This document shows, in pieces, positions 1 through 64,000 of a stretch of 64,000 nucleotides of DNA. The notes beneath the pieces are model-generated. The model did not search any database. It saw only the letters and a list, made by a program, of their open reading frames with translations, and had not been told where the DNA came from. The stretch is from positions 199,970 through 263,969 of the forward strand of contig NZ_KL544005.1 in NCBI RefSeq assembly GCF_000711985.1, given 5' to 3'. The stretch is from Rheinheimera texasensis DSM 17496. GTDB lineage: Bacteria > Pseudomonadota > Gammaproteobacteria > Enterobacterales > Alteromonadaceae. Within the stretch, counting starts at the first letter, position 1; each line of letters begins with the position of its first letter. A program made the position numbers and the translations under genes.

Positions 1-2
1 TT

Positions 3-78
3 TGGAGCGGGCAACGAGACTCGAACTCGTGACCTCGACCTTGGCAAGGTAGCGCTCTACCAACTGAGCTATGCCCGC
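3..78 (-). tRNA. tRNA-Gly (anticodon GCC)
   Basis: Read on the minus strand this folds as a standard 76-nt cloverleaf. The acceptor arms are GCGGGCA and TGCCCGC, the T-loop carries GTTCGAA, and the anticodon loop reads TTGCCAA, giving GCC for glycine GGC/GGU codons. The 3' CCA is encoded in the genome. Glycine tRNA genes next to orn are also seen in Escherichia coli, so more tRNAs may lie just outside the left edge. Confidence 0.96.
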
Positions 79-169
79 AAAAACCTTCAGCTGCGCCGCT
101 ATCGCAAAGACAAACTTTGTGAAGCAAGCGCGGCGCATTTTACAAAATCACTCGCTGTTTGCAAGCCTT

Positions 170-721
170 TTATTCCGGCAAACGGAAAAAGTGCTTCTGA
201 TAGGTGACTAATTCAGCAATAGAATCCCGAATGTCGTCCAGAGCCAGGTGACTTGATGATTTATTCACCAGTTTGGTGACCGCCGGATTCCAGCGTTTGG
301 CCAACTCTTTCACCGTACTGACGTCCAGGTTACGGTAGTGAAAAAATGACTCAAGTTTTGGTGCGTATTTCACCAGAAAACGCCGGTCCTGACCGATGCT
401 GTTGCCGCACATCGGCGATTTACCTGATGATACATATTGCGATAAGAAGGCAATGGTTTGCTCCACGGCACTGTCTAAATCAGTCTGGCTGTCGCGACAC
501 CGCTGGGTTAACCCACTTTTGCCATGTTGTTCGACACACCAGGCGCTCATATTATCCAGAATGTCGTCCGATGTTTTGATGGCAAAAGTCGGCCCTTCCG
601 CCAGAATATTCAGGTTGCTGTCGGTGACGATTGTCGCCATCTCCAGGATCACATCGGTGTCTGGTTCCAATCCGGTCATTTCCAGATCGATCCACACCAG
701 ATTGTTGTCATTCACTGCCAT
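170..721 (-). CDS. orn: oligoribonuclease
   Basis: A 183-residue DEDDh-family 3'-5' exoribonuclease that finishes RNA decay by cutting 2-5 nt oligoribonucleotides (including pGpG from c-di-GMP) to mononucleotides in the cytoplasm. The first metal-binding motif is visible as WIDLEMTGL (D12, E14), and [11 protein letters not shown] near the C-terminus supplies the catalytic His and last Asp. Length matches the family (about 180). It is divergent from rsgA, the same orn/rsgA/psd neighbourhood as in enterobacteria. Confidence 0.97.
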
Positions 722-844
722 TTGCCGCCCCTTGAGCTTGATACTTTGTTAGTTTGCTGAATGCTAGTATGATACTACGCCCCGTGCCATCTGGAAAACG
801 CCGCGCCTGTCGCCGCCGCTTCCACAGCAACAGACAGATTAAGC

Positions 845-1888
845 GTGACTAAAAAGAAACACCTGACGCAGCGCCAGAACGACCGCATCGCCGGTAACCA
901 GCAAAAACGCCTGGACCGGCTGGCACAAAAGGCCGCCAAAGCCGACCAACAGCTGGAACAGGCCGCTTTTGCCGATGCTGAACCCGGCGTTGTCATCAGC
1001 CGTTTTGGCCAGCATGCCGATATTGAAGCCTCCGACGGCACTATCACCCGTTGTAATTTACGCCGGACTATCAGTTCTTTAGTCTGTGGCGACGCTGTGG
1101 TATTTCGCCGCACCCTGCAATCGCAAGGCACTATCGATGGTGTGGTTGAAGCCGTGCACGAACGCAAATCGGTATTAAGCCGGCCGGATTTTTACGATGG
1201 CTTAAAACCAGTGGCCGCCAATATAGACTTATTAATTATCGTCTCGGCCGTGCTGCCGGCGCTGTCACTGAACATCATCGACCGTTACCTGGTTGCTGCT
1301 GAAACCATGCAAATCAAGCCGTTGTTATTACTCAATAAAATTGATTTGCTCAGTGACTCGCAACGGGCTGACGTCGAACAACAACTCGATATTTACCGCA
1401 AAATTGGCTATGAAACGTTGCTGCTGAGCGCCAAAAGTGGCGAAGGCATGGCGCAGCTGGACCAGTATCTAAGCCAGGGCACCAGCATTTTTGTCGGCCA
1501 GTCCGGCGTCGGTAAATCATCTTTATTGAATAATCTGATGCCAGAAATCGCTGCTGTGACACAAGAGGTTTCTGATGTGTCAGGTCTTGGCCAACACACC
1601 ACGACCGTGGCCCGGCTCTATCATTTACCGCAGGGTGGTCAGTTGATTGACTCGCCCGGCATCCGCGAATTTGCGCTCTGGCATTTATCTGACGATGAAG
1701 TCAGCTGGGGTTACCGCGAATTCCGCCCATGGCTCGGCCGCTGTAAATTCCGCGACTGCAAACACGGCAATGACCCGGGCTGCGCGCTGCATCACGCTGT
1801 CGACACCGGTGACATCGCCGCGGAACGTTTTGACAACTATCATAAAATCCTGCTCAGTATGGCGCAGGATAAGCCTGCTTATCTTTAA
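845..1888 (+). CDS. rsgA: ribosome small subunit-dependent GTPase A
   Basis: A 347-residue circularly permuted GTPase that helps late 30S subunit maturation. The N-terminal part is the OB-fold region. The GTPase motifs come in permuted order: NKID (G4, near 160), GQSGVGKSS (G1, from residue 218), then DSPGI (G3, near 270). The C-terminal zinc knuckle follows as [14 protein letters not shown]. The start is a GTG in the context gtgactaaaaagaaa, which fits the basic N-terminus of the family; the ribosome binding site is weak. psd follows after 21 bases, so the two are probably co-transcribed. Confidence 0.96.
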
Positions 1889-1909
1889 TCTCACGAGGTA
1901 AAATCCCCG

Positions 1910-2770
1910 ATGGACCAGCTTAAAATTACTCTGCAATATATTCTGCCCAAGCACCTGATTTCCCGGCTGGTCGGTTATCTGGCGGCCGCACGCCTTGGTT
2001 TTGTCAGCCATGCGCTGATGAAACTGTTTATCCGCGCTTATGGCATTAACATGGCCGAGGCCCGGTATGAGAATCCCAGTGATTACGCCAGCTTCAATGA
2101 TTTCTTCACCCGGCCATTAAAAGATGGTGCCCGCCCTGTCGTGACTGATGAGCAAACACTGGCACATCCGGTTGACGGCGCCATCAGCCAGGCCGGCGCT
2201 ATTGCCGGCGACCAGCTGCTGCAGGCCAAAGGTCATTTTTATACCGTTAAAGCGCTACTGGGTGGCGACGACAATACCGCAGCCGCTTTTCAGGACGGTA
2301 CTTTTGCCTGTATTTATCTGGCGCCAAAAGATTATCACCGCATTCATATGCCTATCGCCGGTACCTTACGAGAAATGATTTATGTACCCGGCGAATTATT
2401 TTCGGTCAATCCGCTGACGGCAGCGAATGTGCCAGGTTTATTTGCCCGGAACGAGCGCGTTGTAACGATTTTTGATACGGCCGCAGGCCCGATGGCCTTA
2501 GTGCTGGTTGGCGCGACCATTGTTGCCAGTATCGAAACAGTCTGGGCCGGTACTGTTACACCACCAACCGGCAGCGAAGTGTTCCGCTGGCAATATCCGG
2601 CAGAAGGGCCAAATGCGGTTCATCTGGAAAAAGGTGCCGAAATGGGCCGCTTTAAGCTCGGCTCCACTGTAGTGTTAACTTTTGCCAAAGATGCTGTGGA
2701 ATTGTTGCCAACCAATTTCCCTGGTGCAGTGACCCGAATGGGCACTGCCTTTGCCACTAAACTGAACTAA
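1910..2770 (+). CDS. psd: phosphatidylserine decarboxylase proenzyme
   Basis: A 286-residue inner-membrane enzyme that decarboxylates phosphatidylserine to phosphatidylethanolamine, the last step of PE synthesis. The self-cleavage motif LGST is present near the C-terminus; Ser252 should become the pyruvoyl group of the alpha chain. The HPVDG and YHRIHMP motifs are also intact. A GAGGT ribosome binding site precedes the ATG. Length and motif positions are normal for the short proteobacterial form. It probably forms an operon with rsgA and the downstream phosphodiesterase. Confidence 0.97.
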
Positions 2771-2798
2771 TCAGCACAGCTGTTTTGCAGGAACACGG

Positions 2799-3488
2799 AT
2801 GAAAATCTTTGCACATCGTGGTGTCAGTGGTCACTTTCCGGAAAATACGCTGCCAGCCTTTGCGGCAGCGCTCCAAACCGGCTGTCACGGCATTGAACTT
2901 GATGTGTTTCTGCATTGTGAGGAGTTAGTGGTGATCCATGACCGGCAAGTCGACCGCACCACCAACGGCAAAGGCCTGCTGGACGATTTTACGCCGGCCA
3001 AGCTCTTTGCGCTTGATGCCGGCAACAGCCAGCCTATCCCGACTTTATGGCAAGTGTTACAGTTGTGTGCTAACCGGCTGGAAATCAATATAGAACTGAA
3101 AGGGCATGACACTGTCCCTGCTTTAGTCGTGTTACTACGCCGGGCACAGGCAGAACTCACGCTGCGTCTGGATTCAGTACTGGTCTCATCTTTCCATCAT
3201 CCGCTGTTACAACAACTGAAGGCATTGTTGCCGGAGATCCGCATTGGGGTGTTGATCGCCCACTACCCGCTCGATGGCGTGCAGCTGGCGCTGCAACTCA
3301 AAGCGGTATCACTCAATTGTGATCGTGGTTTTGTTGACACTAAGCTGGTCGAACAGGCGCATCAGGCCGGGATTGAATTGTATGTGTATACGGTCAACCA
3401 TCAGCGCGAGCTGCTGACATTGCGGGATATGGGTGTGGATGGTGTCTTTTGTAATTATCCTGCAGAAGCGCAGGAATGGTTAAAATAA
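2799..3488 (+). CDS. glycerophosphodiester phosphodiesterase (UgpQ-like)
   Basis: A 229-residue cytoplasmic GDPD with no signal peptide, expected to hydrolyse glycerophosphodiesters to glycerol-3-phosphate and an alcohol. Catalytic motifs are visible: AHRGVSGHFPENT at the N-terminus, ELDVF for the metal site, VIHD for the second catalytic His, then NIELKG. The size matches UgpQ rather than the longer periplasmic GlpQ. It follows psd by 28 bases on the same strand, so a role in phospholipid turnover fits. The exact substrate is inferred only from the family. Confidence 0.9.
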   Translation: MKIFAHRGVSGHFPENTLPAFAAALQTGCHGIELDVFLHCEELVVIHDRQVDRTTNGKGLLDDFTPAKLFALDAGNSQPIPTLWQVLQLCANRLEINIELKGHDTVPALVVLLRRAQAELTLRLDSVLVSSFHHPLLQQLKALLPEIRIGVLIAHYPLDGVQLALQLKAVSLNCDRGFVDTKLVEQAHQAGIELYVYTVNHQRELLTLRDMGVDGVFCNYPAEAQEWLK

Positions 3489-3513
3489 AAACTGCAACAA
3501 CCTGAACGCCGGC

Positions 3514-3903
3514 TCAGTGACTTTCGCAGCTATGGCACTGATTACAAAGCCTGATATTAAGCACATGGGCCAGCACCACAAAAGCAGCACCAACAATTAA
3601 TACGTAATGTTCATATTCGTGCCCAAGCAAATCTTTTTGCCAGTAGATAAAACCACCCAAAAATAACGAATAAAACGGATACAACTTGCGGTGATAGCGG
3701 TGGAAGCCAGCAAACAGAGTAATAAACCCCAGCACCATGGTGATCAGCAGAATAATGCGTTCGAACGCATGGTTGTGCACCGACGTCAGCCCGAGCAGCG
3801 GCAGTACAGGTAACAATACCGGCAGCATAATGCAGTGGATGGCACATAAAGATGTGACTGCGATCCCTACTTTATCCAGCATGTTACGGATGTTGTCGAA
3901 CAT
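3514..3903 (-). CDS. MerC-domain membrane protein
   Basis: About 129 residues when started at the ATG at 3903 (MFDNIRNM), which has a GGGGG-type ribosome binding site; the open frame extends further upstream but that part does not look like protein. Four hydrophobic helices are predicted. The first carries the CAIHC pair typical of MerC, a transporter-like family first known from mercury resistance. The C-terminus ends in a Cys/His cluster (CNQCHSCESH). No mer operon genes are nearby, so a general metal function is more likely than mercury resistance. It is convergent with the phosphodiesterase gene, 25 bases away. Confidence 0.75.
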   Translation of the reverse strand: MFDNIRNMLDKVGIAVTSLCAIHCIMLPVLLPVLPLLGLTSVHNHAFERIILLITMVLGFITLFAGFHRYHRKLYPFYSLFLGGFIYWQKDLLGHEYEHYVLIVGAAFVVLAHVLNIRLCNQCHSCESH

Positions 3904-4040
3904 AAGTGCCCCCAAGCGAAACTGAAGTGAGATGATATAACAAATCCGCTCATTTATGAATGCCTGTGAAGAAAAAGTCTTGTTGTACTGCTGTGTGGCC
4001 TGCTGTGGCATAATTGCTATTTTTCAGCACGAGAATTGCT

Positions 4041-4346
4041 ATGGAACAACTACTGACCCAACTGGACCAAAACCTAAAAGAGCTGTATCGCAAAGCCGTT
4101 GATGCAGATGCAGTACTCGATGATTTGCAACAACAAGGACATGGCAAATATCAACACATTTTCCCGGCCGGTTTATTTCAGGTACAAAGCAACAGATTTC
4201 TGCCTTATTTGGCTGAAACCGCTGAGCAAATTTCTGCTATTCGTCAGACCCAGCAATTTAATACTGCAACCCTGGAAAATATCGTCAAACAATTACAACA
4301 ACTGCATCTGACGCTGGCTGAATTTCGCACAGCACTGACAAAATAA
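4041..4346 (+). CDS. small helical protein, PriC-like at best
   Basis: A 101-residue protein starting at MEQLLTQL; the frame is open from 4014, but the ATG at 4041 gives a cleaner N-terminus. It is rich in Gln, Leu and Glu and predicted fully helical with no membrane segment. The arrangement of a LF motif, a YL-E segment and a repeated Leu pattern is faintly like the first half of the primosome protein PriC, which is normally about 170 residues. I do not consider this a secure assignment. It is divergent from the MerC-like gene. Confidence 0.6.
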   Translation: MEQLLTQLDQNLKELYRKAVDADAVLDDLQQQGHGKYQHIFPAGLFQVQSNRFLPYLAETAEQISAIRQTQQFNTATLENIVKQLQQLHLTLAEFRTALTK

Positions 4347-4399
4347 CTATACTGTTTATCGGAGAGTGGCTCTGAACCCGATCAGGGGGGGAGGTAGTG

Positions 4400-4693
4400 A
4401 TGGTGACAACCAGCAATGTGATATCGCAGGAGGCGCTGCGCTCAGTTGCATTGTCCAAAGCCGGTATTGAACGCCCTCGTATTGACACCTCTCAACAGCG
4501 CCAGCAGGTGGTGCAACAGGCTGAACTCAGTCAGCAGCAAAACACGCTCAATGCCCTGCCGGAGAAAACTGCAACAGAACAACAAAGCGACAGTGTCAGG
4601 GTCAGCAGCACTCTTGGTAAGGCAGCCAGCAGTGGCTTATTAACCCGGGATGAAGCCCTCGCCATCTATCAGAAAATCGCCAATATGTTATGA
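4400..4693 (+). CDS. small hypothetical protein
   Basis: A 97-residue protein of unknown function. The strong purine-rich site GGGGGGGAGG at 4385-4394 is well placed for the ATG at 4400; a GTG at 4397 is too close to it. The sequence is Gln- and Ser-rich with a disordered middle and a short helical end (RDEALAIYQKIANML). There is no signal peptide or membrane segment. It ends just before the bidirectional terminator at 4728-4769. Confidence 0.6.
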   Translation: MVTTSNVISQEALRSVALSKAGIERPRIDTSQQRQQVVQQAELSQQQNTLNALPEKTATEQQSDSVRVSSTLGKAASSGLLTRDEALAIYQKIANML

Positions 4694-4727
4694 ACTTCTG
4701 GTCTGGGCGATGACTGACTGGCGCCGC

Positions 4728-4769
4728 ATAAACGATAAAAGACGCACACAGGCGTCTTTTATCGTTTAT
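4728..4769. terminator. bidirectional intrinsic terminator
   Basis: A perfect 18-bp inverted repeat (arms 4728-4745 and 4752-4769) around a 6-nt loop lies between two convergent genes. The arms contain A/T runs (ATAAAAGACGC and GCGTCTTTTAT), so a U-rich stretch is present on either strand. Confidence 0.85.
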
Positions 4770-4785
4770 ATACAGGCTATACAGC

Positions 4786-5301
4786 TCAGGGTTTTGCCAG
4801 TTTTGGCGTTAAGGTTTTCTGAAACCAATTCTTCAGCATCTGCTTTTCATAAACAAACTCGGTGCTGCCAAGTCCTATTGGCGATGAGTTCATAAAGCCC
4901 ATATCTTTGATTTTGACATCCTGTTCAGCCAGAACCAATCTACCAGTGCTGTCGAGCAGCTGATAATCAAAGGTCATTCTGGGAAAATAAATTTCTTTCA
5001 CGACACGGATATCACTGTGGTCAATCCGATACATAGGGTTGACGTCACCGGCTAAATCAAGGTCTTTCACAGTCACCAGCAAACTGTGACCGGCCGGCAG
5101 TTTCGCTGCGAGGTCCGTCCAGATTTTATCAAAAGCGCTAATCACCCGTTTTTGATAAGCTTTTTTTGTGCCTGAAGACGGCCGGATATCACTGTATTTC
5201 TCCGGATTCTGCCAATTCACTTTCACCGTGGTGGTTTGCTGAGAGGCCCATGCATTTGTCGTCAACAGGACACCTAACAGTATCGGTAACATGGTTTTCA
5301 T
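4786..5301 (-). CDS. DUF3016 periplasmic protein
   Basis: A 171-residue protein with a Sec signal peptide (MKTMLPILLGVLLTTNAWAS, cleavage near residue 19). The mature part has the pattern of DUF3016: VKVNWQNPEKYSDIRPS after the signal, an acidic core, and a conserved YFPRMTFDYQLLD segment. No enzymatic motif is visible, and the function of this family is not known to me. It stands alone, with 166 bases upstream before the next gene. Confidence 0.75.
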   Translation of the reverse strand: MKTMLPILLGVLLTTNAWASQQTTTVKVNWQNPEKYSDIRPSSGTKKAYQKRVISAFDKIWTDLAAKLPAGHSLLVTVKDLDLAGDVNPMYRIDHSDIRVVKEIYFPRMTFDYQLLDSTGRLVLAEQDVKIKDMGFMNSSPIGLGSTEFVYEKQMLKNWFQKTLTPKLAKP

Positions 5302-5467
5302 AGCTCTGCTCCTGTAAAAACGTTTTTGACCTGAGTTGCCTGCCAGCTTTTATCTGGCAGTACTTCAGATGCACTCACTATATCGCGATTAACACAATGT
5401 TACAGTACTGAAATGTCAGAAGCTGTGGCGTTCTGTAATTCAGCTTTACCTGATTTTGACATTTACT

Positions 5468-5917
5468 TTATCGGTCAGGTTTCGTCTTTAACGGTAAATA
5501 GAACAGCTGCCATTCAGTTTGCACACCCGAGAGCTGCTGTAACTGCGATTCCAGCTGCATCAGTTCAGCGATAGTGCCACTGACCGACAAAACCCCGTCA
5601 GTTATTGGTTTCACTGTAAAGTCAGACTTCATTTTCAATCGTTTGTGCAGTTCGTCTGCCGATCTGACACCAGACACTACCAATTGGTTGGTCAGATGCA
5701 CCTGCTGAAAATTTTGCAGGTCCGTTAACAACCAATAATGAGGATGACGTTGTAATAAGCGGTATTTGCCACCGTTGATGTAAACATAGGCTGCCTGCTG
5801 TTGTACTAGGCCTTTTACCGCAACAATGGGCTTCTGCTCGTGCGCCTGACACCCAGCCATTGGCAGCAATAATAAACACCAAATCATGCCCTTAAAACGG
5901 TTACTGAAGATTTTCAT
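5468..5917 (-). CDS. small lipoprotein, unknown function
   Basis: A 149-residue protein with a lipoprotein signal peptide and lipobox LPMAGC (lipidated Cys at about residue 23). Residue +2 is Gln, which favours outer-membrane sorting under the Lol rule. The mature domain of about 125 residues appears to alternate strands and helices and matches no family I recognise. It ends in a basic tail (KTKPDR). Confidence 0.65.
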   Translation of the reverse strand: MKIFSNRFKGMIWCLLLLPMAGCQAHEQKPIVAVKGLVQQQAAYVYINGGKYRLLQRHPHYWLLTDLQNFQQVHLTNQLVVSGVRSADELHKRLKMKSDFTVKPITDGVLSVSGTIAELMQLESQLQQLSGVQTEWQLFYLPLKTKPDR

Positions 5918-6074
5918 CTATACCCTCTTACGCTGACCTCTGGGTCAGTCGTCCCGAAAATTCAACTTTATATCCGGATCGCATAAAACTTCCATTGCCA
6001 AAAGATTAACCATGGAGTTATAACAGCCACTGCTCGACCTATAATTTTTAACATAATAATTTCAAGGAACATGA

Positions 6075-9000
6075 ATGAATAACTTCAAACTCTCTGCAAT
6101 TGCGGTGGTTGTAAGCTCTGCGCTCGCGCTGCCAGCTCAATCCGCATTTGCTGATTCGCTGCAACAAATGGCTGCAGCAGAAACACAATCAATGTCCGCG
6201 GTTCAGCAACAACCAACAGTTTCCGGCATGACCAATCATGTTGATGTCCAGACTGGTGAAACAACTTTCAGCTGGGCGCCGACAGGGCTCGCAAAACCCA
6301 ATATCGCTGCTGTAGCCCCCGAATATCAAATCGAATTTGCTGCCACTCATTATCTGAACGCATTGACCGGTGCAGCTGAAAAAGGTGCGTTAGTGCAATT
6401 AAAACCGGTTCTCGCACATTCATATCAGTCGGAAGACGGTGTAAAAACAGCCAAGTTCCGTCAGCAATTCATGGGCATCGACGTTTTCAACAAAGAATAT
6501 AACATTCTGATGGATGCCGAATTTAATCTGGTGGCAGGCTCTGGCCGCCTGGCAAATGTCGCAGCAGCAAAAACTGCACTGGCAGCAAATGCTCAGTTTG
6601 CTTATGCCGACGACGCCGTCAAAGCCGCATTTGCCGCCTCTGGTGGTGACGGCTCTCAGCTGTCACTGACAGAAACCACAGAAGAAAATGGTTTTGCCGT
6701 ATTTAGCGTGAATAATGCTGAAAACAGCAAAAAAGTATTGGGTACGCCACGGGTAAAACCGGTGTATTTTGAGAAAAAAGGCAAGCTGATCGCCGCGCAG
6801 TACGTTGAGATTGAAACCAGCAACCACAACGATACTGACTCTGATTATTTTGCTTATGTCATCGCCGGTGATACCGGTGAAGTTTTATTCAAAAACAATC
6901 TCAAAGCCCATGCCGGTGAGTTCGAATATCGCGTCTATGCAAACGCTGATGGTCGCCCTTGGGATGGCCCGCATGGTAACGTAGTCCCGGCTGAATCGGC
7001 AGATCAGGTTGACGCCACTGCTTATCTGGCTGCGCCATTGGTTAAAGTGGCCCATGGACCTATCAAATCTAAAGATCTGTGGCTGAAAAGCGATGCCACC
7101 ATCACTTCAGGTAACAACGTATTTGCTTATGTTGATGCGATAGCACCAAACGGTTTTACCACAGGTGACTTTGCTGCCGAAACCACGGGTCCGCTGGTAT
7201 TTGATTATAAATACCGCACCAGTGAAGCAGAATCTTCGGTGAACAACCGCAAAGCGGCGATCGTCAATCTGTTCTATATGAACAACTATCTGCATGATCA
7301 GTTCTATGACTATGGTTTTGACGAAAAAGCAGGTAATGCGCAGCTGGTAAACTATGGCCGTGGTGGTGTCGAAGGTGACCCAATCATGGCTGAAGTGCAG
7401 GATAACTCTGGCTTCGACAACGCCAATATGTCTACCCCGGCAGATGGTCGCTCACCACGGATGCAAATGTATCTGTGGGCCAGTAAAGATGCTGTGTTTG
7501 GCAAAGATTTGGGTATCACGGCAAAAACTGAGGACGGCACGGCACTGACGCTGACAGCAATGCAGGGCGCCAGTTTTGGTCCCGGTCAATTTAACGCTGA
7601 AGGCCAGGCGGTCACTTTTGTCGATACCGCAACACCAACCCGTGATGGCTGTACAGCCGCAGCCACACCGGCGGATGTTGCCGGCAAAATTGCCATTATT
7701 GACCGTGGCACCTGTAATTTCACCGTAAAAGTGAAAAATGCGCAATTAGCAGGCGCCATCGGTGTCGTCATTGTCAACAATGCCGCTGCCGGCTTGCCGG
7801 GTATGGGCGGTGCTGACGCGTCCGTCACAATCCCGAGTGTCGGTATTTCTCAGGCTGAAGGCAAAGCCATTTACGATGCCATCGCTGCCGGTAAAGTTGT
7901 AAACATCAAGATGTTCAACAACAGACCGTTTAAGGACAGCTCCTGGGATAACGCCATTGTCTCCCACGAATGGGGTCACTACATCAGTAACCGCCTGGTC
8001 GGTAACGGTAATGGTCTTTATAACAATCAGGGCCGCTCAATGGGCGAAGGTTGGGGCGATTTCCACGCACTGCTGATGGTATCAGATGCTTCGGATCTGA
8101 AACTGGCTGGTAATGATAAATTGCAGCGTGCTTACGCTGCGATCAGCTACGTCGATTCTTTCTATTACGGTATCCGTTCATTCCCGAACGGCAATAGCTT
8201 AGAAATCAACCCACGGACCTTTAAGCATATTGGCCTGGGTGATCCGGCGAAATACTTCACAGTACAAGACCCTGACACAGGCGCGGCGCAGGTCCACTCT
8301 GCCGGTTCTGTCTGGGCACAGATGCTGTGGCAGAGCTTTGTGAATCTGGTGAACCACCATAAAGATTACGACAAAGCCAAAGACCGGATGATGAGTTACC
8401 TGGTGAACGGCTACAAACTCACGCCTGTAGGTCCAACTTACACTGAAGCGCGTGATGCAATTCTGGCTGCCGCTTATGCCAAAGATCCGGAAGATTACAA
8501 AGTGATCCTCAAAGCCTTTGCCGACCGCGGTATGGGCCTGGGTGCAGTCGCACCACACCGTGATGACCCGCAACATACCGGCGTTGTGGAATCATTCAAA
8601 ACGGAACTGAGCACTTTTGACGTCACAGCACACAAGCTGGACAAAACCTTCACTGATGCCACTACTGGTTTCTGTACTAATAACAGCACGCTGGACAACG
8701 GTGAGACGGCCACAGTGCAGTTTAATGTGACCAACAAAGGCTCGGCCGTTCTGAAAGACCTGAAAGGTAAAATTGAGGTAACCAGTGGTCATCAGGTGAC
8801 CTTCGCCAACGGCGGTGCTATCACGCTGCCAGAACTGAAAGTAATGTCATCGGCTACTACAACACCGCTGTCATTTAAGCTCGAAGGTGCCAAACCAGGT
8901 GATGTGCTGCAACTGAAACTTTCGTTCCCGGAAGTTGACGAAGCTATTGTTACCAGCGAATACAGTCTGTCTGAGCGGGTGAATCTGGCATTTGCCACAG

Positions 9001-10079
9001 TCGCACCGTCAAACATGCAAAGCACGGATAACATGGAAACGCTGGCTACGCTGAATAATTTCAGTGAAAAAGTGCTGGTGGGCGGCGATCTGGCAAAAGA
9101 CAGCCGTCAACTGGACCCAACCTATGCTGCGTTTTTTGCAAGCCAGGGCCACCCGGTTGGTAAGCAGTATATGCATATTGCCAACAATGGTTTTACCTCT
9201 GACGTGGTATATGAAACCAAAGCATTCACCGTCGGTTATGCCGGTGATTTTACAATGAGTTTCTGGCATTACTATGAATTCGAAGAAGCCTATGACGGTG
9301 GTGTAGTCGAAATCAGCATCAACGGTTCGGCCTGGACTGATGTCACTAAAGTTATCAGAAGTGCAGCAAACCAACCGGTACAGTATGCGGGTTTCAGCAG
9401 TCAGGGTTATACCTCAGCGCTGGCAGAGTTACTGCCAGGCCGGAAAGCCTTCACCGGCATCATGGATGCTGACCCGGTCGAGGGTTCAACTACTTTTGGC
9501 CGTACCGAAACGATCAATTTTGGTGCTGCACTGAACGGCAATGAAGTGAAATTCCGCTTCCGCGCCGTTTCTGATTCAAATACAAATGAATCAGGCTGGT
9601 ACATTGACAACGTACAGTTCAACAATATCACGACACCGGTGTTCCATTCGGTCGTAGCCGGCGATTCAGTGGCTTGTGATAACCGTGCACCGTTGTTGTC
9701 TGGTGTGAAAGCCAGTGTTGCTGAGCTGAACGAAGGTGGCAGTTTCACGCTGACTGCAGCTGCAACAGACCGTGATGCAGCTGACAAACTGTCCTTCAGC
9801 TGGAAACAATTAAGCGGTACTGCAGCGACGCTGACGAACGCAACCACTGCAACGGCTTCAGTGACAGCACCGTCGATTGCATCAGGCTCTGAAAATCTGG
9901 TGTTTGAAGTAGCAGTTACCGACGGCACCGCAACCACTAAATCGACAGTGACAGTGAAAGTGAACGACGTGCCGGCGCCGGAAGTTATCACTCCGACCAA
10001 GAAAAGCGGTGGTGGTAGCATGAACTGGTTTGCCCTGCTGTTAGCACCTTTAGCGCTGTTACGTCGCCGTAGCAAATAA
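6075..10079 (+). CDS. secreted M36 (fungalysin-type) metalloprotease with PA domain and GlyGly-CTERM
   Basis: A 1334-residue extracellular zinc protease. Signal peptide at about 1-26, then an FTP-like propeptide region. The M36 catalytic domain carries HEWGH (H631, E632, H635) and GEGWGD (E658) as zinc ligands and catalytic base. A protease-associated domain, seen as DVAGKIAIIDRGTCNF, is inserted before the active site at about residues 519-609. Beta-rich C-terminal domains follow, including a PKD/REJ-like segment near 1215-1300. The last 25 residues are a GlyGly-CTERM signal: KKSGGGS, a hydrophobic helix, then RRRSK. Such tails are known to be processed by rhombosortase and tied to type II secretion. 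No rhombosortase gene lies in this window. Confidence 0.95.
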   Translation: MNNFKLSAIAVVVSSALALPAQSAFADSLQQMAAAETQSMSAVQQQPTVSGMTNHVDVQTGETTFSWAPTGLAKPNIAAVAPEYQIEFAATHYLNALTGAAEKGALVQLKPVLAHSYQSEDGVKTAKFRQQFMGIDVFNKEYNILMDAEFNLVAGSGRLANVAAAKTALAANAQFAYADDAVKAAFAASGGDGSQLSLTETTEENGFAVFSVNNAENSKKVLGTPRVKPVYFEKKGKLIAAQYVEIETSNHNDTDSDYFAYVIAGDTGEVLFKNNLKAHAGEFEYRVYANADGRPWDGPHGNVVPAESADQVDATAYLAAPLVKVAHGPIKSKDLWLKSDATITSGNNVFAYVDAIAPNGFTTGDFAAETTGPLVFDYKYRTSEAESSVNNRKAAIVNLFYMNNYLHDQFYDYGFDEKAGNAQLVNYGRGGVEGDPIMAEVQDNSGFDNANMSTPADGRSPRMQMYLWASKDAVFGKDLGITAKTEDGTALTLTAMQGASFGPGQFNAEGQAVTFVDTATPTRDGCTAAATPADVAGKIAIIDRGTCNFTVKVKNAQLAGAIGVVIVNNAAAGLPGMGGADASVTIPSVGISQAEGKAIYDAIAAGKVVNIKMFNNRPFKDSSWDNAIVSHEWGHYISNRLVGNGNGLYNNQGRSMGEGWGDFHALLMVSDASDLKLAGNDKLQRAYAAISYVDSFYYGIRSFPNGNSLEINPRTFKHIGLGDPAKYFTVQDPDTGAAQVHSAGSVWAQMLWQSFVNLVNHHKDYDKAKDRMMSYLVNGYKLTPVGPTYTEARDAILAAAYAKDPEDYKVILKAFADRGMGLGAVAPHRDDPQHTGVVESFKTELSTFDVTAHKLDKTFTDATTGFCTNNSTLDNGETATVQFNVTNKGSAVLKDLKGKIEVTSGHQVTFANGGAITLPELKVMSSATTTPLSFKLEGAKPGDVLQLKLSFPEVDEAIVTSEYSLSERVNLAFATVAPSNMQSTDNMETLATLNNFSEKVLVGGDLAKDSRQLDPTYAAFFASQGHPVGKQYMHIANNGFTSDVVYETKAFTVGYAGDFTMSFWHYYEFEEAYDGGVVEISINGSAWTDVTKVIRSAANQPVQYAGFSSQGYTSALAELLPGRKAFTGIMDADPVEGSTTFGRTETINFGAALNGNEVKFRFRAVSDSNTNESGWYIDNVQFNNITTPVFHSVVAGDSVACDNRAPLLSGVKASVAELNEGGSFTLTAAATDRDAADKLSFSWKQLSGTAATLTNATTATASVTAPSIASGSENLVFEVAVTDGTATTKSTVTVKVNDVPAPEVITPTKKSGGGSMNWFALLLAPLALLRRRSK

Positions 10080-10103
10080 TACGGTTTTAGAAGTATCAGT
10101 AGT

Positions 10104-10136
10104 AAAAGCACCACACTAAACTGTGGTGCTTTTTTT
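10104..10136 (+). terminator. terminator of the M36 protease gene
   Basis: A 12-bp stem with AGCACCACA and TGTGGTGCT at its core and a 6-nt loop, followed by a run of T. It starts 25 bases after the stop codon. Confidence 0.9.
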
Positions 10137-10203
10137 GCGAACCTGCAAATAACCTGGTAACCGCAGTGCGCCCGAAATAATGCTGTCGGCATTGCAAAAA
10201 CAA

Positions 10204-10227
10204 CAAACCCGGCGGTTGCCGGGTTTG
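10204..10227. terminator. terminator downstream of groEL
   Basis: Arms CAAACCCGGC and GCCGGGTTTG around a 4-nt loop, with T-rich tails on both strands, between the convergent protease gene and groEL. Confidence 0.8.
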
Positions 10228-10270
10228 TCTTTTGCAAGAAATGGTGCTGCAGATTAAGCAGCAGCAGGCA

Positions 10271-11911
<1,641 letters not shown>

Positions 11912-11961
11912 CTAATTACCTCAAATCAATTCAATGCGTGGGAAAAGTTATCACCGAACAA

Positions 11962-12252
11962 TTATTCGGTGATGATGCCAAGGATGTTGTCTTCTTTGGT
12001 GATCACGTATTCCTGACCGTCGATTTTCTCAGTGCGTTCGACATAAGCACCGAAAATGACTTTGTCACCCACTTTCACTTCCAGTGGACGCACGCTGCCG
12101 TTTTCCAGAATACGGCCATTGCCGACTGCAACCACTTCACCGCGGGTCGACTTCTCAGCAGATGCGCCTGTCAGCACGATACCACCGGCTGATTTGCTCT
12201 CGGCTTCCAGACGCTTGATGATGACGCGATCATGTAATGGACGAATATTCAT
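11962..12252 (-). CDS. groES: co-chaperonin GroES
   Basis: A 96-residue 10-kDa co-chaperonin that caps the GroEL ring. It begins [16 protein letters not shown] and contains the mobile-loop segment [15 protein letters not shown]. It is the first gene of the groES-groEL operon, with an AGGAGC ribosome binding site. Confidence 0.99.
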
Positions 12253-12321
12253 GTGTAAAGCTCCTGAACATGTTTTGTGGATTTAATCCCGCGAGCGGGG
12301 TTAAAAAATTTTGTAACCGGG

Positions 12322-12350
12322 ATATGGGGTAAACCCGGAAAAAAACCAAG
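12322..12350 (-). promoter_or_regulatory. sigma-32 (heat-shock) promoter of groES-groEL
   Basis: On the minus strand, CTTGGTT (12350-12344) and CCCCATAT (12329-12322) are separated by 14 bases. The known sigma-32 consensus is CTTGAAA, a 13-15 nt spacer and CCCCATNT, so the -10 matches fully and the -35 in four of seven positions. It lies 70 bases upstream of the groES start. No CIRCE inverted repeat is seen. Confidence 0.8.
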
Positions 12351-12539
12351 GGTATCGACCGAAGATTTTTTTCATGGTCGCTTTGAGACTTTTTGGGAAG
12401 AAGCCAAACACAGAAAAATAAGTGCATAAAATCAGCGCACTGAAAGAAAGTGCCGGCTGCTCCGGTCTGGTGTCGGCTGGTGTGATTGCGCTACAGTAGC
12501 GCCAACTGTTGGCGACCAGAACTTTACCGGAGTCACCGA

Positions 12540-12869
12540 ATGTCCGCGTCACTACAATTAGTGTTATGTAACTGTCCGGACAACGCCAGTGCTCACCGCA
12601 TCGCAGCAGAGTTGCTGCATTTGCGCCAGGCCGCTTGCGTTAATCTGCTACCGGCAATCACGTCGATGTATCACTGGCAAGGGCAGCTCGAAACCGCAAC
12701 AGAGACGATGCTGCTGATCAAAGCGCCGCCTCTGTTGTTTGAGGCCATCTGCCAGACCATTTGCCGCTTACATCCGTATAGCGTGCCGGAAATTATTGCT
12801 ATCCCGGTCAGCCAGGGCTTTTTGCCTTACCTGGATTGGGTCAATGAGGAATGCTCACCGAATGAATAA
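12540..12869 (+). CDS. cutA: CutA1 divalent-cation tolerance protein
   Basis: A 109-residue trimeric cytoplasmic protein of the CutA1 family. The start at 12540 (MSASLQL) has a GGAG site; a longer open frame upstream lacks protein character. The family pattern is clear: CNCPDNASAHRIA, ACVNLLPAITSMYHWQG and ETMLLIK. The family is linked to copper tolerance and to the adjacent dsbD, which it overlaps by 8 bases. The same cutA-dsbD order is found in E. coli. Confidence 0.93.
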   Translation: MSASLQLVLCNCPDNASAHRIAAELLHLRQAACVNLLPAITSMYHWQGQLETATETMLLIKAPPLLFEAICQTICRLHPYSVPEIIAIPVSQGFLPYLDWVNEECSPNE

Positions 12870-14706
12870 CCGCCCTTCTTTCTTCACAGCGCTCTACGCC
12901 TTATTACTGTCGGTCTGTTTGCCACTGCAAGCCGCAGAGCCAGTAGCAGCCAGCCAAAACCCGTTACCGGCGCAGAATATTCTGGCTGCTTTGCAAAAAC
13001 CGCAGTTTTTACCGGTCGATCAGGCCTTTGCGCTGGATTTCGCGCAAAGCGGCGAATCAGTGCGCATCAGCTTTCAAATTGCCGATGGCTATTACCTGTA
13101 CAAACATAAGCTGAAAATCGCCGGTGTGGCGGTGAATTTCAGCAATCCAACATTACCGGCCGGTTTACCGCATGAAGATGAGTATTTTGGCAAAACCGAA
13201 ATTTACCGCCATCAGCTGGTATTTGACGTCAAACTGGCCAATATCGATGCGGATGCCAAATTAAAAGTTCGTTACCAGGGCTGCGCCGATGCTGGCCTGT
13301 GTTACCCGGTGGAAACCCGCGAGATCCCACTGATTAGCACAGCCAAGCCGGACAGCAGCGCCGCAGCATCGGCTGAAACCACAGCAAAATCTGCAGCTTC
13401 GGTCACAACAGCCGCGCCGGTCTCCAGCCAGATTGGTTTGGCTGAGCGCTTAAGCAGTGATAAAAGCCTGCTGACTTTAGGCCTGTTTTTCCTGCTGGGC
13501 TTAGGCCTGGCCTTCACGCCGTGCGTGTTTCCGATGTACCCGATTTTGACCAGTATTATTGTGGGTCAGGGCCAGCAGTTGAGCAACGGCCGGGCGTTTC
13601 GTTTATCTTTTGCCTATGTGCAGGGCATGGCACTGACCTACTCGGCTTTAGGCTTAGTAGTCGCCAGCGCTGGTGTGAAGTTTCAGGCTGCCTTTCAGCA
13701 TCCGGCGGTGTTAATCGGCATGAGTCTGCTGTTTGTGCTGCTGGCCGGCGCGATGTTTGGTTGGATTAACCTGCAATTACCGTCCCGCTGGACGGAAAAA
13801 CTCACCGCCACCAGCAACCGCCAGCAGGGCGGTTCCGTTAAAGGCGCACTGGTAATGGGCGCTTTATCTGGCCTGGTTGCTTCGCCTTGCACCACAGCGC
13901 CTTTGACCGGCGTGCTGTTGTATATCGCACAAAGCGGTGACTTGGCTTATGGCGCACTGGTGCTGTATATCCTGAGCCTCGGCATGGGCCTGCCGTTATT
14001 AATCCTTGGCAGCAGCGGGGGCAAATGGCTGCCAAAACCCGGCGCCTGGATGGATGTCATTAAAGCGATTTTTGGTTTCCTGCTGTTATCAGTGCCGTTG
14101 ATGCTGTTATCGCGCATTGTTGCCGCAGAAGTGCTGTTAGTGTTGGGGTCTTTGTTAGCGCTGGGCTTTGCACTTTACTTGCAGCAAGTACAGCAACTAC
14201 TGAAAACTGCCATGGCGAAAAGCTTATGCTGGTTGATTGCCACGATGCTGGTTTGTGCTGTGATGCTGGCGAATTATCAACAATGGCTGGCCCCGGCTGT
14301 GCAAACTCAATCTGCTGCAATCAGTACCGCTGAAAGTCAGGCGGGCCAGTTTATCGACATTAAAACGCTGGCTGATTTGAACGCACAATTGGCAGAAGCC
14401 AAAGCGCAAAACCAATATGTGATGCTGGATTTGTTCGCCGAGTGGTGTGTCGCCTGCAAAGAGTTTGAGCACATCACATTTGCTGACGCCGGCGTCAAAA
14501 CCGAAATGGCGAAAATCCGCTTATTACGTATCGATGTGACCAAAGCCACTGAACAAGATCAGCAGGTTTTGGACAAGTTTCAGGTGCTGGGTTTACCAAC
14601 TTTATTGTTTTTTGCACCGAACGGCAGCGAATTAACGACATCCCGCATCACTGGTTTTATGGGGCCAGCTGAGTTCAAAGCGCATCTTATCCAGCTGCAG
14701 CAATAA
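12862..14706 (+). CDS. dsbD: thiol:disulfide interchange protein DsbD
   Basis: A 614-residue inner-membrane protein that carries electrons from cytoplasmic thioredoxin to periplasmic DsbC/DsbG and cytochrome c maturation. In order: a signal peptide (start taken at MNNRPSFF), an N-terminal DsbD-alpha domain with the pair in GCADAGLCYP, an eight-helix core with FTPCVFPMYP and ASPCTTAPLTG, and a C-terminal thioredoxin domain with EWCVACKEFE. All three redox Cys pairs are intact. The start overlaps the end of cutA, so translation is probably coupled. An in-frame ATG at 12844 is an alternative start. Confidence 0.96.
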   Translation: MNNRPSFFTALYALLLSVCLPLQAAEPVAASQNPLPAQNILAALQKPQFLPVDQAFALDFAQSGESVRISFQIADGYYLYKHKLKIAGVAVNFSNPTLPAGLPHEDEYFGKTEIYRHQLVFDVKLANIDADAKLKVRYQGCADAGLCYPVETREIPLISTAKPDSSAAASAETTAKSAASVTTAAPVSSQIGLAERLSSDKSLLTLGLFFLLGLGLAFTPCVFPMYPILTSIIVGQGQQLSNGRAFRLSFAYVQGMALTYSALGLVVASAGVKFQAAFQHPAVLIGMSLLFVLLAGAMFGWINLQLPSRWTEKLTATSNRQQGGSVKGALVMGALSGLVASPCTTAPLTGVLLYIAQSGDLAYGALVLYILSLGMGLPLLILGSSGGKWLPKPGAWMDVIKAIFGFLLLSVPLMLLSRIVAAEVLLVLGSLLALGFALYLQQVQQLLKTAMAKSLCWLIATMLVCAVMLANYQQWLAPAVQTQSAAISTAESQAGQFIDIKTLADLNAQLAEAKAQNQYVMLDLFAEWCVACKEFEHITFADAGVKTEMAKIRLLRIDVTKATEQDQQVLDKFQVLGLPTLLFFAPNGSELTTSRITGFMGPAEFKAHLIQLQQ

Positions 14707-14825
14707 GGCTGCAGCACCCGACTGGCGTGGTTTGTGAAACTGCTCAGACCACGCAACACCAAGGCTGAACCGCCCTTTACAACAACAGCGGCGAAAAGTT
14801 CCCATCTGCTGATAAGACCAGTATT

Positions 14826-14856
14826 TTGCTGCCATTTGCTGCGATTTCACTATAAT
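14826..14856 (+). promoter_or_regulatory. putative promoter of aroQ-accB-accC
   Basis: A perfect -10 (TATAAT, 14851-14856) with a TTGCTG element 19 bases upstream, inside the 261-base gap between dsbD and aroQ. The rest of this gap shows only a hairpin with GCGTGGT/ACCACGC arms (14725-14754) after dsbD and no coding sequence. The spacer is longer than ideal. Confidence 0.5.
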
Positions 14857-14967
14857 GAGGCGCAAATCTGCAAATGCCGGCCAGATTTCAGCTGAAAAAG
14901 ATTGTTTTTTCGCCGACCTTTGGCAGGATGGAAGCAGATCCAGAATTATCAACGGAATAATCGACAA

Positions 14968-15429
14968 ATGACTGCCAAATTACGGATTTTGCTGTTAAAC
15001 GGTCCGAACCTGAATATGCTGGGGCAACGCGAGCCACATATTTATGGCGCGCAAACGCTGACACAGATTGTCAGCGATCTGCAGCAAACTGCCGCGTCGA
15101 TGCAGGTGGAATTGTCTCATCTGCAGTCGAACGCTGAGCACGAACTGGTGGGAGCTATCCAACAGTGCCTGGGCCAGCAGGATTTTATCATTATCAATCC
15201 GGGCGCTTTCACCCACACCAGTGTCGCCATCCGCGACGCCTTACTGGCGGTGGCCGTGCCATTTATTGAAGTGCATTTGTCGAATGTTCACGCCCGCGAA
15301 GCATTTCGCCGGCATTCATATTTATCCGATATCGCAAAGGGTGTGATCTGTGGTCTGGGTGCAAACGGTTACCGTTATGCCCTCGACGCAGCGGTCAAAA
15401 CGTTGACCAGCTCGCCCGCTAACCCGTAA
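14968..15429 (+). CDS. aroQ: type II 3-dehydroquinate dehydratase
   Basis: A 153-residue shikimate-pathway enzyme converting 3-dehydroquinate to 3-dehydroshikimate. Type II hallmarks are [15 protein letters not shown] at the N-terminus, the flexible-loop Arg and Tyr (GQREPHIYG), [15 protein letters not shown] and [14 protein letters not shown]. The start is the ATG at 14968; the open frame upstream is not protein-like. It sits directly before accB, an arrangement common in gammaproteobacteria. Confidence 0.97.
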
Positions 15430-15456
15430 ATTCCAACCAAGTCAGGCGCAAACGTC

Positions 15457-15912
15457 ATGGATATTAGAAAAATTAAAAAACTGATCGAACTTCTGGAAGA
15501 ATCCGGCATTAACGAGCTGGAAATCACCGAAGGTGAAGAATCTGTGCGCATCAGCCGTGGTGGCCCGGTCCAGCAATATGCGCCGGTACACTACACTGCA
15601 GCACCAGCTGCAGCACCTGCACCAGCCGCCGCAGTGCCAGCAGCTGCACCAGCCGCGGCAGCAGCTCCGGCTGTGACCGGTCATCAACTGCGTTCACCGA
15701 TGGTCGGTACTTTCTACCGTGCCGCTTCACCAACGTCGAAGAACTTCGCCGAAGTCGGTCAAAGCGTTAAAGTCGGCGATACCCTGTGTATCGTTGAAGC
15801 GATGAAAATGATGAACCAGATCCAGGCAGACAAAGCCGGTACTATCACGGCCATTCTGGTAGAAAACGGCGAGCCGGTTGAATTTGACCAGCCTTTATTT
15901 GTGATCGAATAA
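15457..15912 (+). CDS. accB: biotin carboxyl carrier protein of acetyl-CoA carboxylase
   Basis: A 151-residue carrier for the first step of fatty acid synthesis. It has an N-terminal helical domain ([13 protein letters not shown]), an Ala/Pro-rich linker at about residues 48-72, and a biotinyl domain with EAMKMMNQI in which Lys117 is the biotin site. Length and layout match E. coli BCCP. accC follows after 16 bases. Confidence 0.98.
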
Positions 15913-15928
15913 CCGAAAAGGCCGACAC

Positions 15929-17272
15929 ATGTTAGAAAAAGTGCTGATAGCCAACCGGGGTGAAATTGCGCTGCGTATTTTGCGCGCCTGCAAAGAACTC
16001 GGGATTAAAACTGTCGCGGTGCATTCCACCGTCGACCGTAACCTCAAGCATGTGCTGCTGGCGGACGAGACCATCTGTATTGGCCCTGCCCCATCACCAC
16101 AAAGCTACCTGAATATTCCGGCATTAATCGCCGCTGCCGAAGTTACCAACGCCCAGGCCATTCACCCTGGTTATGGTTTCCTCGCTGAGCGTGCGGATTT
16201 TGCCCAGCAAGTCGAAGAAAGCGGTCTGGTCTTTATTGGCCCGCGCCCGGAATCCATCAGCCTGATGGGTGACAAAGTCTCAGCCATCGAAGCGATGAAA
16301 AAAGCCGGTGTACCTTGTGTGCCGGGTTCTGACGGCGCAGTCGGTGACGACGCAGACACTAACAAAGCCATCGCCAAACGCATCGGCTACCCAATCATCG
16401 TTAAAGCTGCCGGTGGCGGTGGTGGTCGCGGTATGCGGGTGGTGCGTAGTGAAGACGAGCTGGTGTCATCGATTGAGATGACCAAAGCCGAAGCCAAAGC
16501 CGCTTTTGGTAATGACATGGTCTACATGGAGAAATTCCTCGAAAACCCACGTCATATCGAAATTCAGGTCTTAGCCGATGGTCAGGGCAAAGCCATTCAC
16601 TTAGGTGAGCGTGACTGTTCGATGCAGCGCCGCCACCAGAAAGTGGTTGAAGAAGCGCCGGCACCTGGTATTACGCAGGAACAGCGTGACTTTATCGGTG
16701 GCCGTTGTGTGCAGGCTTGTATCGACCTGAACTATCGCGGTGCCGGTACTTTTGAATTCCTTTATGAAAACGGTGAATTCTTCTTTATCGAGATGAACAC
16801 CCGTATCCAGGTGGAACACCCGGTCACTGAGATGATCACCGGCGTGGATTTGATTAAAGAGCAGTTACGTATTGCCTCTGGCATGCCGCTGTCGATTAAA
16901 CAGTCCGACATCGTCATTCGCGGCCATGCCGTGGAATGCCGCATCAACGCGGAAGATCCAAAAACCTTTATTCCGTCGCCAGGCACTATTACCCGTTTCC
17001 ACCCGCCAGGTGGCAATGGTGTGCGCTGGGATTCGCATATCTATGCCGATTACACAGTGCCGCCAAACTACGATTCGATGGTCGGTAAGCTCATCACTTA
17101 CGGTGAAAACCGCGCTATTGCTATTGCGCGGATGCGTAATGCGCTGGGCGAGCTGCTGGTCGGTGGTATCAAAACCAATATTGATCTGCACAAAGAGATT
17201 ATGACGGATGCCAACTTTAATCAGGGCGGCACTAACATTCATTATCTTGAGCACAAACTTGGCATGAAATAA
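15929..17272 (+). CDS. accC: biotin carboxylase of acetyl-CoA carboxylase
   Basis: A 447-residue ATP-grasp enzyme that carboxylates biotin on AccB. It shows the N-terminal [12 protein letters not shown], the glycine-rich ATP loop [12 protein letters not shown], the [15 protein letters not shown] strand and the catalytic [13 protein letters not shown] segment. It is full length. A strong terminator follows 29 bases after the stop. Confidence 0.99.
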
Positions 17273-17300
17273 GTCGGATTTGCTCTGACTTTTTGCAAAC

Positions 17301-17322
17301 AAAGGCGCCAGACGGCGCCTTT
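17301..17322 (+). terminator. terminator of aroQ-accB-accC
   Basis: Arms AAAGGCGCC and GGCGCCTTT with a 4-nt loop, followed by a T-rich tail. Confidence 0.85.
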
Positions 17323-17421
17323 ACTTTGTCCACGGCAGGGCGGCACTCCGCAAAGGCTGGGAGCAGTTTGTGCCGGTTGCCATAGGAGCCCAATGGCGTT
17401 AAGACAAAACCTTGACTGTCC

Positions 17422-17430
17422 TGTTATAAT
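17422..17430 (+). promoter_or_regulatory. extended -10 promoter of prmA (putative)
   Basis: TGTTATAAT combines a TG extension with a perfect TATAAT, 30 bases before the prmA start. No good -35 element stands at 17 bp, which is compatible with an extended -10 promoter. Confidence 0.5.
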
Positions 17431-17460
17431 CCGCCGCTTTGACAGCTGCCGGAAATCGCT

Positions 17461-18354
17461 ATGCCCTGGATCCAACTGCGCGTAAACACCACTGAAAAAC
17501 ATGCTGAGACTGTCAGCGACATGCTGATGAGCTGGGGCGCCCAAGCCGTCAGCTTTGTTGACGCGCAGGACACACCGATTTACGAGCCGATGCCCGGCGA
17601 AGTGATTTACTGGGCCAATACTGTGGTGGTTGGCCTGTTTGATGCCGAGCATCCGATGGATAAAGTGATCCGCAAGCTCGAACAGGTCAGTCTGTTTAAA
17701 CAGGGTGTGCAGTACAAACTAGAGCAGCTGGAAGACAAAGACTGGGAGCGCGAATGGATGGATAACTTCCACCCCATTCGCTTCGGCAACCGTTTGTGGG
17801 TCTGCCCAAGCTGGCGGGACATTCCGGATCCAAGTGCCGTCAATGTGATGCTGGACCCGGGCCTCGCTTTTGGCACCGGCACTCACCCCACCACAGCGCT
17901 TTGTATGGAATGGCTGGATGCACAGAACCTCAGCGACAGTCTGGTGGTCGATTTTGGCTGTGGTTCCGGCATTTTAGGTATCGCGGCGCTGAAACTTGGC
18001 GCCAAACGCGTGGTCGGGATCGACATTGACCCGCAGGCGATTGAAGCCAGCACCGCCAATGCGGCGCGTAATGATGTCGCCGGCCAGATTGAATTGTATT
18101 TACCGAAAGATCAACCCAAGTTGGCCGCAGATGTGGTGGTGGCGAATATCCTCGCCGGCCCGTTGGCGGAACTCAGTCAAATCATCAGCGCCTATGTCCG
18201 CCCAGGTGGTTTACTGGCGTTATCCGGTATTCTGGAAAGCCAGGCGCAATCGGTGATAGATGCCTACAGCGCAGAATTTGACTTTGACCCTGTCGCTGTC
18301 AAAGACGAATGGGTGCGTTTAAGTGCCAAGAAACGAATCTTGCAGGCCGATTAG
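17461..18354 (+). CDS. prmA: ribosomal protein L11 methyltransferase
   Basis: A 297-residue SAM-dependent enzyme that trimethylates L11. It has an N-terminal recognition domain ([16 protein letters not shown]), then the Rossmann methyltransferase core with [14 protein letters not shown], the SAM motif [20 protein letters not shown] and the NILAGPL substrate motif. E. coli PrmA has 293 residues. The order accC-prmA-dusB-fis is conserved in gammaproteobacteria. Confidence 0.97.
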
Positions 18355-18441
18355 AAACCATATTTGATCTTTGAGTGGCACTGAACAGCCATTTTTCCCG
18401 TTTGGTCGCACCAGGTAACAAATAGCATTTGCAGTCATCAT

Positions 18442-18464
18442 GAAATGTTATAGTATAACATTTG
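18442..18464. promoter_or_regulatory. Zur-type operator
   Basis: A perfect palindrome with 10-bp arms AAATGTTATA (18443-18452) and TATAACATTT (18454-18463) around a central G, flanked by a 5' G. This is essentially the gammaproteobacterial Zur consensus known from znuA/znuCB-type promoters. It contains -10-like hexamers (TATAGT, TATAAC), so Zur bound here would block initiation. No zinc transporter gene is near; the only rightward unit it could control is the short terminated segment that follows. Confidence 0.75.
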
Positions 18465-18560
18465 TGAGTTGTTACAGCAGGCACATACAGCTCTGAAATC
18501 CAAAAACCATGTTCCTGGGATTTTCGCCTGTGGCACTCGAATATTCGGGTGCCTTTTTTA
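18465..18560 (+). ncRNA. candidate Zur-controlled small RNA
   Basis: Directly after the Zur-type palindrome lies a segment of about 95 bases that folds in layers. CAGGC (18478-18482) can pair with GCCTG (18526-18530); inside it GAAATCC (18495-18501) can pair with GGATTTTC (18518-18525, one bulge). It ends in an intrinsic terminator, GGCACTCGAA/TTCGGGTGCC plus six T (18532-18559). The longest open frame here would run through that terminator and has no ribosome binding site. The start point is an estimate. The rest of the gap to dusB (18560-18780) shows nothing I can name. Confidence 0.45.
18532..18559 (+). terminator. intrinsic terminator in the prmA-dusB gap
   Basis: A 10-bp stem (one G-T pair) with GGCAC/GTGCC at its base, followed by TTTTTT. 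It stands 178 bases after prmA and 290 before dusB, so it does not immediately follow any annotated protein gene; it fits a short RNA starting at the Zur-type site. Confidence 0.8.
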
Positions 18561-18785
18561 TTTCCGAAACACAGGACAGGTTCCGATTACGAAACTTTTT
18601 GCGCAGAACATTGTTGATTTCATCCATAAGCATGTGGTGGCATTTTGCACAGCTTCACAATTATCCAGCGTAAATCTTCGCGCCAGACCGCATTCTTATT
18701 TCCGATAAGTCTAGTTTTCAGCCGTTTAGCGATTGTCAACCCGCCAACCCCCGATAAATTTATATTTTTGTTTAAATATTAGCCT

Positions 18786-18813
18786 TTGCATTGTGAGCAA
18801 AAATCCGTAAACT
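18786..18813 (+). promoter_or_regulatory. putative dusB-fis promoter with GC-rich discriminator
   Basis: TTGCAT (18786-18791), a 16-base spacer and TAAACT (18808-18813) are followed by a TAGCGCCCC discriminator. Upstream is an AT-rich stretch (18757-18780). GC-rich discriminators and AT-rich upstream elements are known features of growth-rate- and ppGpp-controlled fis promoters. The start site is inferred. Confidence 0.6.
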
Positions 18814-18849
18814 TAGCGCCCCTTGAGGGTAGAGCCCAGAGACAGAGCG

Positions 18850-19821
18850 GTGCGCATCGGTCCTTATCAACTTGACAACAATGTGATTTGTGCCCCGATG
18901 GCCGGTGTAACGGATTTCACTTTTCGTGAGCTGTGCCGCCGGTTTGGTGCCGGTTTAGCTGTATCAGAAATGATGTCCAGCAACCCTTTGGTCTGGCAAA
19001 GCGAAAAGTCATTGAAACGGATGTCACATGCAGATGAAACCGGCTTACGGTCGGTGCAGATTGCAGGTGCAGATCCGCAGCAGATGGCAGAAGCTGCCCA
19101 GTTTAACGTCGAACATGGCGCCCAGATTATCGACATCAATATGGGTTGTCCGGCGAAGAAAGTGAATAAGAAGCTGGCTGGTTCGGCACTGTTACAGTAC
19201 CCGGAATTGGTAGAGCAGATTATTCAGGCAGTGGTCGGCGCAGTGGATGTGCCGGTAACACTGAAAATCCGCACAGGCTGGGACCCGGAACACAAAAACG
19301 GCGTCCAGATTGCGCGGCTTGCCGAAGACAACGGCATTCAGGCCTTAGCGGTGCATGGCCGCACCAAAGCCTGTATGTATAAAGGTGAAGCCGAATACGA
19401 CACTATCCGCGCGATTAAGCAGGCGGTGTCCATTCCGGTGGTAGCCAACGGTGATATCACCAGTGCACAAAAAGCCCGGTTTGTGCTCGATTATACCGGT
19501 GCCGACGCCATTATGATTGGCCGTGCGGCACAGGGCCGGCCCTGGATTTTCCGGGAAGTGGTGCACTATCTGACCACAGGACAAGAACTTCCGCCGCCTG
19601 CATTGCAGGAAGTGCGGCAGATTTTGCTGGAACATGTCCGCGGTCTGCATCAGCTTTATGGTGATGTGTTAGGTCCAAGAATCGCCCGCAAACATGTGGG
19701 ATGGTATCTGGCCGAACAAGACAGCGCAGGACTGTTTCGCAGTGAATTTAATGGCATTGAGGACGCGTTACAGCAAATCGATGCTTTAAATCAGTATTTC
19801 GAACAACTAGCAGCAACCTAA
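18850..19821 (+). CDS. dusB: tRNA-dihydrouridine synthase B
   Basis: A 323-residue flavoenzyme that reduces uridine to dihydrouridine in tRNA. I place the start at the GTG at 18850 (V/MRIGPYQL), which aligns with E. coli MRIGQYQL; the frame is open further upstream. Family motifs are intact: [38 protein letters not shown] with the catalytic Cys, [11 protein letters not shown], and [12 protein letters not shown]. It is followed by fis after 18 bases, the classic dusB-fis operon. Confidence 0.96.
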
Positions 19822-19839
19822 CGTAAAAGAGACTAGGCA

Positions 19840-20130
19840 ATGTTTAATCAAAACGTGACTTCGCCATTTATCACCAACGCCCATGTACAGACTCAGGAAA
19901 AACCGCAGCCTTTAAGTAACGCGGTACAAAAAGCGGTGGCGAATTACCTGCAACAGCTGAACGGTCAGGACGTTAACGACCTGTACGAGCTGGTCCTGTC
20001 AGAGCTGGAACGCCCTCTGCTGGAAGAAGTGATGAAATACACCCGCGGCAACCAGACCCGGGCCGCCAACCTGATGGGCATCAACCGCGGCACGCTGCGC
20101 AAGAAGCTGAAACAATACGGCATGAGTTAA
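19840..20130 (+). CDS. fis: nucleoid-associated regulator Fis
   Basis: A 96-residue DNA-bending protein that activates rRNA promoters and shapes the nucleoid. The N-terminal arm is variable; the C-terminal helix-turn-helix ([20 protein letters not shown]) is essentially invariant in the family. It is the second gene of the dusB operon. Confidence 0.98.
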
Positions 20131-20156
20131 TGCCCCCGCGGGAGGAGTCCCGCCAG

Positions 20157-20179
20157 AAAGCACCTTCGGGTGCTTTTTT
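20157..20179 (+). terminator. terminator of dusB-fis
   Basis: AAAGCACC, a UUCG tetraloop, GGTGCTTT and a T run. A smaller hairpin (GCGGGA/TCCCGC, 20138-20153) stands between the fis stop and this terminator. Confidence 0.9.
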
Positions 20180-20302
20180 GTTTCTGAAAGCCAGGTTCTT
20201 GCTGCAACCTGCTTTCAGAGGACAAGCCAGGTTTCCCCGACTATTCTTCTGCAACCCCTGGCTGTCCCGACCCGGATTTTTATTTAACAGAAGAGACTGA
20301 CG

Positions 20303-21889
20303 ATGAGCTCAAATTTACCCATCCGCCGCGCCTTGTTAAGTGTGTCTGACAAAACCGGCATCCTGGAATTTGCCAAAGCTTTACATGCACAGGGCGTTGA
20401 ACTGCTGTCGACTGGTGGCACCGCAAAATTACTGGCTGATGCCGGTATTCCGGTCACTGAAGTGTCTGACTACACTGGTCACCCGGAAATCATGGACGGC
20501 CGTGTGAAGACCCTGCACCCCAAAGTACACGGCGGCATTTTAGGCCGTCGCGGCACTGACGAAGGCGTGATGACGACTCACAACATCAAGCCTATCGATT
20601 TAGTTGTGGTGAACCTGTATCCGTTTGCGCAAACTGTGGCCAAAGCCGGTTGCACACTGGAAGATGCGGTTGAGAACATCGACATCGGTGGCCCGACTAT
20701 GGTGCGCGCTGCAGCGAAAAACCACAAAGACGTGACTATTGTGGTGAACGCTGCTGACTACAACAAAGTACTGGCGGAAATGGCTGCCAACAATGGCGCC
20801 ACCACCCATGCCACCCGTTTCAGTCTGGCGATCAGTGCTTATGAGCACACAGCCCAGTACGACGGCATGATCGCGAACTATTTTGGCACTATGCTAAGCG
20901 CTTACGACACGCCAGAAGCTGCACCAAGCAAGTTCCCACGAACCTTTAACGCCCAGTTCACCAAAAAACAAGACCTGCGTTATGGCGAAAACAGCCATCA
21001 GGCGGCGGCATTTTATGTCGAAAACAGCATTCAGGAAGCATCTGTCGCAAGCGCGACGCAGCTGCAGGGCAAAGAGCTGTCTTACAACAATATCGCCGAT
21101 ACGGATGCAGCACTGGAATGTGTGAAAGAATTCGCCGAACCAGCCTGTGTTATCGTCAAACACGCTAACCCCTGTGGTGTGGCGATTGGCGACGATATTC
21201 TGGCCGCATACAACCGCGCTTATCAGACCGACCCGACTTCTGCCTTTGGCGGCATCATCGCTTTTAACCGCGAACTGGATGCAACGACTGCCGAAGCGAT
21301 TGTCAGCCGTCAGTTTGTTGAAGTCATTATCGCGCCAACTGCCACTGCAGAAGCTGCGGCAGTCGTGGCGAAAAAGCCAAACGTGCGCCTGCTGGTTTGT
21401 GGCCAGTGGTCAGACAAAACCACGGGTTTTGACATCAAACGCGTCAACGGCGGTGTGTTAGTGCAGGACCGTGACCAGAAAATGGTTAGTTTGGACGATT
21501 TAAAAGTCGTAACCAAACGTCAGCCATCCGCAGAAGAACTGCGCGACCTGCTGTTCTGCTGGAAAGTAGCCAAGTACGTCAAATCTAACGCTATCGTGTA
21601 CGCGAAAGATTCAATGACTATTGGGGTCGGCGCCGGTCAGATGAGCCGCGTCTACAGTGCCAAAATCGCCGGCATTAAAGCCGCCGACGAAAATCTGGAA
21701 GTCAAAGGCTCAGTGATGGCGTCTGATGCCTTCTTCCCGTTCCGCGATGGTATTGACGCCGCTGCTGCAGCCGGCATCAAAGCCGTGATCCAGCCAGGTG
21801 GCTCTATGCGCGATGCTGAAGTGATTGCTGCGGCAGACGAGCACGGCATGACCATGGTCTTTACTGGTGTGCGGCATTTCCGTCATTAA
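20303..21889 (+). CDS. purH: bifunctional AICAR transformylase / IMP cyclohydrolase
   Basis: A 528-residue enzyme for the last two steps of IMP synthesis. The N-terminal cyclohydrolase (MGS-like) domain contains [11 protein letters not shown] and [15 protein letters not shown]. The C-terminal transformylase domain contains the KHANPCG catalytic motif and ends in [10 protein letters not shown]. Length equals that of E. coli PurH (529). No clear PurR operator is visible in the 170-base upstream gap. Confidence 0.98.
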
Positions 21890-21919
21890 ACTCGGATTAG
21901 TCCTGGATTGATGCAGAAT

Positions 21920-21948
21920 AACGGCAGCTTCGGCTGCCGTTTTTTTTA
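21920..21948 (+). terminator. terminator of purH
   Basis: ACGGCAGC, a TTCG loop, GCTGCCGT and eight T, 31 bases after the stop. Confidence 0.92.
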
Positions 21949-22051
21949 CTCGCTGCCTTGCAAAAGGTGGTCGCAGAAGTTGGTAGCGACAGGCGCCGGA
22001 CTTTTCGCTAACTTAAGCCATGGCTTCGCAGTACCGGAGGAAAAACAACGC

Positions 22052-22387
22052 ATGCACGATATCCGTTTTCCGCTGTTATTGGTCTACGCCGGCAGCGACG
22101 AATTGCTGGCGCTGCGAGATCTGCAGACATTACAGCAATTTTTAGCGCAGCCACAGCTGTTGGTCTACGGCGCAGATACATTGATCGACAGCGCAGGCAA
22201 GCAGTGGTTTTTTGACGCTGAACACAGACTGAGCGAGACCGGGCGTATCTGGTTACTGCCCGAACTGACGCTTCTGGTGCAACGGCACTTTTTTGCGCAG
22301 AACCAATGCTGCGTCAGTAAAATCGCTGCTGCTGATATAGCGGCGCTGATAGCCTTAGTGCAGCTGGATGCAGAAGCCAACGCATAG
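22052..22387 (+). CDS. small hypothetical protein, DUF4144-like
   Basis: About 111 residues from the ATG at 22052 (MHDIRFPLLLVYAG), chosen because CGGAGG stands 11 bases upstream; the open frame before it runs back into the purH terminator. The pattern of a short strand, DELLALRDL, a helix and VYGADTLIDSAGKQWFF resembles the small DUF4144 family as I remember it. No function is known. There is no signal peptide or membrane segment. The 255-base gap that follows (22388-22642) is AT-rich and holds no gene I can see. Confidence 0.55.
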   Translation: MHDIRFPLLLVYAGSDELLALRDLQTLQQFLAQPQLLVYGADTLIDSAGKQWFFDAEHRLSETGRIWLLPELTLLVQRHFFAQNQCCVSKIAAADIAALIALVQLDAEANA

Positions 22388-22642
22388 AGAAAAGCGGGGC
22401 AAATCTTAAATCCAGGCGTAAGTAGCAACAAACTACTCTGCCGCAATAGAAATGACAGTAAAATCAGCCTTTAAATCCAGCTTAAATTAAAAAACTGTAA
22501 ATTCTATCTATATGTTTTTATTGATAAATAAAAATTTATCACGATAAATAATGAATTATTGATTGAAATCTTAGCCTAACGCCTGCATTTTTAATGTAAT
22601 GATCATTTTCTGCCAAGTTCAGAGCCAGTACAGGAGCCCTTC

Positions 22643-24367
22643 ATGGACGCTACCACCATCAACCATTTATTCCTGTTGGGTGCAGTCCTTGTCGCCGCCG
22701 CCATCATGATGAGCTCAGTGGCCAGTAAAATCGGCGTGCCTATTCTGGTCATTTTCCTGGCTGTCGGTATGTTTGCCGGTGTCGATGGCCCCGGCGGCAT
22801 CGTGTTTAACGACTACTCGATGGCTTATCTGGTCGGCAACCTGGCGCTGGCCGTGATCCTGCTTGATGGCGGCATGCGCACCAATGTCAAAAGCTTCCGT
22901 GTCGCATTAGGACCCAGTCTGTCGCTGGCAACGGTTGGCGTGGTGATCACGGCGGGTCTTACCGGCCTTGCCGCGGCCTGGTTATTTGATTTAACCACGC
23001 TCGAAGGCTTGCTGATTGGCGCAATCGTCGGTTCGACCGATGCCGCCGTGGTATTTAATTTATTGAATGGCAAAGGCCTGAACGAGCGGGTTGGCGCCAC
23101 GCTGGAAATAGAGTCCGGCAGTAACGACCCGATGGCGATGTTTTTAACTGTCACGCTAATTTCGATGCTGGCCGCCGGCCAGACCCAGTTCGAATGGAAA
23201 GTGATTGTCAGTCTGTTCCAGCAATTTGGCGCCGGCATCCTGCTGGGCCTCGCCGGCGGTTGGGTGCTGTTGAAACTCATCAACACCATTCATATCGCTG
23301 ACGGCCTTTATCCGTTACTGGCAGTCAGTGGCGGCCTGTTTCTGTACGCGGTGTCCGGCTCGGTTGGCGGCAGCGGTATTTTAAGTGTTTATGTTTGTGG
23401 TCTGGTGCTGGGTAATCAGCCAATCCGCAACCGCCATGGCATTTTGCATATGTTTGATGGCCTGGCCTGGCTCAGTCAAATCGGTATGTTCCTGGTACTC
23501 GGCCTGCTGCTGACGCCAAGCGAATTGCTGCCCATCGCAGTGCCGGCGCTGTTGTTATCGCTGTGGATGATCCTGTTTGCCCGGCCGCTGTCAGTGTTTA
23601 TTGGCCTATTGCCGTTTAAAAGTTTTACGCTGCGCGAGCGCACTTTTATTTCCTGGGTTGGTTTGCGTGGCGCGGTGCCGGTCATTTTAGCGGTGTTTCC
23701 GTTGATGGCTGGTTTGCCCAATGCTCAGCTGTTTTTTAATGTGGCGTTTTTTATCGTGTTGGTGTCGCTGCTGTTACAAGGCACCACGCTGGGGTTCTTC
23801 GCGAAAAAAGCGCATGTCGTGGTGCCGCCAATGCCATCCCCCATTTCCCGTGCCGGCATTGAGGTTGAACTGACCAGCCAATGGGAAATGTTTGTCTATA
23901 AACTGAACCCGGACAAATGGTGTATTGGCAGCGAATTAAAGCAACTGAACATGCCGGAGAATACCCGCATCGTCGCTTTGTTCCGCGACAATCAGCTGTT
24001 GCACCCGTCCGGCAGTAGTAAGCTGATGGCAGGTGATGTGCTTTGTATCATTGGTCACGACGCCGATTTACCGGTGTTAGGCCGGATGTTCAGCGAAACG
24101 CCACAGCGTAACTTTGACTTCGAGTTTTTCGGCGATTTTATGCTGGATGGTGCTGCGCGGCTGGAAGATCTAGCTATGTTCTACGCGCTGGATTTATCCA
24201 CCTGCGGCGATGCGGTCACCTTATCTGATCACCTCGGCAAAAAGCTCGGCGGCAAACCTGTAGTCGGCGATACTTTGCAATGGTCAGGCATGAGCTGGAT
24301 AGTGGCAGAGCTTGACGGTCAGCAAATCCGCAAAGTAGGCGTGAAAGTGCCTGAGCAGGCAGAATAG
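22643..24367 (+). CDS. cvrA: K+/H+ antiporter (CvrA/NhaP2 type)
   Basis: A 574-residue CPA1-family cation/proton antiporter. About twelve membrane helices occupy residues 1-390, with the conserved [12 protein letters not shown] and [12 protein letters not shown] segments that carry the transport Asp residues. A cytoplasmic TrkA-C/RCK-like domain follows (about 400-490), then a CorC/HlyC-like end. This layout is that of NhaP2/CvrA, which exports K+ at low osmolarity. It stands 112 bases before suhB on the same strand. Confidence 0.92.
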
Positions 24368-24404
24368 CCCTCTGCGCAGCAGGCCGTCCGCTGCGCAAAA
24401 TTGC

Positions 24405-24432
24405 TTTACTTTTACCGCCCAGCGGCTACAAT
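24405..24432 (+). promoter_or_regulatory. putative suhB promoter
   Basis: TTTACT (24405-24410), a 16-base spacer and TACAAT (24427-24432), then a GC-rich discriminator, 48 bases before the suhB start. Confidence 0.45.
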
Positions 24433-24479
24433 ACGCGCCGCTCTTTTGACTGTTCTTTATACAATAAGGTATTCACCCT

Positions 24480-25283
24480 ATGCATCCGATGTTAAACATC
24501 GCTGTTCGTGCTGCGCGTGGCGCAGGCAATATCATCGCCCGGGCTTGTGGTCAGCTTGACATGGTTCAGACCAGCCAGAAAGGCACAAACGACTTTGTCA
24601 CCAACGTCGACAAAGAAGCAGAACAGGCCATAGTGCAAATCCTGCGTAAATCCTACCCCACTCATGACATCATCGGTGAAGAAGGCGGCGATTACGGCAG
24701 CTTCAATAGTGAATACCAATGGATCATCGACCCGCTCGATGGTACCGCCAACTTCATCAAAGGTATCCCCCACTTCGCCGTCTCAATCGCGCTGCGCCAC
24801 AATGGCAAGCTCGATCAGGCCGTGATTTATGATCCGCTGCGTGGCGAAGTCTTCACTGCCAGCCGTGGTGGTGGTGCCCAGTTAAACGGCCGCCGTATCC
24901 GCGTCACCAACGCCACTGACTTAAGCGGCACTATCCTGGCGACCGGGTTCCCGTTTAAACAAAAACATCAGCTGGACGCTTACACCGAAACCTTTAAAAC
25001 CTTCTTCACCACTGCTGCGGACATCCGCCGTACTGGTTCAGCTGCGCTGGATTTAGCTTATGTCGCTGCAGGCCGTTTAGACGGTTTCTGGGAAATCGGC
25101 TTAAAGCCTTGGGATATCGCTGCAGGCGAACTGATTGTGCGCGAAGCCGGTGGCCTGGTCAGCGATTTCGTTGGCGGCAATAACCAGCTGAAAAGCGGCA
25201 ATGTCGTTGCCGGTAACCCGAAAGTGCTGGCTGCCATGTTAAAAGGTATGCGCCCGCATTTACCTGAATCGCTGATGCGCTAA
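24480..25283 (+). CDS. suhB: inositol-1-monophosphatase / antitermination factor SuhB
   Basis: A 267-residue metal-dependent phosphatase of the inositol monophosphatase family; in E. coli the same protein takes part in rRNA antitermination and 30S assembly. Metal ligands are seen in GEEGG, DPLDGTANF and WDIAAGELIVREAGG. The start at MHPMLNIAVRAARGAG matches the family. secDF and tgt-queA lie downstream on the other strand, a neighbourhood common in gammaproteobacteria. Confidence 0.96.
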   Translation: MHPMLNIAVRAARGAGNIIARACGQLDMVQTSQKGTNDFVTNVDKEAEQAIVQILRKSYPTHDIIGEEGGDYGSFNSEYQWIIDPLDGTANFIKGIPHFAVSIALRHNGKLDQAVIYDPLRGEVFTASRGGGAQLNGRRIRVTNATDLSGTILATGFPFKQKHQLDAYTETFKTFFTTAADIRRTGSAALDLAYVAAGRLDGFWEIGLKPWDIAAGELIVREAGGLVSDFVGGNNQLKSGNVVAGNPKVLAAMLKGMRPHLPESLMR

Positions 25284-25297
25284 GCAGCACCATAAAA

Positions 25298-25319
25298 AAC
25301 GCCGGCATTTGCCGGCGTT
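25298..25319. terminator. bidirectional terminator between suhB and the rhodanese gene
   Basis: AACGCCGGCA/TGCCGGCGTT with a minimal 2-nt loop, flanked by A on the left and T on the right so that either strand yields a U-rich tail. Confidence 0.85.
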
Positions 25320-25336
25320 GTTGTTTTTAAAGCAGC

Positions 25337-25705
25337 TTAATCCTGCACCACCGGCAAACCGGCATTGACCCAAGCCGTGTAACCCCCGGCCAGACTCAGC
25401 ACATCGCTGTAGCCCATCTGCTGTAATGCATCCGCTGCTAAAGCTGAACGAAAACCGCCGCCGCAATACAGGATTAAAGTTTGTTGTTTATCCTGCACTT
25501 TGCTTTCAATATCGCGTTCAATAACGCCTTTGCCTATATGCATCGCCTGCGGTAAATGGCCTTTTTGCCATTCCAGGTCTTCGCGCACATCAATCAGTAC
25601 ACAAGGCGCCTGATGCGCATTGTATTGCTCAATGGTGATTTCCCGCACCCGACTTTTCGCTGCATCCACCATGGCAAGGAAACCGGCATTATGTTGTTTA
25701 GTCAT
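25337..25705 (-). CDS. single-domain rhodanese-like sulfurtransferase
   Basis: A 122-residue protein starting at MTKQHNAGFLAM, where a GGAG site stands 9 bases upstream; the frame is open further but not protein-like. The single rhodanese domain has the conserved LIDVREDLEWQKGHLPQAMHI segment and the active-site loop YCGGGFRS with the catalytic Cys. It probably moves sulfane sulfur between partners; the physiological acceptor is unknown. No signal peptide is visible. Confidence 0.85.
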   Translation of the reverse strand: MTKQHNAGFLAMVDAAKSRVREITIEQYNAHQAPCVLIDVREDLEWQKGHLPQAMHIGKGVIERDIESKVQDKQQTLILYCGGGFRSALAADALQQMGYSDVLSLAGGYTAWVNAGLPVVQD

Positions 25706-25818
25706 GAATGACTCCTTCAAATACTTCGCTTGCAAAATGTTGTCCGCCAATGAACACAGGGCATCGCCACAAGCTGCTCCCTGCGCTTGCGGCGTACCAT
25801 CCATCCCTGGATATAAAA

Positions 25819-25841
25819 AAAGCCAGTCGGTGACTGGCTTT
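25819..25841 (-). terminator. terminator of the queA-tgt-yajC-secD-secF operon
   Basis: Minus-strand stem AAAGCCAGTC/GACTGGCTTT with a 3-nt loop followed by a T run, directly after the secF stop. Confidence 0.88.
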
Positions 25842-25846
25842 CCGTG

Positions 25847-26788
25847 TTACAAAGATGGCGTATCCGCCCCTTCTTTTTCAATGACAGTTGGCATCAAATC
25901 CTCGCGGCTGGCACCGAGGATCACCGCCAGGCCACTGGCGACAAAAACCGACGAGTAAGTCCCGATAGCGATACCAAACAGCAGTGACGCGGCAAAACCA
26001 TGGATCATTGCGCCGCCGATAAAAAACAGCACTATCAGCGTCAATGCTGTGGTAAACGACGTCATTGTCGTCCGGCTTAACGTCGAAGTAATAGCTTCGT
26101 TGACAGTTTCATCCACTGTGGCATCGCGTAACTTGCGAAAGGTTTCCCTGATCCGGTCGAATACCACTATGGTGTCGTTGATGGAATAACCAATCAGCGC
26201 CAGAATACCTGCCAATACAGTCAGGTCAAATTCCATACCGGTGATAGAAAACATGCCGAGTGTAATGATCACGTCGTGTAACAGCGACGCCACGGCTCCG
26301 ACAGAAAAACGCCATTCAAAGCGCGCAGCGACATAAATCAGGATCCCGACCAGCGCACACAATATCGCCAAAAAGCCGTCTTCTTTCAGATCATCACCGA
26401 CTGAAGAACCAACGACATCGACTTTGCGCACAGTGACCTGCTCCGGCGAAGCCTGATTTGCCGCCGCGACAATTTGCTCGCCAATGGTCTTCTGCTCGAC
26501 ACCGGTACGCGGCGCTATCCGGATCATCACATCCTGGCTGCTGCCAAAATATTGCACTTGTGCATCAGCGAAGCCGGCTGCCGTCAATGACTGACGAACT
26601 TTGTCCAGATTAGCCTGCTGTGGAAACTGCAGTTCAATCACAGTACCGCCAGTGAAATCCAGCCCCAGATTCAGGCCTTTGGTAAACAGGCTGCCAAGGG
26701 ACGCCAGCACCAATACAGTGGATACAATCAGACAAATCCATTTGTACTTCATAAAGTTAATGGCGTCTTTAAAAATAAATAACCGCAT
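25847..26788 (-). CDS. secF: protein translocase subunit SecF
   Basis: A 313-residue inner-membrane RND-type protein that, with SecD, uses proton motive force to help pull proteins out of SecYEG. Six membrane helices with a large first periplasmic domain; motifs DFTGGTVIELQFP after helix 1 and GYSINDTIVVFDRIRE in helix 4 are typical. It follows secD by 11 bases. Confidence 0.97.
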   Translation of the reverse strand: MRLFIFKDAINFMKYKWICLIVSTVLVLASLGSLFTKGLNLGLDFTGGTVIELQFPQQANLDKVRQSLTAAGFADAQVQYFGSSQDVMIRIAPRTGVEQKTIGEQIVAAANQASPEQVTVRKVDVVGSSVGDDLKEDGFLAILCALVGILIYVAARFEWRFSVGAVASLLHDVIITLGMFSITGMEFDLTVLAGILALIGYSINDTIVVFDRIRETFRKLRDATVDETVNEAITSTLSRTTMTSFTTALTLIVLFFIGGAMIHGFAASLLFGIAIGTYSSVFVASGLAVILGASREDLMPTVIEKEGADTPSL

Positions 26789-26799
26789 GCTTCTGCTCC

Positions 26800-28650
26800 T
26801 TACACCGGCAGTTCGTTACCGCGTTTCTGGCCCCAGATCACGTTCACGATCAGACGGGTCACCACAACGGCGGTAAAAATAGAAGTCAGAATGCCAAGTG
26901 CCAGGGTGACGGCGAAGCCTTTCACCGGACCAGTCCCGACACCAAACAGAATGAGCGCAACCAGCAGCGTGGTAATGTTGGAGTCTGCGATAGTGGCAAA
27001 AGCCCGGTCATAGCCTTCGTGAATAGCCTGCATCGCGGAACGCCCATTGGCCAGCTCTTCGCGAATACGTTCGTTAATCAGCACGTTCGCATCCACCGCC
27101 ATACCCACTGTCAGCAGAATACCTGCCATCCCCGGTAAAGTCAGAGTAGCGCCAGGGATCATCGCCAGTAAGCCGACCAGCAACACCAGGTTACAGGCCA
27201 ATGCCACGTTAGCAACCACACCAAACCACTTGTAGTAGAACACCATAAATGCCACGACGGCGATCATGCCCCACATAATGGCGTTCATGCCAAGGTCAAT
27301 ATTTTCCTGACCCAGGCTTGGACCAATGGTACGTTCTTCGACGATTTGAATCGGCGCAATCAAGGCACCGGCACGCAGTAACACCGCCAGATTCTGTGCT
27401 TCACCCGGTGCATCCAGACCAGTGATGCGGAAGCTACGGCCTAAACGTGCCTGAATAGTGGCAACCGATACCACTTCTTCTTTTTTCTCCAGCAACGATT
27501 TGCCGTCCGCGTCTTTTTTGCCTGTTGGTTTGTACTCGATAAACACAGTAGCCATCGCTTTACCAATGGCATCTTTCGTTGCCAGGGAGAAGCTGTTACC
27601 GCCTTTGGCATCGAGGTCAATATTCACCTGCGGCCGGCTGTATTCGTCAAAACCAGCATTGGCACCGACGATATGGTTGCCGGTCAGCATGATGCGTTTT
27701 TGCAGCACCACAGGCGCACCGCTGCGGTCATAAAACAGCTGGGCAGAGGGTGGCAGACGGCCTGCAACGGCACTGGCGACATCGGCAGTTTCATCAACTA
27801 AACGAAATTCGAGTGTCGCGGTTGCGCCGAGAATTTCTTTAGCACGCGCTGTATCCTGCACGCCTGGCAACTGCACCACGATGCGCTCAGCACCCTGACG
27901 TTGCACCAGTGGCTCGGCGACACCAATGGCATTGACGCGGTTACGGATGATGGTGATGTTTTGTGCTACAGCGTCTTCACGCAGCGCTTTCACTTTGGCT
28001 TCGCTGAAAGTCACGACGAGGCTATTGTCAGCCCCTTCGGTATACACCATATCGCGGTCTTTTTCCGACAGCACTTTTTGCGCCGCTTTGACGTCTTCCG
28101 GCGTACGGAAGGTCAACACCACCGCTTGCTTCGGCAGGTCAGCACTGACTGAACGGTAGCGCACTTTGGCTTCGCGCAGGTCAGTCCGGTACGTCTGGAC
28201 TAAATCATTGATGTTTTTGTCCATCGCGGTTTTCATGTCGATTTCCATCAGGAAATGCACACCACCGCGTAAGTCCAGACCCAGTTTCATCGGGGCAGCG
28301 CCAATGCTGTCCATCCAGGCTGGTGTGGCCGGCGCCAGATTCAGCGCTGTGACGTATTTGTCGCCAAGCAGCTGCTCAATGACTTCACGGGCTTTTAACT
28401 GATCTTCAGTAGTCAGAAAACGCGCCAGCACCTGGCCGTCTTCGAGCACGACACTTTTGCTGCTGATTTGTTTGGCCGTCAACTCAGTGTTGATTTTTTC
28501 CACGACTTCCGCAGTGACTTCAGCACCGCGGGTCGCATTAATTTGAAGCGACGGGTCGCTGGGGTAAATGTTGGGCAAGGCGTAGATAAAACTGACCACC
28601 ATCACCACTACCACCAGCAAATAACGCCAGATTGAGTTTTGATTTAACAC
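26800..28650 (-). CDS. secD: protein translocase subunit SecD
   Basis: A 616-residue partner of SecF with six membrane helices and a large periplasmic domain between helices 1 and 2. The conserved GLDLRGGVHFLME segment (near residue 120) and the helix-4 VGMAVDANVLINERIREE motif are present. Length matches E. coli SecD (615). Confidence 0.98.
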   Translation of the reverse strand: MLNQNSIWRYLLVVVVMVVSFIYALPNIYPSDPSLQINATRGAEVTAEVVEKINTELTAKQISSKSVVLEDGQVLARFLTTEDQLKAREVIEQLLGDKYVTALNLAPATPAWMDSIGAAPMKLGLDLRGGVHFLMEIDMKTAMDKNINDLVQTYRTDLREAKVRYRSVSADLPKQAVVLTFRTPEDVKAAQKVLSEKDRDMVYTEGADNSLVVTFSEAKVKALREDAVAQNITIIRNRVNAIGVAEPLVQRQGAERIVVQLPGVQDTARAKEILGATATLEFRLVDETADVASAVAGRLPPSAQLFYDRSGAPVVLQKRIMLTGNHIVGANAGFDEYSRPQVNIDLDAKGGNSFSLATKDAIGKAMATVFIEYKPTGKKDADGKSLLEKKEEVVSVATIQARLGRSFRITGLDAPGEAQNLAVLLRAGALIAPIQIVEERTIGPSLGQENIDLGMNAIMWGMIAVVAFMVFYYKWFGVVANVALACNLVLLVGLLAMIPGATLTLPGMAGILLTVGMAVDANVLINERIREELANGRSAMQAIHEGYDRAFATIADSNITTLLVALILFGVGTGPVKGFAVTLALGILTSIFTAVVVTRLIVNVIWGQKRGNELPV

Positions 28651-28671
28651 AGTAAATTCCTTTCGCTCTGC

Positions 28672-29010
28672 TTACAGCGATTTCATCGTGCCTTTCGGCA
28701 GTACGGCACTGATAGAGCCTTTTTGTACAGTCACTTCTGTGGTGTCGTTCAGCGCAATCACGACAAAGTCTTTGTCTTCAGCGATTTTGGCAATACGCCC
28801 AACCAGGCCACCCTGCGTCAGCACTTCATCACCTTTGGCCAGCGACGCCATCAGGTTTTTGTGCTCTTTCATCCGCTTACTTTGCGGACGGAAGATCATA
28901 AAGTAAAAAATCAGACCAAAAGCGGCCAGCATAATCACCAGATCTAAACCACCACCTGGCTGACCTGTTGGTGCAGTTTGAGCATGTGCATCAGAAATAA
29001 AAAAACTCAT
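28672..29010 (-). CDS. yajC: preprotein translocase accessory subunit YajC
   Basis: A 112-residue single-pass membrane protein of the SecDF-YajC complex. It has a hydrophobic helix at about 22-42 followed by FRPQSKRMKEHKNLMASLAKGDEVLTQGG, the YajC signature. It sits 21 bases before secD. Confidence 0.96.
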   Translation of the reverse strand: MSFFISDAHAQTAPTGQPGGGLDLVIMLAAFGLIFYFMIFRPQSKRMKEHKNLMASLAKGDEVLTQGGLVGRIAKIAEDKDFVVIALNDTTEVTVQKGSISAVLPKGTMKSL

Positions 29011-29047
29011 TGTTATCCCCTTAGTTTTTAAAGCTTAATTTTTAAAT

Positions 29048-31337
<2,290 letters not shown>

Positions 31338-31560
31338 AGCAGGTCCGCTTTACTGACAAACACTGGAATTAATGGGCTCGCACCCGGCCGCACAGTCTAC
31401 TGATCCGGCCACAGTTTCTCAATGACCAAAAGCAGCTGTCAGGCGTTTGTCTTACAGAAAGAAAAGCAAATGTCGCGGCGCGCCTGGCTGACACTGTTCT
31501 ATAATCGGCTTTAGCGCAGGATGCGCAGGTGCAGAACATCTGAGATCACAGGGAGTCATT

Positions 31561-31785
31561 ATGGACATCTGGTTTAGCCTGGTTTTATTCACCACTAGCC
31601 AACTCATCCTGAGTTGGTACAGTTATCAGCTCGCGACAGAGAAAGGTTATTCACCCCGTCTGTTTGCGCTGACCGGCTTGCTGCCGGTGTTCAACCTGTT
31701 TGCGCTGATGTTACTGTTGTTATTGCCAGACCGGAGGTTGGCGGAACATCCGTTGTATTTCAGTAAGTTCCGCCAGCGGCCTTAA
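31561..31785 (+). CDS. small two-helix membrane protein, unknown
   Basis: 74 residues with hydrophobic segments at about 2-21 and 35-57 and a basic tail (PLYFSKFRQRP). A GGGAG sequence stands just before the ATG. It ends 12 bases before the convergent OxyR-type gene. I recognise no family. Confidence 0.5.
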   Translation: MDIWFSLVLFTTSQLILSWYSYQLATEKGYSPRLFALTGLLPVFNLFALMLLLLLPDRRLAEHPLYFSKFRQRP

Positions 31786-31797
31786 CATCGGTTAGCT

Positions 31798-32724
31798 TCA
31801 GAGCGCCGCGTTATCCGCGCATTTTTGCTGCAACACTTCGGCAATCAGCGTCGCCATCAACCGGTAATTCCGCGATTTGCTGGAAGTCGGCCGCCAGGCC
31901 ACACCAATATCGCGGGCAGCGCCGTTATTCGACGGTGCTTGTGTAATGAGTTCAGTGCCCTGCAATAAACCGCTGTTGATCGCCATCTGCGGCATAAAAG
32001 TCACACCAAGTTTGTTGTTCACCATCTGGGTTAAGGTGTGCAGGCTGGTGGCAAAAAACGGGTTCACTTTACGCGAATCTTCCAGTTCACAGGCTTTCAC
32101 CGCATGACCGGTCAGGCAATGTTCGCGCTCCAGTAAAAATATACTTTCATCCGGCCACTGCGAAATGTCCTGGCTAAACCCCCTATCCTGCCAGTCTTTG
32201 TGCAAGACCAGTTTAAACGCATCCTGCGCCAGTACTTCGGTGTGCAAAGCACCGGTTTCATAAGGCAATGCCAGTAGCACCATATCCAGCCGGCCTTCGG
32301 TTAAGGCCCGCAGCGAGTTCTCGGAGGTATCTTCACGCAACAATAATTGCAGCTCCGGATAACGCTGACGGCTTAGCGCCATCACTTCACTGAGGACAAA
32401 AGGCGCAATGGTCGGAATACAACCGAGGCGGAACTGCCCGGTCATCGGTTTGCCCTGATTGCGGGCAAAATCGGCTAATTCTTCACATTGCTCAATGATA
32501 TAACGCGCCTGACGCACGACATCCTCACCTAATGAAGTAAAGATAAAAGTCTTATGATCACGTTCCAGCAACTGGGCGTCGATAGTCTCTTCCAGATTGG
32601 CGATTGCCGCGCTTAGAGTGGACTGGCCGATATAACAGGCGTCTGCCGCCCGGCCAAAATGTTGATGCTCATGCAGAGCTAACAGGTACTGTAGTTGTTT
32701 CACGCTGGGCAGTCGTTTCATCAT
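31798..32724 (-). CDS. oxyR: OxyR-type LysR-family redox regulator
   Basis: A 308-residue LysR-type regulator starting at the double ATG at 32724 (MMKRLPSVKQ); upstream open frame is ignored. The N-terminal helix-turn-helix includes FGRAADACYIGQSTLSAAIANLE. In the effector domain, EREHCLTGHAVKAC places two Cys nine residues apart (C203, C212), the same spacing as the redox pair C199/C208 of E. coli OxyR, followed by the matching ATSLHTLTQMVN. It should sense peroxide by forming this disulfide. No catalase or peroxiredoxin gene is adjacent here. Confidence 0.88.
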   Translation of the reverse strand: MMKRLPSVKQLQYLLALHEHQHFGRAADACYIGQSTLSAAIANLEETIDAQLLERDHKTFIFTSLGEDVVRQARYIIEQCEELADFARNQGKPMTGQFRLGCIPTIAPFVLSEVMALSRQRYPELQLLLREDTSENSLRALTEGRLDMVLLALPYETGALHTEVLAQDAFKLVLHKDWQDRGFSQDISQWPDESIFLLEREHCLTGHAVKACELEDSRKVNPFFATSLHTLTQMVNNKLGVTFMPQMAINSGLLQGTELITQAPSNNGAARDIGVAWRPTSSKSRNYRLMATLIAEVLQQKCADNAAL

Positions 32725-32905
32725 AAATTCCGTTATATCGATTGAATTATCTGCGAAGATAGCGATGACGATGCTAGTCCAGCGTAAAGTATGCTGCAAC
32801 CTAAATGCGCCGGATGCCGCTGATACTTTGGTCTGGTTCCAATAAGGTCATTTTAACAACCTCATATAGGCCTGAGAGATCAGCGCTCAGATATCTCTAA
32901 AATAA

Positions 32906-32927
32906 AAAACCGCCCGGAGGCGGTTTT
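32906..32927 (-). terminator. terminator of the DUF47-pit pair
   Basis: Arms AAAACCGCC/GGCGGTTTT around a 4-nt loop; on the minus strand the stem is followed by TTATTTT. Confidence 0.82.
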
Positions 32928-32947
32928 ATCAATAGATTACAGAGTGC

Positions 32948-34219
32948 TTACAGCATTTCCATAGTGTTCTTAATCACGTAGAAGAACACGATAGACAAAA
33001 ATGCACCGACAGGTAAGGTCACAACCCAGGACACGAAAATATTCCGAATCACGCCGAGGTTCAGTGCCGCAATACCGCGAGCCATACCGACACCGAGCAC
33101 GGCACCGACCAAAGTTTGTGTAGTGGAAATAGGCAAACCCATACCAGAAGCGACTACGACTGTTGTGGCAGCCGCAATTTCAGCCGCGAAACCGCGGCTT
33201 GGTGTCAAGTGGGTAATATTCTCGCCAATGGTCTGAATAACTTTTGCACCTAAGGTTGCCAAACCAACTACGATACCGACAGCCCCGAGTGGTAAAATCC
33301 ACCAATCTAACGACACCTTGTCAAGAATCTGACCGCCAGATTGAATGATTCCGACCACTGCAGCCAAAGGCCCGATAGCGTTCGCAACATCGTTTGAACC
33401 GTGAGCAAAGGCCATACAACAGGCAGTGAAAATCATCAGGATACCGAAAATTTTCTCTACGTTGTTGAAGTGCATCTCTTTGTCAGCGTCCGGGTCGATT
33501 TTTAAACGGCTGATCGCGATAGCACCAATCAGTGCAACCACAAAGGCGATGGCTACGCAAAGTAAAATCCCCTCATTGGTCGACAAGTCTAATCCAACGT
33601 GCTTGAGGCCTTTGGTCACCGTTACATACGACATAATGTAAGCCGCAAAGAACATGTAGTAAGGCACATACTTCTTCGCCGCTTTTAACGGGTTGTCCGT
33701 GTCAAAAATAAAACGCTGTGCGCTCATAAAGATTAAGAAGGCCAGTACACCAGACAACAGCGGTGTGATGACCCAACTGCCAACGATGCCACCTACTGAA
33801 TCCCAGTGAACATAATCCATGCCGACACCCACTGAAGCAAAGCCGATAATTGCCCCAACAATAGAGTGCGTTGTTGATACCGGCCAGCCGTAATGCGTAG
33901 CAACCAATAACCAGGTACCTGCAGCTAGCAATGACCCGATCATCCCGTAAACCAACAGTTCAGGCACGTCTTTGAATGCCGCAGCATCAACGATACCGCT
34001 ACGGATAGTCGAAGTTACTTCACCACCCGCGAGCCAGGCACCTGATGCCTCAAACACCGCAGCAATAATCAATGCTTGTTTTAGAGTTAACGCCTTAGAA
34101 CCTACAGAGGTTCCCATCGCATTGGCGACGTCATTGGCACCAACCCCATAAGCCATAAAAAAGCCAAACAGTGCAGCGACGAACACCAGCACCTGGCCAT
34201 ATTGAGCCAAAATTTCCAT
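32948..34219 (-). CDS. pit: low-affinity inorganic phosphate transporter (Pit family)
   Basis: A 423-residue PiT-family transporter with about ten helices. The duplicated family signature GANDVANAMGTSVGSKALT (near residue 27) and GSNDVANAIGPLAAV (near 275) is clear. It probably moves metal-phosphate with protons or sodium. It follows the DUF47 gene by 19 bases; such DUF47-pit pairs are common, the DUF47 protein being a PhoU-like regulator of Pit. Confidence 0.94.
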   Translation of the reverse strand: MEILAQYGQVLVFVAALFGFFMAYGVGANDVANAMGTSVGSKALTLKQALIIAAVFEASGAWLAGGEVTSTIRSGIVDAAAFKDVPELLVYGMIGSLLAAGTWLLVATHYGWPVSTTHSIVGAIIGFASVGVGMDYVHWDSVGGIVGSWVITPLLSGVLAFLIFMSAQRFIFDTDNPLKAAKKYVPYYMFFAAYIMSYVTVTKGLKHVGLDLSTNEGILLCVAIAFVVALIGAIAISRLKIDPDADKEMHFNNVEKIFGILMIFTACCMAFAHGSNDVANAIGPLAAVVGIIQSGGQILDKVSLDWWILPLGAVGIVVGLATLGAKVIQTIGENITHLTPSRGFAAEIAAATTVVVASGMGLPISTTQTLVGAVLGVGMARGIAALNLGVIRNIFVSWVVTLPVGAFLSIVFFYVIKNTMEML

Positions 34220-34238
34220 GAATTTTTACCTTTAGCGC

Positions 34239-34913
34239 TTAACGAGCCAACATGATTTCGAGACGTGAACCGACTTTTAACGCAGTATCAGCTAAATCGC
34301 CAACCCACTCTAAGGTGCGGTACAGAAACATCACATCAACAGGGTTCATCACACTTTCAGATTTGCGTACGAATTTGCGCAAACTGATTTGCATTTCATC
34401 AGTGTCGTGCTCAATTTCGTCAATTTTTGCCACCATTTTGATGACCAAATCAACTTCACGACCGCGGAAACCGGTTTCCAGCAGCTCATCAAGTTCATTA
34501 ATGGCTTCGCATGCCAGAGCAACTGCATCAATACAACGCTGCAGGTAGGCATTAAATTCTTGTTGGATAGGTGCCGGAATTTCCAGCTCACGGCCGAGCA
34601 CCCGGCCAGTAATATCTTTGGTTTTGTTAGCGATTTTATCTTGCTGAGACACCAGTTCCAGAATGTCGGTGCGATCAACCGGCAGGAATAAACCTCTTGG
34701 CAGGTGCACGCGAATGTCGCGTTTTAAATTGTCAGCTTCTTTTTCCAGGCTGACGATAACTTTTCTTACTTCCGCTGCAGTAGTCCAATCCTTGATATAT
34801 ACCGCCGCGAAAAACGGCAGTAACTGCTCGCTGGCCGCCAGGACCTTACGAATATGTTCTTCAATCGGCTTGATTGGAGATTTTGCGAAAACAGCCAAAA
34901 ATGCACTTGGCAT
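34239..34913 (-). CDS. DUF47 / TIGR00153 PhoU-like protein
   Basis: A 224-residue all-helical cytoplasmic protein resembling PhoU in fold, with the family pattern AKSPIKPIEEHI, LEKEADNLKRDIRVHLPRGLFLPVDRTDIL and KIDEIEHDTDEMQ. It precedes pit by 19 bases and is probably its accessory regulator. This inference comes from operon partnership rather than from a known reaction. Confidence 0.88.
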   Translation of the reverse strand: MPSAFLAVFAKSPIKPIEEHIRKVLAASEQLLPFFAAVYIKDWTTAAEVRKVIVSLEKEADNLKRDIRVHLPRGLFLPVDRTDILELVSQQDKIANKTKDITGRVLGRELEIPAPIQQEFNAYLQRCIDAVALACEAINELDELLETGFRGREVDLVIKMVAKIDEIEHDTDEMQISLRKFVRKSESVMNPVDVMFLYRTLEWVGDLADTALKVGSRLEIMLAR

Positions 34914-35008
34914 AGCTTTGCCTCTTGGTTTTGTAGTGGACGAAAGTCGGCGCGTATTTTACTGCAACACAACGGTAATAAAAACGCGATCATGCAGATA
35001 AAACGCCA

Positions 35009-35040
35009 AAGCCGGCAGTTATTTTACACCCTGCCGGCTT
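35009..35040 (-). terminator. weak terminator-like hairpin after phoU
   Basis: Arms AAGCCGGCAG/CTGCCGGCTT with a 12-nt loop. On the minus strand the stem is followed by TTGGCGTTTT, a poor U tract, so termination may be partial and allow read-through into DUF47-pit. Confidence 0.45.
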
Positions 35041-35076
35041 GACTTCTGCGAATATCAGCACGTATTCAGCGAATAT

Positions 35077-35787
35077 TCAGCTCCGGGCATTTTGCTCCAG
35101 ACTGTCTTCATCACTGTGGCGCACATCCCGGCCTTTGACGAACGAAATCACATATTCAGAGATGTTTTTGCAACGATCGCCAATGCGTTCGAGTGCACGG
35201 GCCGACCACAGGACGTTCATGATTTTTGGGATAGATCGCGGGTCTTCCATCATGTAAGTCATCAGCTGGCGCGTAATGGCTTCGTACTCTCTGTCGACTT
35301 TTTTGTCTTCTTTATAAACAGCCAGCGCCGCTTCAACATCCATCCGGGCAAACGCGTCCAGCACATCGTGCAGCATCTGTGCGACATGGCGGCCCATGTT
35401 TTCCAGATTGACCAGCAAATCCTGCTGTGCGCTGCTGAAAGATTCTAACGCTACTTTGGCGATCCGCTCGGCTTCATCACCAATGCGTTCTAAATCAGAA
35501 ATTGCTTTGATGATGGTCAGGATCAACCGCAGGTCACTGGCCGCCGGCTGACGCTTAGCGATAATGCGCGTGCACTCGGCGTCAATTTTGATTTCCCAGT
35601 CGTTAACCAGTAAATCATTGGCGATCACCTGCTGTGCCAGTTCAGCATTACTACCGGCGATAGCGTTTAACGCATCAGACAGCTGCTGCTCAATCAGGCC
35701 ACCCATCGCCATAATGTGGTTGCGGATCTGCTCAATTTCGTCATTGAACTGGCTGGAAATATGTTTGGTTAAATTCAGTTTATCCAT
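35077..35787 (-). CDS. phoU: phosphate signalling regulator PhoU
   Basis: A 236-residue helical protein with two three-helix repeats, each carrying the metal-binding pattern (for example [15 protein letters not shown] and [14 protein letters not shown]). It links the Pst transporter to PhoR and represses the Pho regulon when phosphate is plentiful. It follows pstB by 25 bases. Confidence 0.96.
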
Positions 35788-35812
35788 AAAAACCTCTGCT
35801 TAAGTCGGGTGA

Positions 35813-36619
35813 TTAACCAAAACGGCCAGTGATGTAGTCTTCAGTCTGCTGTTGCGACGGATTAGTGAACATCTTGTTGGTCGCATCATACTCCACCAGA
35901 TTGCCCATATACATAAAGGCAGTATAGTCGGACACCCGCGCAGCCTGCTGCATGTTGTGGGTGACGATAACGATGGTGAAACGCTCTTTCAGCTCGTTGA
36001 TTAACTCTTCAATTTTTAACGTAGAAATCGGGTCCAGCGCAGAAGCCGGTTCGTCCAGCAACAACACTTCAGGCTCAATGGCGATAGCACGCGCGATCAC
36101 CAGACGCTGCTGCTGACCACCGGACAAACCAAAGGCATTGTCATGCAGACGGTCTTTGACTTCGTTCCACAGTGCCGCACCTTTTAACGAGGTTTCAACC
36201 ACTTCGTCCAGCACCCGGCGGTCATTGACGCCCTGCAGACGCAGGCCATAAGCGACGTTTTCATAAATGGTTTTCGGGAATGGGTTTGGTTTCTGGAACA
36301 CCATGCCGACCTGACGGCGCAGCTCGGCGACATCGACGGCTTTGTCATAAATATTCTGGCCATCCAATAAAATCTGGCCTTCGATGCGACAGATATCAAC
36401 CAGGTCATTCATCCGGTTAAAACAGCGCAACAACGTCGATTTACCACAACCAGAAGGGCCGATAAATGCTGTCACGCGTTTTTCCGGGATCTGCATATTG
36501 ATGGTTTTCAGCGCCTGGGATTCGCCGTAATACAAACGCAAGTCATTGACTTCCAGCTTGATTTTCTCATCTGCCAGATTCAGCTCGCCGTAGCCGCTGT
36601 GAATTTGTTGTGTGGTCAT
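35813..36619 (-). CDS. pstB: phosphate ABC transporter ATP-binding protein
   Basis: A 268-residue ABC ATPase with Walker [20 protein letters not shown], signature [16 protein letters not shown], Walker [15 protein letters not shown] and the switch His in VTHNMQQA. The N-terminus has a short extension ([15 protein letters not shown]) compared with E. coli PstB. Confidence 0.97.
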
Positions 36620-36715
36620 ACGTCAGTTCACTCTTAATATTCGTTTCAGGTTCTGAGCGGGACGCCTTGCGCCCCGCCGGCGGAGGCCGTGCGGCCCCCT
36701 TCGGATCTTTGGGTT
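36620..36715 (-). other. GC-rich intercistronic segment between pstA and pstB
   Basis: A 96-base gap inside an otherwise tight operon. The part at about 36664-36705 is very GC-rich and can form hairpins around GGCCG/CGGCC. With no T run it is more likely an mRNA processing or stability element than a terminator. Inference only. Confidence 0.35.
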
Positions 36716-38377
36716 CTAGTCAGATTCGCTGCGATACTTTTCGCGCAGCTTATTGCGCAAATGAATGGCCGCCATATTCAGCACCACAATTAACAAAACT
36801 AGCACCAGCGCCGTGGCGTACAGCAGCGGACGCGACGCTTCAACGTTCGGGCTCTGGAAACCGACATCGTATACATGGAAACCTAAGTGCATGATTTTTT
36901 GGTCTAAATGTACGAAAGGGAAAGTGCCGTCGACCGGTAAAGTCGGCGCCAGTTTCACCACACCGACCAGCATCAGCGGCGCAACTTCACCGGCGGCGCG
37001 GGCAATCGATAAAATCAGACCTGTCATCATCGCCGGCGTCGCAAGCGGCACGACCACTTTCCACAAGGTCTCAGATTTGGTGGCGCCAAGCGCCAGACTG
37101 CCCATCCGGATGGTACTTGGAATGCGCGACAAGCCTTCTTCAGTCGATACAATCACCACAGGCAGCGTCAACAGCGCCAGCGTCAGCGATGCCCAGAACA
37201 AACCCGGCGTACCAAAAGTCGGCGCCGGTAATTTTTCCGGGTAAAACAGCGCATCGATGTTGCCGCCCATGATGTAGACGAAGAAACCTAAACCAAACAC
37301 GCCGTAAACAATCGACGGCACGCCGGCCAGGTTGTACACCGAAATACGGATGATCTTCAGCATAGTGCCTTGTTTGGCATACTCGCGCAGGTAAATCGCC
37401 GCCAGCACCCCAAAAGGCGTGACGATAATCGACATCAAAATCACCATCGTGATAGTGCCGAAAATGGCCGGGAAGATACCGCCTTCAGTGTTGGCTTCAC
37501 GTGGGTCATCACTGAGGAAATTCCAGATAGACACCACGTAATGCACCGATTTGTCCAGCAACGACATTTGGTTCGGCATATGGGCATGCACAATATTGGA
37601 CAGACTGATGGTCAGCTCTTTACCTTCGGCAGTCACCACCTTCAGGCTGTCGCGTTTGGCCTCTGTGTACAACTCTTCCAGCTTTTGCTGCAGCTGCGCA
37701 TATTGCGCATCCAAAGCGGCCTGCTCTTCTGCTGCCTGCTGGGCGTACTGGCTGATTTCGGCTGCGCTCGCGCCCTGTAATTCCATGGTGCGTTTACCAA
37801 GGCGCAAGGCTTCCAGCGCTTTGTTAATTTTACCGATATCGCCTTTTTCAATGTCGGTGATGTCATCATGCAGTGCATTAGCGCGCGCCATCGCTTCTTG
37901 TAACGCCGGCCATAAGGCTTCGCCCTCGGCAATAACTTTATCCTGCTGCAACAATTGCTGTGGGAAGCCGTAGAAATTGCCCCACTCGCGTCGTTCAATC
38001 ACGATAGCGTTGGCAGGTTTTTCCCAGCCGCTCAGGTCGTGGTCTAAAAACCAGGCGAAGTCGCGACCGTACACATCGCGGTTACCCAGTTTCAGCAAGT
38101 GCCGGGCATAACTTTCAGCATTGTCCGGCAGTGCGACGCCTGAATCTTTCAGCGTGATTGCACTGACCTGTTCGGTACGGACATGCTCTGCCAGCAGTGT
38201 TTTTTTGCTGCCATCTGCCTGCACCGCTTCCACGCGCTGCAAGTCCGCCGGCCAGAAATGGCTGCCGCCTTGCACCGCAATCAGCCCCAACACGCCAATC
38301 ACCATCACCAGACACAAAGCGATTGCACCAGCGTTTAACCAAATCCACGGAGTTCCCGTTTTAAACCAAGCTCTCAT
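36716..38377 (-). CDS. pstA: phosphate ABC transporter permease PstA, extended form
   Basis: About 553 residues, nearly twice E. coli PstA (296). I choose the ATG at 38377 (MRAWFKTG), which has GGAG eight bases upstream; a GTG at 38395 overlapping the pstC stop is possible. After one membrane helix comes a periplasmic/coiled insertion of about 250 residues, rich in Ala, Glu and Gln (DUF3333 type). The normal permease part follows, with the EAA-like segment SLALGATKSETLWKVVVPLATP. Extended PstA proteins are known in Vibrio and Alteromonadales. Confidence 0.92.
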   Translation of the reverse strand: MRAWFKTGTPWIWLNAGAIALCLVMVIGVLGLIAVQGGSHFWPADLQRVEAVQADGSKKTLLAEHVRTEQVSAITLKDSGVALPDNAESYARHLLKLGNRDVYGRDFAWFLDHDLSGWEKPANAIVIERREWGNFYGFPQQLLQQDKVIAEGEALWPALQEAMARANALHDDITDIEKGDIGKINKALEALRLGKRTMELQGASAAEISQYAQQAAEEQAALDAQYAQLQQKLEELYTEAKRDSLKVVTAEGKELTISLSNIVHAHMPNQMSLLDKSVHYVVSIWNFLSDDPREANTEGGIFPAIFGTITMVILMSIIVTPFGVLAAIYLREYAKQGTMLKIIRISVYNLAGVPSIVYGVFGLGFFVYIMGGNIDALFYPEKLPAPTFGTPGLFWASLTLALLTLPVVIVSTEEGLSRIPSTIRMGSLALGATKSETLWKVVVPLATPAMMTGLILSIARAAGEVAPLMLVGVVKLAPTLPVDGTFPFVHLDQKIMHLGFHVYDVGFQSPNVEASRPLLYATALVLVLLIVVLNMAAIHLRNKLREKYRSESD

Positions 38378-38391
38378 GCCGTTCACTCCGA

Positions 38392-40671
38392 TCACAGATT
38401 ACTGAAGCGTTGACGTAACCGCTGACGAATCACTTCAGCCAACGTGTTGAAAATAAAGGTAAAGACAAACAGTACCAGCGCCGCCAGGAACAACACACGG
38501 AAGTGAGTACTGCCCACTGCTGTTTCCGGTAACTCAACCGCGATATTGGCAGATAAGGTACGCATGCCTTCAAACAGGTTGAAATTGACCACCGGGCTGT
38601 TCCCTGTTGCCATCAGCACAATCATGGTTTCACCAACGGCACGGCCAAAACCCACCATCACTGCCGCGAAAATACCCGGGCTTGCAGTCGGTAACACCAC
38701 ACCGATCATGGTTTGCCAGGGGGTTGCACCTAAAGCTAACGAGCCCTGGGTTAAATGGCGTGGCACGTTAAATACCGCGTCTTCAGCAATGGAGAAGATA
38801 TTCGGGATGACAGCAAAACCCATGGCAATACCAACCACCAAAGCGTTGCGCTGGTCATAAGTAATACCGTTGTCGGTAAACCACTGACGCAGGCTGCCGT
38901 TAAAAAACAGCTGATCAACGGCCGGGCTTAAGCTGACACATAACCAGATAAAGCCGATGATCATCGGGATCAGAATGACCACTTCCCAACCGAGGCCAAA
39001 CCGCTCACGCCAGCTGCGCGGGAAAAAGCGCCACAGGTAAGCGGTCAGTAACATCATCAGTGGCAACAGCAACAGAATGGCAAAGACTGCACTTAAGTAT
39101 TTTTCGACAAAAGGTGCCAGCCATAAACCAGCGAGGAAACCCAGGATCACCGTCGGCAGCGCCGCCATGATTTCAATGGTCGGTTTGACTTTGCCGCGCA
39201 GCTTCGGCGTCATGAAGTAAGCGGTATAAAGCGCACTCATGATGGCCAGCGGTGTGGCGAACAACATCGCAAACACCGCAGCTTTTAATGTGCCGAGCGC
39301 CAGCGGTACCAGGCTCATTTTGGCTTCGAACTCGTCAGAGCCTGAAGATGCCTGCCAGATATAATCTTTTTCGCCACGACCTTCATACCAGACTTCATTC
39401 CACATCGCTTTCCAGCTGACATCCGGGTGGGCATTTTCCAGAGCAAAGCGCTGAACTTTACCGTCTGCCGCAAACGCCAGTAGCGCCGTGTTGATAGGAC
39501 TAATGGCAATGCGCTCAAAGTTCATGCCTTCAGCCAGTGGCTCCAGTGACAAGGTACGCGCTGAAGTACCGTAGTGAATGCCTAAATGACCCGAGGTATC
39601 CAGCGCCAGAAAGCCTTTGCGCGAATATTCAGGTTCAATCTGGCGAATGGCCGCCGGGTGCTTTTCAAAATCGCGGATATGTTTTAAGTGGAAATTATTG
39701 TGCTCATCCCGCACCAAAAACCACTGGCTGAGGCTACCATCTGAACCGCCGACAATCAGCGATACAGCGCCGACCAGAAACTCCACTGCAGTGACCTGCT
39801 GGCCTGCAGCCACCGCATTGACGGCTTCGACATAACGGGCCTGCGCCGGATCTGTGACGTCGTAGTAGTGAATTTTCTCGTTGCCTTCGGCGATGAACAG
39901 ATTGTGCAAGGTCGTATCCAGCAAAATCCGGCTGACGTTTTTCGGTGCATCCGGCAGCGGATAATCGGTGCGCACCAACGTCGTTTCACCGGTCATAAAC
40001 TCAGTCTGCGCTTCAAACACGTGGTAACTCAGCTTGCCGTCGGCGCTAAATGCCACCAACGCAGTGCCGGCACTGCCTTCCTGCACCGCCAGACTTTGTA
40101 GCGCCTGGCCAGGATTTAAATCCAGCGGCGATTCGCCGAGCGGATACGTCACTACCGGCACGACTTTGCGTTTGTCGTTCGGGTAACTCAGGTTGTACTC
40201 GTGTTTAATCACCAGCGCCTGACCATTCGACAAGCCCAGTGCTAATAAGCCGGAGCGTGGCTCCCCGCGGGCAAAAGCCGAAATCGTCGTGTCGGCAGGC
40301 AATGCCAGCTGAACTTTTTCACCGGCTGCGCCTGTCATCGCGTCAAAAAACTGCAGCTCGCCGCTGGCTGATACGTTCAGGCCAACTTCGCTGTAACGTT
40401 CCAGATTGGTATATAGCGGTTTATCGCTGTTGATCTGGTAACTCTGCTCCGGCTCGATGCTGGCCGACGAGAAAATCGGTCCAACTTCGGAGAACAGATA
40501 AATGAAAATAGTCGCAAAAGCTGCGACGACGCTGATACCGGCAAAGGCGATGCCGTATTTGGACATTTTGTCTTTAAAACTGCGCCAACGGCGCAGACGG
40601 GCCCGTTTCTCGCCACTTGGCAATAAAGACTGCCTTGCGGTGACCGGGGCTGACGTGGAGGTCTGTTGCAT
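38392..40671 (-). CDS. pstC: phosphate ABC transporter permease PstC, extended form
   Basis: 759 residues, more than twice E. coli PstC (319). The N-terminal helix (about 38-60) is followed by a periplasmic domain of some 390 residues with beta-propeller-like repeats (for example LLALGLSNGQALVIKHEY and LIVGGSDGSLSQWFLV). The usual six-helix permease domain starts near 450 and carries the EAA loop SLALGATPWQTMIGVVLPTASPG. It has its own candidate Pho box and overlaps or abuts pstA. Confidence 0.92.
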   Translation of the reverse strand: MQQTSTSAPVTARQSLLPSGEKRARLRRWRSFKDKMSKYGIAFAGISVVAAFATIFIYLFSEVGPIFSSASIEPEQSYQINSDKPLYTNLERYSEVGLNVSASGELQFFDAMTGAAGEKVQLALPADTTISAFARGEPRSGLLALGLSNGQALVIKHEYNLSYPNDKRKVVPVVTYPLGESPLDLNPGQALQSLAVQEGSAGTALVAFSADGKLSYHVFEAQTEFMTGETTLVRTDYPLPDAPKNVSRILLDTTLHNLFIAEGNEKIHYYDVTDPAQARYVEAVNAVAAGQQVTAVEFLVGAVSLIVGGSDGSLSQWFLVRDEHNNFHLKHIRDFEKHPAAIRQIEPEYSRKGFLALDTSGHLGIHYGTSARTLSLEPLAEGMNFERIAISPINTALLAFAADGKVQRFALENAHPDVSWKAMWNEVWYEGRGEKDYIWQASSGSDEFEAKMSLVPLALGTLKAAVFAMLFATPLAIMSALYTAYFMTPKLRGKVKPTIEIMAALPTVILGFLAGLWLAPFVEKYLSAVFAILLLLPLMMLLTAYLWRFFPRSWRERFGLGWEVVILIPMIIGFIWLCVSLSPAVDQLFFNGSLRQWFTDNGITYDQRNALVVGIAMGFAVIPNIFSIAEDAVFNVPRHLTQGSLALGATPWQTMIGVVLPTASPGIFAAVMVGFGRAVGETMIVLMATGNSPVVNFNLFEGMRTLSANIAVELPETAVGSTHFRVLFLAALVLFVFTFIFNTLAEVIRQRLRQRFSNL

Positions 40672-40708
40672 GTTTACACATCCAGGACTGACTTTTCGGA
40701 TGCTGCAA

Positions 40709-40742
40709 AGCTTAGATGAGTTTTATGTCAGAAATATTACAG
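40709..40742 (-). promoter_or_regulatory. candidate Pho box and -10 of pstC
   Basis: Minus-strand repeats CTGTAAT (40742-40736) and CTGACAT (40731-40725) stand 11 bp apart, the PhoB spacing. TAAGCT (40714-40709) follows 10 bases after the second repeat, where a -10 is expected. It is a weaker match than the pstS and phoB boxes. Confidence 0.5.
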
Positions 40743-40822
40743 CGCGAAATTATGTCATAATTTGGCAATATTCAGTTTTTTGCTGCGGAGAAACTGCAGA
40801 CGCAGGCCCGGCTCAAAGACAA

Positions 40823-40842
40823 AAGGCGCCCGCAGGCGCCTT
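40823..40842 (-). terminator. hairpin between pstS and pstC
   Basis: AAGGCGCC/GGCGCCTT with a 4-nt loop and a short TTG tail on the minus strand, 17 bases after the pstS stop. It could lower read-through so that pstS is expressed above the permeases. Confidence 0.6.
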
Positions 40843-40858
40843 AGCAAAAAACTGATAT

Positions 40859-41836
40859 TTATTTGATACCAAGTTCAGCCAGTACTTTGGCCGCCACTTT
40901 GTTTGGCACCGGTACATAACCGTCACGTACCACAATTTCCTGACCACGTTTTGACAACACCAGCTTGATAAACTCGCGTTCCATTGGCGTCAGTTCTTTA
41001 TTTGGATGTTTGTTCACGTAAACAAACAGGAAACGGGACAGTGGATATTTGCCATCTAAGGCATGATCAGCAGTTGGCTCCACAAATGGCTGGCCATCTT
41101 TTTTCGCCAGAGGCAATGCACGCACACCAGAAGTGACATATCCGATACCTGAGTAACCGATACCGTTGATGGATTCACTGACACCTTGTACTACTGATGC
41201 TGAACCCGGCTGTTCATTGATGCTGGATTTAAAATCGCCTTTACACAGCGCGTGTTCTTTGAAGTAACCGTAAGTACCTGACACTGCGTTACGGCTGTAC
41301 ATCGTGAAGTCACGGTTTGCCCAGGCGCCATCCAGACCTAACTGGCCCCAACGGGTCACGTCTTCTTTATAACCACATTTACGGGTCGCGGAGAACACTG
41401 CATCAACCTGCGCCATAGTCAGGCCTTTGATTGGGTTGTCTTTGTTGACATAGACGGCCAGTAAATCGACAGCAACCGGCACTGCAGTTGGCTTGTAGCC
41501 AAATTTGGCTTCAAATGCCTGAATTTCGCTTGGCTTCATGGCACGGCTCATCGGACCGAAGTTGGCGGTCCCTTCTGTCAGCGCTGTTGGCGCTGTGGAA
41601 GAACCTGCACCCTGGATTTGAATGTTCACATTTGGGTACAGTTTGCGGTAATCTTCAGCCCACAGCGTCATCAGATTGTTCAGTGTGTCAGAACCGATGC
41701 TGGAGATGTTGCCTGAAACGCCAGAGGATTTCTGGTACTCAGGTAATGCCGGGTCGACTTTGGTCACCGCGGCGGCTTGAAAACTGAATGTTGCAGCTAC
41801 CAATGCGGCAGTCGATAAAATTTTAAAAGTTTTCAC
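40859..41836 (-). CDS. pstS: periplasmic phosphate-binding protein
   Basis: 325 residues starting at a GTG (41836) preceded by AGAGGAC; the upstream open frame overlaps the promoter. After a signal peptide (about 1-22), the mature protein has the phosphate-binding segments [30 protein letters not shown] and [13 protein letters not shown]. It delivers phosphate to PstCA. It is the first gene of the pst operon behind a strong Pho box. Confidence 0.96.
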
Positions 41837-41890
41837 CTTAAAGTCCTCTTGTTGGCTTTCGCAGGCCTGTGCCTGAAGTTCACGCTTCGC

Positions 41891-41924
41891 ATCATATGGC
41901 GTAAATATGACACTATTATGACGG
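41891..41924 (-). promoter_or_regulatory. Pho box and -10 of pstS
   Basis: Minus-strand repeats CCGTCAT and GTGTCAT (41924-41907) are 11 bp apart, and TATGAT (41896-41891) follows after 10 bases. This is the arrangement of the E. coli pstS promoter, where the PhoB box replaces the -35. Confidence 0.82.
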
Positions 41925-42134
41925 ATAAATGTGCAGCGCAAATTCCTGGAAAATCGGTCAGTGGTATTGTGTTTTCAAGCCGGCTGGCTATAGTTTTGGC
42001 AGGCTGGGCGCCCGGACGGATTAAACTTCGTAGCAGGGTCAAGCCCGCTCCATAACAAAAATTATATTTTTTAATGATATATATTTCACGCTGAATCTCT
42101 TTTACAGCGAAGTACTAAAACAAGGAAATGCGCT

Positions 42135-42641
42135 ATGAAGCAGTTGGTTTTAACGCTGATTGGTCAGGATAAAGCCGGCCTGGTCGAACAGCTTGCGACG
42201 TTAATTGCCGATTATCACGGCAATTGGACGGCGAGTAACCTCAGCCATCTGGCTGGTTACTTCGCCGGGATTTTACAGGTTGAAGTAGCAGAACAACATG
42301 TTGCGGCCCTGACCGCAGCTTTGCAACAAATGCAGGATCTGGATATCCGCGTACAGCATGGGGTGGACTCCCGCGTTAATCAGCAAAAACTGCTGCGTTT
42401 TGTCATAACGGGCAACGACAGACCGGGCATAGTCCGTGAACTGTCATCGGTGATTAAACACAAAGGCACTAACATCATTCATTTTGAAAGTTCAAAACAA
42501 AGCGCGCCGAATTGGGGCGTCCCTCTGTTTAATGCCATTGCCACTGTCGAATTACCGGAAGGATTAAATAAAGATGAAGTGGTACGGGCGCTGGAAGATA
42601 TAGCATCCGACGTTATGGTCGACGTAGAAAATCTGAACTGA
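42135..42641 (+). CDS. ACT-domain regulator, GcvR-like
   Basis: A 168-residue protein with two ACT domains (about 1-80 and 88-165), seen from TLIGQDKAGLVEQLATLI and VITGNDRPGIVRELSSVI. The same architecture occurs in GcvR, the glycine-responsive partner of GcvA in E. coli. The ligand cannot be told from sequence. Downstream is a hairpin and then ppk1. The upstream 298-base gap holds the divergent pstS promoter and an AT-rich leader. Confidence 0.8.
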   Translation: MKQLVLTLIGQDKAGLVEQLATLIADYHGNWTASNLSHLAGYFAGILQVEVAEQHVAALTAALQQMQDLDIRVQHGVDSRVNQQKLLRFVITGNDRPGIVRELSSVIKHKGTNIIHFESSKQSAPNWGVPLFNAIATVELPEGLNKDEVVRALEDIASDVMVDVENLN

Positions 42642-42657
42642 TCTGCTGTGTGCCCAC

Positions 42658-42692
42658 GATAGCCCGTGCATCTTCAAACGCGACGGGCTATC
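42658..42692 (+). terminator. possible terminator after the ACT-domain gene
   Basis: GATAGCCCGT/ACGGGCTATC (10-bp perfect stem, loop of about 15 nt) with a weak TTATT tail. Confidence 0.5.
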
Positions 42693-42704
42693 TTATTCAT
42701 AAAT

Positions 42705-42722
42705 CTTTCATCAAACTGCCAT
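42705..42722 (+). promoter_or_regulatory. possible Pho box of ppk1-ppx
   Basis: CTTTCAT (42705-42711) and CTGCCAT (42716-42722) at 11-bp spacing, 41 bases before the ppk1 start. No convincing -10 stands 10 bases further on, so this is weaker than the other Pho boxes here. PhoB control of ppk is known in other gammaproteobacteria. Confidence 0.4.
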
Positions 42723-42762
42723 AGATTAAGCGCAGGCCCTCCCCCGCTGTGATGGAATTGGT

Positions 42763-44883
42763 ATGGAATTACAAAGCAATGCAGAACACCCGACTCATTT
42801 TTTCCCAAAGGAACTGAGCTGGCTCGCCTTTAACGAACGTGTACTACAGGAAGCCGCTGATGAGCGCAATCCGCTGATTGAACGGCTGCGTTTTCTTGGG
42901 ATCTATTCCAACAATATGGATGAGTTTTACCGGGTGCGGGTGGCGGATGTGAAACGCCGCATTATGCTGCAGAAATACCATGATGAAGATGCCAGCCAGA
43001 CCGAACATTTATTAAAACAAATTCAGCAGTTTGTCTTACGTTTAGGCGCGAAGTTTAATGCCATTCATATGGACCTGCAGCTGGGTTTGCGTAAGCACAA
43101 TATCGAATTTATCGACCAGCACAAACTTAATGAATCACAAAGCGCCTGGATAAAATCCTATTTTAAAGAAAAGGTGCTGCGACATATTTCGCCTATTTTG
43201 CTGTCGAACGAGCGCTTACAGTTGTCAAAACGGCTGGAAGATAATGCCACTTATCTGATGGTCGAAATGACTGGCAAAGGCAAACCCGAATACGCCATAG
43301 TACAGGTGCCCACCGACGATGTATCGCGGTTCCTCGAACTGCCGATTGCACTGAACCGCACCAAGCGCAAAGGCCGTTATCGCCACCAGTTTATGATGCT
43401 GGATGATGTGATCATTCATTGTTTGCATGATTTGTTCGCCGGTTTTTTTGATTTTTGCGAGATCCAGGCCTATTCGATGAAACTGACTAAAGACGCCGAA
43501 TATGACCTCAGCGAATCGCTGGATCAAAGTCTGCTCGACAAAATGTCGCACGGCATCCGGCAACGGTTGGAATCTGAACCGGTGCGGCTGGTATATGACC
43601 TCTCGATGCCTGAGCATATGCTGAAAATTTTGCGCAAACTGCTGGGTGCTAACACGTTAGATGCGTTGATCCCCGGCGGGCGCTACCGGAACTTCAAAGA
43701 TTTCATCAGTTTCCCTTATACCGGCCACGCCAGCCTTGAGTTCCCGCCGTTGCCGCCGTTGCCAAGCCCGGATTTTGAGCAATACAACACCACTTTTGAT
43801 GCCATTCGCAATCACGATGTCTTGCTGCACTACCCTTATCACAACTTTACTTATTTTACTGAATGGGTCCGGCAGGCGTCATTTGACCCTAAAGTAAAGT
43901 CAATTAAAATGACCATGTACCGGGTGGCGAAAAACTCCCGCGTGATCCATTCCTTGCTGGATGCGGTGCGTAACGGCAAAAAAGTCACTGTGGTGGTCGA
44001 ACTCAAGGCGCGCTTTGATGAAGAGAACAACATTCAGTGGGCACGGCGCATGACACAAGCCGGCGTCCAGGTGGTGTTTGGCCTGACTACCTTGAAAATT
44101 CATTCCAAACTTTGCATCATCAGTCGCGAAGAAAAAGGCGGTTTGGTTAAATATGCCCATATCGGCACCGGCAATTTCAACGAAAAAACTGCCCGCATTT
44201 ATACCGATATGAGTCTGTTCACCTGCCACACTGAGATTTGTGATGAAGTCGACCAGGTATTTGAATTTGTTGAATACAGCTATAAGCCTTTTGTATTCAA
44301 GCATTTAATTGTATCACCCACCTGGAGCCGCCCTAAACTCAACAGTCTGATCCAACGGGAAATCGACTTTGCTTTGAGCGGGCGCAAAGCAGAGGTCCTG
44401 TTAAAACTAAATAATCTGGTCGATGACCCTATTGTTGAGATGTTGTATAAAGCCAGTCAGGCTGGGGTAAAGGTACGAATTATTGTGCGCGGCATGTGCT
44501 CGCTAATCCCGGGCATCCCAGGGAAAAGCCACAACATCAAAGTCATCAGCGTGTTAGACCGTTATCTGGAACATGCCCGCGTCTATCAGTTCTTTAATGG
44601 CGGCGATATTGATTTGTATCTGTCGTCGGCCGACTGGATGACGCGCAATATTGAACAGCGGGTCGAAGTGGGCGTGCCAATTTATAATGCGCGGATTAAA
44701 CAACAAATTATGACGATCCTCGATTTGCAGTGGAATGACAATGTCAAAGCCCGGCTTATCGACAGCGATCAGAGCAACTCCTATGTCAAAAGGGGCAACA
44801 AAAAAAGTATCAGGTCTCAGCAGGCGATTTATGACTATCTCGCCAGTCAGCAGCTGGGGCCGACTATTCAGGCAGATTTATGA
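42763..44883 (+). CDS. ppk1: polyphosphate kinase 1
   Basis: A 706-residue enzyme that reversibly polymerises the gamma-phosphate of ATP into polyphosphate. The N domain has ELSWLAFNERVLQEA and IYSNNMDEFYRVRVA. The two phospholipase-D-like catalytic domains include KIHSKLCI, whose His447 is the likely phosphorylated residue (H435 in E. coli), and YAHIGTGNFNEKTARIYTD. Length matches the family (about 690). Its stop overlaps the ppx start by 4 bases (ATGA). Confidence 0.98.
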   Translation: MELQSNAEHPTHFFPKELSWLAFNERVLQEAADERNPLIERLRFLGIYSNNMDEFYRVRVADVKRRIMLQKYHDEDASQTEHLLKQIQQFVLRLGAKFNAIHMDLQLGLRKHNIEFIDQHKLNESQSAWIKSYFKEKVLRHISPILLSNERLQLSKRLEDNATYLMVEMTGKGKPEYAIVQVPTDDVSRFLELPIALNRTKRKGRYRHQFMMLDDVIIHCLHDLFAGFFDFCEIQAYSMKLTKDAEYDLSESLDQSLLDKMSHGIRQRLESEPVRLVYDLSMPEHMLKILRKLLGANTLDALIPGGRYRNFKDFISFPYTGHASLEFPPLPPLPSPDFEQYNTTFDAIRNHDVLLHYPYHNFTYFTEWVRQASFDPKVKSIKMTMYRVAKNSRVIHSLLDAVRNGKKVTVVVELKARFDEENNIQWARRMTQAGVQVVFGLTTLKIHSKLCIISREEKGGLVKYAHIGTGNFNEKTARIYTDMSLFTCHTEICDEVDQVFEFVEYSYKPFVFKHLIVSPTWSRPKLNSLIQREIDFALSGRKAEVLLKLNNLVDDPIVEMLYKASQAGVKVRIIVRGMCSLIPGIPGKSHNIKVISVLDRYLEHARVYQFFNGGDIDLYLSSADWMTRNIEQRVEVGVPIYNARIKQQIMTILDLQWNDNVKARLIDSDQSNSYVKRGNKKSIRSQQAIYDYLASQQLGPTIQADL

Positions 44884-46415
44884 CCCATTTGACGCCCAAT
44901 GCATTGTCAGCCGCGGAACTCATCGCGGCTGTTGACCTTGGCTCGAACAGTTTCCATTTGGTGATAGCACGTATCGTCGACGGCGCCTTACAACTGCTGC
45001 ACCGGGAAAAACAAAAAGTGCAGCTGGCCGATGGGCTGGATGAGCAACAAATGCTGAGCGACGAAGCGATGCAACGAGGCCTCAGCGTCTTGCGCCAGTT
45101 CGCTGAGACGTTAAAAGACATGCCGCCACAAGCAGTGCGGGTGATTGCGACCTATACGCTGCGTCGCGCTAAAAACAGCGCGCGTTTTTTACAGCAGGCC
45201 CAGGCTATTTTCCCGTTTCCAATTGAAGTGATAGCCGGCCAGGAAGAGGCCCGATTGATTTATCAGGGCGTGGCCCATTTCGAAACTTATACCGGCCAGC
45301 GACTGGTCATCGATATTGGCGGTGGCAGTACTGAGTTTGCCATCGGCGTGGATTTTCAGCCGTTGAAGCTGGCAAGCCGCAATATGGGGTGCGTCAGCTT
45401 TGCCAAGTTTTTCTTTCAGAAAGGCAAAATCAGTCCGAAGCGTTTTGAGCGCGCGTTGTTACTGGCCGAACAAGAACTGGAAAATATCTACACCGGCTAC
45501 AAAGCAACCGGCTGGCAGCAAGCAGTTGGCACATCCGGCACCATCAAAACCATTAAAGATATCGTCAGTGGCCTCGGCTGGCATCCACACGTGATCCGGC
45601 TGGAGCATCTGGAAAAACTGCAACAACTACTGCTGCAAGTCGACCAATGTGAAGATTTAAATCTGCCCGGCCTCACTGAAGATCGCAAACAGTTACTGGC
45701 GCCGGGGCTGGCCATTTTACTGGCATCATTTCGCATGCTCGGAATTGACGAAATGGTCTATGTCGATGCCGCACTGCGTGAAGGTGTGTTGTATGAAATG
45801 AGCGACCGCCTGCAACATCAGGATATCCGTCAGCATACCATTCAGAGCCTTATAAAAAGATATGCCATTGACACTGAGCAGGCCGGCCGGGTCAGCCAGA
45901 CCGTGGAGGTTTTGTGGCAGCAGAGTCATGAAGCCTGGCAGCTTGGCGAAGAATGGCGTCAATTGCTGCAATTTGCCTGTTATGTCTATGAAATTGGCCT
46001 GCAGATTAATTCGTCCAGCGTACAGCGCCACAGTGCTTATATTCTGAATAACGCCAATTTACCTGGCTTTAATCAGGAGCAGCAGCGGGTACTGGCGTCT
46101 TTGGTGCGTTATCACCGGCGCAAAATTAAACCAGACGACGTCTCGGCTTTTTATTTGTACCGGCAGGTCGATTTTTATCACGCCCTGACGATTTTCCGCC
46201 TGGCCGTGCTTTTGAATCAAAAGCGCCGTGACGACATAGTGCCGACATTCAATTGTATCGCCCAATCGGCCGAGCTGACCTTGCTGCTGCCCGAAAGCTG
46301 GTATCAACAGCATACCGTGCTTGCGGCAGATCTTCGCACTGAACAACAATTCTTAAAACGCGCCGGCCTGACGCTGCATTGCCCGGGCTTGCCGGAACTG
46401 AGCGATGAGAATTGA
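44880..46415 (+). CDS. ppx: exopolyphosphatase / guanosine pentaphosphatase
   Basis: A 511-residue ASKHA-fold phosphatase that removes terminal phosphates from polyphosphate and may also convert pppGpp to ppGpp. Motifs: AVDLGSNSFHLVIA (phosphate-1), AGQEEARLIYQGVAH, and VIDIGGGSTEFAIG (phosphate-2). The C-terminal HD-like helical domain is present. Translation is coupled to ppk1 through the ATGA overlap. Confidence 0.97.
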   Translation: MTHLTPNALSAAELIAAVDLGSNSFHLVIARIVDGALQLLHREKQKVQLADGLDEQQMLSDEAMQRGLSVLRQFAETLKDMPPQAVRVIATYTLRRAKNSARFLQQAQAIFPFPIEVIAGQEEARLIYQGVAHFETYTGQRLVIDIGGGSTEFAIGVDFQPLKLASRNMGCVSFAKFFFQKGKISPKRFERALLLAEQELENIYTGYKATGWQQAVGTSGTIKTIKDIVSGLGWHPHVIRLEHLEKLQQLLLQVDQCEDLNLPGLTEDRKQLLAPGLAILLASFRMLGIDEMVYVDAALREGVLYEMSDRLQHQDIRQHTIQSLIKRYAIDTEQAGRVSQTVEVLWQQSHEAWQLGEEWRQLLQFACYVYEIGLQINSSSVQRHSAYILNNANLPGFNQEQQRVLASLVRYHRRKIKPDDVSAFYLYRQVDFYHALTIFRLAVLLNQKRRDDIVPTFNCIAQSAELTLLLPESWYQQHTVLAADLRTEQQFLKRAGLTLHCPGLPELSDEN

Positions 46416-46436
46416 TGGTGGAATATGTTGATAGGG

Positions 46437-46459
46437 GGCGGGCAGCATAGCAGCCCGCC
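46437..46459. terminator. hairpin between ppx and the DUF547 gene
   Basis: GGCGGGC/GCCCGCC with a 9-nt loop and a short TTT tail on the plus strand, between two convergent genes. Confidence 0.5.
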
Positions 46460-46466
46460 TTTGCTG

Positions 46467-47612
46467 CTATGGTTTTGTTGTGACAGGCGTTTTTGCCGCG
46501 TCTGCCGGCAAGTCACTGACTGTTACTACACCGCCCCTGTTGATGTGATTGATCCGCAGCTCGCGCATGCGCTGCAGCTGGTCTGACGAATGCAGCCCAA
46601 CATCTTCAACCTTTCCAAGCCAGCTGGACGCGGTCGCTGGCATATTACGAATGTCCAGAATTGCCGCACTGTTGATATGCGCTGCAGTGCCATAACTGCG
46701 ACTACTGCCGTAAATATCAGTCACAGTCCAATCTTCAATATCCGTCACTAACGCTACTGCTTGCTCCAGTTGTAACTGCTCGCTATCTTGCAGAAAGCCT
46801 TTGATATGGTCACGTAAGTCGGTTTGAAAATCTGGAAAGTATTCGGCATTGCGCTGATAAAATCCGGCAACCCGGAAATTGTTGCGATCTGGATAAGTGC
46901 CACGGTTCGAGTTGATAAAATCAAAGGCATTAAGCTTCAGTGCCCGCATCACATTTTCGCCGGTATAAGCGTGTTTGCGAATACTGGGACTACCAATGTA
47001 CCCCTGATACAGCCCATATAGCACCAGCGGCTGGTCCGGAAAATTAACCTTGAGTACAGCATGCTGGACATCGTCCAGACTCAGCGCTACGCCCTCAATC
47101 TGCATGGTTTTACGCGCTAACAGCCCATCTGGTGCCAACACATAGTCTTTCAGGTTTTTGCGCGGATATATCTGATTGATCTCGTCAATCACCACCAGAT
47201 TGTAAAGATTCAGCCAATAAGCCAGCTGTTCTTTTTTATTCAGCTGGTTGAGCCGGATACTGGCCGGAATGGTTTCCAGGCTTTTGCGGATCTCGGTCAC
47301 AGCAGCCTTCAGCTCAGGTTTTTTACGAAACTCTTCAAAATACAATTTATTGCCGGCGTTGATGGTCAGCACATTAAAATTGTTTTTCAGCCGGGTATTC
47401 ACTGTGGCGCTTGAAGCGGACGATTTTTTCCGGCTCGGTGGGCCCGACATCAACACCGCTTGTTGCAGCAGGTGATCAACATCATCGTAGCGGATTTGGA
47501 TTTGCGATTGCTCGTCCGAGCCAAACCAATGCTCGGGCAACTCTGCAGCAGTCAGCACAGTGCTGGCCAACGTGCCCGCAATAGTGGCTATCAATAACAA
47601 CATTCTTTTCAT
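46467..47612 (-). CDS. DUF547 exported protein, copy 2
   Basis: 381 residues with a Sec signal peptide (cleavage near 22). The DUF547 core is clear: KKEQLAYWLNLYNLVVIDEI, a helical segment, GLYQGYIGSPSIRKHAYTG, and FINSNRGTYPDRNNFRVAGFYQRN. The fold has been compared to cysteine-protease-like or transglutaminase-related proteins, but no function is established. It is a clear paralogue of the upstream gene and ends in HINRGGVVTVSDLPADA, matched there by HENRGGVVTVTDLAEAE. Confidence 0.82.
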   Translation of the reverse strand: MKRMLLLIATIAGTLASTVLTAAELPEHWFGSDEQSQIQIRYDDVDHLLQQAVLMSGPPSRKKSSASSATVNTRLKNNFNVLTINAGNKLYFEEFRKKPELKAAVTEIRKSLETIPASIRLNQLNKKEQLAYWLNLYNLVVIDEINQIYPRKNLKDYVLAPDGLLARKTMQIEGVALSLDDVQHAVLKVNFPDQPLVLYGLYQGYIGSPSIRKHAYTGENVMRALKLNAFDFINSNRGTYPDRNNFRVAGFYQRNAEYFPDFQTDLRDHIKGFLQDSEQLQLEQAVALVTDIEDWTVTDIYGSSRSYGTAAHINSAAILDIRNMPATASSWLGKVEDVGLHSSDQLQRMRELRINHINRGGVVTVSDLPADAAKTPVTTKP

Positions 47613-47687
47613 TGATATTCCTTGTTCAATGCTTCATCGCCAATAGGGAACAAAACATGCCGGCCTGCGCCGGCATTTCAGCTGTGT

Positions 47688-48884
47688 TTATTGCCCGGAT
47701 TTATCGTCGTTTTGCCCAGTCTCAGATTTCTTTGCCGCTTCTGCTTCAGCTAAATCCGTTACTGTCACCACGCCACCGCGGTTCTCGTGATTAAATTTCA
47801 TCTCTTTAAGTTTTTGTACCTGATCAGCTGAGAAGCGACCATAAGTGACAGATTTGGCCTGTAACGCTAACGACATACCTTCAAGAGGGGCAACTTCGCC
47901 GCGCTCAGGGATCTGCGCAAAAGCGCCCAATAAAGCCGCATCGTTGGTGGCCGCGCCTCCGCCATAATTGCGGCTGGTACCATAGATGTCTGTTACAGTC
48001 CAGTCATTGATGTCGGCAACCAGTGTTTGCGCTTCATCAAGCAACGGGATCTCATCTTCCCGCAGATATTCTTTTAAATGACTGCGTAAGTCAGCGGCAA
48101 AATCCGGAAAATAACTGGCGTTGCGCTGATAAAAACCAGCGACCCGAAAGTTTTTGCCATTGGGATAAGTGCCACGGTTCGTGTTGATAAAGTCATTGGC
48201 ATTAAATTGCAGTGAGCGATTCAGATTCGTGCCGGTATAAGCATATTTGCGGATACTGGGACTACCGATATATCCCTGGTACAAGCCATAGATCACCAGG
48301 ACTTCATCCGGGTATTTCTGCTGTAACACGCCATACTGAATGTCATTGAGGCTTAATTGTATGCCGCCGGCATTAACCAGTTTGCGGGCTAATAACCCGT
48401 CTTTACCGGTGACAAAGTCTTCTAAATCTTTTTTCGGATAGATTTTGTTGATCTCATCGATCACTACCACGTTGTATAAATTCAGCCAAAAGGCGATTTG
48501 TTCTTTTTTGCTTAAGCTGTTGAGCGGGATTTCACTGGGAACTGATTCCAGACTGGCACGGATTTTACTGACTACCGCGGCCATTTCCGGTTTCTTTTTG
48601 AACTCTTCGAACATGATTCGGTTGCCGGCATTGGTCGTCAGTATGTTGTAATTGTTTTTCAGCCGGGTGCTGACAGTTGATGACGACGCTTTGGATTTCT
48701 TCCGGCTTGGTGGCCCGGACATCAGGACTGCAGAGTCCAGCACATAGTCCAGGTCGCTGTAACTGATAGTGATAGTTGAATCCTGAGTTTCGCCCTGCCA
48801 GGCCTCCGGTAACACAAAATCGCTGGCGGCAACCCTACAGGACAACAACATCAGCGACGCAAATACAAAAAAAACTTTCCACAT
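47688..48884 (-). CDS. DUF547 exported protein, copy 1
   Basis: 398 residues with a signal peptide of about 20. It has the same core as the next gene (KKEQIAFWLNLYNVVVIDEI; GLYQGYIGSPSIRKYAYTG; FINTNRGTYPNGKNFRVAGFYQRN) and the same N-terminal MSGPPSRKKS segment. By eye the two proteins share well over half their residues across the core. The tail is longer and charged. It is first in the pair; a 229-base AT-rich upstream gap (48885-49113) presumably holds its promoter. Confidence 0.82.
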   Translation of the reverse strand: MWKVFFVFASLMLLSCRVAASDFVLPEAWQGETQDSTITISYSDLDYVLDSAVLMSGPPSRKKSKASSSTVSTRLKNNYNILTTNAGNRIMFEEFKKKPEMAAVVSKIRASLESVPSEIPLNSLSKKEQIAFWLNLYNVVVIDEINKIYPKKDLEDFVTGKDGLLARKLVNAGGIQLSLNDIQYGVLQQKYPDEVLVIYGLYQGYIGSPSIRKYAYTGTNLNRSLQFNANDFINTNRGTYPNGKNFRVAGFYQRNASYFPDFAADLRSHLKEYLREDEIPLLDEAQTLVADINDWTVTDIYGTSRNYGGGAATNDAALLGAFAQIPERGEVAPLEGMSLALQAKSVTYGRFSADQVQKLKEMKFNHENRGGVVTVTDLAEAEAAKKSETGQNDDKSGQ

Positions 48885-49113
48885 TTTTTTATTCTCCTTT
48901 TGCCAGTGCTGGCATCACCATAGGTGAATAATTCGGCGATTTCAACTTTAAAACCTCTTTATATTCACATTTTATTATCTAAAAAACCGACCGCTTAGTC
49001 GGCCATGCACTGAGCGTCAGATTTATCCGCCGCAGCGACACGCTGGCGATTGGCAAGCGGCTGATTTCCCGCTAAGTTAACGCTGTCCCTTTTTTCTTCT
49101 ATCAGGAATTGAT

Positions 49114-50412
49114 ATGCGTTTTGTGCTTTCCGCCCTGACCATCGCGCTGGCTGCACAGGCCCATGCTGCCGATGTGAAAACTGCCCTCACTCCGGCGATC
49201 AGCGCGGTGATGCCGCAAGTGATCAACTGGCGTCGTGATTTACACCAACACCCTGAACTGTCAAACCGGGAAAAACGCACCAGCGCGCTGGTGGCGGCAG
49301 AGCTGAAAAAACTCGGCCTTGAAGTGCAAACCGGTATTGCCCATACCGGGGTGGTGGCGATTTTAAAGGGCGGCAAACCGGGCAAACTGGTGGCGCTGCG
49401 CGCGGATATGGATGCGCTGCCGGTTAAAGAGCAAGTGGACCTGCCTTTTGCCTCCAAAGCAGTCGCCGAATTTAATAGTCAGCAAGTTGGTGTGATGCAC
49501 GCCTGTGGCCACGATGCGCACGTGGCGATGTTGCTTGGCGCTGCGACAGTGCTGAGCAAACACAAAGCAGAGCTTGCCGGTGATGTGATGTTTATATTTC
49601 AGCCAGCTGAAGAAGGCCCGCCACCGGGCGAAGAAGGCGGTGCCAAGCTGATGCTCAAAGAAGGGATTTTTGCTAAACGTAAACCAGATGCGATATTTGG
49701 CGTGCATGTCTGGCCGGGGCCATCCGGGCAATTGCAGGTCAAACCTGAAGGTATTATGGCGGCAGCAGATAGTTTTGAAATTACCGTCAAAGGTGTGCAG
49801 GTGCATGGCTCCAGCCCGTGGCGCGGCATCGACCCTGTCGCAGTCACAGGCCAGCTCATTACCGCTTTGCATCAAATACCGGCCCGGCAGCTCGATGTGA
49901 CACAAGCGCCGGCGGTGATGTCGATTGGTCAGGTGCAGGGTGGCGTGCGCTGGAACATCATTCCGGATGAAGTCAAACTTGGTGGCACCATCCGTACCTT
50001 TGACCCGCAGATGCGGGAGCAGCTTATCAGTAAAATGCAGCACACCAGCGAACATATCGCAGCCGCCAGTGGCGCCACGGCGCATTTCCATTCACAAAGT
50101 TTCGCGGCCGTGACCTGGAACCACGCAGGCCTCACTGAATGGGCGATGCCGTCGCTGAACTGGGCAGGTGCGAAAGCTGGTGTCAGCCCGATTAAACCTA
50201 TCACTGCATCGGAAGATTTTTCCTTTTTCCAACAGGAAGTACCGGGCGTATTTTTGTTCCTGGGGATTGCTGAACCCGGTCAGCCGCTGGATAAAGCCGC
50301 ACCAAATCATTCGCCGTTTTTCCGCGTCTATGAACCAGCAATGGAAAACGGTGTACGGGCTTTGGCGGGGTTAGCAGTAGATTTTCTGGCTCAGGCACCG
50401 GATTTGAAGTAG
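49114..50412 (+). CDS. M20-family metal-dependent amidohydrolase, exported
   Basis: 432 residues with a signal peptide (cleavage after QAHA, about residue 18). It belongs to the M20D group (hippurate hydrolase, N-acyl-amino-acid amidohydrolase, IAA-amino-acid hydrolase). Metal and catalytic motifs are ALRADMDALPV, HACGHDAHVAML and QPAEEGPPPGEEGG; the dimerisation domain is in the middle, followed by a C-terminal SEDFSFFQQEVPG motif. It probably cleaves N-acyl amino acids or short peptides in the periplasm. It is convergent with phoR. Confidence 0.88.
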   Translation: MRFVLSALTIALAAQAHAADVKTALTPAISAVMPQVINWRRDLHQHPELSNREKRTSALVAAELKKLGLEVQTGIAHTGVVAILKGGKPGKLVALRADMDALPVKEQVDLPFASKAVAEFNSQQVGVMHACGHDAHVAMLLGAATVLSKHKAELAGDVMFIFQPAEEGPPPGEEGGAKLMLKEGIFAKRKPDAIFGVHVWPGPSGQLQVKPEGIMAAADSFEITVKGVQVHGSSPWRGIDPVAVTGQLITALHQIPARQLDVTQAPAVMSIGQVQGGVRWNIIPDEVKLGGTIRTFDPQMREQLISKMQHTSEHIAAASGATAHFHSQSFAAVTWNHAGLTEWAMPSLNWAGAKAGVSPIKPITASEDFSFFQQEVPGVFLFLGIAEPGQPLDKAAPNHSPFFRVYEPAMENGVRALAGLAVDFLAQAPDLK

Positions 50413-50420
50413 CGCAGAAA

Positions 50421-50454
50421 AGCGCATGGCCACAGAATGCTGTGGCCATGCGCT
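50421..50454. terminator. perfect 15-bp hairpin between amidohydrolase and phoR
   Basis: Arms of 15 bp (50421-50435 and 50440-50454, core GCGCATGGCCACAG) with a 4-nt loop between convergent genes. There is no T run on either side, so it may act as an mRNA end-protecting structure or a factor-assisted terminator. Confidence 0.55.
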
Positions 50455-50458
50455 CGGA

Positions 50459-51799
50459 TTATTTCAGCTTTTTCGGTAACTTCGGCTGGGTTGCCGTGAG
50501 CTCTCCGACGACCAGCTCCGGCGGCAGTGCAAAAGAAAATGAACTGCCACGTTTCGGTTCACTGAAAATCATCAATCTACTTTGATGGCGCGACAATACG
50601 TGTTTAACAATCGCCAGGCCAAGGCCAGTACCACCGGTGTTGCGCGCCCGTGCCTGGTCGACACGGTAGAACCGCTCAGTTAATCGTTTGACGTGCTGTG
50701 GCGCTATACCTTCACCGTTGTCGGTGACGGTAAATACTGCTTTGTGATGTTCCCGCCGCCAGCTGACTTTGATCTCACCACCATCCGGCGTGTATTTAAT
50801 CGCATTCGTTACCAAATTAGAGAAAGCACTACGCAGCTCTTCGGTGATAGCATTGACGCGCAAGTCCGGGTCAATCTCAAACTGAATGTGATGCTGTTTT
50901 TCCCGGTTCAGGCTATGCGCTTCCTGCTCAAGCAACAGCAGCATCGACGGCGCATCGACATTGTCGTCGTAATGCACTTTGGCAGCAGCTTCAATGCGTG
51001 ACAACGTCAACAGTTGCTGCACCAGATTGTCCATCCGTTTGGTCTGATCCAGCATCACCGCATGAGCTTTTTGCCAAATAGCCTGCTGCGGTAAATGCTC
51101 AGGTTCCATCATCTCCAGATAACCCTGCAGCACAGTCAGCGGCGTACGCAGCTCGTGTGACACGTTGGCGACAAAGTCTTTGCGGATTTGCTCCAGCTGT
51201 TTGAGCTGGGTGATATCGCGGATGATCAGCAGATATTGTTTTTCGCCATATTGCAGCACGCGGTATTCCAGCGTCAGATCTTCGGTCAGTGGTGACGGCA
51301 GCTCAATCGCCTGTTCAAAGTTTTGTTGCTGCAGATATTGCTGAAATTCAGGGTTCCGAATCAGATTATCAATGCGCTGACGTTCGTCCATTGGCCAGCG
51401 TAGACCCGCCAGCTGCTGCGCCAGTTTGTTGCACCAGACGATAGTCCAGTCCAGGCTCAGCACTACAATGGCATCAGGCAAGGCTTCAGCGCCGTCGCGA
51501 AACCGCCGCACCAAAGCGCGTAAGTCTTTGTTTTTCTTGCGGGCTTTGCGCTGGCGATAATAAATACCGTCAAATACCTGCTGCCAGCTGCCGTCACCGG
51601 CCGGTGGCGATAATTTACGGTCGCGCCAAAGCCATTTATCCAGTAAAAACAGATGTTTGTAATGCCAGGCAATAATGCCGACCGCAAACAACAACAGGAA
51701 CTCACTGGTCAGATCAAACAGCCAGCCAAGCGCTGCAGCCAGCAAAAACAAGCCGGCCAGACGAGTGACAATAGCCCGTTTGGACAGTAATAAACGCAT
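50459..51799 (-). CDS. phoR: phosphate regulon sensor histidine kinase
   Basis: 446 residues. Membrane segments at about 10-50, then a PAS domain (about 105-195). The HisKA domain carries FVANVSHELRTPLTVLQGYLEMM (His215), and the HATPase domain has NLVTNAIKYTPDGGE and GTGLGLAIVKHVLSRH. It has almost no periplasmic part, as usual for PhoR, which senses the state of Pst/PhoU. It follows phoB after 55 bases. Confidence 0.97.
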   Translation of the reverse strand: MRLLLSKRAIVTRLAGLFLLAAALGWLFDLTSEFLLLFAVGIIAWHYKHLFLLDKWLWRDRKLSPPAGDGSWQQVFDGIYYRQRKARKKNKDLRALVRRFRDGAEALPDAIVVLSLDWTIVWCNKLAQQLAGLRWPMDERQRIDNLIRNPEFQQYLQQQNFEQAIELPSPLTEDLTLEYRVLQYGEKQYLLIIRDITQLKQLEQIRKDFVANVSHELRTPLTVLQGYLEMMEPEHLPQQAIWQKAHAVMLDQTKRMDNLVQQLLTLSRIEAAAKVHYDDNVDAPSMLLLLEQEAHSLNREKQHHIQFEIDPDLRVNAITEELRSAFSNLVTNAIKYTPDGGEIKVSWRREHHKAVFTVTDNGEGIAPQHVKRLTERFYRVDQARARNTGGTGLGLAIVKHVLSRHQSRLMIFSEPKRGSSFSFALPPELVVGELTATQPKLPKKLK

Positions 51800-51854
51800 A
51801 GTACCTACTTGGTTGCGACGACCTGTCAGAGACAGGCCGTCCGGCGGACTGAGG

Positions 51855-52541
51855 TTATTTTACCGAAAAACGATAGCCGGAGCCACGCACGGTTTGCACT
51901 AACCGGTCATGGCCGCCATGCGAAATTGCTTTGCGCAGCCGGCGGATATGCACATCGACCGTGCGATCTTCTACATAGACATTAGTGCCCCAGACGTGGT
52001 CAAGCAGCTGTTCACGGCTGTAGACCCGCTCCGGGTGTGTCATAAAAAAGTGCAGCAGGCGGAATTCTGTCGGGCCCATATCCAGTGGCTGGTCCACGGC
52101 AGTGACGCGATGCGACACCGGGTCCAGTTTTAACCCCTGCACTTCAATCACTTCATCCAGGCTAGTCGGTGCCACGCGGCGGATCACCGCTTTGATGCGC
52201 GCCATCAGCTCTTTCGGTGAGAATGGTTTAGTCACATAGTCGTCGGCGCCGACTTCCAGTCCCCGCACTTTGTCTTCTTCTTCACCGCGCGCCGTGATCA
52301 TGATGATCGGAATGCTGCGGGTCAGTTCATGTTGCTTCATCTTTTTGGCAATTTGAATGCCACTGCCACCGGGCAACATCCAGTCCAGCAGCACTAAATC
52401 CGGGTACGGTTCTACCAGTTGATTGATTGCACTGTCAAAATCAGCAGCAGTGCTGGCCTGATATCCATTTTGTTCCAGCACAAAACACAACATATCGCGA
52501 ATTGGTGCTTCATCTTCCACTATCAGAATTCGTCTCGACAT
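51855..52541 (-). CDS. phoB: phosphate regulon response regulator
   Basis: 228 residues. The receiver domain has the acidic pocket (ED near 9-10) and phosphoacceptor Asp53 in [13 protein letters not shown], plus [10 protein letters not shown]. The OmpR/PhoB winged helix ends in [14 protein letters not shown] and [10 protein letters not shown]. Phosphorylated PhoB binds the 11-bp-spaced TGTCAT repeats seen at many promoters in this window, including its own. Confidence 0.98.
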
Positions 52542-52580
52542 AGCCTGTTACCATCATCCGAGGTTTTGGGTACTGATCAG

Positions 52581-52614
52581 AGTATCCCGCCTTATTATGA
52601 CAATTTTATGAAAG
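52581..52614 (-). promoter_or_regulatory. Pho box and -10 of phoB-phoR
   Basis: Minus-strand CTTTCAT (52614-52608) and TTGTCAT (52603-52597), 11 bp apart, followed after 10 bases by GATACT (52586-52581). The geometry equals that of pstS here, indicating autoregulation. Confidence 0.82.
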
Positions 52615-52814
52615 ACAGCAGTCCGGTGCTGACTTTGTCACAATTCATTTGCATATAGCCAGCGCTATCAGCACTTTTCACCGGCGACAGCTCAGCCGGC
52701 TGCCGCACGCCGGCGTCAAAATATTACGAACGGACAAGACAGTTCCGTGACAGTTTTCTGAAGCTTTTTTGACAACATCGCCGCCAGCCTGCGCCACGCT
52801 TGCAGCTGACAATA

Positions 52815-52854
52815 CTGTCATCTGCCTGCCAACATTCTGTCATAAAACAGTCAC
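52815..52854 (+). promoter_or_regulatory. double Pho box upstream of the beta-helix lipoprotein
   Basis: Four 7-bp repeats in exact 11-bp register: CTGTCAT (52815), CTGCCAA (52826), CTGTCAT (52837) and CAGTCAC (52848). The last two alone resemble the E. coli pstS Pho box closely. A -10 candidate is weak (TACCGT, 52865-52870). The 371-base gap between phoB and this gene holds these elements and the divergent phoB promoter; I see no other gene in it. Confidence 0.8.
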
Positions 52855-52912
52855 GCCCGCGCTTTACCGTCACTGCAGTTTTTTATGACCCACTGCATCG
52901 ACGGAGATTAAG

Positions 52913-55612
52913 ATGGCTTTTGGTAAGATTTTAAAGTTAAGCGCAATTTCGACTGCTTTATTCCTGGCCGGTTGTGGCGGCGGTGACATTGTGATTAGCA
53001 CAGGTGCTGGCGCGACAACACCAACAACCCCAACTACACCTACGACGCCAACCAGCAAATGTCCAAGCTTCGCCAAAGAAGGTGCAGCAGTCGGTGGCAT
53101 CAGCAAAACGATTTGTGAAGTCAGCGGCACTTTAACTGCCGACGCCACTTTCACTTCAGGCATCGTCTGGGCGTTAAGCGGTAAAGTACAGGTTGGTAAC
53201 GACAACGCCAACAGCGCCACCCTGACTATTGAACCTGGTACTACAGTGTTCGGTAAATCCGGCGCCGATTTCCTAGTGGTTGCCCGCGGTTCGAAAATCA
53301 GCGCAGTTGGTTCTGCCAACGCGCCTATCGTGTTTACCTCAGTCAACGACATGATTGGCACCGCCAATGACGCGTCAGCCGGCCAATGGGGCGGTATCGT
53401 GTTACTCGGTAAAGCGCCAACCAACAAGTGTGACGCGGCAGCCCTCGCCAACTGCAAAATCGAAGCCGAAGGCAACGCCGGCCCATACGGCGGCGACCGC
53501 CCGACTGACAGCAGCGGTATCCTGAAATTTGTTCAGGTCAAATACGCTGGTTATGAAGTCATCAAAGACAACGAATTAAACGGTGTGACTTTCGCCGGTG
53601 TCGGTTCAGGCACTGTGGTGGACTACCTGCAAGTGCATAACAACTCAGACGACGGCGTCGAGTTCTTCGGCGGTAACGTTGACGTCAAACACTTAGTGCT
53701 GACCGGTAACCGCGACGACTCATTAGACTGGGCTGATGGCTGGACCGGCCGTGTACAACACGTGCTTATTCGTCACAACCCGAATAACCTCGAAGCCAAC
53801 CGTGCCATCGAGGCAGACAACCAGTCATCGAAGTTTGACGCGACCCCAGTGTCCAAACCACGCATTGCCAACATGACCATTATCGGCAACGCGTTCACAT
53901 CAGCTGCGGCCGATTCTGAAGGTATCCTGCTGCGCGCCGGTACCGCCGGTGAGATTTACAACACTATTATCACCGGGCCAAAAGGCATGGGTGAGTGTTT
54001 TGAAATCGAAACGCCGGAATCTGTTGCTAACGCGAACAGCGGCAAAATTATCTTCCGCAACTCGATTGTGAACTGCCCGGAAAACTTCAAATCGCCAAAA
54101 GACGCTGCCGGCAACACGCTGTTAGACGTGGCGAAATGGTTTGCTGCCCAGCCAGACAACAGCATTGCCGACCCGTTATTAGGCGGTTACATGCCAGCGG
54201 CCACTTCACCTGCGCTTGGCAAAGGCTACAACATGCAAAACTTTGTTGACCCATGGTTCGACAACGTGACCTATATCGGCGCTTTTGACGGCATCACCGA
54301 CTGGACCAAAGGCTGGACCCACGGTTTACACGCCAGCAACGCAGCACTGACCGCCTGCCCGGCCGGCACCACAGAAGTGGCGTCTCTAACCGGCAAACTG
54401 AACTGTGAAGTCAAAGGCACATTAACCAGCAACGTGGCATTAAAGGCCGGTGCTGATTATGTGTTAAACGGCAAAGTCACAGTCGGTGGCGATAACACCA
54501 ATTCAGCAACATTAAGCATTGACCCGGGTGTGCGCGTTTATGGCAAATCAGGTCAGGATTACCTGGTCATTGCCCGCGGCAGCAAACTGATGGCAGAAGG
54601 TTCGCCAACAGCGCCTATCGTATTCACCTCACTGCAGGACGTGATTGGCTCAGCCACCCGCGCCGGCCAATGGGGCGGTATTGTGGTGCTGGGTAATGCG
54701 CCAAGCAACAAGTGTGATCAGGCTGCAACAACCTGTTCTATCGAGGCGGAAGGCAACGCCGGCCCATACGGCGGTTACAAAGCCGACGACAACTCTGGCG
54801 TGATCAAATACGTGCAGATCCGTAACGCCGGTTACGAAGTCATCAAAGACAACGAATTAAACGGTCTGACGCTGGCTGGTGTGGGTAAAGGCACTGTGGT
54901 TGACCACATCCAAATCCACAAAAACCTCGACGACGGTCTGGAACTGTTCGGCGGTACTGTCAACGTCAAATATGTCGTACTGACAGGTAACGAAGACGAC
55001 TCGCTGGACTGGACTGACGGCTGGAACGGTAAAGCCCAGTTCCTGCTGGTCAAACACGATGTAACGAACACAGTCACTAACCGCGGTATCGAAGCGGATA
55101 ACCAGTCGACCAATTTCTCTGCCACGCCACTGTCAGAGCCGACTATCGCCAACATGACCATTATCGGCAACACCTTTAAGTCTGCCGACATGGATTCAGA
55201 AGGCATCCTGCTGCGTGCCGGTACTTCAGCCAAACTGCACAACATCCTGATCGCCGGGCCAAAAACGGACTCTGGCGCTATGGGCGAATGTCTGGAAATT
55301 GAATCGACGCAATCTCAGGCATTAGCGGCGAGCGCACGTCTGGTAATGACGCACTCAGTATTGGGTTGCCCGGAACCGTTCAAAGGCACAGTGTCGCCAA
55401 CCGTGACCGTCAAACAATGGTTTGAAGGCCAGCAAGGCAACAAAACGGCGGCCGACCAGGCTGCAGTGCTGAATGGTCTTTACACCATCGACACCACAGC
55501 AGCCAAAGATATGGCCGCTGTAGATAGCTTCTTCACCAAGACCACCTTTGTCGGCGCCATGGACGCGGCCAACGACTGGACTAAAGGCTGGACCACTGGT
55601 TTAGGCAACTAA
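52913..55612 (+). CDS. duplicated beta-helix surface lipoprotein, PhoB-controlled
   Basis: 899 residues. A lipoprotein signal ends in LAGC (Cys21); a Gly after it does not argue for inner-membrane retention. A Thr-Pro repeat linker leads to two homologous halves, about 50-480 and 482-899, each starting CPxxxxE. Each half has ARGSK, GQWGGIVxLG, EAEGNAGPYGG, GYEVIKDNELNG, DDGxExFGG, DDSLDWxDGW, EADNQS and SEGILLRAGT in the same order. Repeating short strands suggest a right-handed beta-helix, and the Asp clusters suggest calcium. No catalytic residues are evident. It is followed by a TonB receptor. Ligand unknown; a phosphate-related role is inferred from the Pho boxes. Confidence 0.8.
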   Translation: MAFGKILKLSAISTALFLAGCGGGDIVISTGAGATTPTTPTTPTTPTSKCPSFAKEGAAVGGISKTICEVSGTLTADATFTSGIVWALSGKVQVGNDNANSATLTIEPGTTVFGKSGADFLVVARGSKISAVGSANAPIVFTSVNDMIGTANDASAGQWGGIVLLGKAPTNKCDAAALANCKIEAEGNAGPYGGDRPTDSSGILKFVQVKYAGYEVIKDNELNGVTFAGVGSGTVVDYLQVHNNSDDGVEFFGGNVDVKHLVLTGNRDDSLDWADGWTGRVQHVLIRHNPNNLEANRAIEADNQSSKFDATPVSKPRIANMTIIGNAFTSAAADSEGILLRAGTAGEIYNTIITGPKGMGECFEIETPESVANANSGKIIFRNSIVNCPENFKSPKDAAGNTLLDVAKWFAAQPDNSIADPLLGGYMPAATSPALGKGYNMQNFVDPWFDNVTYIGAFDGITDWTKGWTHGLHASNAALTACPAGTTEVASLTGKLNCEVKGTLTSNVALKAGADYVLNGKVTVGGDNTNSATLSIDPGVRVYGKSGQDYLVIARGSKLMAEGSPTAPIVFTSLQDVIGSATRAGQWGGIVVLGNAPSNKCDQAATTCSIEAEGNAGPYGGYKADDNSGVIKYVQIRNAGYEVIKDNELNGLTLAGVGKGTVVDHIQIHKNLDDGLELFGGTVNVKYVVLTGNEDDSLDWTDGWNGKAQFLLVKHDVTNTVTNRGIEADNQSTNFSATPLSEPTIANMTIIGNTFKSADMDSEGILLRAGTSAKLHNILIAGPKTDSGAMGECLEIESTQSQALAASARLVMTHSVLGCPEPFKGTVSPTVTVKQWFEGQQGNKTAADQAAVLNGLYTIDTTAAKDMAAVDSFFTKTTFVGAMDAANDWTKGWTTGLGN

Positions 55613-55624
55613 GCACTATGAAGC

Positions 55625-55652
55625 GCCGGCTTTTGAGTGATCAAAAGCCGGC
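55625..55652 (+). terminator. hairpin between lipoprotein and TonB receptor genes
   Basis: A perfect 12-bp stem (GCCGGCTTTTGA/TCAAAAGCCGGC) with a 4-nt loop and a short TTTGTG tail. It may be a partial terminator that lowers read-through into the receptor gene. Confidence 0.6.
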
Positions 55653-55744
55653 TTTGTGCTGACAACAACTTTTGCGTAGAACCCGGCTATGGCCGGGCAG
55701 ATAAAAACTCTGGCTGAAATGAACAGCCGACAGGATCCAGAAAA

Positions 55745-58456
55745 ATGAGTAGCTTGCACCCATTTGGCCCATTGCAATTAAACCCGAACCGCGTCACCCG
55801 CGCAGTTTTATTGGCCTTAACTGCCAGCGCAGCCCTGCCGTTGTCTGCGGCTGTTGCTCAGGAAACAGCCCAGACAGTGACAGCTCCTGCCACAAACGCG
55901 GCAACATCAAGCGAAACGCAGGCGGTTGAACGGATTAACGTGTCAGGCCGCTTATTGAGTTCTGCCGCCGCTACGGCAGAAGAGCGCCGCCAGCAGCCTT
56001 TTGTGGCAGAACTGTTGGGCATGGACCAAATCTCCCGCGCCGGCGACGGTAACGCTGCCGCAGCGCTGCGCCGCGTGACCGGTTTGACGCTGGTGAAAGA
56101 CAAGTTTATTTATGTGCGTGGCCTTGGTGAGCGTTACTCATCTACGCTGTTAAACGGCGCCCAGGTGCCAAGCCCGGACCCGACGCGTAATGTGGTGCCG
56201 ATGGATATGTTCCCGGCCGGCATCATCGAAAGCATGGTGGTGCAGAAGTCGTATTCACCGGAATTACCTGCCGCTTTTGGTGGCGGTAATATCAATATCC
56301 GCACCAGCAGTATTCCACTCGACCAAGTATTCAGCTTCTCAGTCGGTACTGAATACAATAGCCTCAGCAGCGACAAAGGCCTCGAATATAGCGGTGGCGG
56401 AGATGACTGGCGTGGCCGCGACGATGGCACCCGCAGTTTGTCAGAGCCATTCCGTGCCGCAGTGGCGCAATACGGCTCATTGGATCTGGTGAAGATTGCG
56501 CAGGGCCTCGGCGGCGTCAACGCCGACAATCTGGCCAAAGCCGAGCTGATTAACCGCAATCTCGGTCTGGAGATGAACCGTGACCTGGACGTACGCGAAA
56601 AAAGCCTAGGCCCGGCTTATGATGCCAGCATGTCCTGGGGCAACCGTTTTGATATCGGTGAGCGCGTGTTTGGCGTAATGGCTGGCGTCAGCTACGACCA
56701 GTCCAGCGAAAACAGCAAAGACCAGGAACGTTATTATTCCATCACCACCGGCAGCGAACTGACGCCGCTGAACCGCTATGACGACATTCTGCGCACCGAG
56801 CACCAGGTCAAACTATCTGGCATGCTGAACTTTGGTTTTGAGTGGGACAACAACCACCGCTTCGAAACCTCCAGCATCTACCTGCAGGACACTAAAGATC
56901 GCATCAAACGCAAAATCGGTGATTCGATTGAAACCATCAACGAAGCGAACCGCGAAAACGAATTTTATAACATCCTGTACGAAGAGCGTTCGATGCTCAG
57001 CAACCAGATCCGCGGTAAACACACGCTGGACTGGGCTGGTGACTTAAACATCGACTGGCAATACACCGACGCCAAAGCTGAGCGCCGCGCGCCGGGTGAA
57101 GTCGAATATCTGTATGTCCGTTCGCTGGATGATGCGGGTGCGCTGCAAAGCAAAACGATGCGCCGCAGCGACAACGCGGTGATTTACCAGTTCGGCAACA
57201 TGGAAGACAACACCGAAAACGCCAGCTGGAATGCCAAATATCCACTGTCGACTGAAAAAACTGAATGGACCTTCAGCACGGGTTACAGCTACTTCGAACG
57301 CCAGCGCGACGCTTCAACGGCGCGTTATAAGTTTGATACCCGTGGTTTTAGCAACGCCGATTTAAGCCAGGCTTATAGCCAGATTTTCGCCGACGCTAAT
57401 ATCCAAAATGCCGCTAAGCGTTTCCAAATCTCTGATGTCACCGGTGATGCCGATGATTACAAAGCGGCACAGATGATTGACGCGGCGTATGTCGCGATGG
57501 AAGCTACTTATGACTACACCTGGCGGGTCAATCTGGGTGTGCGTTACGAAGATTTCCGTCAGGTGTCTATCCCGCTGAACCCGTCTACCGGTGAGGTTCA
57601 GGGTGACATCACCAAGATGCCTATTCAGCAGGATGATCTATATCCAGCGCTGTCAGTGACCTGGATGCGTACCGAAGAAACCCAACTGCGCTTTGGTTTC
57701 AGTGAAACTGTGGTGCGGCCAGATTTACGTGAAGTGACGCCGGTACTGTTTATCGACCCTATCACCGACTTTAAAGTGATGGGTTTTGCTGACCTGAAAA
57801 GCACCGACATCAAAGGCTACGACATGCGCTTTGAATCTTACTTAGATTCTGGCAGCAACTACAGCATCGGCGTGTTTTACAAAGACATGATCAACCCGAT
57901 TGAAGCCATTGAACTCAAAGGCTCAGACGGTAACCTGCTGATGTCATTCCGTAACGCCTTAGCCGGCGAAATCTACGGCATTGAAGCCGAAGCACTGCAA
58001 AAACTGGATATGTTTGAAGGCGACTTTGGCCAGTTTGTTGATAACTTCTTTATCAACAGCAACGTCACTTTCAGTAAATCAGAAATCGAAATGCAGGCGC
58101 TGGGCGAATCGAACCTGACCAATCTAGTGCGCCCGCTGACCGGCCACAGCAAATACGTGGTGAACTTCCAGCTCGGCTATGATTCCGACAACGAAGACCA
58201 CACCGCGACGCTGACTTACAACGTGTTTGGCAAACGCATCGCCTTCGCCGGCATTGACGGCAAAGACGACGCCTACGAGCAGCCGTTCCACTCGCTGGAT
58301 TTCACTTACAGCTACACAGTGCTGCCGGAAGGCAACCTGAAGTTCTCAGTGAAAAACCTGTTGAATGAAGAAACCGAAATTCTGCAGCAAGGCGAAATTC
58401 TGCAAAAACGCGAAGAAGGCGTCAGCGTAGGCTTAAGCTACAGCCAGAAGTTCTGA
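55745..58456 (+). CDS. TonB-dependent outer-membrane receptor
   Basis: 903 residues with an extended signal peptide (cleavage near AVAQ, about 40). ERINVSG is a plausible TonB-box region. The plug domain contains LRRVTGLTLVKDKFIYVRGLGERYSSTLLNGAQVPSPDPTRNVVPMDMFP and GGGNINIRT (positions about 95-180), and the barrel ends in an aromatic residue (SYSQKF), as outer-membrane proteins do. Two small hairpins (55682-55697 and 55712-55728) precede its ribosome binding site. It probably imports a ligand captured by the upstream lipoprotein; the ligand is not deducible. Confidence 0.9.
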   Translation: MSSLHPFGPLQLNPNRVTRAVLLALTASAALPLSAAVAQETAQTVTAPATNAATSSETQAVERINVSGRLLSSAAATAEERRQQPFVAELLGMDQISRAGDGNAAAALRRVTGLTLVKDKFIYVRGLGERYSSTLLNGAQVPSPDPTRNVVPMDMFPAGIIESMVVQKSYSPELPAAFGGGNINIRTSSIPLDQVFSFSVGTEYNSLSSDKGLEYSGGGDDWRGRDDGTRSLSEPFRAAVAQYGSLDLVKIAQGLGGVNADNLAKAELINRNLGLEMNRDLDVREKSLGPAYDASMSWGNRFDIGERVFGVMAGVSYDQSSENSKDQERYYSITTGSELTPLNRYDDILRTEHQVKLSGMLNFGFEWDNNHRFETSSIYLQDTKDRIKRKIGDSIETINEANRENEFYNILYEERSMLSNQIRGKHTLDWAGDLNIDWQYTDAKAERRAPGEVEYLYVRSLDDAGALQSKTMRRSDNAVIYQFGNMEDNTENASWNAKYPLSTEKTEWTFSTGYSYFERQRDASTARYKFDTRGFSNADLSQAYSQIFADANIQNAAKRFQISDVTGDADDYKAAQMIDAAYVAMEATYDYTWRVNLGVRYEDFRQVSIPLNPSTGEVQGDITKMPIQQDDLYPALSVTWMRTEETQLRFGFSETVVRPDLREVTPVLFIDPITDFKVMGFADLKSTDIKGYDMRFESYLDSGSNYSIGVFYKDMINPIEAIELKGSDGNLLMSFRNALAGEIYGIEAEALQKLDMFEGDFGQFVDNFFINSNVTFSKSEIEMQALGESNLTNLVRPLTGHSKYVVNFQLGYDSDNEDHTATLTYNVFGKRIAFAGIDGKDDAYEQPFHSLDFTYSYTVLPEGNLKFSVKNLLNEETEILQQGEILQKREEGVSVGLSYSQKF

Positions 58457-58488
58457 TCCGCTTAATCGGGTTCCATCACAACGGTTGG

Positions 58489-58529
58489 AGAACCGCGGGC
58501 GCTGGCATGGATAGCCACACCGCGGTTCT
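58489..58529 (+). terminator. terminator of the TonB receptor gene
   Basis: AGAACCGCGG/CCGCGGTTCT, loop of 21 nt, then GTTTTTT, 32 bases after the stop. The remaining gap to corA (58537-58798) has an AT-poor stretch with an open minus-strand frame lacking a start codon. Confidence 0.8.
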
Positions 58530-58798
58530 GTTTTTTGTAGCGGGCAAGATAGCTGTTCTGACCAGCTTTACCTTGACCAGACCGCTACGGGTTCTTTAAG
58601 ATCAAGCTAACTTATTGCCAGAGGCTGCATTTCCTTGGACATACCCAGTCGACCTTCTTTGTTGTAATTCAGTCTGCCGCCTCTCCCCCAATCGTTTTGC
58701 CGGGTCAGTTGCAGTCTGACCGGCGTATCGCCACCACAAAGTATTTTCTCGCGCTGTGTCGTTCGGGGATCTTCCGGCTAGATTAACGGAGTCACCTG

Positions 58799-59743
58799 AT
58801 GCTGCGGATTTTCACCGTCAAACAACAAAAACTGGAACGGCTTGAGCTGCAAAGCGCCGAGCAAGTACAGCAGGCCATCTGGCTGGATTTGCAGGAACCG
58901 GACGACGCCGAACGAAGTTTTATCAGCGACCAGTTTGGCCAGCAGCTGGCACTACGGGCAGAACTGGACGATATCGAGGCGTCAGCGCGATTCTTCGAAG
59001 ACGAAGACGGTTTGCACGTGCACTCATTGTTTTTTTATCAGGAAGAGCGCGCCGCCACTACCACTGTGGCCTTCACCATTCGCGACGGCCGGTTGTTTAC
59101 GCTGCGCGAGCGCGAATTGCCGGTGTTCCGGCTGTACCGGATGCGCGCACGCAACGCACACCTGCAAAGCAGCAACGCCTTTGAACTATTGCTGGATTTG
59201 TTTGAAGTCAAAATCGAACAGCTGGCAGACAGCATCGAAGAAATTTCGCTGGCACTGGAAGCCATCAGCCAGGTGATTTTACAGGGCAAACAAAACGAAG
59301 CTTTTCAGGAATCGCTGTCGAAACTGACAGAACTTGAGGATATGAGTTGGAAAGTACGGCTTTGTCTGATGGATACCCAGCGCGCGATCAGCTTTTTATT
59401 GCGTAAAGCGCGATTACCGGCTGACCAGCTGGAGCAGGCGCGCGACGTGTTACGCGACGTGGAATCGCTGCTGCCGCATAATGAATCCTTTTCGCAGCGC
59501 GTCAACTTTCTGCTGCAATCGGCGATGGGTTTTATCAATATTGAACAAAACCGCATCATCAAAATCTTCTCGGTGGTGTCAGTGATTTTCCTGCCGCCGA
59601 CCCTGGTTGCCAGTAGCTACGGCATGAACTTCGCGCATATGCCGGAGCTGAATCTAACCTACGGCTACCCGCTGGCGCTGGGGCTGATGCTGCTCGCCGG
59701 CATTACGCCTTATCTGTTTTTTAAACGAAAAGGCTGGCTCTGA
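58799..59743 (+). CDS. corA: CorA-family Mg2+/divalent-cation channel
   Basis: 314 residues. A large N-terminal cytoplasmic domain is followed by two C-terminal helices. The signature YGMNF stands at the end of the first helix, followed by [14 protein letters not shown], in place of the usual MPEL loop. Length is normal for the family (316 in E. coli). GGAG precedes the ATG. It could carry magnesium, cobalt or nickel; the MPEL loop favours magnesium. Confidence 0.92.
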
Positions 59744-59745
59744 GC

Positions 59746-59777
59746 ACAAAAAAACCGGCAAACGCCGGTTTTTTTGT
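59746..59777. terminator. bidirectional terminator between corA and the porin gene
   Basis: A perfect 14-bp stem with ACCGGC/GCCGGT at the top and A7/T7 in the arms around an AAAC loop. It serves both convergent genes. Confidence 0.92.
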
Positions 59778-59790
59778 GTGTGGATGCAGA

Positions 59791-60696
59791 TCAGAACTTA
59801 TGTTCGATGCCCACTGCCAGATAATCGGTATCGGCTTTGTTGTAGAAATCAAAACTGCTGTACCAGGCGAATAACTTGGTCTCTTTGCCGATTTTGTAAT
59901 CAGCGCCAAGGGTGTAACCGTCGTGATCTTCCAGCGTCTGGTACTGTGCTTTCAGTTCAAACTTATTCAGCGGATAAGCCGCGTTTAACAGATAACCGTC
60001 TTCTTTGGTGCCGCCAGTCATCACTTCCTGTTGGTGTAAACCGGCACCTAATTTGATTTTAGCGACTTTGCCCTGCACAAATAAGCGGCTACTATCGTAA
60101 CCATTGACGTCGTTGTCCATCGACACTGACGCATACAACGGGCTGTCTTTCAGGCTGTCATCGCCATACATCAGCGCTACAGACTGACCATCCAGACCTT
60201 TTTCTGAGTCTTCCATAATATGGGTCACCAGCAAGGAGAAACCGGCAAACTTCGGCGTGATATAAACCAGCGAGTTGTTCATCCGGTTTTCGCCTTTCCA
60301 CAAGGTCTTGATATCGGCCTCGTAGTCGTTGAACAAGTCCATTTTACCTTGCGATAATTTCAGCGCGGTGTCATTGCGCCCTGCTTTGATAGTACCCCAG
60401 CTCCCAGTCAGACCAATAAACTGGTCGCGTCCTTTGATATTTTTTTCGTTGGCTTCGTCGGTCAGGTCGACTTCCCATTCCAGCTGATAAATCAGCGTCA
60501 GGTCATCTTCCAGTTTATAGTCCCCTTTGACGCCAAACCGGGATGCATTGCTTTTTAATTCGGAGAAACGGCCGGCGCCATCATCTGAGCTTTGCGCCGA
60601 TACGTTGATTTTACCGTACACCGTCAGTGGGTCAGCCTGAACTGCACCCACCAGACCCAACAACATGGCAACGACCACAGCTTTTTTTGCGAACAT
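59791..60696 (-). CDS. Gram-negative general porin, PhoB-controlled
   Basis: 301 residues starting at MFAKKAVVVAML (60696; AAGGAT site), with a signal peptide ending VQA. The mature protein begins DPLTVYGKINVSAQ and contains SRFGVKGDYKLEDDLTLIYQLEWEVD and RDQFIGLTGSWGTIKAGR, the porin_4 pattern, and ends in a terminal Phe (GIEHKF). Six Pho-type repeats lie upstream, so it is probably a phosphate-starvation porin, comparable to the porin next to phoB in Shewanella as I recall it. Selectivity for phosphate is inferred. Confidence 0.9.
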   Translation of the reverse strand: MFAKKAVVVAMLLGLVGAVQADPLTVYGKINVSAQSSDDGAGRFSELKSNASRFGVKGDYKLEDDLTLIYQLEWEVDLTDEANEKNIKGRDQFIGLTGSWGTIKAGRNDTALKLSQGKMDLFNDYEADIKTLWKGENRMNNSLVYITPKFAGFSLLVTHIMEDSEKGLDGQSVALMYGDDSLKDSPLYASVSMDNDVNGYDSSRLFVQGKVAKIKLGAGLHQQEVMTGGTKEDGYLLNAAYPLNKFELKAQYQTLEDHDGYTLGADYKIGKETKLFAWYSSFDFYNKADTDYLAVGIEHKF

Positions 60697-60814
60697 GGTT
60701 AAATCCTTCTTTTTTATGAAGAACATCTTTCTTTGCAACACTGTGGCTTCAGTATAAACAGTACCAGCCAATTGCAAGGATTGAAGAGGTAAAAACAGGT
60801 ATTTTTATGGCGCA

Positions 60815-60909
60815 ATGACAGTTTCATGAACTTTTTCAGTAATTTCCATGGCATTGTCATGTCGGTTGGATGGCTATTTTATGGCTTATTTATGACAGGA
60901 TTATGACAG
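60815..60909 (-). promoter_or_regulatory. two Pho box clusters upstream of the porin gene
   Basis: On the minus strand a distal cluster has four repeats in 11-bp register: CTGTCAT (60909), CTGTCAT (60898), AAGCCAT (60887) and TAGCCAT (60876). A proximal pair, AGTTCAT (60832) and CTGTCAT (60821), is also 11 bp apart. The proximal pair is placed to activate; the -10 is weak (AAAATA near 60805). Confidence 0.8.
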
Positions 60910-60933
60910 TCAGCGATTGACGGCGGAAGCAGG

Positions 60934-62670
60934 CTATCCTTGCGGCAATTGCCGGCACTGGCCGGTTTTTTCAGCCTGATCAAAATCAACACCGGTCCAG
61001 AGTAAGCGCGGCTGCGGCTTAAATGCCGGACTGGCAAAACTCAGTGCACTTTGCTGTGTCGGATAATGAATATCTGCCAGCTGCAGCATGGTATGAAACG
61101 TCTGGCTGGTCAGTAACGGTTGGCGGGCGGAAAGATTCAGCTGTTGAATTTTTTCTGGAAATTGCTGGCTGAACAGTTCAGATCCCCACCACAAAGCACC
61201 GACCCGATAATCAAATTCAGTATTGTGGCCATGACCGCTTTTATCACAATCACCATCAAAGATGTTTTCGCCATGATCAGACACCAATAACAAACTGGCG
61301 ACAGCCTGCTGTTGCTGCAGCTGCCGGATAAGACCGGCAACAATAAAATCGGTGTACAGCACTGTGTTGTCGTAAGCGTTACTCAACAGCTCGCGGTTAG
61401 CTTTGTCGTGCATGCCAATCTTCTGGCCTTTGCCTGAAGGCAAAAAGCGGTCAAAGGCTGGCGGATAACGGTCGGTATAGCTGAAATGACTGCCAAGCGT
61501 ATGCAGCACGATCAACTGCTTTTGCTCTTGTTTTGCCAGCACCCGTTTAAAGGCGTCCAGCAACACTTCGTCATAAAAACCTTCTTTTTTGTAGCCGATC
61601 GGATTTAAGTACTGCACTTCGTCTGCTTCGCTGGCATGTAAGGCGACCGAAGAGTCATGTACGCCGAGCGGGCTTTGCGTCGACAACCAATAAGTGCGAA
61701 AGCCGGCTTCGGCAAAAGCGGCAACAACCGATTTTTCGTCAAAGAAATAACTGTGATTGGCGGCGGTTTTACGCGAAATAATCACCGGCACCGACATCCG
61801 CGTCCAGGCCCAGGGACTGACCATATCCTGAAAGCTGATAACGCCGGGAATACTGGCTAGTTCCGGCGTCGTCGCGCGCGCATAACCGTTGAGCTGCAGC
61901 CGGTCCGGCCGCAAGGTTTCGCCAATTACCAGCACATAAATTTGCCGCTCGCCCAGCACTTCCGGCTGCGCCGCGCCAAACTGAAAATCCCGGCTTTTCG
62001 CCGCGACTGCGCTCAGCGCCTGTTGCTGCACGCGGTATTCATTGCCGGCCAGCAGCAGATTGAGCGGAAAACTTTGATAAAACAGATTGTGACTTTGCGG
62101 CAATGGCCGCCGGCTTAACGCAGTCTGCGTGGCGTCGGCCTGTGCATCGACCGGATAGTCGATGGCGTATTGGCGTTCTTGTAGCGCCACCCAGCCCAGC
62201 CCTGCCAGCGTGCAGCTCCAAATCAGTGGCCGGCAGAAACGTGGCCAGTGCAGCTGCGCCGCCAGTAACAAACTGCTGGTCAGGCTAAATAGCAACAAAA
62301 TCCCGAGAATCGCCGCGAACAACAACCAGCCAATGCCGGACAGATAACCCGCCGCTTCAGCCAAATCGGTTTCAAAAATAATCGCCATTGCATGCGCGTC
62401 TGTGGCTTTGCCATAGGTCAGCTGATAAAACCACTCCTGCGGTACCAGCAGCGCCAGTGGCAACCATAACCACACCGAACGGCCGGGCGAGCGCTGCAGT
62501 GACAGCAGCAGCAGCAGCAGTAGGGCGGCCGGCAGCAGGCCCAGGCGCAGCCACTGGCTCAGGTCCTGCCCGCGCTGCAGCACTAACCACTGAGGTGATA
62601 ACACCAGCAGCAGCACACTCAGCAGCAAAACAACGGCCAGTAACTGGCTCTGCGGCAGTTTTTTTATCAT
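60934..62670 (-). CDS. phosphoethanolamine-transferase-like membrane enzyme (EptA/YhbX family)
   Basis: About 578 residues from the ATG at 62670 (MIKKLPQSQLL; GAGGAC upstream). A GTG at 62691 would add seven. About five membrane helices fill residues 1-170. The periplasmic alkaline-phosphatase-fold domain has VIGETLRPDRL with the catalytic Thr and SDHGENIFDGD for metal binding, plus HTLGSHFSY. The family moves phosphoethanolamine from PE to lipid A, LPS core or other acceptors. The acceptor here is unknown. It stands immediately upstream of the porin's Pho boxes. Confidence 0.85.
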   Translation of the reverse strand: MIKKLPQSQLLAVVLLLSVLLLVLSPQWLVLQRGQDLSQWLRLGLLPAALLLLLLLSLQRSPGRSVWLWLPLALLVPQEWFYQLTYGKATDAHAMAIIFETDLAEAAGYLSGIGWLLFAAILGILLLFSLTSSLLLAAQLHWPRFCRPLIWSCTLAGLGWVALQERQYAIDYPVDAQADATQTALSRRPLPQSHNLFYQSFPLNLLLAGNEYRVQQQALSAVAAKSRDFQFGAAQPEVLGERQIYVLVIGETLRPDRLQLNGYARATTPELASIPGVISFQDMVSPWAWTRMSVPVIISRKTAANHSYFFDEKSVVAAFAEAGFRTYWLSTQSPLGVHDSSVALHASEADEVQYLNPIGYKKEGFYDEVLLDAFKRVLAKQEQKQLIVLHTLGSHFSYTDRYPPAFDRFLPSGKGQKIGMHDKANRELLSNAYDNTVLYTDFIVAGLIRQLQQQQAVASLLLVSDHGENIFDGDCDKSGHGHNTEFDYRVGALWWGSELFSQQFPEKIQQLNLSARQPLLTSQTFHTMLQLADIHYPTQQSALSFASPAFKPQPRLLWTGVDFDQAEKTGQCRQLPQG

Positions 62671-62924
62671 GCGGGATGAAGTCCTCGTCACAGCTCAGCA
62701 GCGAAATTCGCAGAAAACGGCGGCATTATTCATAAATTCAGGCTGTTACTCAACCAGTCGCTACCAGGCGGGTCTGGCGTTGCTAAATTGCTAACATTTT
62801 TCTGCAGAACGGCGCTGGCATTCTGTCATATTTTTATAGTATGGTGCTTGCGACTTTAAAAAACCGGCCGCCGGCGGATGCCCGTCAATGCAGGCCTCAG
62901 ACAAGATCCAAAGGAAGTAGTAAC

Positions 62925-63632
62925 ATGCTCGCTCAACCAGTCGCCCTGACCCAGGACCAACACAAAGATCTGCGTATCCTGCCAAAATTCTCCGTTGAAA
63001 TCCTTGAAAACCGTCACGTCGCGCCATTAATGCTGCAGGAATTCACTGCTGCTGCGCCGTTTTATCCGATTTTCTTCTTAAAAGCCGGCGACGCCGAAGT
63101 CTACAACCCGGTGGCCGTGTTTGGTCTGCAGGAAGCACAAAACCTGTTCCTGCAAGATGGCGAGTGGAAAGGTGAATATGTGCCAGCCGGCATCCGTGCT
63201 TACCCGTTCACGCTGGCTCAGGCCAATGACGAGCAGTTAGTGCTGTGTGTCAACGAACAAGCTGACAACGTCAGCCGCACTGAAGGTCAGGCGCTGTTTG
63301 ATGCGGAAGGCAAAGCCACTGAATTCTTCGACGGCATCAATTCTTTCTTCAAAGATTACATCGATGCCAATACAGTAAGCCGCAACATCCTGAACCAAAT
63401 CACTGAGATGGGTCTGTTTAAAGCCGATGGTCTGCAGTATCGCGACCTGGCCGGTAACGAGCGCCGCCTGAACGGCTTCCATGTGATTGACCGGGAAAAA
63501 TTCGACGCATTAAGCGACGAACAATTCCTGCAATTACGCAAATTTGGTGTTTTACCGGCAATTTATGCGCATTTCACTTCACTGGAACGTATTGGTGCAC
63601 TGATCGCGCGCTTACCAGCCGCGACTGCATAA
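62925..63632 (+). CDS. SapC-family protein
   Basis: 235 residues starting at MLAQPVALTQ with an AAGGAAG site; the upstream open frame is discarded. The pattern APFYPIFFLK, NPVAVFGLQEAQNLFL, GIRAYPFTL and ALFDAEGKATEFF is that of the SapC family (surface-layer accessory protein of Campylobacter; in aquatic gammaproteobacteria often near TonB receptors and halogenase-like genes). No membrane segment. Function not known. Confidence 0.8.
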   Translation: MLAQPVALTQDQHKDLRILPKFSVEILENRHVAPLMLQEFTAAAPFYPIFFLKAGDAEVYNPVAVFGLQEAQNLFLQDGEWKGEYVPAGIRAYPFTLAQANDEQLVLCVNEQADNVSRTEGQALFDAEGKATEFFDGINSFFKDYIDANTVSRNILNQITEMGLFKADGLQYRDLAGNERRLNGFHVIDREKFDALSDEQFLQLRKFGVLPAIYAHFTSLERIGALIARLPAATA

Positions 63633-63650
63633 GCTAATGTTTTTGCAATA

Positions 63651-63676
63651 AAAAAAGCGGCTTTTGCCGCTTTTTT
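63651..63676. terminator. bidirectional terminator between sapC-like and GGDEF genes
   Basis: AAAAAAGCGGC/GCCGCTTTTTT with a TTTT loop between two convergent genes. Confidence 0.9.
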
Positions 63677-63689
63677 ATTATCCAAAGGT

Positions 63690-64000
63690 TCAGGCAAAAT
63701 CACTGGCAAGCTGCACACAATTTTTACCGGCAGTCTTGGCGTCGTACATAGCCCGATCTGCGGCATCTATCAGCGCTTCAGCGGCAGTTTCGCCGGCTCG
63801 GCTGATTGCCACGCCGATACTGACCCCAAGCTGGATTTGTGTACTGCCATGATAAAACGGTTGCTGCACATGATGTAAGATGCGCTCTGTCAGCTGTACC
63901 AACACAGCGCCCTGGGTCAGGCCTTCACAGATCAGCAAAAATTCGTCACCGCCAATCCGGCAAATCAGATCCGTTTCCCGTACTGCATCTCGTAGTCGTT
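63690..64000 (-). CDS. GGDEF-domain protein (diguanylate cyclase), partial
   Basis: Only the C-terminal 103 residues are in the window; the frame runs off the right edge. The sequence reads RLRDAVRETDLICRIGGDEF, then LLICEGL, so the intact GGDEF active-site motif is present, followed by GVSIGVAIS and ADRAMYDAKTAGKN. This is enough for c-di-GMP synthase activity in principle. No I-site (RxxD five residues before GGDEF) is apparent: the RETD stands at the usual distance and may serve as one. The sensory N-terminus is not visible. Confidence 0.92.
   Translation of the reverse strand, partial: RLRDAVRETDLICRIGGDEFLLICEGLTQGAVLVQLTERILHHVQQPFYHGSTQIQLGVSIGVAISRAGETAAEALIDAADRAMYDAKTAGKNCVQLASDFA

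Follow-up and report, generated by a model that had tools for sequence, protein, structure and literature searches.

The 495-nt gap between prmA and dusB in the window (the whole 64-kb stretch of DNA that was analyzed) probably encodes a small RNA (sRNA) that is repressed by Zur and acts in trans to spare zinc, blocking the translation of exported zinc-type hydrolases; in some relatives, the same RNA appears to be the 3′ untranslated region (UTR) of an mRNA for an AztD-like protein. On balance, we also favor a fuller and more tentative reading: that this sRNA, the first under Zur control, does for zinc what RyhB does for iron, was born as the 3′ UTR of a zinc-chaperone mRNA, was freed by the loss of an open reading frame (ORF), and silences a set of exoenzymes (M2, M6, M9, M19, M20, M28, M35, and M36 peptidases and amidohydrolases) through a single 8-nt loop region. 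The features on which these readings rest are collected in Table 1.

Table 1. Features of the prmA-dusB locus and of the candidate target in the window
Feature	Position	Strand	Remarks
Zur operator	18442..18464	.	GAAATGTTATAGTATAACATTTG; inner perfect palindrome at 18443-18463
Putative extended -10 element	18446..18454	+	TGTTATAGT; within the operator, proposed by eye
Candidate sRNA, ~97 nt	18462..18558	+	predicted fold -30.0 kcal/mol, z -2.42; conserved core plus terminator
Seed hairpin	18495..18525	+	GAAATCC...GGGATTTTC; stem letters unlike UCAUC/GAUGA of relatives
Invariant seed core	18508..18520	+	CATGTTCCTGGGA; identical in 7/7 sequences
Loop region	18509-18516	+	AUGUUCCU; complementary to AGGAACAU
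Intrinsic terminator	18532..18559	+	stem 18532-18553, then T run
prmA, upstream neighbor	17461..18354	+	ORF; name from the preliminary description
dusB, downstream neighbor	18850..19821	+	ORF, protein search; name from the preliminary description
M36 metallopeptidase, candidate target	6065..10079 (CDS 6075-10079)	+	signal-like N terminus

We propose that, when zinc is present, Zn-Zur would occupy the operator, over the -10 region, and block transcription. When zinc is scarce, Zur would leave the operator and an RNA of ~97 nt, ending at 18554-18559, would be made. Its hairpin would expose AUGUUCCU for pairing in the cell with AGGAACAU, over 7 to 14 bp when flanks are included, and this pairing would span the Shine-Dalgarno sequence and spacer of messages that encode exported zinc-type hydrolases, so that ribosomes could not enter. 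The presumed purpose is economy: exported zinc enzymes would carry zinc out of the cell, and under scarcity they would no longer be translated. In relatives, the same RNA would be the 3′ UTR of a Zur-box-preceded mRNA for an AztD-like zinc chaperone; in the lineage of the window, the ORF is absent and the RNA would be made alone.

The operator is evident from the letters themselves. The preliminary description reported a perfect 10-1-10 palindrome with a fit to the Zur consensus in a 495-base gap, and all three observations stand: two 10-nt arms (18443-18452 and 18454-18463) are 100% complementary across a 1-nt spacer, and the measured prmA-dusB spacing is the same. Compared with GAAATGTTATANTATAACATTTC, which we take to be the Zur motif, the site departs from it at 1 of 22 fixed positions (0 such matches expected), and it is the sole match with ≤3 mismatches in the 64 kb, with 0 in 100 shuffles. 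The exact core, GTTATANTATAAC, is found at only two places in the 4.59-Mb genome, the window locus and directly before the gene for the zinc chaperone GTPase ZigA (NCBIfam, 662 bits; cut-off, 600). A copy with one mismatch is flanked by a TonB receptor gene on one side and by the gene for a small membrane protein (MerC-like by eye; no match in NCBIfam) on the other, next to a second AztD-like gene (39% identity), and a Zur-type motif precedes AztD-like genes in five relatives. The genome has two FUR-family genes, one of which has Zur as its best match (E 2.1e-46; 157.7 bits, under the NCBIfam cut-off of 167 bits), which supports the earlier suggestion of Zur control. As a gammaproteobacterial Zur operator, the site thus combines a fit to the consensus with the presence of a Zur-like protein in the genome and of the motif at zinc genes. 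Because an extended -10 look-alike, TGTTATAGT, lies inside the operator, transcription probably starts at the operator's right edge, at ~18460-18464; the promoter scan reported no site at 18446..18454, and a good -35 hexamer was not seen by eye.

Elsewhere in the genome, the locus L144 (contig C11, 7586-11869) holds genes for a His-rich TonB receptor and this second AztD-like protein and a divergent MerC-like gene; these genes are a probable zinc cluster with a common Zur-like box. Another small membrane protein that is MerC-like by eye is encoded on the minus strand of the window, at position 60097 on the reverse complement.

Downstream of the operator, ~95 bases had been described as able to fold and to end in a strong terminator. 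The 95-nt fold has a z of -2.45, with equally good folding in 3 of 200 shuffles, and a terminator hairpin with a T run lies at 18532-18553. A single terminator-type site per 1.2 kb is by itself within chance (mean, 1.7), but all seven genomes that bear the core have a terminator 3′ of it. We judge it extremely unlikely that, in place of a trans-acting RNA, the locus provides a cis element or a small ORF under Zur control: reading frames open with a GTG at 18464 (10 codons) and with an ATG at 18509 (through the terminator), but a ribosome-binding site was not seen before either, and by eye the frames past MFLG differ among species. The small-ORF reading was rejected on these two grounds. An Rfam scan of the gap found no family at the gathering score (the best was IS102 RNA; E 0.039, 26.2 of 46 bits), and the candidate falls outside the RyhB RNA family proper.

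The gap before dusB can be read in 21 of 22 genomes of the genus, G020 being the exception. CATGTTCCTGGGA followed by a terminator occurs in seven of these gaps, those of the window genome (G000) and of six relatives (G018, G006, G004, G013, G017, and G019), and is absent from the other 14 loci, searched to ~1.5 kb upstream of dusB. An alignment of the gap among relatives, as proposed in the preliminary description, thus bears out a conserved element where the core is present, invariant in all 13 columns of the seven sequences at a mean column identity of 60%, but the element is missing from two-thirds of the readable genomes. We regard the support for the seed as strong and that for the hairpin as modest. 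In G006, G004, and G019, UGUUCC is predicted to be unpaired at a probability near 1, with the flanking A and U mostly pairing together and a short GC-rich stretch plus UCAUC/GAUGA closing the loop; G013 and G017, with the flanks that were chosen, fold differently, and in the G000 fold part of the seed (GUU) is paired. As to compensatory changes in the stem, by eye, two pairs of the comparable outer stem in G000 would be altered on both sides (AAAUC/GAUUU versus UCAUC/GAUGA), and one pair is broken in G018.

The seven loci come in two arrangements. A Zur box stands directly before the core in G000, G018, and G006, where the AztD-like gene is absent from the gap and the RNA would be free-standing. 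In G004, G013, G017, and G019 (R. riviphila is among these four), a Zur box lies ~26 nt upstream of a gene for a 422-aa lipoprotein-like protein, and the core, with its common terminator, lies in the 3′ UTR of that gene, as expected of a 3′-UTR-derived sRNA; in the window, there is no ORF ahead of the core. The G004 copy of the 422-aa protein resembles AztD in searches of PDB sequences (E 9e-13) and NCBIfam (E 1e-26), and we call it AztD-like rather than AztD proper because it reaches 93.5 bits against an NCBIfam cut-off of 400. This Zur box and AztD-like gene are also present in G020, where a contig end truncates the gene. The row of Zur box, core, and terminator kept in G018 and G006, together with core and terminator in four more genomes, strengthens the original reading of a short noncoding RNA. 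The accompanying remark that no zinc gene is nearby is right for the prmA-dusB gap of the window; it does not extend to the four relatives (and G020, as far as its contig goes) with an AztD-like gene between prmA and dusB, or to the window as a whole, which contains the M36 metallopeptidase gene at 6075-10079.

Given that, in relatives, the gap contains a Zur box and an AztD-like gene ending in this same 3′ UTR, the window resembles such a gene with its ORF removed, and the locus could be read as a relic: an aztD-like gene was deleted, and its Zur promoter and terminator region is still transcribed but has no function. We consider this very unlikely, because the 13-nt core is invariant with or without the ORF while its flanks diverge, and because the complement of the core is concentrated at gene starts of metallo-hydrolases (see below). 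The simplest history would be loss of the ORF between the Zur box and the 3′ UTR in the lineage of the window; the comparison has no outgroup and would also allow the reverse order, with the free RNA preceding the 3′-UTR form.

Wider searches placed the element in the same genus. A DNA similarity search of 60 genomes gave matches in eight, of which only the window's own and that of G018 were long and the remainder were operator or terminator pieces. The exact 13-mer had seven matches in 196 genomes of the family (8 of them of the genus), four in the genus at the dusB locus (its own included) and three elsewhere, in stretches that look coding by eye. A stricter core-plus-terminator pattern matched six loci among 85k species (4 Rheinheimera and 2 Gammaproteobacteria MAGs), all of them in the genus set. 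Upstream of dusB, G018 (L064) and G009 (L069) have polyketide-synthase-like or thioesterase-like genes (by eye) in the place of prmA; the Zur box and RNA are present between these genes and dusB in G018 and absent in G009. An imperfect palindrome, CCCAGG(A/G)-CATAG...CTATGTGACCTGGG, recurs in L142, L143, L024, L025, and L031 and is probably a repeat that the genus carries.

RyhB and PrrF are Fur-controlled iron-sparing sRNAs whose seeds cover the mRNA starts of enzymes that use that metal. The candidate would be alike in that a metal-sensing repressor governs a short RNA with a terminator and with a seed over the start regions of metalloenzyme mRNAs; it differs in regulator and metal (Zur and zinc), in its targets (exported hydrolases), and in its unrelated sequence, with no Rfam family at the cut-off. 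In mode of working, it is of the RyhB kind insofar as its seed is complementary to several metalloenzyme mRNA starts and is conserved, with a Rho-independent terminator, in 7/7 sequences. RsaC, which responds to manganese, is a large RNA with other targets. The passages on metal-responsive sRNAs in a 2022 review describe RsaC (MntR, Staphylococcus aureus) as being freed from a longer precursor (PMC9294342), a likeness to the 3′-UTR form in R. riviphila. The same passages list two further pairs of a metal sensor and an sRNA, s-SodF (Nur, Streptomyces) and NikS (NikR, Helicobacter), which resemble our candidate in this pairing and differ in metal (nickel), hosts, and targets. For Escherichia coli, an excerpt of PMC9825181 describes a Zur-L31p-L31 circuit that extends Zur control to the translation of another mRNA; there, unlike here, the protein L31p and not an sRNA acts on the mRNA. 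Iron, manganese, and nickel sensors have partner sRNAs, and for Zur the table of the review has the entry “NR” (none reported), its accompanying text expecting further metal-sparing RNAs and naming zinc among the metals (PMC9294342). A Zur-dependent sRNA is raised as a possibility only in the relevant part of a Vibrio cholerae paper (PMC8248653). Among the matches listed from the open-access literature, there was no described case of a Zur-regulated or zinc-sparing sRNA, in line with the statement in the preliminary description that no Zur-controlled small RNA was known at prmA-dusB. The dusB locus is a specific candidate, with an operator, a seed, a target list, and natural presence/absence variants, and one RNA in two states, 3′ UTR and free gene, would make the birth of an sRNA testable. 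The seed, the target class, and the 3′-UTR status in relatives lay beyond the reach of the preliminary description.

In the window genome, CAGGAACN{2,8}ATG matches 105 places, compared to 9 for a reversed-pattern control. One hundred of these places were listed and all 100 examined; 33 genes passed a true-start filter (ORF of at least 100 aa and ≤45 open codons upstream, with start codons picked by a simple script), and all were scanned with Pfam, genes without a match being counted as non-zinc. Metallo-hydrolases make up six of the seven genes with CAGGAACAT (also written CAGGAACAU) before the start (M35, M28, M19, M9, M6, and an amidohydrolase; the seventh encodes a GspH-like protein), 3/8 of those with CAGGAACA but not T (M28, M20, and M2), and 2/18 of those with CAGGAAC but not A (M28 and a metallo-beta-lactamase-fold protein), a trend with a p of 0.0002 (0.0005 by permutation). 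Zinc use by these hydrolase families is established, and other metals can serve in some amidohydrolases and M20/M28 enzymes; the N termini were inspected by eye to judge export. Relatives of the target families account for 2 of 341 genes sampled from 459 kb of the window genome (the window itself and 395 kb in scattered stretches), none with CAGGAAC before the chosen start, a base rate that covers the families found and not every exported zinc enzyme. Assumed base rates of 2% or 5% give 4e-10 or 1e-7 for 6/7. The M36 gene of the window has AGGAACATG at 6065-6073, ahead of its CDS, and its predicted duplex (-16.1 kcal/mol) is the seventh strongest of the 341 gene starts. It is also the one recognized zinc peptidase among the 15 strongest (recognized partly by eye); energy alone is a poor guide, because most of the top-ranking background duplexes belong to genes that do not encode zinc enzymes.

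The M28 family provides a set of genes that were not chosen by motif. Pfam found 14 M28 genes in two sRNA-bearing genomes (G000 and G006) and 12 in two without the sRNA (G014 and G015). [CT][AG]GGAAC lies within 25 nt of the start in 7/14 and 0/12, respectively (Fisher p = 0.006), against a background of 2/341 sampled starts; the genomes are akin, so that this and other contrasts between genomes with and without the sRNA represent few independent events, and half of the M28 genes of the sRNA-bearing genomes are without the site. Mean duplex energies are -13.4 and -8.5 kcal/mol (p 0.013); when the core was shuffled 300 times, the difference never reached that of the real core. Relative to background, pairing is modestly better for the G000 M28 genes (p 0.03), compared to a p of 0.89 for the M28 genes of genomes without the sRNA. 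Two M28 starts, L351 (G000) and L338 (G006), pair better than every one of the 341 background starts; the former (C5:1048449, minus strand) has GCGGGAACATGG at its start and the strongest M28 duplex, -21.8 kcal/mol. Orthologous M28 LapA-like genes in G000, G018, G006, G017, G019, and G011 keep CAGGAACA at the ribosome-binding site while neighboring bases change.

Complementary sites at related genes recur in other genomes. A first search of the seven sRNA-bearing genomes with a 12-mer (≤1 mismatch) found 91 places, 7 of which were the RNA itself; 50 of the remaining 84, 20 of them hand-picked, were examined, the rest being mainly in G004, G013, and G018. Start sites among those 50 belonged to metallopeptidases (L126, L127, and L131), an amidohydrolase (L122), a GspH-like protein (L137), and a sigma factor (L101), and the search pointed to the start of an M28 aminopeptidase gene in G006 and to M9 collagenase starts in G004 and G013. 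In 14 other genomes, CAGGAACATN{1,6}ATG matched 63 places, 5 of which fall on the antisense strand of the RNA itself; L268 and L294 coincide with L127 and L131 of the first search. Gene identities in this set are from Pfam or NCBIfam, with L277 identified via the M28 search and L273, L304, and L314 by near-identical N termini (by eye). Metallo-hydrolases account for 3/3 true starts in G018, 4/4 in G006, 1/3 in G004, and 1/4 in G013, and for 0/3 in six genomes of the core-less branch (G014, G015, G008, G007, G001, and G002). No true-start CAGGAACAT gene was found in G017 and G019, where the core is present; the M28 gene of these two genomes carries CAGGAACAG and their M9 gene CAGGAACTT.

Metallo-hydrolases were also found at 3/3 true-start CAGGAACAT genes of G009 and 2/4 of G011, though both genomes are without the core at the locus. 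This persistence, and the GGA within the ribosome-binding site, which is also a feature of CsrA sites, would suit a reading in which CAGGAAC is a ribosome-binding or CsrA-type site common to exported peptidases and used by another regulator, its match to the RNA being a coincidence. We think this unlikely, as the enrichment climbs with complementarity to the loop beyond GGA, the site is absent from the M28 genes of the two genomes without the sRNA, and the real core exceeds each of its shuffles there. Moreover, the strongest single pairing, at the start of an amidohydrolase gene in G004, matches TCCCAGGAATATGG with CCAUGUUCCUGGGA over 14 nt with one G-U (-26.3 kcal/mol).

Sites are present at non-zinc genes as well: those for the GspH-like protein (G000), RseA (G004 and G013), a dienelactone hydrolase and the sigma factor (G004), a TonB receptor and an S8 protease (G013), and MksE and a LysR protein (G011). 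These sites, and the fact that sequence does not give the direction of regulation, leave some room for a real Zur-controlled sRNA that activates or stabilizes the hydrolase mRNAs or acts chiefly on other targets. Such a role seems highly improbable to us, since the predicted pairing covers the Shine-Dalgarno sequence, the usual repressing geometry for RyhB-type sRNAs, and repression of the hydrolase mRNAs is the direction that we would expect. The start of the RseA gene (L292 and L298, in G004 and G013) reads CAGGAACATGTATG, with no difference between the two genomes in the stretch shown, and RseA is a possible non-zinc target.
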